IMG/VR virus record: IMGVR_UViG_3300043409_000036
Span: 1-33,839 of that record
Direction: 5' to 3' (one strand)
DNA from: a virus
DNA length: 33,839 nt
Shown: in pieces, positions 1 to 33,839 of the stretch
Layout of the letters: each line of letters starts with the position of its first letter
Numbering within the stretch: position 1 is the stretch's first letter
Translations under genes and position numbers: made by a program
Notes under the pieces: generated by a model
The model's database searches: none
Told to the model about the DNA's origin: nothing
What the model saw: only the letters and a program-made list of their open reading frames with translations

Positions 1-1382
1 ACGGCGTGATACCAGATTACGCTTTAGCTATTGACCCGCAAGAGCATCGGATAGCGTTTCACAAGCCACACCAGGCTGTTCAGTACATGATTGCCAGCCA
101 GTGCCATCCGGCCATGTTTGACAATCTGAACGGCCACAATGTCACGCTTTGGCATCCGTACATCAAAAAAGGCCAAGACCGGCCTAAAAACTGCATGCTT
201 ATTGGCGGCGGCACAACGTCCGGCCTGCGAGCCATTTCCCTGTTTTATGTCCTTGGCTGGCGCAATTTTGAGCTATTTGGCTTTGATTCGTGCAATGACG
301 GCGACCAACTACGGGTCAACGGCGATGGCCTAAAAGACGGCGACAAGCTGATTGAGGTGAGGATAGAGCCTAAGGGCGAGCCTTACTTTTGCAATGCTGC
401 AATGGCGCTGCAAGCTGAACACTTCCAGACTTACTACGATTACTTGCCGGATGCCACATTTACGGGGCATGGGCATGGGCTGATACAGGCCATTATCAAG
501 AAACGCAGCCAGAACGTCTTTGAATTAGCAGGCTTGATTGACGGCAGAAAAGAGCTAAACACGCGCACATCGTTTATCCATTGGGGTGACAACAAATCAG
601 CAAGCTGGCGCTATCGGGCAAAGATACCGGCAGGGGATTGGGCCAGCCTGAACGATTTGACGGCTGACACGCTGGTCTTTGCCAAGCCCCAAGCGCATGA
701 GTTAATTGAGATGGCACGGGCCAAGGCCCGGGGTGCATGGATAGTCGTGGACTTCTGTGATGACCATTTCGATTGGATGCACTACAGCGAAGCGATGCGG
801 CTGGCAGATGTGGTCACTTGCCCAACTGAGGAAATGGCAAGGCGCATCAAGGCGCTAGGACGGGATGCCGTGGTGATTGCTGATCCGTTTGAATACCCGC
901 TAAAGAAGCCTCACTGCAAGGGTGTTAACTTGCTGTGGTATGGTCATCAGGTTAACAGGGCAAGCCTAGAACGCATTCTTCCGGAGATTGCGGGTTATCA
1001 CCTACGGGTGGTTTCCAACTTTGCAGGGGCAATTCCGTGGTCAAAGAAGACCATGCTTAAAGAGTTTGCACAAGCTGATATTGTGGTGCTGCCAGCGACT
1101 GAGACATACAAGAGCGCCAATAGAGCAATCGAGGCAATCCGTCAGGGTTGCTTTGTGGTGGCAGAGCCTCATCCGGCTTTAGAGGGTTTTCCTATCTACA
1201 TTGGCAACATCAAGGACGGAATTGAATGGACTTTGAAGAACAAACCAAACCGGCTCATATCCAAGGCGCAATCCTTCGTGACGGAAAGATTTTCGCCGCA
1301 AACACTAATCGAACAGTGGAAGACAGCTACGGCACGGCCTACAACCTCGGATGTGGAACAAAGAAATGGGACGGATGGATAA
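1..1382 (+). CDS. MptE/Maf-like (DUF115) plus GT-B glycosyltransferase fusion, 3' part
   Basis: This is the 3' part of a gene whose start lies at 33463. The reading frame runs unbroken across the duplicated contig ends and gives a 543-residue protein. The first part resembles the MptE-like/DUF115 fold: in full-length numbering an ASAPSV motif lies near 50, GAHDWL near 77, PDYALAIDP after it, then a GGGTTSG loop and a FELFGFDS segment. DUF115 is also the core of flagellar Maf glycosyltransferases. From about residue 255 a GT-B glycosyltransferase follows: a WRYR motif, an IVVDFCDDHFD strand, and a C-terminal YKSANRAIEAIRQGCFVVAE donor-site helix ending in ERFSPQTLIEQW. The fusion suggests sugar transfer onto a virion or cell-surface acceptor, but donor and acceptor are unknown. 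The 3' end overlaps the downstream methyltransferase in another frame. Confidence 0.8.
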   Translation, partial: GVIPDYALAIDPQEHRIAFHKPHQAVQYMIASQCHPAMFDNLNGHNVTLWHPYIKKGQDRPKNCMLIGGGTTSGLRAISLFYVLGWRNFELFGFDSCNDGDQLRVNGDGLKDGDKLIEVRIEPKGEPYFCNAAMALQAEHFQTYYDYLPDATFTGHGHGLIQAIIKKRSQNVFELAGLIDGRKELNTRTSFIHWGDNKSASWRYRAKIPAGDWASLNDLTADTLVFAKPQAHELIEMARAKARGAWIVVDFCDDHFDWMHYSEAMRLADVVTCPTEEMARRIKALGRDAVVIADPFEYPLKKPHCKGVNLLWYGHQVNRASLERILPEIAGYHLRVVSNFAGAIPWSKKTMLKEFAQADIVVLPATETYKSANRAIEAIRQGCFVVAEPHPALEGFPIYIGNIKDGIEWTLKNKPNRLISKAQSFVTERFSPQTLIEQWKTATARPTTSDVEQRNGTDG

Positions 1383-1828
1383 ATGTCGATCTTTACTCTG
1401 ATGTTTCTGACATTAAGTGCGATTTGCGTAAGCTGGAAATTGCGTCTGATTCGGCTGATGCCGTTGCTGCGATTCATGTTTTAGAGCATTTTTATGAGTG
1501 GGAAGTCGCTGATCTGTTGACTGAGTGGAAACGGGTGCTCAAGCCTGGCGGCAAAATGATCCTTGAGCTTCCGTGCATGGATAAGGTGTTTGCCTATGTC
1601 ACCAACTGTGTGGCAAACAAAGAGCCTTTGCAGCCATTTATGACCCTGAATGCGCTGTATGGTGATCCAAAGTACAAGAACGAAGCGATGTGCCACCATT
1701 GGGGCTGGTTTCAAGTTCCGCTGCGCCAAATGCTTGAGTCGGTAGGCATGCAAAGAGTTGAGTTTTTTGAGCCTCGCTACCATTTTCCATTTAGAGACAT
1801 GAGGGTTGAATGCTACAAGGAGTTTTGA
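1226..1828 (+). CDS. class I SAM-dependent methyltransferase
   Basis: The 200-residue product has the SAM-binding glycine loop YNLGCGTKKWDGWINVD near residues 39-55, an acidic strand-2 end, and the later motifs AIHVLEHFYEW and VLKPGGKMILELPC. These are typical of the Methyltransf_11/type-11 group acting on small molecules or sugars. The ATG at 1226 has an AAGGA sequence about 9 nt upstream, but it lies 157 nt inside the preceding glycosyltransferase gene. An alternative GTG at 1316 would give a more compact protein starting just before motif I, with no obvious ribosome site. Lying between two DUF115 genes, it most likely methylates a sugar or glycan made by the same module. The substrate cannot be read from sequence. 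Confidence 0.85.
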   Translation: MDFEEQTKPAHIQGAILRDGKIFAANTNRTVEDSYGTAYNLGCGTKKWDGWINVDLYSDVSDIKCDLRKLEIASDSADAVAAIHVLEHFYEWEVADLLTEWKRVLKPGGKMILELPCMDKVFAYVTNCVANKEPLQPFMTLNALYGDPKYKNEAMCHHWGWFQVPLRQMLESVGMQRVEFFEPRYHFPFRDMRVECYKEF

Positions 1829-2544
1829 GCAACGAGCAGCGGCATGAGCAAATGGCTCAGGCCAAAGGCCCAATGCTGAAGAAGAAAAAGCATTTCAACA
1901 GCAAGTGGGCATCAATTGTTTGTTACGGGCCAAGCCTAGCGGACACATGGCAGCAGATTAGGCGACCAATCGTTACAGTGTCGGGGGCGCACGATTACCT
2001 TGTTGAGCGCGGGATAGTGCCAGATTTCCATGTGGACTGTGACCCAAGGGAGCATAAAGCCAGAATGCTTAAAATGCCCCAGAAGGCCACGAAGTACCTG
2101 ATGGCTACTGTGTGCCATCCAAGCTGGTGGGAGGTGCTAAAGGGCCATAACGTGCGTCTGTGGCACTTGATTAACGGCAACGACCTAGAAACAGTGGCAT
2201 GGGTAGCGGCAAACCATCCAGAAGGCTTGGAAAGCATGCTTTCAGGCGGCTCGACTGTTGGAATGAGGGCGATGGAGGTGATGGCGGCGCTGGGATACAG
2301 GCGGTTTAGGTTTCACGGCATGGATTGCAGTTACTTAACAGACCGGCATGCTGGCCCTCATTTGGGCAAAAATCAAGATAAAATATTTGTCAAGGCTGGA
2401 GATAGGGTGTTCCAAACCACTCGACAAATGCTAGAGGCGGCAATTGAGATGGAGGAATTCATCAAAACTCAGGATGCAGAGCTTGCATTTTTTGGCGATG
2501 GTTTAATGCAAGAAACCGCGCTACAACTAAAGGAAATGGCATGA
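1810..2544 (+). CDS. second MptE/Maf-like DUF115 protein
   Basis: The 244-residue protein is a stand-alone DUF115/MptE-like domain. It shows the family's CYGPSLADTW motif near 36, TVSGAHDYLVERGIVPDFHVDCDPREH, a SGGSTVGMRAMEVMAALGY segment, and FRFHGMDCSY. It parallels the N-terminal half of the upstream fusion protein (GAHDxL, PDxxxxxDPxEH, G-x-R-A), so the two are paralogues. The ATG at 1810 follows a GAGGG about 5 nt upstream and overlaps the methyltransferase stop. The family includes archaeal 6-hydroxymethylpterin diphosphokinase and flagellin-modifying Maf. Next to a GT-B and a methyltransferase, a role in glycan transfer is more likely than pterin synthesis, but this is inference. Confidence 0.75.
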   Translation: MLQGVLSNEQRHEQMAQAKGPMLKKKKHFNSKWASIVCYGPSLADTWQQIRRPIVTVSGAHDYLVERGIVPDFHVDCDPREHKARMLKMPQKATKYLMATVCHPSWWEVLKGHNVRLWHLINGNDLETVAWVAANHPEGLESMLSGGSTVGMRAMEVMAALGYRRFRFHGMDCSYLTDRHAGPHLGKNQDKIFVKAGDRVFQTTRQMLEAAIEMEEFIKTQDAELAFFGDGLMQETALQLKEMA

Positions 2545-3071
2545 AAAACGAAGTGGCTGGCTGGACAGATGAATCATTTATGGAAAGCAATCGCGGCAAG
2601 ATGGCGGTGTTCTTCCATGCGGTTCAAGTGCAAAACAACTTTAAAACGGCTGAAGAAAAGCGGCCAATCTTCCAAGAGCGCATTTTTCTTAAAAAGCTAG
2701 TGCCTGGCGATAACACCTTAACAATTGATCGTCCAATGCGTGAGCAAGACATTGAGGACTTTCCGGTTGAGTGGGCAAGGTTTGAGCAGAAGAAGGAAGC
2801 CACAGTGCCAGGCACACCAATTGAGGTGTGGAGCGTGATTTCTGAGACCCAAAAGGCTGAATTTAAAGCGCTTAACATTTTTACCATTGACCAGTTTGCC
2901 CAGCTCTCGGACATTGCTGGCAACAAGATCATGGGTTTTAACGATCTGCGCGACAAGGCACGGGCATTCATCGCGGCGGCTCAGGACTCGCAGATGTTTG
3001 ACAAAATCCGCGCTGAAACAGAGAAAAAATTGCAGGCTGAGAGGTTGAAATGGCTGAACTCCGTGCGATGA
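2541..3071 (+). CDS. conserved phage protein of unknown function
   Basis: The gene is coupled to the upstream DUF115 gene by ATGA. The 176-residue product has an N-terminal beta-rich part (a VPGDNTLTIDRP strand pair, then EWARFEQKK) and a helical C-terminal part. SETQKAEFKALNIFTIDQFAQLSD reads like a helix-hairpin-helix-type segment at about 110-133, and a Lys/Glu-rich coiled coil ends the protein (AETEKKLQAERLKW). Proteins of this layout are often found between capsid and adaptor genes in podovirus-like phages. I know no function. A minor virion or assembly role is suggested by position only. A 25-residue frame follows, overlapping its 3' end. Confidence 0.7.
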   Translation: MKNEVAGWTDESFMESNRGKMAVFFHAVQVQNNFKTAEEKRPIFQERIFLKKLVPGDNTLTIDRPMREQDIEDFPVEWARFEQKKEATVPGTPIEVWSVISETQKAEFKALNIFTIDQFAQLSDIAGNKIMGFNDLRDKARAFIAAAQDSQMFDKIRAETEKKLQAERLKWLNSVR

Positions 3072-3127
3072 TTGCAGAGTTGACGGCTAAAAAAGCCGGT
3101 CGCCCTAAAAAAGAACTGGTGGAGTAA
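3050..3127 (+). CDS. possible 25-residue basic peptide with AT-hook-like tail
   Basis: An ATG at 3050, with GAGAGG shortly upstream, opens a 25-codon frame in the -1 phase relative to the gene it overlaps by 22 nt. It stops one base before the next ATG at 3128. The peptide reads AELRAMIAELTAKKAGRPKKE: a short helix followed by the AT-hook-like GRPKK. It could be a coupled small protein, or the lost or frameshift-reached C-terminus of the upstream protein. No classical slippery heptamer lies after the last upstream stop in that frame, so programmed frameshifting is not supported. Confidence 0.4.
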   Translation: MAELRAMIAELTAKKAGRPKKELVE

Positions 3128-4045
3128 ATGGCCTACACATTACTGCAATTGGTAGATCAAGTTTCAGGCGAGTTAGGCTTGACTCAGCCAGCTTCAGTAA
3201 TCGGGTCAACCAACAACCAAACTATGCAGATGCTGGCTCTAGTCCAGCGTTTAGGCAAAGACCTAGTTCGTGACTATGAGTGGCAAAAGCTAGTCCAAGC
3301 CTACATCTGGCAAAGTGAAGTTGCGGTAAGCACTACGGGCACAATCACAGCCGGTTCAAGCGTTATCACGGCTATTCCAAGCACGGCAGCGCTTCAAGTC
3401 GGCAATGTCATCACCGGCACGGGCCAAGCGCCCTATGCTGAAATATTGACAATTGACTCGGGCACACAGGTAACGCTAAACACGCCTGTGTCTACCTCTA
3501 CGGCTTCTGTCAGCATGACGTTTGCTAAACAAGATTACCCATTGCCTAGCGGTTACGACAGGATGATTTCGGATACCAATTGGGATCGCACTAACCACTG
3601 GCGCAACCTTGGCACTAAGTCTTCACAAGATTGGCAATTTTTGCAGGGCGGCATTATTTCAATTGGCCCACGCGAGCGCTATCGCATCTATAACGGCAAG
3701 TTTAGGATTTTTCAAGCGCTGACCACTGTTTACAATTTTTCTTTTGAATACGTTTCAAATTATTGGGTGTGTGCAGCCGGTTCAAGCACGGGAACAAAAC
3801 CAGCTTACACAGCGGACACAGACACTTCTGTTTTTCCTGATGACTTGATGCTGGCTGGCTTGCGGTTTTATTTTCTTAAAGCCAAAAAGCTGGACTACGG
3901 CGCAGAGCTAGCAGAATTTAATCGCGCACTGAGCTATTGCAAAGCCGGTGATGTGCCTGTTTCGGCCATGAGCCTTGCGCCTGTTGGTATGAATCAACTG
4001 GTAGGCCCGTGGAGTGTGCAAGATGGCAATTGGCCTAGTGTTTAA
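3128..4045 (+). CDS. phage adaptor / head-to-tail connector protein (gp4-like)
   Basis: The 305-residue protein begins with the helical pattern MAYTLLQLVDQVSGELGL, followed by LVQRLGKDLVRDYEWQKLVQ. This is characteristic of adaptor proteins that sit under the portal in short-tailed phages (P22 gp4 and relatives). A beta-sandwich-like Thr/Ser/Gly insertion (about 58-135, with the TGTITAGSSVITAIPSTAAL repeat style) interrupts the helical fold. The C-terminal helical part (FPDDLMLAGLRFYFLKAKKLDYG, AEFNRALSYCKAGD) resumes the adaptor pattern. The start follows a GGTGGAG ribosome site. It is placed upstream of the nozzle gene, as expected for connector assembly order. Confidence 0.75.
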   Translation: MAYTLLQLVDQVSGELGLTQPASVIGSTNNQTMQMLALVQRLGKDLVRDYEWQKLVQAYIWQSEVAVSTTGTITAGSSVITAIPSTAALQVGNVITGTGQAPYAEILTIDSGTQVTLNTPVSTSTASVSMTFAKQDYPLPSGYDRMISDTNWDRTNHWRNLGTKSSQDWQFLQGGIISIGPRERYRIYNGKFRIFQALTTVYNFSFEYVSNYWVCAAGSSTGTKPAYTADTDTSVFPDDLMLAGLRFYFLKAKKLDYGAELAEFNRALSYCKAGDVPVSAMSLAPVGMNQLVGPWSVQDGNWPSV

Positions 4046-4054
4046 GGAGACGAT

Positions 4055-4222
4055 ATGAAACTAGATGGTTTGTATGCCAACATCCAGGCAAAGAGAGAAA
4101 GAATAGCAGCGGGGTCGGGCGAGAAGATGCGTAAGCCTGGCACTGAGGGCGCACCTACTGCCAAGGCATTTAAAGAGGCTGCAAAGACTGCAAAGCCTGT
4201 AATGTCTGAGAAGAAAAAATGA
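4055..4222 (+). CDS. small basic conserved phage protein (55 aa)
   Basis: A strong AAGGAG site precedes the ATG at 4055. The 55-residue product is very Lys/Arg rich: a LYANIQAKRERIAAGSGEKM core, a KPGTEGAPTAKAFKEAAKTAK middle, and a KKK end. Peptides of this pattern recur next to connector genes in marine and freshwater podoviruses, where they are unnamed. The charge suggests nucleic-acid contact or a structural filler role, but no function is known. It is coupled to the next gene by an ATGA overlap, and the pair look like two small basic partners. Confidence 0.75.
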   Translation: MKLDGLYANIQAKRERIAAGSGEKMRKPGTEGAPTAKAFKEAAKTAKPVMSEKKK

Positions 4223-4506
4223 CTGCGGCATGGCAGCGCAAAGAAGGCAAAAACCCTGAGGGCGGGTTAAACGCCAAGGGTAGAGCCTCGGCCAAAGCTG
4301 AAGGCATGAATTTAAAGCCACCCGTAAGCTCAGGCGACAACCCGCGCAGGGCATCATTTCTTGCCCGTATGGGTAACATGCCTGGCCCAATGGAAAAGAA
4401 TGGCGAGCCTACTAGACTTGCCTTGTCGCTAAAGGCATGGGGCGCAAGCTCCAAAGAAGACGCGCAGGCCAAAGCTAAAGCCATATCGCGCAGAAACAAA
4501 GCCTAA
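4219..4506 (+). CDS. small basic conserved phage protein (95 aa)
   Basis: The 95-residue product begins MTAAWQRKEGKNPEGGLNAKGR, contains GDNPRRASFLARMGNMPGPMEKNGEPTR, and ends WGASSKEDAQAKAKAISRRNK. I recall this as a widespread phage family of unknown function (DUF6321, from memory). It is highly basic and Gly/Pro rich with little predicted core, so it may act bound to DNA or inside the virion. ATGA couples it to the 55-residue gene before it, and TAATG couples it to the nozzle gene after it. This places it firmly in the virion operon. Confidence 0.8.
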   Translation: MTAAWQRKEGKNPEGGLNAKGRASAKAEGMNLKPPVSSGDNPRRASFLARMGNMPGPMEKNGEPTRLALSLKAWGASSKEDAQAKAKAISRRNKA

Positions 4507-6059
4507 TGCTCAATTCAATCGCACGGGGGGCGGGTTTAAGAACTCAAAGCTCCACGACCATCACAATCCCAGCGCCCATTGGCGGCTGGAATGCGAGGGA
4601 TTCGCTTGGCGCCATGCCAGTGGGCGATGCGGTAACACTGACAAACTGGTGGCCTGGCACTAACTCTGTTGTGCTGCGCTATGGCTACACCAAACACGCT
4701 ACAGGCATCACGGGTCAAGTTGAATCTGTAATTGCGTATTCGGGCGGCACAACAAACAAACTTTTTGCTGCCGCTGAAACTAAAATTTACGATGTTACGA
4801 CTGCCGGTGCAGTAGGCGCTGCGGTTGTTTCAAGCCTTACCAATGCTCGTTGGCAGTACATCAACATGCGGACTTCAGCGTCTTATTTGATGATGGTCAA
4901 TGGCGCGGACAAGCTACAATTTTACGATGGCACAAATTGGGCAAAAGATGGCGATGGCGGCGGCTACAACATCACAAACGTAGACACTGCTGATTGCTCA
5001 AACATTACTTTGTTTAAAAACAGAGTTTGGCTAATTGAGGACGGCACGTTAAAGTCGTGGTATTTGCCAATTAACAGCATTGGTGGTGCGGCTGTTGCGC
5101 TGGATATGTCTAGTCTTGTCCAGATGGGCGGCTACCTTGTGGCGGCTATGACTTGGACATTGGATGCTGGCTACGGCATGGACGACTACCTAGTGTTCAT
5201 CACTTCTAATGGTGAAACACTGGTGTGGCGGCTGACTGACCCAACAACGCCAACAGGGATTTCTTTGATTGGCATTTATCAATTGGGTGCGCCCATTGGT
5301 AAGCGCTGCTGGGTTAAATACGGCGGTGACTTGCTTGTCATTACGCAAGATGGCGTAGTGCCCATGTCTGGTGCGCTGCAAAGCTCACGCCTTGACCCTA
5401 GAGTGTCAATCAGCAACAAAATCCAGTATGCAATGAGCCAAGCAATTTCTGCTCATTCCACTAATTTTGGCTGGGATATGCTGTATTTTCCAAAAGAAAA
5501 CCAGCTAATTTTGAATGTTCCTATCAGCCAGGGCAGTCAACAGCAGCAATATGTAATGAACAACATCACAAAATCGTGGTGTAACTTTACAGGATGGAAC
5601 GCTAACTGTTGGACGCTTTACGAAGATGATCCTTATTTTGGTGGAAATGGTTTTGTCGGCCTTGCTTGGAATGGCTATTTAGATGACACATCTGACATTA
5701 CAAGTTTTGGTCTGCAATCTTTCCAAACTTATGGTCAAGCCAATCAAAAGCAGTGCCAAATGATTCGCTACCATTTGTTCACAAACGGCTTTCCAGCGGT
5801 TTATGGCAACGTGAACGTGGACTACAATTTAGCCGATAGCAGTGCCAGCTTAAATTTTACGTTTGTTGATTTTGCTACTTGGGACACTGCTGTTTGGGAT
5901 ACGGCGGTATGGGGCGACAATTTATTGCCCAGCGCCGATTGGCAGGGAGTAACTGAAATTGGCTATTCGTTTGCGCCAATCCTTAAAACGGCCAGCCAAG
6001 GCATACAAATTCAATGGGTAGCGGCTGATCTAGTGTTTACTGACGGCGGGACTTTGTGA
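4506..6059 (+). CDS. tail nozzle / packaged-DNA stabilisation protein (P22 gp10-like)
   Basis: The 517-residue protein starts with the typical PIGGWNARDSLGAMPVGDAVTL segment near 24-45. It then shows repeated beta-blades (ANWW, YINMRTSASYLMMVNGADKLQFYDG, LFKNRVWLIEDGTLKSWYL, WVKYGGDLLVITQDGVVPMS), ending in LVFTDGG. This layout matches phage stabilisation / gp10-type beta-propeller proteins that form the hub below the adaptor in P22-like tails. Position directly after the adaptor fits. The TAATG start is coupled to the preceding gene. The exact family assignment rests on pattern recognition and could equally be a T7 gp12-like nozzle. Confidence 0.75.
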   Translation: MLNSIARGAGLRTQSSTTITIPAPIGGWNARDSLGAMPVGDAVTLTNWWPGTNSVVLRYGYTKHATGITGQVESVIAYSGGTTNKLFAAAETKIYDVTTAGAVGAAVVSSLTNARWQYINMRTSASYLMMVNGADKLQFYDGTNWAKDGDGGGYNITNVDTADCSNITLFKNRVWLIEDGTLKSWYLPINSIGGAAVALDMSSLVQMGGYLVAAMTWTLDAGYGMDDYLVFITSNGETLVWRLTDPTTPTGISLIGIYQLGAPIGKRCWVKYGGDLLVITQDGVVPMSGALQSSRLDPRVSISNKIQYAMSQAISAHSTNFGWDMLYFPKENQLILNVPISQGSQQQQYVMNNITKSWCNFTGWNANCWTLYEDDPYFGGNGFVGLAWNGYLDDTSDITSFGLQSFQTYGQANQKQCQMIRYHLFTNGFPAVYGNVNVDYNLADSSASLNFTFVDFATWDTAVWDTAVWGDNLLPSADWQGVTEIGYSFAPILKTASQGIQIQWVAADLVFTDGGTL

Positions 6060-6490
6060 TCCTGATAGGCCATGAAGTAGGACATTGGGTAGCGGCAAGA
6101 AATTTTCAGATGTATTTTGAGGCCAACAGTCAATCAATTGGCTTGGAAAAAGATGGTGAAATTGTTGCTGGTGTAATTTATGAGGATTGGAACGGCCAAT
6201 CCATCATGTGCCACATAGCAATCATGGGCAACTTAACGCCAACATTCTTAGCCAAGATTTTTGACTACCCGTTTAGGCAGCTTGGAGCGCACAAAATAAT
6301 TGCACCAGTGGCAAGCGTAAACAGTGAAAGTATTCGACTTGTGACCAACATGGGGTTCAAAGAAGAAGCTAAAATTAAGGACGCGCACCTGTCAGGGGAC
6401 ATTGTTATTTTTACAATGACCAAAAATGAATGTCGTTTTTTAGGGGAAAAATATGGGAAAAAGCTCACCAACGCCACCAGCGCCGCCTGA
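6056..6490 (+). CDS. GNAT-type N-acetyltransferase
   Basis: A GTG start overlaps the previous stop (GTGA). The 144-residue product has GNAT features: an EKDGEIVAGVIYEDW beta-hairpin, a FDYPFRQLGAHKIIAPVASVNSES helix-strand pair, and the late IRLVTNMGFKEEA motif common to acetyl-CoA-binding folds. Phage GNATs of this kind often sit among tail genes. Proposed roles include modifying a host or virion protein, but no substrate is known. The last 38 nt overlap the start of the next gene. Confidence 0.8.
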   Translation: MILIGHEVGHWVAARNFQMYFEANSQSIGLEKDGEIVAGVIYEDWNGQSIMCHIAIMGNLTPTFLAKIFDYPFRQLGAHKIIAPVASVNSESIRLVTNMGFKEEAKIKDAHLSGDIVIFTMTKNECRFLGEKYGKKLTNATSAA

Positions 6491-8000
6491 TCCGGTATTA
6501 ACGGCACAAGCGCAAGCGGCGGCTAACAAAGAGTCGGCAATGGCTACGACTCAGCTTGGCAATCCCAACATTGTCAACCCCTATGGCACATCAACCACGC
6601 AATATGGCGCAGATGCGTTTTTTGCGGCAAACCCTGGCGCTTTAGCTGAATTTAAAGCAGACCCTGGCGGCATGACGGCTTTGGAATACGCCAAGCAATA
6701 TTCTGCTGACCGGCCAGGCATGGCAAATTCCTATAGCGAGTACCGGCCTTTTGTAACGCAATCGCTAAATCCAGAATCACAAAGAATTCTTGATGCCCAA
6801 CAGCAAACAAAATTGCAACTGGCAGACTTGTCAAATTTGGGCGCAACAAACGCAAGCAAAGTATTGAACACGCCTTTTGCGTTTACTGGCCCAGCGGCAA
6901 ACACAACTATTACCAAGGCTGGTGAAATTTCTCAAGGGCCAGATGCTAGCCAATTTTTAGCGGGTGGTGGGCCTAACGCTGGTAATTTTATGGCTGGAGC
7001 AGGGCCAAGCGCAGCTAACTTTATGGCAAGCAGGGGGCTTGACACATCCAATGTTGCGGCCATGCCAATCAATGCTGGCATGTCGGCGCAAAACGCAATC
7101 ATGGCGCGGTTAGAGCCACAAATGGCACGGCAGCGAGTGAGCACAGAAACGCAACTGATTAACCAAGGCTTGCGCCCTGGCTCAGAGGCTTACAACAATG
7201 CGGCAACCCTGCTGGGTCAACAAGAGAACGATCAACGCACTCAGGCGGTTTTACAGGGTCTTGGCTTGGACTTGAGCGCTAATGCTCAAGGCTATGGTCA
7301 AGCGCTGACATCAGGGCAGTTTGGCAATCAAGCACAAGCGCAAAACTTTGGGCAAGGCAATATTCAGCAGGGAATTTTTAACGCAGCGCAAGCTCAAAAC
7401 TTTGGGCAAGGCACGACTGCACAGAATACGGCAAATCAAGCGGTTGGGCAGAACTACACGCAAAACTTCAACACTGTGGCGCAAAACAATGCGGCGCAAC
7501 AACAACAATTTGCACAAAACGCACAACGTGCTGCATTTGAAAATCAAGCGCGGCAGCAAGCACTGGCAGAGGCTATCCAGCAACGCCAAATGCCGCTAAA
7601 TGAAATCTCGGCATTGATGTCTGGATCACAAATAGCTAACCCGCAATTTCAATCCTACACAGGCGCAAATGTAGCGGCAGCGCCAATTGCTCAGACTATG
7701 CAAAACGCTTACACGGGTCAACAAAACGCATACAACCAAAACGTAGCGTCACAAAACGCAAACACGGCTGGTCTGTTTAGTCTTGGCTCGGCTGCAATTG
7801 GGCTGTCTGATCGCCGGTTAAAAACCAACATCAAACGCATTGGTACTCACAAACTTGGGGTTGGCATCTATGAGTACGACATCATGGGCAAGCACGATGT
7901 TGGCGTAATGGCGCAAGAGGTTATCAATGTGTTGCCTGAAGCAATTCACATTCATCCAAGTGGCTACATGATGGTCGATTACGGGAGGTTAAATGCCTGA
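6453..8000 (+). CDS. Gln/Asn/Ala-rich virion protein with C-terminal S74 (intramolecular chaperone) domain
   Basis: The 515-residue protein begins with a PxPP segment and an LGNPNIVNPYG motif common to internal virion proteins of podoviruses. It has short repeats at about 160-200 (GPNAGNFMAG, GPSAANFMAS) and AQNFGQG repeats at about 290-330, and is very rich in Gln, Asn and Ala. The last 64 residues match peptidase S74: S452-D-R-R-L-K457, then YEYDI, GVMAQEV and GYMMVDYGRL. In endosialidase-type S74 domains the Ser and the Lys five residues later form the self-cleavage dyad, and both are present. The domain usually trims trimeric fibres. Here it is on a likely internal or tail-tip protein. 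An AGGGGA ribosome site precedes the ATG. Confidence 0.8.
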   Translation: MGKSSPTPPAPPDPVLTAQAQAAANKESAMATTQLGNPNIVNPYGTSTTQYGADAFFAANPGALAEFKADPGGMTALEYAKQYSADRPGMANSYSEYRPFVTQSLNPESQRILDAQQQTKLQLADLSNLGATNASKVLNTPFAFTGPAANTTITKAGEISQGPDASQFLAGGGPNAGNFMAGAGPSAANFMASRGLDTSNVAAMPINAGMSAQNAIMARLEPQMARQRVSTETQLINQGLRPGSEAYNNAATLLGQQENDQRTQAVLQGLGLDLSANAQGYGQALTSGQFGNQAQAQNFGQGNIQQGIFNAAQAQNFGQGTTAQNTANQAVGQNYTQNFNTVAQNNAAQQQQFAQNAQRAAFENQARQQALAEAIQQRQMPLNEISALMSGSQIANPQFQSYTGANVAAAPIAQTMQNAYTGQQNAYNQNVASQNANTAGLFSLGSAAIGLSDRRLKTNIKRIGTHKLGVGIYEYDIMGKHDVGVMAQEVINVLPEAIHIHPSGYMMVDYGRLNA

Positions 8001-9546
8001 CATCAATTTGTCTCCTTACACCTCCCAAATGGAGGCTTTAGCGCAGCGGCGCAAGATGGCTGAATTGTTGAGCCAGCAGGCTATGCAGCCACTAGAGATG
8101 CCGCAAGTCGCTGGGGCGCGTATTAGCCCCTATGCAGGGCTTGCCAAAATGCTGCAAGCCTACACCGGACGCACAATGCGGGAAGAAGCGCAGGCCGAAC
8201 AAAAGGCTTTGGCTGACCAATACAGGACAGACACATCTGCTGACTTCAGCAGCTTGCTTGCAGGGCTAACGCCAAAAGCGGCAGTGCCAGAAGGCGCACC
8301 AACTTACATGCCAAATGTGTCTCAAGTAGACGCAACTGAAAACCCGCGCATGGTGATGCAGCCAGAGCGCGATGAGATGGGCGCAATTATTCAACCTGGC
8401 GAAGCTGGTGCGGGTTACTTTGGGGTCACACCTGGCACACCAGCAATCCCTGCTAGTGGCGGCAAGCTGTCAGCGGATAAATTTGGTGAGATGAAAACTG
8501 ATCCTGGCCGACAGATGTTTATGGCGCAGCTACTAGCACAAATCAAGCCTAGAGAGCCAAAGTGGGAATTGAAAGAAATTAAAACAGCGGATGGCGGCAC
8601 TAAGACCATGCTGCTAGACATGAACGCGCCCAATCCTATGAGCACGGCAACTGAGCAGGGAACGCAAAAACCAATTAAAAAGCCTATTGTTGTTGGAAAC
8701 GTATTAGTAGACCCTGACACATACCAGCCTGTTTACACAGGGCCAAAAGCAGCCAGAACTGGTGATCTAGGCAATTACGATGAATATGTTGCTCAACAAA
8801 CTAAAGCAGGCAAAAAGCCAGTAAATTTTGACCAATTTTTGATTAACCAAAAAATAGCTGGGCGGCAACCTGCCAATGTTACTTATGGATCGCCAGTGGC
8901 GGCTGTTGATGCAAGTGGCAAACCTGTGTTTATTCAGCCAGGTCGCGCTGGTGGTGCGCCTTCTGTTATGCAAGGCTTCACACCTCCGGAAGCTAAACTA
9001 AAAGATGTGCCGCCAACTGTAAATGCGGCAATTATTGCAAACCAAGCAGCAGGCAATCAATTAGATCGTGCAATTGCACTAATGTCTGGTGAAAATTTGC
9101 CTGGCATGACGGGCGATAAATCGGCAACAGGTCTTAAAGGCTATTTGCCAAACGCTATTTTGAGTCGAATCGATCCACAAGGCGTTAGCGCCAGAGCTGA
9201 AATTGCAGACATTGGTTCGTTAAAAATTAACGACAGGAGTGGAGCTGCGGTTACTGCAAGCGAAACACCACGATTGATGCCGTTTATTCCTTTAGCCACT
9301 GATGACAACGAAACAGTCTTAAAGAAATTAAGAAGACTAAAATTAGAAGTGGCAAATGAAACAAATGCCATGAGGGAAATTTATAGCAAAGACCAAGGCT
9401 TTAAAGAAAATCCTGTTTTAAATAAACCAAGTGTTGCTGGCAAAATTACAACTTTGCAAGAAATACAAGAAGTGGCAATTAAAACAGGTAAAACAGTCGA
9501 ACAAGTAACAAAAGATGCCTTGGCAAACGGTTATAAGGTGCAATAA
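7993..9546 (+). CDS. putative internal virion protein
   Basis: The 517-residue product overlaps the upstream gene by 8 nt. It opens with MEALAQRRKMAELLSQQAMQPLEMP and ISPYAGLAKMLQAYTGR, a helical start commonly seen in the gene after the S74/Gln-rich protein in related phages. A long low-complexity, Pro/Gly-rich middle follows, then LGNYDEYVAQQTKAGKKPVNFDQFL and a helical C-terminus with DNETVLKKLRRLKLEVANET. No enzymatic motif is visible. Position and composition suggest an ejected or internal-core protein. The 3' third is noticeably AT-richer than the 5' part. Confidence 0.65.
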   Translation: MPDINLSPYTSQMEALAQRRKMAELLSQQAMQPLEMPQVAGARISPYAGLAKMLQAYTGRTMREEAQAEQKALADQYRTDTSADFSSLLAGLTPKAAVPEGAPTYMPNVSQVDATENPRMVMQPERDEMGAIIQPGEAGAGYFGVTPGTPAIPASGGKLSADKFGEMKTDPGRQMFMAQLLAQIKPREPKWELKEIKTADGGTKTMLLDMNAPNPMSTATEQGTQKPIKKPIVVGNVLVDPDTYQPVYTGPKAARTGDLGNYDEYVAQQTKAGKKPVNFDQFLINQKIAGRQPANVTYGSPVAAVDASGKPVFIQPGRAGGAPSVMQGFTPPEAKLKDVPPTVNAAIIANQAAGNQLDRAIALMSGENLPGMTGDKSATGLKGYLPNAILSRIDPQGVSARAEIADIGSLKINDRSGAAVTASETPRLMPFIPLATDDNETVLKKLRRLKLEVANETNAMREIYSKDQGFKENPVLNKPSVAGKITTLQEIQEVAIKTGKTVEQVTKDALANGYKVQ

Positions 9547-11214
9547 ATGTCACTACTTGACGATCTTTACAGCGGCGCACCTTCTGGCGGCTTAAGTGCT
9601 GATTTGTATCCAACGCCAAAAGCGCCACCAGCGCCCAAAAAACCAATGGGTTACGGCGAGATGTTGGGGCAAGCTGTTATCAACACACCGGCTAGTGCGG
9701 GGCGCATGGTTTCGGGACTTTATGAGGCGGTCACAAGCCCCGTACAAACAGTTTCTGGCTTAATGGATGTTGCGGCAGGCGGTTTGCAAAATGTTTTGCC
9801 AAAGCCCGTCACAGACTTTATCAACCAATTTGAAACAAACCCAGAGGCGGCAAAACGAGCAGTCAACACAGCAAATGCTATGGGTGGAATGTACAAAGAG
9901 CGTTACGGCACTCTGGAAGGCATCAAAAACACCATAGCCACTGACCCTGTTGGGGTTGCTGGTGATTTGTCTACATTGCTTGCCGGTGGTGCGGGTTTGG
10001 CAAAGGGCGCTGGCTCAATTGCTGGCCCTGGCCGGATTGGTTCTGCCATGTCTGGTGTGGCAGACAAGCTATCAACTGCGTCCAATGTGACTAACCCGAT
10101 CAATGCAATGGTGAAAGCGCCAGGCATTGCTTACGACCTAGCTGGCGCATTGACTAAACAAGGTTTAGCTCTTAAAACTGGTGTTGGCACAGAGCCTATT
10201 ACGCAAGCTGTAAAAGCTGGCAGAGAAGGCAACACGACAGTTTTAGCAAACATGCGTGAGCAAGTGCCAATCACGCAAGTGTTAGACGATGCCAGAACAA
10301 ACCTTGCCCAAATGAACTTGGACAAGCAAAAAGACTATCGTTCTGGCATGGTCAACATCAAGAATGACAAATCTGTTCTTGACCTTTCTGGTGTTGAAGC
10401 TGTTTTAAAGAATGCTGAAAATTCAACAGGTTTTAAACAGTCCGGCATTCCAAAAGATGCAAAAGCTGTTGAAGTGTTGCAAAAAATAAGAGACAAAATA
10501 GATCACTGGAAAAAACTTGATCCTGCTGAATATCACACTCCAGAAGGGCTTGATTATTTAAAACAAAGCCTTTGGGATGATTTTGGCAAATTGGGTAGGG
10601 AAGAAAAAACAGCTTACTCAGTAGGTAAGCAAGTTTACGATTCCGTAAAAAATCAGATTAGCACACAAGCGCCTGAATATTCTAAGGTGATGAAGAATTA
10701 TTCAGAGGCATCTGACCAAATTAAAGAGATTGAACGCGCCTTATCTTTGGGCAACACAGCATCTGCTGATACGGCCATGCGTAAGCTGCAATCGTTGATG
10801 CGAAACAATGTAAACACCAATTACGGGCAGCGGCTTGAGCTTGCTAAACAATTGGAAGCAATGGGCGGCAATGAAATAATGCCAGCACTTGCTGGTCAGG
10901 CTTTAAGCAGCAAATTGCCTAGAGGTTTGCAGGGCGCGGCAAACATTCCATCGTCTTATATGGCGTTTGGAGTCGGTGGCCCTGCTTTGGCGGCGCTTGA
11001 TCTTGCGGCATCTTCGCCTCGCCTAGTTGGAGAAGCGGCGTACAAGTACGGGCAAATGGCAAATGCTTTAAACAAAGCAAAGCAACCCGTTACCGACATA
11101 TTTAAGAAACTGCCGGTATCAGCACAAGAGGCAAGACTTGCGGCTTTGTTGGCGGCTCAGTCAAACCAGCCGTACCGCATTGAATTAAACAACATGCTTC
11201 CTAACAGGCCATAA
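9547..11214 (+). CDS. putative internal / DNA-ejection protein
   Basis: The ATG directly abuts the preceding stop. The 555-residue protein has an unstructured Pro-rich N-terminus, then amphipathic Gly/Ala-rich segments (PASAGRMVSGLYEAVTSPV, VAGDLSTLLAGGAGLAKGAG) that recall membrane-active ejection proteins. A long helical middle follows (about 200-430), and the end is a hydrophobic Ala-rich stretch near 475-500 (AFGVGGPALAALDLAAS). This family recurs with the two preceding genes as a block in podovirus-like phages. I infer an ejected protein that helps DNA cross the envelope. No lytic transglycosylase motif is visible. Confidence 0.65.
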   Translation: MSLLDDLYSGAPSGGLSADLYPTPKAPPAPKKPMGYGEMLGQAVINTPASAGRMVSGLYEAVTSPVQTVSGLMDVAAGGLQNVLPKPVTDFINQFETNPEAAKRAVNTANAMGGMYKERYGTLEGIKNTIATDPVGVAGDLSTLLAGGAGLAKGAGSIAGPGRIGSAMSGVADKLSTASNVTNPINAMVKAPGIAYDLAGALTKQGLALKTGVGTEPITQAVKAGREGNTTVLANMREQVPITQVLDDARTNLAQMNLDKQKDYRSGMVNIKNDKSVLDLSGVEAVLKNAENSTGFKQSGIPKDAKAVEVLQKIRDKIDHWKKLDPAEYHTPEGLDYLKQSLWDDFGKLGREEKTAYSVGKQVYDSVKNQISTQAPEYSKVMKNYSEASDQIKEIERALSLGNTASADTAMRKLQSLMRNNVNTNYGQRLELAKQLEAMGGNEIMPALAGQALSSKLPRGLQGAANIPSSYMAFGVGGPALAALDLAASSPRLVGEAAYKYGQMANALNKAKQPVTDIFKKLPVSAQEARLAALLAAQSNQPYRIELNNMLPNRP

Positions 11215-11228
11215 ACAAAGGACACAAA

Positions 11229-12722
11229 ATGAGTTACAACGGCTCCGGCACATTTAACATTAACACCACGGGTCAGCCCGTTGTTGCTGGCACAACAATC
11301 AGCGCGGCCACTTTTAACGCTCTAACAGCAGACTTAGCCACGGGTCTGACTACAGCCTTGACAAAGGACGGCCAAACCACTGCAACGGCTCGAATACCCT
11401 TTGCCCAAGGGATTAACTCTACGCTTGTGACAGACGCATCAAGTGTGTCTACGGGGTCAATTATCACGGCTGGCGGGGTAGGCATTGCCAAAAAACTTTA
11501 TGTGGGCGATAACGTAAACCTTGCTGGTTTAACGGCTTCAAATGCGGTTGCAACTGATGCGTCTAAAAATTTGGTCAGTGTGGCAAACACCGGCACTGGC
11601 TCAAATGTTTTGGCAACAGGCCCAACAATTGCCTCGCTTAATTTAACAACAGCTTTAACACTTGCTGGCGCTGCTGGAACAAATGGGCAGTACCTTACAA
11701 GTGCGGGTTCTGGCTTGCCGTCATGGACAACGCTTTCATCAACTACCAGCCTTGTTCGTTCAACTAGAACATCAGACACAATCCTTGGTGTGTCAGATTC
11801 CAGTACATTGATTGCAATTACAAGCGGCACATTTACTCAAACATTTACTGCTGCGGCAACGCTTGGCTCTGGCTGGTTTTGCTACATTCAAAATTCTGGT
11901 ACAGGCGACATTACCCTTGACCCAAATGCGTCTGAATTAATTGATGGCTTAACTAGCTACATCATGTATCCTGGCGAATGCCGTCTTGTTCAATGTACTG
12001 GAACTGCATTTAACACAGTGGTCTTAAATAGTTTTAACCGGACTTTTACAAGCTCTGGAACATTTACTAAGCCACCTGGTTATTCTTTGTTCACTGGTTA
12101 TTTGTGGGGCGCTGGTGGTGGCGGTGGAAAATACAACGATGTTGGCTTGTCTAGGGGTGGTGGTGGCGGTGCATGTGTGCCGTTCACGCTATCTCGCACT
12201 GTTGTTGGAACGACTGAGACTGTGACAATTGCAACAGGTGGCGCAGGGGCAACTTCTGACGGCAATTATGGCTCTGTTGGCGGTGACAGCACATTTGGTT
12301 CAATTTTGACGGCATACGGAGGCCATGTGGCAGGCGGCGGTGTACTGTCGGCGGCATCAGAAATAACGCCAGGGCAACCATACATAACTACTGCTGCTAG
12401 AACAAATCCTGGCTTTGGTGGTGGCGCGGCATCAGCCTCTATAGCGGATACCAATTCGGCTTATGGTGGTGCGGGTGGTGCTGGTTTTACTGGATTGGAC
12501 ACTGCTGTTGCAGGCGGCAAGTCTTTTTGGGGCGGTGGCGGTGGCGGTGCTAATGGCGGCGCTGGCGGTGTCAGTATATTTGGCGGCAACGGCGGTGCAG
12601 GAAGTCTTGCATCATCTGGAACGGCTGGTACAGCGCCTGCTGGTGGCGGTGGCGCAACAAAGTCAGGGACTGCTGGCGGTGCTGGTGCTCGCGGCGAATT
12701 TCGTATTGGGGGGATCATTTAA
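11229..12722 (+). CDS. tail fibre / receptor-binding protein with glycine-rich C-terminus
   Basis: The 497-residue protein has an N-terminal module (NGSGTFNINTTGQPVVAGT, ISAATFNALTADLATGL, TKDGQTTAT) typical of fibre proteins of Burkholderiales and Pseudomonas podoviruses. A repetitive Ser/Thr/Ala shaft follows. From about residue 292 there is a glycine-rich domain with LWGAGGGGG, YGGAGGAG and a FWGGGGGGANGGAGG run, ending ARGEFRIGG. Gly-rich tips of this sort are seen in phage adhesins, including T-even gp38, where polyglycine helices display receptor-binding loops. AAAGGA precedes the ATG. This is the best receptor-binding candidate in the genome. Confidence 0.8.
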   Translation: MSYNGSGTFNINTTGQPVVAGTTISAATFNALTADLATGLTTALTKDGQTTATARIPFAQGINSTLVTDASSVSTGSIITAGGVGIAKKLYVGDNVNLAGLTASNAVATDASKNLVSVANTGTGSNVLATGPTIASLNLTTALTLAGAAGTNGQYLTSAGSGLPSWTTLSSTTSLVRSTRTSDTILGVSDSSTLIAITSGTFTQTFTAAATLGSGWFCYIQNSGTGDITLDPNASELIDGLTSYIMYPGECRLVQCTGTAFNTVVLNSFNRTFTSSGTFTKPPGYSLFTGYLWGAGGGGGKYNDVGLSRGGGGGACVPFTLSRTVVGTTETVTIATGGAGATSDGNYGSVGGDSTFGSILTAYGGHVAGGGVLSAASEITPGQPYITTAARTNPGFGGGAASASIADTNSAYGGAGGAGFTGLDTAVAGGKSFWGGGGGGANGGAGGVSIFGGNGGAGSLASSGTAGTAPAGGGGATKSGTAGGAGARGEFRIGGII

Positions 12723-13024
12723 TGTCACGTTTTGCAATTATCAAAGACGGCAAAGTTGTCAATATCGCAGAGGCCGAAGCGGACTTTGCAGCCACACAAG
12801 GCTGGGTTGATGCAGGCAGCGCAGAGATTGGCGACATTTACGAAAATGGACAATTTAGCAAGCCTGAGCCTATTGTTGACCCGCTTAAATACCAGAGCCA
12901 ACGAGCCTCGGCATATCCTCCTATGACTGACTACCTTGACGGCATCGTAAAGGGTGACGCAGCACAAGTGCAGACATACATTGCAGCTTGTCTAGCGGTC
13001 AAGGCCAAGTATCCCAAGCCATGA
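12722..13024 (+). CDS. small phage protein, fibre-associated or chaperone-like
   Basis: TAATG couples this 100-residue gene to the fibre. The N-terminal half (RFAIIKDGKVVNIAEA) resembles the start of phage tail-fibre accessory proteins. The C-terminal half holds RASAYPPMTDYLDGIVKGD and ends ACLAVKAKYPKP, a motif repeatedly found at the C-terminus of small fibre-adjacent phage proteins. Location and pattern suggest a fibre assembly or attachment factor, but no biochemical role is known to me. Confidence 0.65.
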   Translation: MSRFAIIKDGKVVNIAEAEADFAATQGWVDAGSAEIGDIYENGQFSKPEPIVDPLKYQSQRASAYPPMTDYLDGIVKGDAAQVQTYIAACLAVKAKYPKP

Positions 13025-13221
13025 ATCAAATAGACGCAACAGATGCCAAGCTAGCAACGCATGAAGAAGTTTGTGCGCTGAGATACGAGGCTATTCAAAA
13101 GTCGTTTGAATCTGGCAGCAAGCGCATGGGTCGCATTGAATACATTCTTTATGCCCTGATTGCGGTCACGTTGCTTGGCCCAGGCTTTGCTGCTGAACTG
13201 CTTAAAAAAATGCTTATGTAG
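13021..13221 (+). CDS. 66-residue membrane protein, XhlA/holin-like candidate
   Basis: The start chosen is the ATG at 13021, overlapping the previous stop as ATGA. An in-frame GTG upstream lies inside the fibre-associated gene. The product has an N-terminal soluble helix (IDATDAKLATHEEVCALRYEAIQ) and one hydrophobic segment at about 41-60 (YILYALIAVTLLGPGFAAEL) followed by Lys residues. This is the layout of hemolysin XhlA-like phage lysis proteins. It opens a run of four membrane proteins ahead of the endolysin, so a lysis role is plausible but unproven. Confidence 0.65.
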   Translation: MNQIDATDAKLATHEEVCALRYEAIQKSFESGSKRMGRIEYILYALIAVTLLGPGFAAELLKKMLM

Positions 13222-13230
13222 GCGGGTGCA

Positions 13231-13710
13231 ATGATTGACCCTCTAACGGCACTGGCGGGTATACAGGCGGCGGTTGCGCTAATCAAGAAGGTTAGCAAAA
13301 CTGTCGATGACGTATCCTCCCTTGGCCCCGTACTTGGGAAGTATTTTGATGCCAAGTCTACGGCTACTAAGGCTGCTGTACAGGCCAAGAAATCTAAATC
13401 CAGCATGGGCACTGCTATCCAGATCGAGATGGCCCTAGATCAAGCCAAGCGATTTGAAGACGAGCTACAACTGCTGTTTATGCAATCGGGAAAAATAGAT
13501 GTCTGGAACAAGATCAAGTCCAGGGCGGCAGCAATGGATGTTGAAGCGGCCCACGATGCTAGGCGAGAAAAAGAAATTTCTGAAAGGCGCAAAAAAGAGA
13601 TTGATGAAGTCATTGAGTTAGCCTTGCTAGGGCTGGTGTTTACCGCCATGCTTGGGGTTATTACTTACTTTGTTTTTGGCATTTTTGAACAGTGTGGGGG
13701 CAAGTGCTGA
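13231..13710 (+). CDS. conserved phage membrane-anchored protein (lysis region)
   Basis: The 159-residue product has a conserved N-terminal region (DPLTALAGIQAAVALIKKV, DDVSSLGPVLGKYFDAKS) and an amphipathic middle (GTAIQIEMALDQAKRFEDELQLLFM). A charged coiled coil follows (EAAHDARREKEISERRKKEIDE), then one transmembrane segment at about 129-152. I recognise the pattern as common in marine and freshwater podophages and myophages but know no assigned function. A C-terminal anchor with a long charged coil would suit a spanin-like or holin-regulating protein. It overlaps the next gene by TGATG. Confidence 0.65.
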   Translation: MIDPLTALAGIQAAVALIKKVSKTVDDVSSLGPVLGKYFDAKSTATKAAVQAKKSKSSMGTAIQIEMALDQAKRFEDELQLLFMQSGKIDVWNKIKSRAAAMDVEAAHDARREKEISERRKKEIDEVIELALLGLVFTAMLGVITYFVFGIFEQCGGKC

Positions 13711-14321
13711 TGGCAGGCGATGAGCGCCTAAACCTGGTTGACAAGGTGCTGGCGTATGTGTCCAGCCCTTTTAGACTGTTTGCAATGGTGCTGATGGCTG
13801 TCCTGACGTTTGCAGGGTACTTTGTTTACACAAACCAAGAGCTTTTGATTGGCGCATATAAAGAGTCCAAAAAGATTCCCAGCATTGCAGAAGATCGTGT
13901 GGAGGACGCAGCGGCGCATTTGTTTAAGCAGTCTGGTGCGCTGGTGGTGGCGGTCTTCAAAGTCAACAGCATGTTTGGCACAAGGGTGCTGTATCGGGCC
14001 TACGGAAAAAACGGCAGGGACAAAACAAACGATGGGTTAGATGTGGGGCTGTTTAGCCAAAACGCTGCCAACAATGCAGACGTAGTTAGACTGATGGCAA
14101 ACGAAATTCCATGCGGCCCGTATTTGACAGCGCAAAGTGAAATGGGGCTGTGGTATATCGCCAAAGGTGTTGCCTACACATGCCGCATTTCCGTACCACC
14201 AGAGCCAGGGCGCTTTGTCGGACAGATTACAGTGGGCTGGGCAACAGAGCCAGCAGACCTTGAGCAAAGCAAAGCAATGCTGCAAATTGCAGCAACCATG
14301 TTATCTAGGAGTAAACAATAA
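13710..14321 (+). CDS. conserved phage protein with N-terminal membrane anchor (lysis region)
   Basis: The ATG at 13710 (TGATG with the previous stop) is preferred to in-frame GTGs upstream and gives 203 residues. One transmembrane helix at about 22-42 (RLFAMVLMAVLTFAGYFVYT) is followed by a large soluble domain: KIPSIAEDRVEDAAAHLFKQSGALVVAVFKVN, VLYRAYGKNGRDK, GLDVGLFSQNAANNADVVRLMANEIPCG, and RFVGQITVGW. That domain looks GAF- or sensor-like in strand order, but I see no ligand motif. The pair with the preceding gene recurs across unrelated phages. Function is unknown, and lysis timing or superinfection effects are possible. Confidence 0.65.
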   Translation: MAGDERLNLVDKVLAYVSSPFRLFAMVLMAVLTFAGYFVYTNQELLIGAYKESKKIPSIAEDRVEDAAAHLFKQSGALVVAVFKVNSMFGTRVLYRAYGKNGRDKTNDGLDVGLFSQNAANNADVVRLMANEIPCGPYLTAQSEMGLWYIAKGVAYTCRISVPPEPGRFVGQITVGWATEPADLEQSKAMLQIAATMLSRSKQ

Positions 14322-14731
14322 TGTTCCCTCTCACAGCCCTGTTAGAAGTCGGTGGCAAGCTCATTGACAAACTTATCCCTGATCCCCAGGCCAAAGCTAA
14401 AGCCCAGCTTGATCTTGCACAAATGGCGCAAGACGGAGAGTTGGCAAAGATGGCAAACGAGACAGACTTGTATAAGACGGAGCAAAACAATTTAACTGAG
14501 CGCTTAAATGCGGACATGTCCAGCGATTCTTGGTTGTCTAAAAACATCCGTCCCATGACGCTAGTTGCTATTTTTGTTGGTTACTTTACGTTTGCCATGA
14601 TGAGCGCGTTTAAATTGGATGCCAATGAGGTTTATGTAACTTTGCTGGGCCAGTGGGGTATGCTAGTGATGAGCTTTTATTTCGGGGGCAGAACCTTGGA
14701 AAAAATTATGGACATGAAAGCTAAAAAATGA
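14321..14731 (+). CDS. holin, GTA 3TM-type
   Basis: TAATG start; 136 residues. An N-terminal hydrophobic patch and an IPDPQAKAKAQLDLAQ segment precede a charged helix. Then comes SWLSKNIRPMTLVAIFVGYFTF, where the RP motif before the hydrophobic segment (about 79-97) is a hallmark of the holin family first described in gene transfer agents. A further hydrophobic stretch lies at about 104-123. Immediately upstream of the endolysin and coupled to it by ATGA, it is the strongest holin candidate of the cassette. Confidence 0.85.
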   Translation: MFPLTALLEVGGKLIDKLIPDPQAKAKAQLDLAQMAQDGELAKMANETDLYKTEQNNLTERLNADMSSDSWLSKNIRPMTLVAIFVGYFTFAMMSAFKLDANEVYVTLLGQWGMLVMSFYFGGRTLEKIMDMKAKK

Positions 14732-15138
14732 CCGAACATTTTACGCTGGAAGAACTTACAGCTACCAGCCACAGGCAGTTTGACAACACTCCCAATGAGG
14801 CAGAGACTGCCAATCTTCAACGGCTGGCTGAGTTTTTAGAACGGGTCAAAGCGGCGCTGGACGGCAAGCCTGTGATGATTAACAGCGCTTTCCGGTCTAA
14901 GCAAGTCAACGACTCAGTGGGAAGCAAAGACACTAGCCAGCACCGAACGGGCTGCGCGGCTGACTTCAAAGTGCCTGGCATGACTCCTGATGCTGTGGTC
15001 AGGGCAATCATTGCGGCTGGCCTGCCCTATGACCAAATCATCCGTGAATTTGACGCATGGACGCACATCAGCATTAGCGATACACCACGCCGCCAAGCCT
15101 TAATCATTGACCGGTCAGGCACTCGGCCATTTGCGTAA
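14728..15138 (+). CDS. endolysin, peptidase M15A (D-Ala-D-Ala-type)
   Basis: The 136-residue protein shows a classic M15A layout: FTLEELTATSHRQFDNTP at the start, VMINSAFRSKQVNDSVGSK, the zinc motif SQHRTGCAADF (H72, D79), and WTHISI with H113. These residues form the metal site of peptidases that cut peptidoglycan stem peptides or cross-links. No signal peptide is seen, so release depends on the holin. The gene ends the rightward operon. Its last 24 nt overlap the end of the convergent leftward gene, and no terminator separates the two. Confidence 0.9.
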   Translation: MTEHFTLEELTATSHRQFDNTPNEAETANLQRLAEFLERVKAALDGKPVMINSAFRSKQVNDSVGSKDTSQHRTGCAADFKVPGMTPDAVVRAIIAAGLPYDQIIREFDAWTHISISDTPRRQALIIDRSGTRPFA

Positions 15139-15279
15139 CAATTCGCGGTAGGCTTGCAGCGCGTCTTTAACATCACGCTGAAGCTGCTCAATCCTTTCGT
15201 TCTGCTGGATCATCTTGTTGTTTGCTTGGTGCGCGAACTCCGCTAAGTTTTCTTGCGACCACGTTCTGAAGTTTGACAT
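15115..15279 (-). CDS. 54-residue conserved helical phage protein
   Basis: The start is the ATG at 15279, with GGAAG just upstream, rather than a longer frame. The product begins MSNFRTWSQENLAEFAHQAN, then forms a long amphipathic helix (IQQNERIEQLQRDVKDALQAYRELLRK). This pattern is common in phages of Burkholderiales and has no assigned function. It is the last gene of the leftward operon. It overlaps the NrdR-like gene by 92 nt in another frame and the endolysin tail by 24 nt on the opposite strand. Confidence 0.65.
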   Translation of the reverse strand: MSNFRTWSQENLAEFAHQANNKMIQQNERIEQLQRDVKDALQAYRELLRKWPSA

Positions 15280-15394
15280 GTTCTTCCGTTGTAAAAATGT
15301 GCCCATTGGCGCACTCACGGCGGCGCAACACAAAGCCTGTTTTGTTTCGCGTATCGCTGACAGTACTCCACACGCCACAAGTCGGGCAGTTCAA
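15188..15394 (-). CDS. NrdR-like zinc-ribbon protein lacking the ATP cone
   Basis: A TTG start at 15394 lies 7-8 nt after AAGGAG and overlaps the upstream stop (TTGA). The 68-residue product has the NrdR ribbon signature: C3-P-T-C6, SDTR, RRREC28, NGH32, FTTEE. Full-length bacterial NrdR adds an ATP-cone domain and represses ribonucleotide reductase genes. Here only the ribbon plus a short basic tail remains, so DNA binding without nucleotide sensing is the likely limit. Many phages carry such mini-NrdR proteins. The C-terminal tail is encoded in the region that also encodes the next gene's start. Confidence 0.7.
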   Translation of the reverse strand: MNCPTCGVWSTVSDTRNKTGFVLRRRECANGHIFTTEEHVKLQNVVARKLSGVRAPSKQQDDPAERKD

Positions 15395-15561
15395 ACGTTC
15401 TTCTCCTTACAGGCTTGCTCAATAGCTCTGGCAAATGCAAACCACTGATACTCTTGTTCGTGTTTTTGTAAGATTTTGCTTATTTCTTCGTCCCGTAACT
15501 TAACCCAAGGCTTTTTGTAGTCTTGGATGTCATCATCATCATTGTTGTCTATTTGCCTCAT
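15391..15561 (-). CDS. 56-residue acidic conserved phage protein
   Basis: The ATG at 15561 opens a 56-codon frame that ends in a TTGA overlap with the NrdR-like gene. The product starts with an Asp-rich stretch (DNNDDDDIQDY) and continues with WVKLRDEEISKILQKHEQEY and FAFARAIEQACKEKN. The last motif is one I associate with short early proteins of many Burkholderiales phages. No function is known. Coupled spacing on both sides and the conserved tail support a real gene despite its size. Confidence 0.65.
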   Translation of the reverse strand: MRQIDNNDDDDIQDYKKPWVKLRDEEISKILQKHEQEYQWFAFARAIEQACKEKNV

Positions 15562-15565
15562 GGTT

Positions 15566-15889
15566 TTACCATTCTCGTATAGTTGGCTGTAAAGGTGGTG
15601 TGCATGTGTGAATCGTGGTCAGGTCAGCAGTGCGCTTGCCGCATCGTTGGCAGAAGTTGCGCTCCTCTGGCTGTACATCTTGCCATTCTGATGGGTGCAG
15701 CTTTGGCACATATCCATAGCGGCTTGCAACTTTTTTATCCTCTGCCGCAATAAATGCGGCAGCTTCCTGCACTGGCTGTGCCAAGGCTTCACGGATGGCG
15801 GTGATGGCAGCTAACTTTTCTGTCTTGTAAAACCGCACATCTTTTTGCAGCGCCTCCAGCGCCAGCTTCAGGGCTTCGTCTTTGGTCAT
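15566..15889 (-). CDS. conserved early phage protein with C-terminal Cys/His cluster
   Basis: The ATG at 15889 (GGAG about 9 nt upstream, ATGA overlap with the preceding gene) gives 107 residues. The N-terminal helix MTKDEALKLALEALQ and the AITAIREALAQP tail are widespread in Burkholderiales phage and prophage early proteins, usually followed by a variable region. Here that region contains NFCQRCGKRTADL and IHTC (C80, C83, H94, C96), a plausible zinc-binding knuckle. Function is unknown. Confidence 0.7.
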   Translation of the reverse strand: MTKDEALKLALEALQKDVRFYKTEKLAAITAIREALAQPVQEAAAFIAAEDKKVASRYGYVPKLHPSEWQDVQPEERNFCQRCGKRTADLTTIHTCTPPLQPTIREW

Positions 15890-16149
15890 ATCAGCAAACT
15901 CCAAACCCAAATGCCAGTAAAGAACAGCGCCAAGCAAATCATCAACAGCACCACAAAAATAGACCACAGCATGAACGCGCCAATCTTGTGCCATTGGTCG
16001 GACATGGGCTTGATGTCATCCGGAACTACGGGCCACGGCTTGACCTTGCGAACTACTTCCGGCTCAAGCTCCGCATTGGTAAAGTGGCAGAAGTGTTCGC
16101 ACTGCGGTGTGTGTTGGCAGATAGCGCCTGTATCACACACCCTGTTCAT
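15886..16149 (-). CDS. small Cys-rich membrane protein
   Basis: The start ATG at 16149 follows AAGGAG. The 87-residue product has a Cys/His-rich N-terminus (C5, C11, H13, C17, H19, C21), a Pro-rich linker, and one C-terminal transmembrane segment at about 58-84 (FMLWSIFVVLLMICLALFF). It sits between two coupled small early genes. The Cys spacing could bind a metal or form disulfides. I do not recognise a family. An early membrane protein might act in host takeover or exclusion, but that is only a guess. Confidence 0.65.
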   Translation of the reverse strand: MNRVCDTGAICQHTPQCEHFCHFTNAELEPEVVRKVKPWPVVPDDIKPMSDQWHKIGAFMLWSIFVVLLMICLALFFTGIWVWSLLI

Positions 16150-16358
16150 GCTAACTCCTTGGGTTCTTCTGCTGCCAAATACGCTTTTAAGCGCTTGATA
16201 CGCTGCTTCTGGCAAGTGACCATTGCCTGCGCGTATTCCACACCCGCCTCTGCCTTCAGCAGATCATGCTCTGCGTGAAGTAGTTCGTGTGTTGCGGCCT
16301 GCGCTGGCGTTATGGTTTTTATCATTGTTTTTAATTCTGCCCACATGTACTTAAACAT
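16146..16358 (-). CDS. 70-residue helical early phage protein
   Basis: The ATG at 16358 follows an AAGGGG ribosome site, and ATGA links it to the next gene. The product (MFKYMWAELKTMIK, then HELLHAEHDLLKAEAGVEYAQAMV and QRIKRLKAYLAAEE) is almost entirely amphipathic helix. The TPAQAATHELLHAEHDLLKAE segment followed by RIKRLKAY recurs in many small phage proteins with no assigned role. It is probably an oligomeric coiled coil. Confidence 0.65.
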   Translation of the reverse strand: MFKYMWAELKTMIKTITPAQAATHELLHAEHDLLKAEAGVEYAQAMVTCQKQRIKRLKAYLAAEEPKELA

Positions 16359-16370
16359 TTTTAGCCCCTT

Positions 16371-16682
16371 TCATAGCGTCCATTCACGTTCTTGACGATT
16401 GGAATTTGATTTAACTGTTTTGCCGGTCAACCGGATCAGGCCAAGTTTTTGCATTTCGTTTAAGCGCCTTGCAATCTGGTTAGGGTCTAGCCGTGAATAA
16501 AACGAGATGCCATCCTTGCCAAGCGGCCCAATGGTGCTAAGTGCTTCCATAATTTGAGCGTAGTGAGAGCTAACGTCAGTTGTGGATGCTGCCGCTTGGT
16601 GGGATGTAGCGGGGTCACTGGTACGCGCCCGTCCAAACTCACCTACTGGAATAATTTTCTTAAAAAAGTCTTTGTAGTCCAT
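16371..16682 (-). CDS. winged-helix-like early protein
   Basis: The ATG at 16682, preceded by AAGGTG, gives 103 residues. The sequence reads RARTSDPATSHQAAAS, then SHYAQIMEALSTIGPLGKDGISFYSRLDPNQIARRLNEMQKLGLIRLTGKTV. This is the helix-turn-helix plus wing pattern of small phage winged-helix proteins with a DPNQIARRLNEM recognition helix at about 73-86. It would bind DNA as a regulator or replication accessory. It lies at the distal half of the leftward operon after a possible intrinsic terminator. No effector domain is present. Confidence 0.7.
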   Translation of the reverse strand: MDYKDFFKKIIPVGEFGRARTSDPATSHQAAASTTDVSSHYAQIMEALSTIGPLGKDGISFYSRLDPNQIARRLNEMQKLGLIRLTGKTVKSNSNRQEREWTL

Positions 16683-16690
16683 GATGCACC

Positions 16691-16746
16691 TTAAAAAAGA
16701 AGGGGACTTACGCGCCAGGCAACTGCGGGAAGCACAGCGCTGCCCC
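16691..16746 (-). terminator. possible intra-operon intrinsic terminator
   Basis: Read leftward, a GGGG...CCCC outer stem (16746-16743 with 16705-16702) encloses a GCGC/GCGC pair and is followed by TTCTTTTTT. It lies in the only sizeable gap between the SSB-like and winged-helix genes. The stem is imperfect with a large loop, so efficiency would be partial at best. Confidence 0.3.
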
Positions 16747-16752
16747 AAAAAA

Positions 16753-17016
16753 TTAGAACGGAATATCGTCCGGCATGTCATCAAACCCGCTGGATGCCTT
16801 GACCGGACGGGCGGCAGGCGGGGCAGAAAAAGAGGCTGGCGCATCTGTTTTTTGCTCAAAGCATTGAAACCAGCCATCAAACGGGGTGGGAACGCTGTCT
16901 AGCTTAATTTTCATCTTGCCATTCTCAGCCCAAACAGTGCCGTGCGTAGTCCAGTAGGTCTTTTTCTGCCCCTGCGATTCGTACTCACGGGCGGCATATT
17001 TAATGTCGTATTTCAT
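16753..17016 (-). CDS. small SSB-like protein with SSB-type acidic tip
   Basis: The 87-residue product is coupled to the exonuclease gene by ATGA. Residues 1-55 form a compact beta-rich unit (MKYDIKYAAREYES, KKTYWTTHGTVWAENGKMKIKLD, GWFQCFEQK). A Pro/Ala linker follows, and the chain ends DDMPDDIPF. That acidic tail closing in Pro-Phe is the signature by which bacterial SSB recruits partner enzymes. The N-terminal unit is shorter than a standard OB-fold SSB (about 110 residues). In an operon with ERF and exonuclease it may bind single strands or mimic the SSB tail to attract host repair enzymes. Confidence 0.65.
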   Translation of the reverse strand: MKYDIKYAAREYESQGQKKTYWTTHGTVWAENGKMKIKLDSVPTPFDGWFQCFEQKTDAPASFSAPPAARPVKASSGFDDMPDDIPF

Positions 17017-17636
17017 AATTTTTCAAGTTCCTTAATTTTGCTGTCCATCTCACCAAGAAATTTAACCACCTCAGCTTCTAGCCCTGTTACATACGCAGGA
17101 TCGTAGACTTCGCGCACGATAAACACTTGCAATCGTTCCGGCAGGCGCGGGTCAAAGCTCACAAAATCGCACCAGTGCCGTCCAGTGCAAGCCATCTGCC
17201 ACTGCACCTGAGCGCGGTGCTTTGTAGGCATCTTTTTGCCAAGCAGTGTGTCCAAATGGGTAGCAGTGTTAGGACACTTAATCTCAATCAAGCCAGAGTC
17301 GCCCACCAAGCCATCAGGAGATGCCCCAGACTGCTCAATTGACGGGTGGGTTACAAAGCCTTCAGCTTGCACCAAAACGCCTTTAGCGGCCTCATACGCA
17401 GACAAGGCTGCTGGCTCTGTGTCCGTGCCGTGCTGCATGGATGCGTTACTGTAAGACTCAGCAGCAGCGCCGGTCAGCCTTTCGCAGATCAGCAGCGCCA
17501 TGTAGTTGGCTCGGCTGGCTGAATAGCCGGACTGTGTTTTGCCAATGATGTCGCTAATGCGGCTGGCGGTCACTTTGCCCAGACGGGCGGCAAACCAAGC
17601 CTCGCTTCGTTGGGTAAGTTTAGGCAAATTTTCCAT
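17013..17636 (-). CDS. YqaJ/lambda-type 5'-3' exonuclease
   Basis: The ATG at 17636 (GGAAAG upstream) gives 207 residues; a longer in-frame extension lies inside the HNH gene and is not needed. Motifs follow the lambda Red-alpha/YqaJ family: RSEAWFAARLGKVTASRI at the start, HGTDTEPAA (E74), SGASPDGLVG (D108), IEIKCP (E118, K120), and AQVQWQMACTG (Q146). These form the PD-(D/E)XK nuclease core, which resects double-strand ends to give 3' overhangs for the annealase. With ERF upstream it makes a two-component recombination system. Its start overlaps the last 17 nt of the intervening HNH endonuclease. Confidence 0.9.
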   Translation of the reverse strand: MENLPKLTQRSEAWFAARLGKVTASRISDIIGKTQSGYSASRANYMALLICERLTGAAAESYSNASMQHGTDTEPAALSAYEAAKGVLVQAEGFVTHPSIEQSGASPDGLVGDSGLIEIKCPNTATHLDTLLGKKMPTKHRAQVQWQMACTGRHWCDFVSFDPRLPERLQVFIVREVYDPAYVTGLEAEVVKFLGEMDSKIKELEKL

Positions 17637-18117
17637 AAAGTTCTTTCCGTTTTGTTTCGTAAATTGTTTTTGCTTCATCTGGTGTTTCAAATACACCCAA
17701 GTGCAATTGTTTTCCCTGATAACCAATTCTTGCTTGAAATTTTCCGTTTGCCATTGACCTCACTCCCATAGGCAAATCAATTTGTCTTTTACGCATTTTG
17801 TGATTCCATGCGTTTTCAAGTAAAGATGCCTCTCGAAGATTTTGAATCCTGTCATCAAGAGAATTTCCATTTATGTGGTCTACGCAAGGTGTTGGAAAAC
17901 GATCATTAACATACAAAAACATTAGTCTTGAACGCTTGTGTTTTTTCCCGTTTAAAGAAATTACCCAATAAACTTTTGAATGGGTTTTTTGAACATTACC
18001 AGCTTCAAGCCCATTTAAAGTGTTGTGGTACTTTGATACGTTTTTCCAAAAAAACTTGCCTTGATCCAAATCAATTGCAAAAGTTTCGCTTAACTGTTGT
18101 TTAGTGATTGTGTTCAT
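17620..18117 (-). CDS. HNH endonuclease with AP2 DNA-binding domain
   Basis: The 165-residue protein has a HNH_3-type core (VDHINGNSLDD, D80-H81-N83-N85, and NLREAS with N93) followed by an AP2-like DNA-binding region from 117 (MGVRSMANGKFQARIGYQGK, LGVFETPDEA). This is the usual architecture of free-standing phage homing endonucleases. It is wedged between erf and the exonuclease gene, which are normally adjacent. It has no clear ribosome site and is more AT-rich than its neighbours, which suggests a mobile gene acquired into the operon. The exonuclease start lies within its last codons, so insertion did not disrupt that gene. Confidence 0.85.
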   Translation of the reverse strand: MNTITKQQLSETFAIDLDQGKFFWKNVSKYHNTLNGLEAGNVQKTHSKVYWVISLNGKKHKRSRLMFLYVNDRFPTPCVDHINGNSLDDRIQNLREASLLENAWNHKMRKRQIDLPMGVRSMANGKFQARIGYQGKQLHLGVFETPDEAKTIYETKRKELYGKFA

Positions 18118-18152
18118 GGCAACATCGTATCACACAAGCGGCATCTGTTTTG

Positions 18153-18710
18153 TCACGCTGCCCCTAATTTCTTTTTCATGGCATCCTTGGCCTTGATGAT
18201 TGTGTTCTGCCAGGCTTCATCACCCTTGCAGGCGGCGTAGCCTTCCTTAAAAGCCTTAATTAGCTGTGGCTCATCAGCGGCTGCATTGATGGCGCTGAGA
18301 TGGTCTGTCAACCCGTCCACAGTTTTGATTTCGGTGCGGCGGCTACCGGCATTGCCATCGTCATCCTCGGGAGCAATGCCGCATGCTGCCATCAGGCTGT
18401 AACGCCTAGCGTATGTCAAGGCGCTGCCGTAGCCTTGCGGGTCTTGCTTGCTGGCCGGAACATGCAACTTGCCGCATTCAAGCATCTCGCCAGATTCGTG
18501 GATAAACACTGTTTCAACTGTTACGCCTGTAGCGTCTTCGCTGGTGCGCTGGATTAACGCTATGCCAGCGCTGTTAAGGCTGCTCATAACGGCATCAACG
18601 CAAGCGCCAAGGTCTGCGTACTTGCTGCGAAAGTGCGGGTTTGTAGATGACTTCAGGGCTGGGCCAAAAGCCTTTTGCGCTTGAACTAACGCGGTTGCAA
18701 TGTTTTTCAT
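18153..18710 (-). CDS. erf: ERF-family single-strand annealing protein
   Basis: The 185-residue product has the ERF core: NIATALVQAQKAFGPALKSSTNPHFRSKYADLGA at the N-terminus, a beta-strand region, then KQDPQGYGSALTYARRYSLMAACGIAPEDDDGN at about 88-120. ERF (P22 essential recombination function) proteins anneal complementary single strands during circularisation and repair. The C-terminus is a short helical tail. The gene is coupled by ATGA to the upstream small gene. It is followed after 35 nt by the inserted HNH gene and then the exonuclease. Confidence 0.92.
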   Translation of the reverse strand: MKNIATALVQAQKAFGPALKSSTNPHFRSKYADLGACVDAVMSSLNSAGIALIQRTSEDATGVTVETVFIHESGEMLECGKLHVPASKQDPQGYGSALTYARRYSLMAACGIAPEDDDGNAGSRRTEIKTVDGLTDHLSAINAAADEPQLIKAFKEGYAACKGDEAWQNTIIKAKDAMKKKLGAA

Positions 18711-18988
18711 GCTGTGTGTTCCAGTGCTAACAAGTTTTTAATGCGGTTGTTGATTTCTGCGACCTTTTTTTGATAGTCGGCCATGACTTTTTGCTTTTGC
18801 TTTTCTAATGCCGTTACTTGCTGTGAACGTGGGTCGTAGTTATCTGGCACTTCTACCTCAACTTTTTGCTCACAAATGTAAGTAAGGGTGTCATCATCAG
18901 GCAATGCGGTGTACAAAATTTGGTACTCGCCTTTTTCTTCCCAATGGTATTTTCTAAAATGGATGTGCGCTGTAAGTTTGATTTTCAT
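18707..18988 (-). CDS. conserved early phage protein with C-terminal coiled coil
   Basis: The ATG at 18988 overlaps the stop of the 28-residue membrane peptide (ATGA) and is preferred to upstream TTG/GTG codons. The 93-residue protein has a beta-rich N-terminal half (KLTAHIHFRKYHWEEKGEY, DTLTYICEQKVEVEVPDNYDPR) and a coiled-coil second half (QVTALEKQKQKVMADYQKKVAEINNRIKNLLALE). It regularly precedes ERF- or RecT-like genes in related phages as an unnamed gene. A DNA-recombination accessory role is possible but not shown. Confidence 0.7.
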   Translation of the reverse strand: MKIKLTAHIHFRKYHWEEKGEYQILYTALPDDDTLTYICEQKVEVEVPDNYDPRSQQVTALEKQKQKVMADYQKKVAEINNRIKNLLALEHTA

Positions 18989-19071
18989 GTTGTCCACCAA
19001 GTAATAAGGGAAAGGGCAAGGCCAACGCCAATGGCTGTAGCAAGTAAAAGATCAAGGGCTAAGTTTTTCAT
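18985..19071 (-). CDS. 28-residue single-pass membrane peptide
   Basis: An excellent GGAGG ribosome site lies 4 nt before the ATG at 19071. Both ends are coupled: ATGA with the upstream gene, and ATGA with the gene after. The peptide MKNLALDLLLATAIGVGLAL continues as a hydrophobic helix and ends in ITWWTT. Size, coupling and composition mark it as a genuine small membrane protein. I recall similar tiny membrane proteins in Burkholderiales phage early operons. Function is unknown. Confidence 0.7.
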   Translation of the reverse strand: MKNLALDLLLATAIGVGLALSLITWWTT

Positions 19072-19283
19072 CTGTCCTCCACAATTGATTTTTCAATTTG
19101 CTGAATGATGGCGGGGTTGATGATGTCCATGAAATCTTTGTATGACCCATCGACATGCAGGGTAAAGACTGTGACGATGGTCGGCCAGCCTGGGCTAACA
19201 TCGGTTTCTTGCTCGGCAAGCTCCAATTCTGCTTGGCCGGTAAAGCGAAACCCATCAATGGTTTCGTCAAAGGTAATGTCCAT
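19068..19283 (-). CDS. 71-residue acidic early protein, first gene of leftward operon
   Basis: The ATG at 19283 follows GGAG with good spacing. The product is acidic and beta-rich at first (DITFDETIDGFRFTGQAELELAEQ, PTIVTVFTLHVDGSY) with a helical end (IINPAIIQQIEKSIVEDR). It is the promoter-proximal gene of the leftward operon and follows a 5' hairpin in the leader. I do not recognise a family. Its position suggests an immediate-early regulator or host-takeover protein. Confidence 0.6.
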   Translation of the reverse strand: MDITFDETIDGFRFTGQAELELAEQETDVSPGWPTIVTVFTLHVDGSYKDFMDIINPAIIQQIEKSIVEDR

Positions 19284-19288
19284 AGTTG

Positions 19289-19316
19289 CTCCAAAAAGAC
19301 CCGCCGAAGTAGCGGG
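19289..19316 (-). promoter_or_regulatory. leader hairpin with U-run in leftward mRNA (possible attenuator)
   Basis: Read leftward, CCCGC (19316-19312) pairs with GCGGG (19304-19300) around a 7-nt loop and is followed by TCTTTTT. It begins only a few bases after the predicted leftward start site and ends just before the GGAG ribosome site. It could act as a weak terminator, an attenuator or a 5' stabilising stem. The 5-bp stem is short. Confidence 0.4.
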
Positions 19317-19326
19317 ATTGCTATGG

Positions 19327-19354
19327 ATTGTATAGATAAATTAACAACTGTCTA
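19327..19354 (-). promoter_or_regulatory. leftward early promoter
   Basis: On the minus strand, TAGACA (19354-19349; one mismatch to TTGACA), a 16-nt spacer and TACAAT (19332-19327; one mismatch to TATAAT). The predicted start is near 19320, giving a leader of about 37 nt to the ATG at 19283. Its -10 lies within a 12-bp sequence that is repeated at the opposite promoter. Confidence 0.6.
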
Positions 19355-19394
19355 GTCTTTTGCCACATATATTTTTATTGGCTTGGCAGTTTTT

Positions 19395-19409
19395 ATAGGC
19401 AGCGCCTAT
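19395..19409. promoter_or_regulatory. 15-bp palindrome next to the rightward -35
   Basis: ATAGGC-AGC-GCCTAT is a perfect 6+6 palindrome with a 3-bp centre. It ends on the first base of the proposed -35 box (TTGCAC). This geometry suits an operator or activator site for a dimeric regulator. It is unrelated in sequence to the 12-bp repeat. Confidence 0.45.
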
Positions 19410-19436
19410 TGCACATTGCTTAGAAATCTATACAAT
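19409..19436 (+). promoter_or_regulatory. rightward early promoter
   Basis: TTGCAC (19409-19414), a 16-nt spacer and TACAAT (19431-19436). Seven bases after the -10 comes position 19443-19444, the first base of the Cro-like start codon. Transcripts from here would have essentially no leader. Spacer length and -10 sequence are the same as those of the leftward promoter. Confidence 0.55.
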
Positions 19437-19443
19437 CAACGGA

Positions 19444-19623
19444 ATGCAATTAATCACTGAACAACAACAGGCAACGCTGCAAACCGCCATTGCTAAGGCT
19501 GGTAGCAAAGCAAAGCTAGCGCGGCTTCTGGGGGTGTCTAGGGCGGCTGTAACGCACTGGAAGAAGCTACCCAATGGCAGGCTTTACCAGCTACAAGTAA
19601 CGCAACCGGAGTGGTTTAAATGA
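19444..19623 (+). CDS. Cro/YdaS-like repressor, 59 residues
   Basis: An ATG at 19444 opens a 59-codon frame ending in an ATGA overlap with the next gene. The product has a Cro/YdaS helix-turn-helix: AIAKAGSKAKLARLLGVSRA with the recognition helix SRAAVTHWKK at about 32-41, and a short beta tail (GRLYQLQVTQPEW). It is the first rightward gene beside divergent promoters that share a 12-bp element, the classic position of an early autorepressor. No ribosome site is visible and the promoter predicts a leaderless message. No CI-like partner or integrase was found, so it probably times early expression rather than lysogeny. Confidence 0.8.
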   Translation: MQLITEQQQATLQTAIAKAGSKAKLARLLGVSRAAVTHWKKLPNGRLYQLQVTQPEWFK

Positions 19624-19868
19624 ACTATTTCACAGCCACACAAATTTTGGACAAGGCCCGTGAGGGTAAACGCTACCCATTGCACATCATTAATCAGGCA
19701 CTGGAATTAACAGGGGACATTGATGAGCCACATGCTGCAATGCGAGGCGAGGGAGTGGATCAAGCGCCACAGGCAGAAGGCCAGAGAGATGGGGGCAAAC
19801 GCAGCCCATTTGTGGTGGCGCAAGGTGTCATACGACATAGCGCGGATTCGTGGTCAGTCGGCGTTTGA
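19620..19868 (+). CDS. small early phage protein, conserved N-terminal segment
   Basis: Coupled by ATGA to the Cro-like gene. The first 35 residues (MNYFTATQILDKAREGKRYP, then INQALELTGDI) match a short protein commonly found next to cro in Burkholderiales phages, where it usually ends about there. Here the frame runs on to 82 residues through a Gly/Arg/Gln-rich stretch that overlaps the next gene by 146 nt. The tail may be unconserved read-through. Function is unknown. Confidence 0.55.
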   Translation: MNYFTATQILDKAREGKRYPLHIINQALELTGDIDEPHAAMRGEGVDQAPQAEGQRDGGKRSPFVVAQGVIRHSADSWSVGV

Positions 19869-19902
19869 TGAATTGCGTGACGAAATGAACAGGCAAAAGT
19901 GA
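19723..19902 (+). CDS. small basic early phage protein (59 aa)
   Basis: The ATG at 19723 has AGGGG 6 nt upstream; TTG at 19720 is an alternative. The product (MSHMLQCEAREWIKRHRQKA, LWWRKVSYDIARIRGQSAFDELRDEMNRQ) is a basic helical protein. Its CEAREW start and terminal ELRDEMNR match small early phage proteins I know only as a domain of unknown function. It overlaps the previous gene's tail in another frame and is coupled by GTGA to the nuclease gene. Confidence 0.65.
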   Translation: MSHMLQCEAREWIKRHRQKAREMGANAAHLWWRKVSYDIARIRGQSAFDELRDEMNRQK

Positions 19903-20165
19903 GACACGCTGCCAGAGTTGACGCTAATCAAGAGGCCATTGTTGCCGCGCTACGCAACGCTGGCGCTTTTGTGTGGATCATTGGCCTGCCGGTTGACCTT
20001 CTTGTCGGCTACCAGCACCAAACTTACTTGGTGGAGATCAAAACCACCTCTAAAAAGCGTTTAACGAAGCTACAGGCCGATTTCTTTTTAAGGTGGACAG
20101 GTGGCTTGTTGTACAGGATTGATAGCCCTGAAGCTGCGCTACGCATGATTGAGGAGATTGAATGA
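19899..20165 (+). CDS. VRR-NUC-like PD-(D/E)XK nuclease
   Basis: GTG start in a GTGA overlap. The 88-residue protein has the minimal VRR-NUC core: RVDANQEAIVAALRNAGAFVW, PVDLLVG (D33), TYLVEIKTTSKKRLTKLQADFF (E46, K48, Q59), ending in a strand-helix unit that returns to the core. Stand-alone proteins of this size occur in many phages and are thought to act as junction- or structure-specific nucleases in recombination or packaging. The catalytic D...ExK set is intact. Confidence 0.8.
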   Translation: MRHAARVDANQEAIVAALRNAGAFVWIIGLPVDLLVGYQHQTYLVEIKTTSKKRLTKLQADFFLRWTGGLLYRIDSPEAALRMIEEIE

Positions 20166-20791
20166 GCTATATCGTGGCATCACTGCCGCCTGTCAAATGT
20201 TTTGTCAAACGTGAGTTTTTGTACAACTTTACGAAGGGGCATGGCGAGTTTGAGCCTGCCATTTGGGTTAGCCTAAAAGCCCTGCGCGGCCAAGTGTTCC
20301 GCATTGAGTCTTTGCTGCCTGCTTACGGGGCGCTGTACGACAAGCTGCCCATCCATGCGTATGTGTGGAAAGAGGGCGCTAGCAACTTGCCTATAGATAC
20401 GCTTCAGCTTTGGGACTGCATGGGCTACAAGTTCACCATTGTGGAAAAGATTGGTTTACGCAATCTGGGTGTTAAGTTTCTTGGCAAAGATAAGCAATGG
20501 CACTTTGGGCGCTATCTGTTTACAGTGGACTTTTGCGCTGATGAAATGGCGCTGGACACAGGCTTTACAGAGCAAGCTGAAGAACACAAGTCGTTTAACT
20601 GGATCAAGCTGGACAACGGCCAATTTGCCTGCCAGCCTAACAACAGATGCTTGTGGTACGACCAAAGCCTGATCCCTGCTGAGACAAAGTTTCCTGATTT
20701 CCAAGCTGCTAAAAACCTGTGGACAGTGGACGGCACACGCAAATGGTCTGCTGGTGATGATTGGTTTTACACCATTGAGGAAAAGACTTGA
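20162..20791 (+). CDS. conserved phage protein of unknown function (209 aa)
   Basis: ATGA-coupled to the nuclease. The sequence SYIVASLPPVKCFVKREFLYNF, GHGEFEPAIWVSLKALRGQVFRIESLLPAYGALYDKLPIHAYVW, QLWDCMGYKFTIVEK and KLDNGQFACQPNNRCLWYDQSL is very strongly conserved in memory across cyanophages, pelagiphages and other freshwater phages, yet never functionally named. It is beta-rich with many aromatic residues. Strong conservation and its place in the replication/recombination block suggest an important DNA-metabolism or takeover function. Confidence 0.75.
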   Translation: MSYIVASLPPVKCFVKREFLYNFTKGHGEFEPAIWVSLKALRGQVFRIESLLPAYGALYDKLPIHAYVWKEGASNLPIDTLQLWDCMGYKFTIVEKIGLRNLGVKFLGKDKQWHFGRYLFTVDFCADEMALDTGFTEQAEEHKSFNWIKLDNGQFACQPNNRCLWYDQSLIPAETKFPDFQAAKNLWTVDGTRKWSAGDDWFYTIEEKT

Positions 20792-21117
20792 TTCCCGAAG
20801 ACGCAGCGCAGTCGATCAGGGACAAAGCGCCACTGTACGGGGAAGCCAAGGCCCAACGAGTTTATCTTGAGGAATTCCGCAAGTCTAAAAAGGCCATGCT
20901 AATGAAGGACTCTTTAAAGTCAGGCGTAGAGGCTGCAAACGCACAAGAGCGTGAGGCTTACGCAGACCCTGAATATGTTCAGCTAATTAAGGGCATGGCA
21001 TTGGCAATAGAAAAGGAAGAAACCCTCAAATGGGAGATTGAGGCTGCTAGGCTGGACATTGAAATCTGGCGCAGCCGTGAGGCTACTAACAGGACTCAAG
21101 ATAAGGCGCACCAATGA
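20788..21117 (+). CDS. conserved helical phage protein (109 aa)
   Basis: TTG start inside a TTGA overlap. The product reads MIPEDAAQSIRDKAPLYGEAKAQRVYLEEFRKSKKAMLM, then EETLKWEIEAARLDIEIWRSREATNR. It is an all-helical protein that accompanies the preceding 209-residue gene in many phages. No function is assigned that I know. Its stop overlaps the start of a truncated zinc-ribbon frame (ATGA). Confidence 0.75.
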   Translation: MIPEDAAQSIRDKAPLYGEAKAQRVYLEEFRKSKKAMLMKDSLKSGVEAANAQEREAYADPEYVQLIKGMALAIEKEETLKWEIEAARLDIEIWRSREATNRTQDKAHQ

Positions 21118-21136
21118 GGCTTTGTCCCTGTGGCGC
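21114..21136 (+). repeat. 23-bp direct repeat, copy 1
   Basis: Exact 23-bp match to 21500-21522, beginning ATGAGGCTTTGTCCC and encoding MRLCPCGA at both places. The copies lie 386 bp apart and flank the segment that holds the 84-residue ORF. Confidence 0.9.
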
Positions 21137-21179
21137 ACGAATAACAATAGTAATTAAGAAAGGGTTACAAGATGAATAA
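21114..21179 (+). pseudogene. truncated zinc-ribbon frame (21 codons)
   Basis: The frame is coupled by ATGA to the gene before it and starts MRLCPCGARITIVIKKG, stopping after 21 codons. It shares its first eight residues exactly, and the ITxx pattern after them, with the intact zinc-ribbon gene at 21500. It lacks the second Cys pair, so it cannot bind zinc in the same way. It looks like the remnant of the original gene start left when a segment was inserted or duplicated. Confidence 0.5.
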
Positions 21180-21426
21180 ACACAATGAACAAGAGTGGTT
21201 TTCTGCTGTGTTTTTAGCTCATGCAATGCTTGAGTTAGAAGCATATCCAGAATTTTACATTAGCAAACAAGATTTAAAAATTGGAGCACTTGAGCTTCTT
21301 AAAGGTTTGATTGATAGACATGAAGGAACATCTCCGGTTTTGTCGCAAAAAACCAGAGAAATTCTTACTTTAATAGATGCTCATGCTGTTGTTGAAACGG
21401 CCCGAACAGGCGGCGGCAGGCACTGA
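21172..21426 (+). CDS. unknown 84-residue protein in a repeat-flanked segment
   Basis: AAAGGG lies about 8 nt before the ATG. The product (EQEWFSAVFLAHAMLELEAY, FYISKQDLKIGALELLKGLI, TREILTLIDAHAVVETARTG) is a helical protein I do not recognise. Its gene is visibly AT-richer than its neighbours and lies between two exact 23-bp repeats, which suggests late acquisition. It is not coupled to either adjacent gene, unlike nearly everything else in the operon. Confidence 0.55.
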   Translation: MNKHNEQEWFSAVFLAHAMLELEAYPEFYISKQDLKIGALELLKGLIDRHEGTSPVLSQKTREILTLIDAHAVVETARTGGGRH

Positions 21427-21433
21427 CTAATTA

Positions 21434-21493
21434 TTTGGTAAAACTTTTCGCTTTACTAAATTTAAAAAAGCCTGTTGACATTCCTTTACCAAA
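21434..21493. repeat. 9-bp inverted repeat and nested palindrome in a gene-free gap
   Basis: TTTGGTAAA (21434-21442) is the exact inverse of TTTACCAAA (21485-21493). The right arm is itself inside a 13-bp palindrome CCTTT-ACC-AAAGG (21483-21495). The gap is AT-rich and includes a TTGACA at 21475-21480 without a convincing -10. It may hold an end of the inserted segment or a regulator site. Confidence 0.4.
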
Positions 21494-21499
21494 GGCAGT

Positions 21500-21522
21500 A
21501 TGAGGCTTTGTCCCTGTGGCGC
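21500..21522 (+). repeat. 23-bp direct repeat, copy 2
   Basis: Second exact copy of the 23-bp repeat at 21114-21136. It forms the first eight codons of the intact zinc-ribbon gene. Confidence 0.9.
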
Positions 21523-21700
21523 TACAATTACGCAGCACATGACCACCACCAAAGAGGTCTGGACTTGCACGGGCTGCAAAAGGCGGGAAGTGTTTCCCTT
21601 TACAAAAGTCAAAAAGTCGATTAAAATAAAGATGTCAAGTGCAGCAACACCGGACACCATGAGGCCACTTTCTCATGCGTTACCCTTTAAAGGGGACTGA
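21500..21700 (+). CDS. small zinc-ribbon protein
   Basis: The frame encodes C4-P-C6, then WTC23TGC26KRREVFPF, a four-Cys ribbon like those in many tiny phage proteins, which usually end soon after this point. Here the frame continues to 66 residues. The last third (after about residue 42) coincides with the promoter and first hairpins of the structured RNA, so that tail is probably not under protein-level selection. Its first 23 bases duplicate those at 21114. No ribosome site stands out; the original upstream coupling seems to have been captured by the truncated copy. Confidence 0.55.
   Translation: MRLCPCGATITQHMTTTKEVWTCTGCKRREVFPFTKVKKSIKIKMSSAATPDTMRPLSHALPFKGD
21599..21627 (+). promoter_or_regulatory. 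sigma70-like promoter for the structured RNA
   Basis: TTTACA (21599-21604), a 17-nt spacer, and TAAAAT (21622-21627), each one mismatch from consensus. The expected start, 6-7 nt downstream, is 21633-21634. That is the first base-paired nucleotide of hairpin 1 in the RNA. It lies inside the zinc-ribbon frame. Confidence 0.6.
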
Positions 21701-21990
21701 TGTTGCTGCATCAGAACGCAGTAGAAAGTGGCTTTTCTGCGTCCAGTACTGATTGCTGATGACGAAACAATGCACCAATGTCGCGGTGGCTATCAATGAA
21801 AGCGATGCGCTTACTGACAAGCCAGCGCGTGAACTTGCTAGGGGTATCACAGGAACAGAGCAAACGTGGTGATGTGACGGCTAGCCCAACGATATGAGGG
21901 CGCTCTGGAAATCTAACCTAGACCTTATGGGTGCAGTAGTCTGAATAAGATGGCTGAAGTCGGGGATATCATCCGCTTGGCTTGTCCTAT
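21633..21990 (+). ncRNA. structured non-coding RNA with paired kissing loops and pseudoknots
   Basis: No protein is coded from 21701 to 22023, yet base-pairing is dense. Hairpin 1 (21633-21656) has loop CAGCAA. Hairpin 2 (21658-21677, CATGAG/CTCATG) has loop GCCACTTT. A small CCCT-TTAA-AGGG hairpin (21683-21694) follows. Hairpin 3 (21697-21714, CTGATG/CATCAG) has loop TTGCTG. Hairpin 4 (21716-21742, ACGCAG/CTGCGT) holds AAAGTGGC. Loop 1 is perfectly complementary to loop 3, and loop 2 to loop 4. Both pairings extend to 10 bp and they interleave. Further on: a 9-bp interrupted stem (21782-21829) with an inner AAGCG/CGCTT hairpin, a CAGAGC/GCTCTG pseudoknot (21856-61 with 21902-07), an H-type pseudoknot (21919-21949), and a 9-bp long-range match (21816-24 with 21978-86). 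It may be a free RNA or a long 5' leader of the 22024 gene. Confidence 0.65.
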
Positions 21991-22023
21991 GGGAAATGCT
22001 AAAATAAAGCAAGGAGAATCATC

Positions 22024-22386
22024 ATGGCTCAAGATAAAGATGTTGCAGACTTCATTTCCACGCTGCTGCACAGTGGGACAGTGACCCATTTCATGCACTT
22101 ATCCACAGATTCTTTTGCCACGCACATGGCACTAGGTGGCTACTACACAGAAATCATTGAACTGGTAGACAACTTTGCAGAGGCTTACTCTGGTGCGTAC
22201 CAGAAAATCAAGACTTTCCCTGAGAATTTCCACAATGCTAAAGACCCTGTGCGGTACTTGGAAGGCATTTGCGATTACGTCAAAGACAACAGAAAAGCAA
22301 TGCCGAATGACAGCCAGCTACAAAACATCATTGATGAAATTGCAGCCCTGATTGATTCAACGCTGTACAAGCTGACGCTGAAATGA
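22024..22386 (+). CDS. ferritin-like helical phage protein (DUF5856-like)
   Basis: AAGGAG precedes the ATG by 7 nt. The 120-residue product is an all-helical bundle: VADFISTLLHSGTVTHFMHL, SFATHMALGGYYTEIIELVDNFAEAY, and LQNIIDEIAALIDSTLYKLT. It matches a phage family I recall as DUF5856, related in pattern to Dps/ferritin four-helix proteins (H and E residues in helices 1 and 2). A DNA-protection or DNA-binding role has been suggested by fold only. It directly follows the structured RNA and could be controlled by it. ATGA couples it to the glycosyltransferase. Confidence 0.75.
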   Translation: MAQDKDVADFISTLLHSGTVTHFMHLSTDSFATHMALGGYYTEIIELVDNFAEAYSGAYQKIKTFPENFHNAKDPVRYLEGICDYVKDNRKAMPNDSQLQNIIDEIAALIDSTLYKLTLK

Positions 22387-23066
22387 TCCGAATTTTTGCC
22401 GGATACGACCCAAGGGAAGCAGTAGGCTTTCACGTTTTCTGTCAAAGCCTGATCGAGCGCACCAAAGAGCCGGTAGCCATTACGCCTTTCTACGGCAAGC
22501 AGCGGGACGGCACAAACGCCTTCATCTATCAAAGATTCCTAGTCCCGTATTTTACAGGCTTTAAGGGCAAGGCAATCTTCATGGATGCCAGCGACATGCT
22601 GATGCTGGGCGACATAGACGATCTAAACAAGCTATTTGACCCCACAAAGGCCGTACAGGTCGTTAAACACGACTACAAGACCCATCACCCTCGAAAGTAC
22701 ATCAACACGCCTATGGAGTCTAAAAACGAGGACTACCCAAGGAAGAACTGGTCAAGCCTAATCCTGTGGAATTGTGAGCACCCGCGCAATAAAGTGTTAA
22801 CCCCTGATTTTGTAGATGACCACAGCGGATCAGACTTGCACAGGTTTACATGGTTGCCGGACTCACTGATTGGGGAATTGCCTAAACAGTGGAATGTGCT
22901 GGTGGGTGAACAGGACAACCCAAATGCCAAGATAGCGCATTACACTTTGGGCATACCGGAGTTTTACCATTACAAGGACTGTGACCACAGCAAGCCCTGG
23001 CACTCCACCCGCAGCAGAATGCTCAATGGCCTGATTAACATGAAAGACCAGCAAAATGGCGACTGA
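22383..23066 (+). CDS. GT-A glycosyltransferase (GT8-like)
   Basis: The 227-residue protein starts RIFAGYDPREAVGFHVFCQSL and has the nucleotide-sugar-binding FMDASDMLMLGDIDDL stretch, with D68-A-S-D71 as the DxD-type metal motif. An ASSLILWNCEHPRN-like acceptor region and a C-terminal HYTLGIPEFYHYKDCDHSKPWH motif with the late histidine of the fold follow. This resembles the GT8-like phage glycosyltransferases common in aquatic phages. Substrate may be DNA, a virion protein or host surface sugar. It overlaps the next gene by 11 nt. Confidence 0.8.
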   Translation: MIRIFAGYDPREAVGFHVFCQSLIERTKEPVAITPFYGKQRDGTNAFIYQRFLVPYFTGFKGKAIFMDASDMLMLGDIDDLNKLFDPTKAVQVVKHDYKTHHPRKYINTPMESKNEDYPRKNWSSLILWNCEHPRNKVLTPDFVDDHSGSDLHRFTWLPDSLIGELPKQWNVLVGEQDNPNAKIAHYTLGIPEFYHYKDCDHSKPWHSTRSRMLNGLINMKDQQNGD

Positions 23067-23865
23067 ACAACAACTTGCCCAAGCGTTAAGCCCGTATGAC
23101 CCTAACTATTTGCAAAACCTAGCATTGGGCCAAGGAACACCATCTTTGCTTGGCAACACCACAACTGTGAAGCCAAAGCCAGTAAACAATCTTGCCCTTT
23201 TAGACAACACTGGCGATGTTTATAGCGATCCTAATCCTGGCTGGTCAGGCAAAACTGGTGCTGAACGGGCTGCTTTCTATGGTGAAAACCCTCCGTATGG
23301 CACAGTTTCGCGGGGGCTGCAAAATGTCTTTGATTTAACAACTTTAGGCATAGTCCAAAACTTAGTTGACCCTGATCGTGGCATGCGAGCAAGGGCCGAG
23401 TTTTCCGGTTTTAACCCTGACTTGGCTTCTTACAGCGGCGCTTCATTTGCTGAACAAAAAGCCATGAACGATGCCTTGGCTGCTCAGCAAGCAAGTAATA
23501 ATGCGGCTGAAGCAGGCATAGGAAGTTATGGCGGCGGTTCTTTTGCAGAACAGCAGGCCATGAACGATGCTTTAGCTGGACAAGCAGCAGCACAGGCGCA
23601 GCAAGATGCCGCAAACAACGCAAATGCACCATCAGCAGAAGCTAGTGGGCCAAGTGGATTAGGCACTGACGCTGGCGGTGACGGCTACGCTAAAGGCGGC
23701 AGGGTTAACAGAAACCATCTAACCGGCCCAGACCCGCAAGGCCCAGATCAAGGTTATGCACCTTTACAAAGTGGCGAATACGTCATCAAAAGAGATGCAG
23801 TGAGAAAGTACGGCGAAGGCATGTTAGGTAAGATCAACGCAGGCAAATACGCGCCAAGGGGCTGA
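23056..23865 (+). CDS. virion-associated protein with shared N-terminal tag
   Basis: The 269-residue protein starts MATEQQLAQALSP, 11 of 13 residues identical to the start of the next gene product. The middle has two near-identical 15-residue units (FAEQKAMNDALAAQQ and FAEQQAMNDALAGQA). The C-terminus has YAKGGRVNRNHLTGPDPQGP and GEYVIKRDAVRKYGEGML, a motif common in aquatic podophage virion proteins. It is otherwise Ala/Gln/Gly rich and probably extended. Given the shared tag and its position just ahead of the packaging genes, it is probably incorporated into the head, but this is inferred. Confidence 0.65.
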   Translation: MATEQQLAQALSPYDPNYLQNLALGQGTPSLLGNTTTVKPKPVNNLALLDNTGDVYSDPNPGWSGKTGAERAAFYGENPPYGTVSRGLQNVFDLTTLGIVQNLVDPDRGMRARAEFSGFNPDLASYSGASFAEQKAMNDALAAQQASNNAAEAGIGSYGGGSFAEQQAMNDALAGQAAAQAQQDAANNANAPSAEASGPSGLGTDAGGDGYAKGGRVNRNHLTGPDPQGPDQGYAPLQSGEYVIKRDAVRKYGEGMLGKINAGKYAPRG

Positions 23866-23866
23866 A

Positions 23867-25081
23867 ATGGCAACTGAACAAGAACTTGCTCAAGCCTTAG
23901 CCCCTGCTTTTGGGATGTATCCCAAGGCTTTTCGGGGCAACTACGGCAACCCGCAAGACGCTGCTAATTTGCCCGTAGATGTGCTGCGAGGGCGCACGGC
24001 TGGCTTGTTGGGTTTGCCTGGTGATTTGCTTAACATGTTGCAAAGCCCTAAGCCAATGGAGGCATTTGGCGACACGCAATATGAGCCAAAGATTAAAGTG
24101 CCGTATGACACAGAGCGTTTTCTTCAAACGCTGCCTTTAGCGCCAACATCAAGGGCTGGACAGGTTGCAGGCCAAGCGGCATCGTTTGTGCCGTTAAACC
24201 CTGCGCCAATAGTTAAGGCGGGAGTTGCGGGAGCCAAAGCTCTAGCTCCAACAGCGGCAAACATGGCCGAACAATACATGGTGAAGACAGGTGGGATTTT
24301 GCCCCTTGATGTTTACCACGGCACACCACACACATTGCCGCCAACAGCACGCAACCCACTTGGCGAGTTTGATGCGTCCAAGATTGGCACTGGTGAGGGA
24401 GCGCAGGCTTACGGGCATGGCATTTACACTGCTCAAAACCCTAATGTTGCAATTGAATATAAAAAAGCACTTTCAAACCCAGAAGTTGTTTTAAAAGATG
24501 GGACTAGGATTTCTAATCCCACTACTGGCTCACCTGAAGATGTAGCTAAAGCCTGGCTTGAAGAAGCCTATTTAAGTGGAGATAAAACCCCATTTGACAC
24601 AGCAATCAAAAAAGTTTCGATGTTGCGAAATTCTGCAAATAGTCCTAAACAATTTGATGGTGCGCTTGATGTGCTAAACAATTGGAAAAAAAGCGGTGCA
24701 TCAGTTGATCTGGGTGGTAATTTGTATAAAGCAAACCTTCCAGATGCAATGATTCCCAAAATGCTGGATTGGAACAAGCCATTGCGTGACCAGCCAGAAA
24801 TTTTAAAAATGCTTGAGAGTGCATATCGTGCTGATTATTTACGCATGTTTAAGGACAAACCTGGTAGCGATTTTTACAAAGCAATTTCTGGAGGTGGTGG
24901 TGTTGAGGATTTAAGAGCATCAGGTTCTTCCGAGTTACAAAAATTAGGCATTCCAGGCATCAAGTACCTTGACGAAGGCTCACGCATTAAGGGTGAAGGC
25001 ACACGCAACTTTGTCACTTTTCCTGGCGAAGAAAAAAACTTAACAATTTTGGAGCGCAATGCAGAAAAGAGTGTTAAATGA
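23867..25081 (+). CDS. putative virion-borne ADP-ribosyltransferase-like protein
   Basis: The 404-residue protein starts with the tag MATEQELAQALAP. Residues 30-135 resemble ejected-protein segments (NLPVDVLRGRTAGLLGLPGDL, GQVAGQAASFVPLNP). From 147 comes an ART-like domain of the polyvalent-protein type: VYHGTPH (150-154), FDASKIGTGEGAQAYGHGIYTA (168-189), a long insert, then LGIPGIKYLDEGSR, GTRNFVTF and LTILERN at the end. The H...Y pattern (YHGT, GHGIYTA) fits the H-Y-E class of ADP-ribosyltransferases. The third catalytic residue cannot be fixed by eye. It could be injected to modify host proteins, as T4 Alt is. Confidence 0.7.
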   Translation: MATEQELAQALAPAFGMYPKAFRGNYGNPQDAANLPVDVLRGRTAGLLGLPGDLLNMLQSPKPMEAFGDTQYEPKIKVPYDTERFLQTLPLAPTSRAGQVAGQAASFVPLNPAPIVKAGVAGAKALAPTAANMAEQYMVKTGGILPLDVYHGTPHTLPPTARNPLGEFDASKIGTGEGAQAYGHGIYTAQNPNVAIEYKKALSNPEVVLKDGTRISNPTTGSPEDVAKAWLEEAYLSGDKTPFDTAIKKVSMLRNSANSPKQFDGALDVLNNWKKSGASVDLGGNLYKANLPDAMIPKMLDWNKPLRDQPEILKMLESAYRADYLRMFKDKPGSDFYKAISGGGGVEDLRASGSSELQKLGIPGIKYLDEGSRIKGEGTRNFVTFPGEEKNLTILERNAEKSVK

Positions 25082-25398
25082 CTACAGACATAACTAAAGT
25101 AGCCAGTAGTAGAAAGAAGGCCGGTGGGCGAGTAGCGGGAACGCCAAACAAGGTCACAGCACAGGCTAGAGAGGCCATAGCACTGTTTGTTGATGACAAT
25201 GCACCTAGACTAGCCCAATGGCTCGATGCAGTCGCTAACGGCGATCCTGAGAATGATGTTAAGCCAAACCCAGCCAAGGCTTTTGAGCTATTTCAGAGCG
25301 TGATTGAATACCATGTGCCCAAGCTGGCTAGGACAGAACACACCGGCGCAGATGATGGCCCGATTGAAATGGTGGTGACATGGGCAAACGGGAAATAA
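25078..25398 (+). CDS. terS: terminase small subunit (putative)
   Basis: ATGA-coupled to the ART-like gene and overlapping the large subunit by 19 nt. The 106-residue product has a basic KKAGGRVAGTPNKVTAQAREAI start (about 13-34), an ALFVDDNAPRLAQWLDAV helix, and a PNPAKAFELFQSVIEYHVPKLARTEH motif common in small terminase-position proteins of podophages. It would recognise the packaging start on phage DNA and activate the motor. The identification relies mostly on position and pattern. Confidence 0.75.
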   Translation: MTTDITKVASSRKKAGGRVAGTPNKVTAQAREAIALFVDDNAPRLAQWLDAVANGDPENDVKPNPAKAFELFQSVIEYHVPKLARTEHTGADDGPIEMVVTWANGK

Positions 25399-26696
25399 TC
25401 CTGCCTTACTGCCCAAGGGACGCTTTCATGCCGTTCCACAATAGAACGGACAGATGGGCTTGTCTGGTGGCTCACCGAAGGGCTGGCAAGACAGTCGCAG
25501 CCATCAACGACATTATCAAACGGGCAATCATGGGTGACAAGATGGCTCAATACGCCTACATTGCCCCGTTCCGCAGCCAGGCCAAACGGGTGGCATGGGA
25601 CTATCTCAAGCATTACGCAGCGCCAATCACCAAAAACACCAACGAAGCTGACTTGCTGGTAGAGTTAGTTAACGGCGCAAAGATCATGCTGTTTGGCTCA
25701 GACAACGCTGATGCTATGCGGGGGCTTGGATTTAACGGGGTTTACCTTGACGAATACGGCGACTTTAAGCCTAGCGTATGGGGTAATGTCGTAAGACCGT
25801 GTTTGAGTGATCGCCTCGGCTGGGCCGTTTTTGGGGGCACGCCGAAGGGAAAAAATCAGTTCCATGACATTTACAGGGTTAGCCAAGCTACGCCAGGCTG
25901 GTTTCTGACCCGCTTGCCTGCCTCAGTGTCCAAGCTGCTGCCTGACTCAGAATTGAAGGACGCTCGGGATCAGTTAAGCCAAGACCAGTACGATCAAGAG
26001 TACGAGTGCAGCTTTGATGCGGCCATCCTTGGCGCTTACTACGGGCAAGAGATGCGCCTGGCTGATGAGGAAGGCCGAATTAAGGACTTACCCTTTGAGC
26101 CTGAAAGCCCTGTTTTTAGTGCATGGGACTTGGGGTACAGAGACGATACCGCGATCTGGTTTTACCAAGTGGTCAGGGGCGAGATCAGGGTTATGGACTA
26201 TTACGCAGTTTCTGGCGCAAGCATTGAGGAGATTGCGGAGGTGGTGGTTAACAAAGGCTACCGCTACACCCGCCATTACTTACCGCATGACGCACGGGCA
26301 AAGACGTTGGCATCAGGCGGCAAGTCGATTGTTGAGCAATTGGCGGCGCATTTGGGCGGCATGGCAAAGCTGGCAATCGTGCCGGATATTGGCATTCAGG
26401 ACGGCATTCAGGCGGTGCGGATGGTGCTGCCCAAGTGTTATTTTGACCCTAGCTGCGATGAGGGGCTAGAAGCACTCAGACAGTACCAAAGAGAATATGA
26501 TGAGGATAAGAAGGCTTTTAGGCAAAATCCTCGCCATGACTGGTGCTCACATCCAGCAGATGCGTTTAGAATGTTAGCAGTGGCCTACCGGCAAGACAAC
26601 AAAGACCAAGCGCCACCTAAAGGCAAAACCCTGCAAACCATTACTCTCGATGAGATGTGGGAATTTGAGACTACTCACAAACAGGAGCGAATATGA
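25380..26696 (+). CDS. terL: terminase large subunit
   Basis: The 438-residue protein has all expected motifs: Walker A HRRAGKT (32-38), Walker B VYLDEYG (121-127), coupling motif GGTPKGKN (152-159), and the RNase H-like nuclease acids in SAWDLGYRDDTAIW (D250), PHDA (D304) and HPADAFRM (D394). It drives ATP-dependent packaging into the portal and makes the terminal cut. Length is normal for a compact TerL. Confidence 0.95.
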   Translation: MGKREIILPYCPRDAFMPFHNRTDRWACLVAHRRAGKTVAAINDIIKRAIMGDKMAQYAYIAPFRSQAKRVAWDYLKHYAAPITKNTNEADLLVELVNGAKIMLFGSDNADAMRGLGFNGVYLDEYGDFKPSVWGNVVRPCLSDRLGWAVFGGTPKGKNQFHDIYRVSQATPGWFLTRLPASVSKLLPDSELKDARDQLSQDQYDQEYECSFDAAILGAYYGQEMRLADEEGRIKDLPFEPESPVFSAWDLGYRDDTAIWFYQVVRGEIRVMDYYAVSGASIEEIAEVVVNKGYRYTRHYLPHDARAKTLASGGKSIVEQLAAHLGGMAKLAIVPDIGIQDGIQAVRMVLPKCYFDPSCDEGLEALRQYQREYDEDKKAFRQNPRHDWCSHPADAFRMLAVAYRQDNKDQAPPKGKTLQTITLDEMWEFETTHKQERI

Positions 26697-26968
26697 GCCA
26701 GCCAGTAGCAGAAGTCGGTGCATACAAAAACATGACCGCAACAGGCGATGTAACCACAGGCCCATGCCAGCTTATTGGGTTTTATGTCAACAGCACTAGT
26801 TCAGGCACTGTGGTGCTTAAAGATGGTGGATCAAGCGGAACAGTCATATCTGGAACGATCACGCCAGCCATAGGCTTTCACCGATACCCAGCTAATGTGG
26901 GCACAAGCCTGCATTTTACTGAGGGCGGCACGATTGACATCACCTTCTTCTTTGCTGCTGGCTTCTAA
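26693..26968 (+). CDS. small beta-rich head protein
   Basis: ATGA-coupled to terL and TAATG-coupled to the portal. The 91-residue product is almost all beta: YKNMTATGDVTTGPCQLIGFYVNSTSSGTVVLKDG, GTVISGTITPAIGFHRYPANVG, and LHFTEGGTIDITFFFAAGF. This resembles small decoration or stabilisation proteins of phage heads, and the same fold recurs in terL-portal intervals of related phages. The role is inferred. Confidence 0.65.
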   Translation: MSQPVAEVGAYKNMTATGDVTTGPCQLIGFYVNSTSSGTVVLKDGGSSGTVISGTITPAIGFHRYPANVGTSLHFTEGGTIDITFFFAAGF

Positions 26969-29268
26969 TGGCTTACGAAGAAAACGGCGCATACGAGGGC
27001 GAAGACCCTGGCCCTTATTGGCATGACCAGATAGAGAACGCCGAAAAGGTGTTTGAAAAGTGGGAAAAGCGCGGCCACAAGGTCGTTAAGCGTTACCGCG
27101 ATGAGCGCGATGCCATCGAGATGCCACGGATGAAGTTCAATATCCTGTGGTCAAACATTCAGGTGCTGATGCCTAGCCTTTACGGGCGGCAAGCCAAACC
27201 TGAAGTCTCACGCCGATACATGGATCAAGACCCTGTAGGGCGCTTGGCCTCCACAATGCTTGAGCGAGTGATTGAGTACGAAACAACGCAATTTAACGAC
27301 TTTGACAGCGCAATGACCAACGCTGTGCAAGACCGGCTGCTGCCAGGTCGAGGCACGGCTTGGATTCGTTACGAGCCTACTATTGTCGGCCAGCCTGAAA
27401 TGGTTGAGGCGATGGAAGAATCGGCAGAGACTTCACTGTCAAACGTGCAAGAGTCGGGCGAGTCGATTGATTCTGCCCACAGCCCTGTGGATTACGTCTA
27501 TTGGAGCGACTTCATACACAGCCCAGCGCGGACATGGGACGAAGTCTGGTGGGTTGCCCGTGCCGTCTACATGACCAAAGAAGAAGGCATTGAGCGCTTT
27601 GGCGAAGTGTTTGCAAATGTTGGCTTGTCTTCACAAAACACGGATGAAGACAGCAAAAACCCAATGACGGCAAAGACCACCTATGAGAAAAAGGCAAAGG
27701 TCTTTGAAATTTGGAACAAGCGCACGTTTAAGGTGTGCTGGGTTGCCAAGAATTACCCGCTGTCATTGGATGAAGTAGATGATCCGCTAGAGTTAGAGGG
27801 CTTCTTCCCATGCCCTAAACCGCTGATGGCGACTACAACCACCGGCTCACTGATCCCAATTCCTGATTACTGTGAATATGAGGATCAGGCACAAGAACTT
27901 GACAACCTGACACAGCGCATTTACTTGCTGACCAAGGCTTGCAAGGCTGTTGGTGTGTTTAACGCTGAGTTTAAAGAGTTGGCGCGGATGTTTAGCGAGG
28001 GCGTAGACAACAAGCTATTCCCTGTGACTGCATGGGCAGCGATGAGCGAAAAGGGTGGGCTGAAGGGTGCTATCGACATGATGGACACCTCGCAGATCAT
28101 CATCACGCTGCGCGAGTTGTACGCATCACGGGAGCAAGTCAAGCAGTCTATCTACGAAATCATGGGCATTTCGGACATTCTGCGCGGCTCATCTAAGGCC
28201 ACGGAGACGCTTGGCGCACAGCAGCTTAAAGCTAATTTTGGCAGCTTGCGACTAAAAAGCAGCCAGGGCGATGTGGCGAGGTTTGCCACTGAAATCTTTA
28301 AGCTCAAAGCGCAAGTTATCTGTAAGTTTTACCCGCCTGAGTTGATTGTCGAGATGTCGGGTGTGATGAACACGCCAGATGGTCAAGACCCGCAAATGCT
28401 GCAAGCTGCGATCCAGATGCTGTCAAACAGCACTATCCGCGACTTCCACATTGCAGTCGAGGCTGACAGCCTGGCCCAGATTGATGAGCAAGCAGAGAAG
28501 CAAGGCGCACAAGAGGCAATAGCAGCTATTGGCGCATTTTTGCGTGAAGCAATCCCCATGATTGGCGGTGCGCCAGAGACTTTGCCAATGGCCTCGGAAA
28601 TGTTGCTGTTCTTAGTGCGCCGGTATAGGGCTGGCAGAAGTTTAGAGTCGGCTGTAGAGCGAGCAATGAAGGCGCTGCAAGACAAGGCAGACCAAGCCAA
28701 GCAAATGCCGCCACAGCCTGATCCTGAACAGATGAAGATGCAAGCGCTGGGTCAGTCTGAGCAAATGAAGATGCAGGCTCAAGCCCAAACAGATCAGATG
28801 AAAATGCAGGCAGATGCACAGATGGCGCAGGCTAAGGCCCAGCTAGACATGCAATTGCAGCAGATGAAGATGCAGTCAGATATGCAATTGGAGCAAATGA
28901 GGGCTGAGTTGGAGACTGCTAAGCAAAACACCGAAATGCAGATCAAGGCCAGAGAAATGGCCGGAAGGGAAGAATATGAGCGATGGAAAGCAGAACTTGA
29001 CGCAGCGACTAAAATCATGGTGGCTCGGATTGGTAGCAACCCTGGAGTCGATCTTCCTGTGGTTGAAGCAGCGGCTGCTCAAATAACCAACGAGCTAGGC
29101 GGCACAATTGTGTCGGCAATGGACAAGATTGCCATGATGCACGACCAAATGGCTAACATGCACGGCGAGTCAATGCAGAACATTGGCATGGCTATGCAAA
29201 GGCTCAATGCGCCCAAAAAAGTGGTTAGGGGTGCTGATGGCTTAGTGATTGGTGTGGAGACAGCATGA
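26968..29268 (+). CDS. portal protein (P22-type with long coiled-coil barrel)
   Basis: The 766-residue protein has typical podophage portal features: an N-terminal helical wing (YWHDQIENAEKVFEKWEKRGHKVVKRYRDER), KFNILWSNIQVLMPSLYGRQAKPEV, a WIRYEP clip region, and a stem region around ASREQVKQSIYEIMGISDILRGSSKATETLGAQQLKANFGSLRL-type sequence. From about 590 there is a long Met/Gln-rich coiled coil with a tandem QMKMQA unit, recalling the barrel of P22 gp1. It forms the dodecameric DNA gate. The repeated DNA in the coiled-coil part is about 28730-28890. Confidence 0.92.
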   Translation: MAYEENGAYEGEDPGPYWHDQIENAEKVFEKWEKRGHKVVKRYRDERDAIEMPRMKFNILWSNIQVLMPSLYGRQAKPEVSRRYMDQDPVGRLASTMLERVIEYETTQFNDFDSAMTNAVQDRLLPGRGTAWIRYEPTIVGQPEMVEAMEESAETSLSNVQESGESIDSAHSPVDYVYWSDFIHSPARTWDEVWWVARAVYMTKEEGIERFGEVFANVGLSSQNTDEDSKNPMTAKTTYEKKAKVFEIWNKRTFKVCWVAKNYPLSLDEVDDPLELEGFFPCPKPLMATTTTGSLIPIPDYCEYEDQAQELDNLTQRIYLLTKACKAVGVFNAEFKELARMFSEGVDNKLFPVTAWAAMSEKGGLKGAIDMMDTSQIIITLRELYASREQVKQSIYEIMGISDILRGSSKATETLGAQQLKANFGSLRLKSSQGDVARFATEIFKLKAQVICKFYPPELIVEMSGVMNTPDGQDPQMLQAAIQMLSNSTIRDFHIAVEADSLAQIDEQAEKQGAQEAIAAIGAFLREAIPMIGGAPETLPMASEMLLFLVRRYRAGRSLESAVERAMKALQDKADQAKQMPPQPDPEQMKMQALGQSEQMKMQAQAQTDQMKMQADAQMAQAKAQLDMQLQQMKMQSDMQLEQMRAELETAKQNTEMQIKAREMAGREEYERWKAELDAATKIMVARIGSNPGVDLPVVEAAAAQITNELGGTIVSAMDKIAMMHDQMANMHGESMQNIGMAMQRLNAPKKVVRGADGLVIGVETA

Positions 29269-30080
29269 GCCTAGCCCTAGCTGACAGGGTAAGACAGACC
29301 ACAACGTCAACGGGCACAGGGACAATTACCCTTGATGGCTCGGTTGATGGGTTTCAGTCGTTTGCGGTCATTGGCAACAACAACACCACTTATTACACGA
29401 TTGCTGGCGGTACGCAGTGGGAGGTGGGGATAGGGACGTACTACGGCGGGACGCTGGCAAGAACGACTGTTATCTCCTCCTCCACGGGCGCAAAACTTGA
29501 CTTGGCGGCTGGCACAAAGGATGTGTTTGTAACGCTGCCTGCCGAAAAGTCTGTTAACCAAGATGCCAACAATCGAGTTTTAATACCTTACACATCTGGC
29601 ACGACCAATGTAGGCTCTTTAAATGTTGGCGATGCAACGGCACACACTGATTCAGGTGTTATAGCTGGATTTACGGCCAGCGAGCCACTGTATCTTTACA
29701 CAAGCCTGCAAAACACAAGCGCCAGCAATACAAGCTATGCAAGCTATGCGGTCAATGACGGCGGCCACACAGCGTACAGCGAGCTTGGAATAAACAATGC
29801 CAATTACAGCTATGCGGCTGCTGGCTATCCAAATAACGGCTTCTCTACTCCATTGGCAAGTTTTGTCGAGTCTTATGGTGGCCCTTTGGTTATAGGTAGC
29901 TGGGACAACCAAAAGATAAGCCTAATTATCAATGGCGCGGTCAGCACTACAGACGCAATGACACTAAACACCAATGGATCAGTGGCGTTTAATGGTCAAG
30001 TGGGGACTGCTGGCCAGGTCTTGCAATCCAATGCCACAAGCGCACCAACTTGGGTAGATTCTTCCGCAAAGTGGGGCTAA
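29265..30080 (+). CDS. head or tail fibre-like structural protein
   Basis: ATGA-coupled to the portal. The 271-residue protein has the motif LADRVRQTTTSTGTGTITLDGSVDGFQSF, then NTTYYTIAGGTQWEVGIGTYYGGTLARTTV and KDVFVTLPAEKSV. I know this N-terminal unit from many phage fibre-like or decoration proteins. The C-terminal part is Ser/Thr/Asn-rich and repetitive and ends in AGQVLQSNATSAPTWV. Its place between portal and scaffold suggests a head-associated fibre rather than the tail receptor fibre. Confidence 0.7.
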   Translation: MSLALADRVRQTTTSTGTGTITLDGSVDGFQSFAVIGNNNTTYYTIAGGTQWEVGIGTYYGGTLARTTVISSSTGAKLDLAAGTKDVFVTLPAEKSVNQDANNRVLIPYTSGTTNVGSLNVGDATAHTDSGVIAGFTASEPLYLYTSLQNTSASNTSYASYAVNDGGHTAYSELGINNANYSYAAAGYPNNGFSTPLASFVESYGGPLVIGSWDNQKISLIINGAVSTTDAMTLNTNGSVAFNGQVGTAGQVLQSNATSAPTWVDSSAKWG

Positions 30081-30443
30081 ATGTTTGGCATAGCGGCTTT
30101 TGCTCAACTGCCATTTGCCACTGTTGGCGCAGGCGCAGCGCCACCACCACCAGAAGCCCCAATCGGCGGTCACTTTGGCTTTGATGAGAAAAAGCGAAAT
30201 GCACAGTGGGCCAAAGATCAAAAGGTCGAGGCGCAGCGCAAGCTCAAACTTAGGGAGGCGCTGTTTGGCCTGCCGCCAGAGGTGCGTGAAGAAATCACAT
30301 CATCACCCGAACAGACAATAAATGTTGCAATAACTAAACAAGTTAACTATGATGCGCTGATGCTGCGGGTTAAAGACTTACAGGCTAAGGTCAGGCTCAA
30401 GCAAGACGATGACGATGTTGCAATGATTTTGGAGATGTTATGA
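30081..30443 (+). CDS. unknown small head-region protein (120 aa)
   Basis: The ATG directly abuts the previous stop. The N-terminus MFGIAAFAQLPFATVGAG followed by Pro runs is recurrent in phages after the fibre-like gene. The rest is charged and helical (DEKKRNAQWAKDQKVEAQRKLKLREALFGLPPEVREE, MLRVKDLQAKVRLKQDDDDVAMILEML). I see no catalytic motif. A minor structural or assembly role is likely. Confidence 0.65.
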   Translation: MFGIAAFAQLPFATVGAGAAPPPPEAPIGGHFGFDEKKRNAQWAKDQKVEAQRKLKLREALFGLPPEVREEITSSPEQTINVAITKQVNYDALMLRVKDLQAKVRLKQDDDDVAMILEML

Positions 30444-30862
30444 GGCGCACATGGATTTACCCTGCTGGCGGCGGCGAGCCTTACGAGGCTGGCTCATACC
30501 GCAGCGAGACAATGACCACTGTAATGGGCGATATTGAGCCATTTAGATCACCAGACGGCGTAATGATTTCAGGGCGCAAGCAGTGGCGCGAACATTTAAA
30601 AGCTACCGACAGCATCGAAATGGGCCATTCTGATGTAAAGTATGCTCAACAAGAGTGGAACAAGAAAAAGGAAATCCAGCGCGAAAGGCTCAAGGGCCAA
30701 GTCGCCACAGTGCAAGAGTTTGACCGGCCTGGCTCACCAATTGCGCCTATGCGGATGAGTGGATTAAACGTAGAAATGGCAAACCGGCTGCACAACAGAC
30801 CCATGCCGGAGCGCAAAGAGATGATTAAGATGACATTGGAACAAATGAAAAGGATGAAGTGA
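30440..30862 (+). CDS. unknown head-region protein (140 aa)
   Basis: ATGA-coupled. The product begins RRTWIYPAGGGEPYEAGSYRSE and has IEPFRSPDGVMISGRKQWREHLKATDSIEMGHSDVKYAQQEWNKKK. The DG-ISGRKQWREHLKAT-E-GHSDVK pattern is shared by a common phage protein of the pre-scaffold position. The C-terminus is Met/Lys-rich and helical. It may assist head assembly. No function is established. Confidence 0.7.
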   Translation: MRRTWIYPAGGGEPYEAGSYRSETMTTVMGDIEPFRSPDGVMISGRKQWREHLKATDSIEMGHSDVKYAQQEWNKKKEIQRERLKGQVATVQEFDRPGSPIAPMRMSGLNVEMANRLHNRPMPERKEMIKMTLEQMKRMK

Positions 30863-31878
30863 TGGAAAATGAAGTTGTCGCACCCGACACTGTAGATACA
30901 CCAGCACCAGAAGCGCCAGCGGTAGAGGTTAAAGCAGAGCCTAGCCGTGCAGACACAATCCGCGAGGCAATGAAGCAGTCGGACGATAAACCGCCCCGTC
31001 TTGCCCGTGCCCCTAAAGAGGCCAAAGAGCCAAAATTCCCCACTGAAAAAACCGAAGCACCGAAGATGGCAGAAATGCCTAAATCGTTGAAGCGCGAGTT
31101 AAAAGAGCATTGGGAAAGAGCGCCAAGCGAGCTACAGCAAGCCATTGCCCAGCGTGATGCTGACTACGAAAAGGGCATTGCCAGCTACAAAACCCGCGAT
31201 GCTGAGGCTAGGCAGATCACAGAGCAATTTGCGCCTTACGAGTGGATTTTGCGTAACGAGAACACTACTCCAGCAGCGGCCATTGGCCCACTGTTACAGA
31301 CGGCAGCACTGCTCAGGACAGGAACGCCACAGCAGAAGTCTCAGGCTGTTGCCCAGATGATCCAGCAGTTCCAGATTCCGTTAGACCAGGTGGCATCATA
31401 TTTCAATGGCGAGACGCGCCAGCCAGAAAATAATCATTACAATCAATTAGCGCAGCAAGTACAGCAATTGACCCAGCACATCACGCAAAGTCAATATGAA
31501 GCGCAGAAACAGAATGAAAATCGAGCACTCTCGGTTATCCAGCAGTTTGCAGGCGACCCTGCCAATCTGCATTTTGAGGCAGTCTCCGACAGAATGTTGC
31601 AGCTTCTCCAAGCTCCACAGGTGTTAGGCGATACAAGTCAGATGTCAGAACGCGAGAAATTGCAACTGGCTTATGACACGGCAGTGCGGCTTGATCCGGC
31701 TATCGCGCAGCAGTTTTATGCTCAACAGCAGCAAAACTCGCAGGCAGCTAACCAAGTGCAAAGAGCAAAAACAGCGGCGGTGCAAGTACGAGGAGCGCCA
31801 AGCTCCAGTATCGGCGGCGCTATTAATCAGTCAGATCGGCGAGCCGTTATAGCCAATGCGCTGCGGCAAGTCGGATAA
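30862..31878 (+). CDS. scaffolding protein (putative)
   Basis: The ATG at 30862 (TGATG with the upstream stop, AGGA before it) is preferred to a GTG three bases earlier. The 338-residue product is Pro/Ala/Glu rich at first, then has MPKSLKRELKEHWERAPSELQQAIAQRDADYEKGI, a long amphipathic helical middle, and a Gln-rich C-terminus ending SDRRAVIANALRQVG. Lack of globular motif, charge pattern and position directly before the capsid gene indicate the scaffold. I see no protease domain. Confidence 0.8.
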   Translation: MENEVVAPDTVDTPAPEAPAVEVKAEPSRADTIREAMKQSDDKPPRLARAPKEAKEPKFPTEKTEAPKMAEMPKSLKRELKEHWERAPSELQQAIAQRDADYEKGIASYKTRDAEARQITEQFAPYEWILRNENTTPAAAIGPLLQTAALLRTGTPQQKSQAVAQMIQQFQIPLDQVASYFNGETRQPENNHYNQLAQQVQQLTQHITQSQYEAQKQNENRALSVIQQFAGDPANLHFEAVSDRMLQLLQAPQVLGDTSQMSEREKLQLAYDTAVRLDPAIAQQFYAQQQQNSQAANQVQRAKTAAVQVRGAPSSSIGGAINQSDRRAVIANALRQVG

Positions 31879-31891
31879 AAAGGAGTAAGTT

Positions 31892-32872
31892 ATGGCATAC
31901 GCCAATAGTAATTACTCAGACGTTTTGGCAACGACCATTGAAAGTCGTTCCGGCATTGTTGCGGATAACGTAACAAAGAACAATGCTTTGCTAACCCGTC
32001 TGCGCGAGAAAGGCAAAATGAAGCCTTTTTCTGGTGGTTCGACAATCTTGCAAGAGTTGTCATTCCAAGCCAACAGCACAGCCATGTATTACTCGGGCGC
32101 TGAAACACTGAACATTTCCCCTGCGGACGTGATTAGTGCTGCTCAGTTTCCGATTAAACAGGCGGCAGTGGCAGTCACGATCAATGGTTTGGAAATGCTC
32201 CAAAACAGCGGCGAAGAACAGATCATCGATCTATTTGATGCCCGTCTGGACGTTGCTGAAGCATCAATCGAGAACTTGATCTCCACCGGTATTTATTCGG
32301 ATGGTACGGCCAACAACGGCAAGCAGATCACTGGTCTGCAAGCTATGGTGGTTGCATCACCTAGTACTGGTGTAGTGGGCGGTATTGATCGTTCTACATG
32401 GTCATTCTGGCGCAACCAGACTTTCGACTTCTCTACAGACCTTGGTGCTTCTGCATCTAGCTCTAACATTCAGTCGGGTTTCAACCGCCTGTATGCAAAG
32501 ACAAGTCGCGGCTCTGATGTGGTTGACTTGATCTTGTTGGATAACAATCTGTGGGGCTTCTTCATGTCGTCCCTGCAAAACATTCAGCGTTTCCCTGGCT
32601 CTAGCAAGATGGCCGAACTCGGCTTTGTTGCATCCAAGTACATGAATGCAGACGTTGTTCTAGACGGCGGTATCGGCGGGAATATTCCTACCGGCACAGG
32701 CTACTTCCTGAACACGAAGTACATTTTCTTCCGGCCTCACGCAAACCGCAATTTCGTCCCAATCGGTGATGAACGCATGAGCACCAATCAGGACGCAATC
32801 GTGCGCTTGATCGGTTGGGCTGGCAATATGACTGCCTCGGGACTTCAGTTCCAAGGCATCATGACTGAATAA
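31892..32872 (+). CDS. major capsid protein, HK97-type fold
   Basis: AAGGAG precedes the ATG. The 326-residue protein starts MAYANSNYSDVLATTIESRS, has SGGSTILQELSFQANSTAMYYSGAETLNISP, the spine-helix region INGLEMLQNSGEEQIIDLFDARLDVAEASIEN, TGLQAMV, LILLDNNLWGFFMSSLQNIQRF, and a C-terminal DAIVRLIGWAGNMTASGLQFQG. These fit capsid proteins of podophages with a scaffold-dependent HK97 fold. No cleaved delta domain is visible, consistent with the separate scaffold gene. Confidence 0.9.
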   Translation: MAYANSNYSDVLATTIESRSGIVADNVTKNNALLTRLREKGKMKPFSGGSTILQELSFQANSTAMYYSGAETLNISPADVISAAQFPIKQAAVAVTINGLEMLQNSGEEQIIDLFDARLDVAEASIENLISTGIYSDGTANNGKQITGLQAMVVASPSTGVVGGIDRSTWSFWRNQTFDFSTDLGASASSSNIQSGFNRLYAKTSRGSDVVDLILLDNNLWGFFMSSLQNIQRFPGSSKMAELGFVASKYMNADVVLDGGIGGNIPTGTGYFLNTKYIFFRPHANRNFVPIGDERMSTNQDAIVRLIGWAGNMTASGLQFQGIMTE

Positions 32873-32884
32873 GGAGCAAATATC

Positions 32885-33421
32885 ATGTCATCAGATTACG
32901 TCACAGACGGCAAAATCGGCATTGATTTGACGGCTACTTATGCGTCAACCAGTGCAGGCTCTACAACCCTTTTCCCTGTCACACCAGGCACTCGGGTAAA
33001 TACGAGCAACAACGGCGTTTACATTTTTGTCCGCGCAGAAAGCACAATTGCTGCTTACGATGCGGTCATCATGTCAACGTATGCAGATTCGGCAAGCCAA
33101 ACACCAGTTATGCGCGCTGTTCCTGTAACAACCACCAACGCTGCGGCGCTGGGTTTCAACATGGTTGGCTTTGCTCAAACCGCAATCGCATCTAGCTACT
33201 ACGGCTGGGTGGGTTTGAATGGTTTGCTGCAAGTTAACCTGTTGGTTGGCTGCAATCCAAAAGTGCCTCTGTACACCACTGCAACTGCGGGTTCACTGGA
33301 CGACACAACTGTGTCGGCTGGCTTTATCCAAGGTATTGTGGCTAACACATCGGCCACCAGCGCTAGCTCACCATTCTGTATGGTGAACAATGCTGGTCTG
33401 ATAATGGTTGGCGCAGGCTAA
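32885..33421 (+). CDS. Ser/Thr-rich capsid decoration (cement) protein
   Basis: AAGGAG lies 9 nt upstream of the ATG. The 178-residue product is beta-rich and unusually rich in Ser, Thr and Ala (TATYASTSAGSTTLFPVTPG, VNTSNNGVYIFVRAESTIAAYDAVIM, GFAQTAIASSYYGWVG, GIVANTSATSASSPFCMV). Position directly after the capsid gene and the compact beta architecture fit decoration proteins of related phages. It would bind the mature head. The many exposed Ser/Thr residues are of interest because a glycan-transfer module starts just downstream. Confidence 0.75.
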   Translation: MSSDYVTDGKIGIDLTATYASTSAGSTTLFPVTPGTRVNTSNNGVYIFVRAESTIAAYDAVIMSTYADSASQTPVMRAVPVTTTNAAALGFNMVGFAQTAIASSYYGWVGLNGLLQVNLLVGCNPKVPLYTTATAGSLDDTTVSAGFIQGIVANTSATSASSPFCMVNNAGLIMVGAG

Positions 33422-33432
33422 ACCAAATTGAT

Positions 33433-33461
33433 GCTCCGCCTACAAAGCGGGGCGTCTTTTT
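33433..33461 (+). terminator. intrinsic terminator after the capsid genes
   Basis: GCTCCGC (33433-33439) pairs with GCGGGGC (33447-33453), including one U-G pair, around loop CTACAAA and is followed by GTCTTTTT. It is the best intrinsic terminator in the window and lies two bases before the next start codon. It would separate high capsid expression from the downstream sugar-transfer and tail genes. Confidence 0.85.
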
Positions 33462-33462
33462 A

Positions 33463-33839
33463 ATGAGTCTTTTACCCCTAAAAATCACTGGTCAGTGTGT
33501 GTCGGATGACGATACACTTTTTGGGCACATGGATGCTGCGATTGCACGGGGCTATCCTCAAATCACACAAGCGCAAGAGCCTAAACAGGGCGGCATTGTA
33601 TTGGTGGCAAGTGCGCCAAGTGTGCGAGGGCAGATAGAGCTTATTAAAAAGATGAAGGCTGACGGGTTGCCCATTGTGGCAATTAAAGGGGCGCATGATT
33701 GGCTGATTGATAACGGCGTGATACCAGATTACGCTTTAGCTATTGACCCGCAAGAGCATCGGATAGCGTTTCACAAGCCACACCAGGCTGTTCAGTACAT
33801 GATTGCCAGCCAGTGCCATCCGGCCATGTTTGACAATCT
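33463..33839 (+). CDS. MptE/Maf-like (DUF115) plus GT-B fusion, 5' part
   Basis: This is the first part of the gene continued at the contig's beginning. The ATG at 33463 comes right after the terminator T-run without a clear ribosome site. A later ATG at 33529 is an alternative, but the preceding residues (HMDAAIARGYPQI) suit the family N-terminus. Residues 45-80 (IVLVASAPSVRGQIEL, IVAIKGAHDWLIDNG) are the first MptE-like strands and loops. The last 127 bases repeat positions 1-127. Confidence 0.75.
   Translation, partial: MSLLPLKITGQCVSDDDTLFGHMDAAIARGYPQITQAQEPKQGGIVLVASAPSVRGQIELIKKMKADGLPIVAIKGAHDWLIDNGVIPDYALAIDPQEHRIAFHKPHQAVQYMIASQCHPAMFDN
33713..33839. repeat. 127-bp terminal repeat (identical to 1-127)
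   Basis: Bases 33713-33839 and 1-127 are identical. The repeat lies inside a coding frame that continues without a break when the ends are joined. 127 is a standard maximum k-mer in assemblers, so this marks a closed assembly path rather than a biological terminus. Confidence 0.95.

Follow-up and report, generated by a model that had tools for sequence, protein, structure and literature searches.

Why should two neighbouring phage genes encode proteins that begin with nearly the same 13 residues? The question arises in an IMG/VR virus record (IMGVR_UViG_3300043409_000036, positions 1 to 33,839), whose full 33,839 nucleotides were analysed and are referred to below as the window. Two adjacent open reading frames, P1 and P2, lie there just ahead of the terminase and head genes (Table 1; P1 always denotes the protein, the phage of that name being written phage P1). 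An initial annotation, made from the letters alone, had described this position, the two starts and an N-terminal match of 11 in 13 residues, and all of this was borne out. BLASTP aligns residues 1-13 of the two proteins with 11/13 identities, and a comparison of the N-terminal 13-mers of the 36 window genes ranks this pair best, the next best reaching 5/13. The probability of one 11/13 pair arising by chance among the 36 genes is ~3e-8, and degenerate DNA of the tag occurs twice in the window, with 0 occurrences expected. The remainders of P1 and P2 differ, as had also been claimed; beyond residue 13, BLASTP finds no meaningful similarity between them. The tag is indeed present on both genes, but its reach is wider than the two genes to which it had been assigned, since it is a property of a variable cargo slot. 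P1 and P2 start alike because this phage group tags nearly every protein that it carries in that slot.

Table 1. Positions in the window of P1, P2, their parts and the neighbouring genes
Feature	Position	Strand	Details
Left border gene, GT8-type glycosyltransferase	22383..23066	+	Pfam PF01501, E 6e-6
Overlap of P1 start with glycosyltransferase stop	23056..23066	+	11 nt
P1	23056..23865	+	269 aa; tag, conserved first ~36 residues, variable low-complexity middle, conserved C-terminus
P1 tag, MATEQQLAQALSP	23056..23094	+	
Variable cargo slot between border genes	23067..25077	+	86 distinct slots compared
P1 C-terminal part (GGRVN..GPDPQGPD..GEYVIKR..KYGEGMLGKINAGK)	23689..23862	+	Conserved in relatives
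P2	23867..25081	+	404 aa; tag, N-module A, ART domain
P2 tag, MATEQELAQALAP	23867..23905	+	
N-module A of P2 (AFGMYPKAFRGN..LPVDVLRGRTAGLLG..)	23906..24295	+	Replaced by other modules in relatives; approximate boundary
ART domain of P2	24296..25063	+	H151 (codon 24317), Y187 (24425) and E389 (25031) conserved
Right border gene, small-terminase-like	25078..25398	+	Assigned by position before large terminase
Large terminase	25380..26696	+	
Portal protein	26968..29268	+	phrog_12082, E 3e-176
Possible scaffold or internal head protein	30859..31878	+	Position just before capsid gene; weak phrog_12254 'internal head protein', E 0.022
Major capsid protein	31892..32872	+	phrog_9953, E 1e-106

Slots were gathered through the IMG/VR relatives of both border genes, which yielded the 86 distinct examples. 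Thirteen of these contain no ORF of at least 90 aa, and every one of the 73 that do contain such an ORF encodes at least one protein with the core [LIM]-A-x-A-[LI], a loose motif on which this slot-wide count is based; the strict tag is narrower. The core usually reads YxxLAxAL. Two tagged proteins are found in 15 slots, and in 37 there is a tagged gene that does not come first. Among the forms taken by the tag are MATEQ[QE]LAQAL, MADYRDLAAAL, MPDYRALAQAL, MPDYSLLAQAL, MADKQQLAAAL and MDKEEMARAL, with further forms represented by MATDYPNMAKAL, MDDTYSEIAKAL and MPDLNDEQIYNQLAKAL. In the MATEQ clade, the 11-nt overlap with the glycosyltransferase gene dictates that the leading tagged gene, whichever it is, begins with MAT(E/D), and the real tag core therefore lies behind these residues.

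The proteins that share this start are otherwise unrelated. Families were defined after cutting the first 28 residues, such that no BLAST similarity is left between them; by body there are eight in the slot, and the tag is found in seven, mutually unrelated, and absent from one (245-251 aa, three members). The 118 ORF clusters of the slot contigs include eight with the motif in most members, seven of which are the slot families; the sole non-slot cluster of this kind, set against ~111 other clusters, is an early gene (MKETMKNIATALVKAQ). Degenerate DNA of MATEQ[QE]LAxAL and MxDY(R/S)xLAxAL was also scanned over 2.9 million viral contigs, giving 20 and 77 stretches, respectively, and all matches bar one 24-aa ORF lie in this slot, a placement based on the border genes to either side wherever the contig is long enough to include them. 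A recurrent ORF of 51-53 aa (MPSHSAKQARFMQAAAHNPEFAKK..), found in the slots of L177, L143, L169 and others, is untagged. In L193 (215-1267), a single ORF begins as tagged cargo and ends as the C-terminal part of the large terminase; it is either a deletion or an assembly chimera. The annotations of BUCT555 and Mx8, the closest isolates, include no equivalent of the slot with its large cargo genes ahead of the terminase genes. Where bacterial genomes contain relatives of the capsid protein, these mostly occur with a different terminase, and no tagged slot was found at the two readable bacterial-genome loci with such relatives.

Analyzing substitutions in sets drawn from the slots, and not from the motif scan, we found that the peptide is conserved at the amino acid level. 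For the P2 tag of the MATEQ clade, a set chosen by its first six residues, pN is 0.000 and pS 0.325. In a family of 124-aa proteins, pN/pS is 0.152/0.626 in the tag versus 0.529/0.644 in the next 20 codons, and the values for DYR-type P2 proteins resemble those of this family; both DY-type sets had been cut to fit the motif, and their pN is somewhat lowered as a result. The conserved leucines and alanines of the tag are encoded by freely varying codons, L11 by up to five within one class. Judged by these patterns, the conserved object is the peptide, and the tag is under selection as protein. Large hydrophobic residues occupy position 4 in 78% of the pattern-collected tags as well as positions 7 and 11, the latter two being hydrophobic by the search pattern itself. 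A 4/7/11 spacing of this kind fits one face of a helix, and the core YxxLAxAL is probably a short amphipathic helix. Within a genome, the P1 and P2 tags resemble each other no more than tags from different genomes do, which gives no indication of ongoing gene conversion.

The tag is also separable from what it precedes. In P2-type proteins, it stands before at least three N-modules, A (AFGxYP...), B (IQATPRN...) and C (YGQDTGxITPDTL...). For the bodies of the 124-aa family, relatives exist in the phages Acibel007 and MEP301; these start without the tag region and sit beside the terminase or between the portal and capsid genes. A second phage lineage (lineage II) has a different large terminase and a portal without BLAST similarity to that of the lineage described so far (lineage I), and its cargo slot is located between the small and large terminase genes. 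Its slot proteins carry a tag of their own, roughly M[AP]xxN-x-L-[AT]-P...N-x-L (in short, NxLAP..NxL), which is more degenerate than that of lineage I and occurs in 43 of 63 slot ORFs versus 14 of 396 ORFs outside the slot; of the five 'background' clusters bearing it, three resemble further cargo genes. The lineage I core, on the other hand, is found in none of these 63 slot ORFs. A homologous body is nevertheless present in lineage II for 57 of the 82 tagged lineage I proteins, examples being alignments with 48% identity across 826 aa (from residues 55 and 14 onward) and with 58.5% across 470 aa (from residues 17 and 8 onward). Since homologous bodies appear under a different tag in lineage II, the tag follows the phage lineage and not the cargo. 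Taken together, sequence comparisons give good support to the view of the tag as an N-terminal unit that is under selection and specific to the phage lineage. A third set of phages (L018 9770-11011, L025 7415-8647) has the module GNPNIQRQGAKARALA.. behind other N-termini, MALLYEEDLMPFF and MMATSLLDELLGG, which may be further lineage tags.

What the tag precedes is diverse. P1 is an optional cargo gene, missing in several relatives of the window, and has no relative among phage records; its C-terminal part is related to tape-measure-type C-termini (PHROGs 13338, E 8e-7; 3547, E 8e-5). P1 also contains a second short motif, PSLLGNTT..KPK (window 23137-23175), and SLLGxITPKP is found ahead of the effector domain in P2-type proteins (for example in L043, ORF at 2122, L014 and L028); this motif may be a linker or a processing site. 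The C-termini of other slot proteins include ART, LPD23 with a DUF6782 metallopeptidase-like region, ParB-like and ParB-C-terminal-type domains, and some correspond to portions of very large phage proteins. A single effector domain is recognised in P2, alongside an unnamed N-module, and one relative combines LPD23 with a metallopeptidase-like region. ART-PolyVal, LPD23, ParB-like and metallopeptidase domains have all been described in polyvalent proteins, a class believed in many cases to be packaged (PMC5512222).

The effector domain of P2 had been proposed to be ART-like, and both profile and structural comparisons uphold this assignment. ART-PolyVal (PF18760) matches 15 of 22 relatives of P2 (best E 7e-8), the window protein alone remaining sub-threshold (E 0.028), and H151, Y187 and E389 are invariant in all 22, E389 being the presumable catalytic acid. 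The R-S-E active-site residues are not found in the P2 domain, H and Y being invariant at the corresponding motifs. Four relatives of P2 occur among phage records; they match its C-terminal part and stop short of the tag. Structure prediction for the whole of P2 was poor (pLDDT 49), and the ART part was therefore modelled alone: residues 144-399, predicted from 27 relatives, reach a mean pLDDT of 86, and this model of the C-terminal part aligns best with ART folds. In structure it comes closest to chain B of the cyanophage A4 pre-ejectosome (PDB 9k3a; VIA Z 10.5, 145 residues aligned at 13% identity), for which Foldseek alone is weak (E 0.07). Next, at Z 7-8.6, come diphtheria-toxin-like ARTs together with MbcT and ParT, two bacterial toxins. 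Values of Z below 8 can be generic, and the family call consequently rests on Pfam, motif and fold jointly; a search of the P2 ART profile against PDB sequences gave no credible relative. By its modelled fold and its invariant H, Y and E residues, the domain is predicted to be an ART of the H-Y-E type.

Several observations concern the genes around the slot. The large terminases of syntenic close relatives (window 25380-26696, L010 8253-9620, L049 1769-3136) have the same C-terminus and different N-terminal halves (MGKREI.. versus MRIQVPNNWQPRHYQRKAW..), a pattern that suggests exchange inside the terminase gene adjoining the cargo slot. Elsewhere in the window, positions 6453-8000 encode a virion structural protein (phrog_6121) with a C-terminal Peptidase_S74 intramolecular-chaperone domain. 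Two sugar-related genes are present in this small phage genome, the GT8-type glycosyltransferase (22383-23066) and a MptE-like/glycosyltransferase-like ORF at the left end (6-1382).

The explanation that we favour, and consider reasonably probable, is that the tag would serve as an N-terminal address label by which slot cargo is loaded into the virion. An address label is suggested because the tag starts unrelated proteins of one slot and is kept as protein sequence, and because tagged cargo has untagged relatives elsewhere and differently tagged homologues in lineage II. Loading into the virion is favoured as the purpose of the address because the cargo domains are those of polyvalent proteins, because the P2 ART domain has its closest structural counterpart in an ejectosome protein located inside the virion, and because precedents exist in the T4 internal proteins (PMC9026906, PMC12373910) and DarB of phage P1 (PMC9024508). 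The initial annotation had suggested that the tag may be a packaging signal analogous to that of T4, and this proposal is partly upheld: the backing is strong but indirect, coming from the tag's autonomy on seven cargo families at a single locus, from its selection as protein and from its replacement on homologous cargo in lineage II, while the whole-gene duplication that the annotation had named as a refutation does not apply. In such a scheme, the peptide would bind a lineage-specific part of the assembling head or of its inner core, for which the putative scaffold or internal head protein encoded just before the capsid gene is a candidate receptor. Cargo made late would be loaded through the tag, enter the next host with the DNA and act early there, P2 as an H-Y-E-type ART on host targets or, alternatively, as a NAD-consuming enzyme of ART fold, and P1 possibly as a further internal protein.

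A peptide that docks cargo could also do so on another partner, such as the terminase, the portal, a chaperone or other cargo, with the cargo acting in the producing cell, for instance in the exclusion of rival phages. The slot adjoins terminase genes in both lineages, and defensive genes are common in variable phage slots. We nonetheless regard this arrangement as unlikely, given that the cargo domains belong to proteins often carried along with DNA and that the nearest fold match of the P2 domain is an ejectosome component.

Somewhat more doubtful still is the notion that the tag has no dedicated peptide function and is simply the retained 5' end of the slot gene, behind whose fixed start recombination captures cargo, the short stretch of shared DNA aiding cassette exchange. 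The arrangement of the genes is suggestive in this respect: the tag type tracks the phage lineage, and the position of P1 is exactly that between two tag copies. In relatives lacking P1, the P2 tag takes over the same 11-nt glycosyltransferase overlap and matches P1 tags at up to 31/33 nt. An exchange anchor would not, however, account for amino acids that are retained while synonymous sites vary, nor for the 37 slots in which a tagged gene is away from the border and the 15 with two tagged genes. Tags on unrelated first and second genes are left unexplained as well, and, as noted above, a shared genome makes the tags of P1 and P2 no more alike. That the 5' codons are an expression element common to slot genes, acting through translation start context, coupling or protein stability, appears very improbable: the first tagged gene of the MATEQ clade does overlap the upstream stop, but codons vary freely at the conserved leucines and alanines, the tag is retained at genes with quite different upstream sequence, and the remaining phage genes do without it. 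Finally, descent of P1 and P2 from a whole-gene duplication, which their adjacency, common strand and 11 shared residues might evoke and which similarity past the tag would have betrayed, can practically be discarded, as the BLASTP match stops at residue 13, Q6 of P1 and E6 of P2 are each retained separately in relatives, and the tag core is also found on five more unrelated families.

If the address-label reading is true, a simple sequence rule would mark the cargo of a whole uncultured phage group, and injected effectors would become predictable from metagenomes. It would also demonstrate that cargo and address evolve separately, and short tags for protein delivery by small phages would be on offer. 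N-terminal packaging signals have been established experimentally in few phages, T4 and phage P1 in the literature consulted. There is, in our estimate, an even chance that these small aquatic phages keep lineage-specific address peptides apart from their cargo, so that a moved effector module could be re-addressed by exchange of a ~12-residue tag and each lineage would own an open loading system for polymorphic injected proteins. Nature has already made such swaps, with the same body under different tags in the two lineages, and the idea is thus directly testable.

Known systems offer partial parallels. The closest is the capsid-targeting sequence (CTS) of T4, whose internal proteins Ip1-3 are homologous only in an N-terminal leader that directs packaging and are encoded in a hotspot (PMC12373910). 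Likewise, the tag described here is a short N-terminal peptide on otherwise unrelated proteins (seven families here; ~ten residues on small proteins in T4) of a variable cargo locus (86 slots). Positions 4 and 7, which matter most for targeting among the ten residues of the T4 CTS (PMC9026906), are prominently hydrophobic in both. There is no sign of homology: the tag has 2-4/11 identities with the CTS of IPII and IPIII, which is not above background, as 29 of 891 other N-termini reach at least 4, and common descent was therefore rejected. The T4 CTS is cut by the prohead protease, whereas no such protease was recognised among the phage head genes scanned, a search that distant families could escape, and T4-style cleavage of the tag is accordingly unsupported. 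In addition, the phage is small here, its cargo is modular and of polyvalent type, and packaging is a proposal drawn from sequence. The T4 ART Alt resembles P2 in being a phage ART expressed with virion genes, Alt being carried in the head and injected. It differs in belonging to the R-S-E clade (PMC5512222), whereas H, Y and E are invariant in P2 as in the ARTs of polyvalent proteins. The cyanophage A4 pre-ejectosome protein places an ART domain inside a virion, although, unlike P2, that domain belongs to a very large ejection protein.

Polyvalent proteins, known from phages and from conjugative elements, share with the slot proteins the effector domains ART-PolyVal, LPD23, ParB-like and metallopeptidase and an occurrence in portal-terminase phages. 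The slot proteins (240-865 aa), in contrast, mostly have one effector domain, an interchangeable N-module and a short tag, and no such tag is described in the accessible part of that account (PMC5512222). MuF polymorphic toxins (PMC5576092) are phage-borne too, by temperate phages, and combine a constant N-terminal part with variable C-terminal effectors, whereas the constant part here is only ~12 residues long and differs between lineages; no MuF domain was matched in P1, P2 or the slot relatives scanned. In phage P1, 30 N-terminal residues of DarB suffice for packaging into the head (PMC9024508), again a short N-terminal stretch that sends a polyvalent-type protein into the capsid, but one that serves a single large protein, where here one tag is spread over many unrelated slot proteins. 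Our search of open-licence papers found no such tag reported outside T4 and phage P1. By analogy with these two systems, the best-supported reading is that the tag works like their capsid-targeting sequences while belonging, by sequence, to neither.
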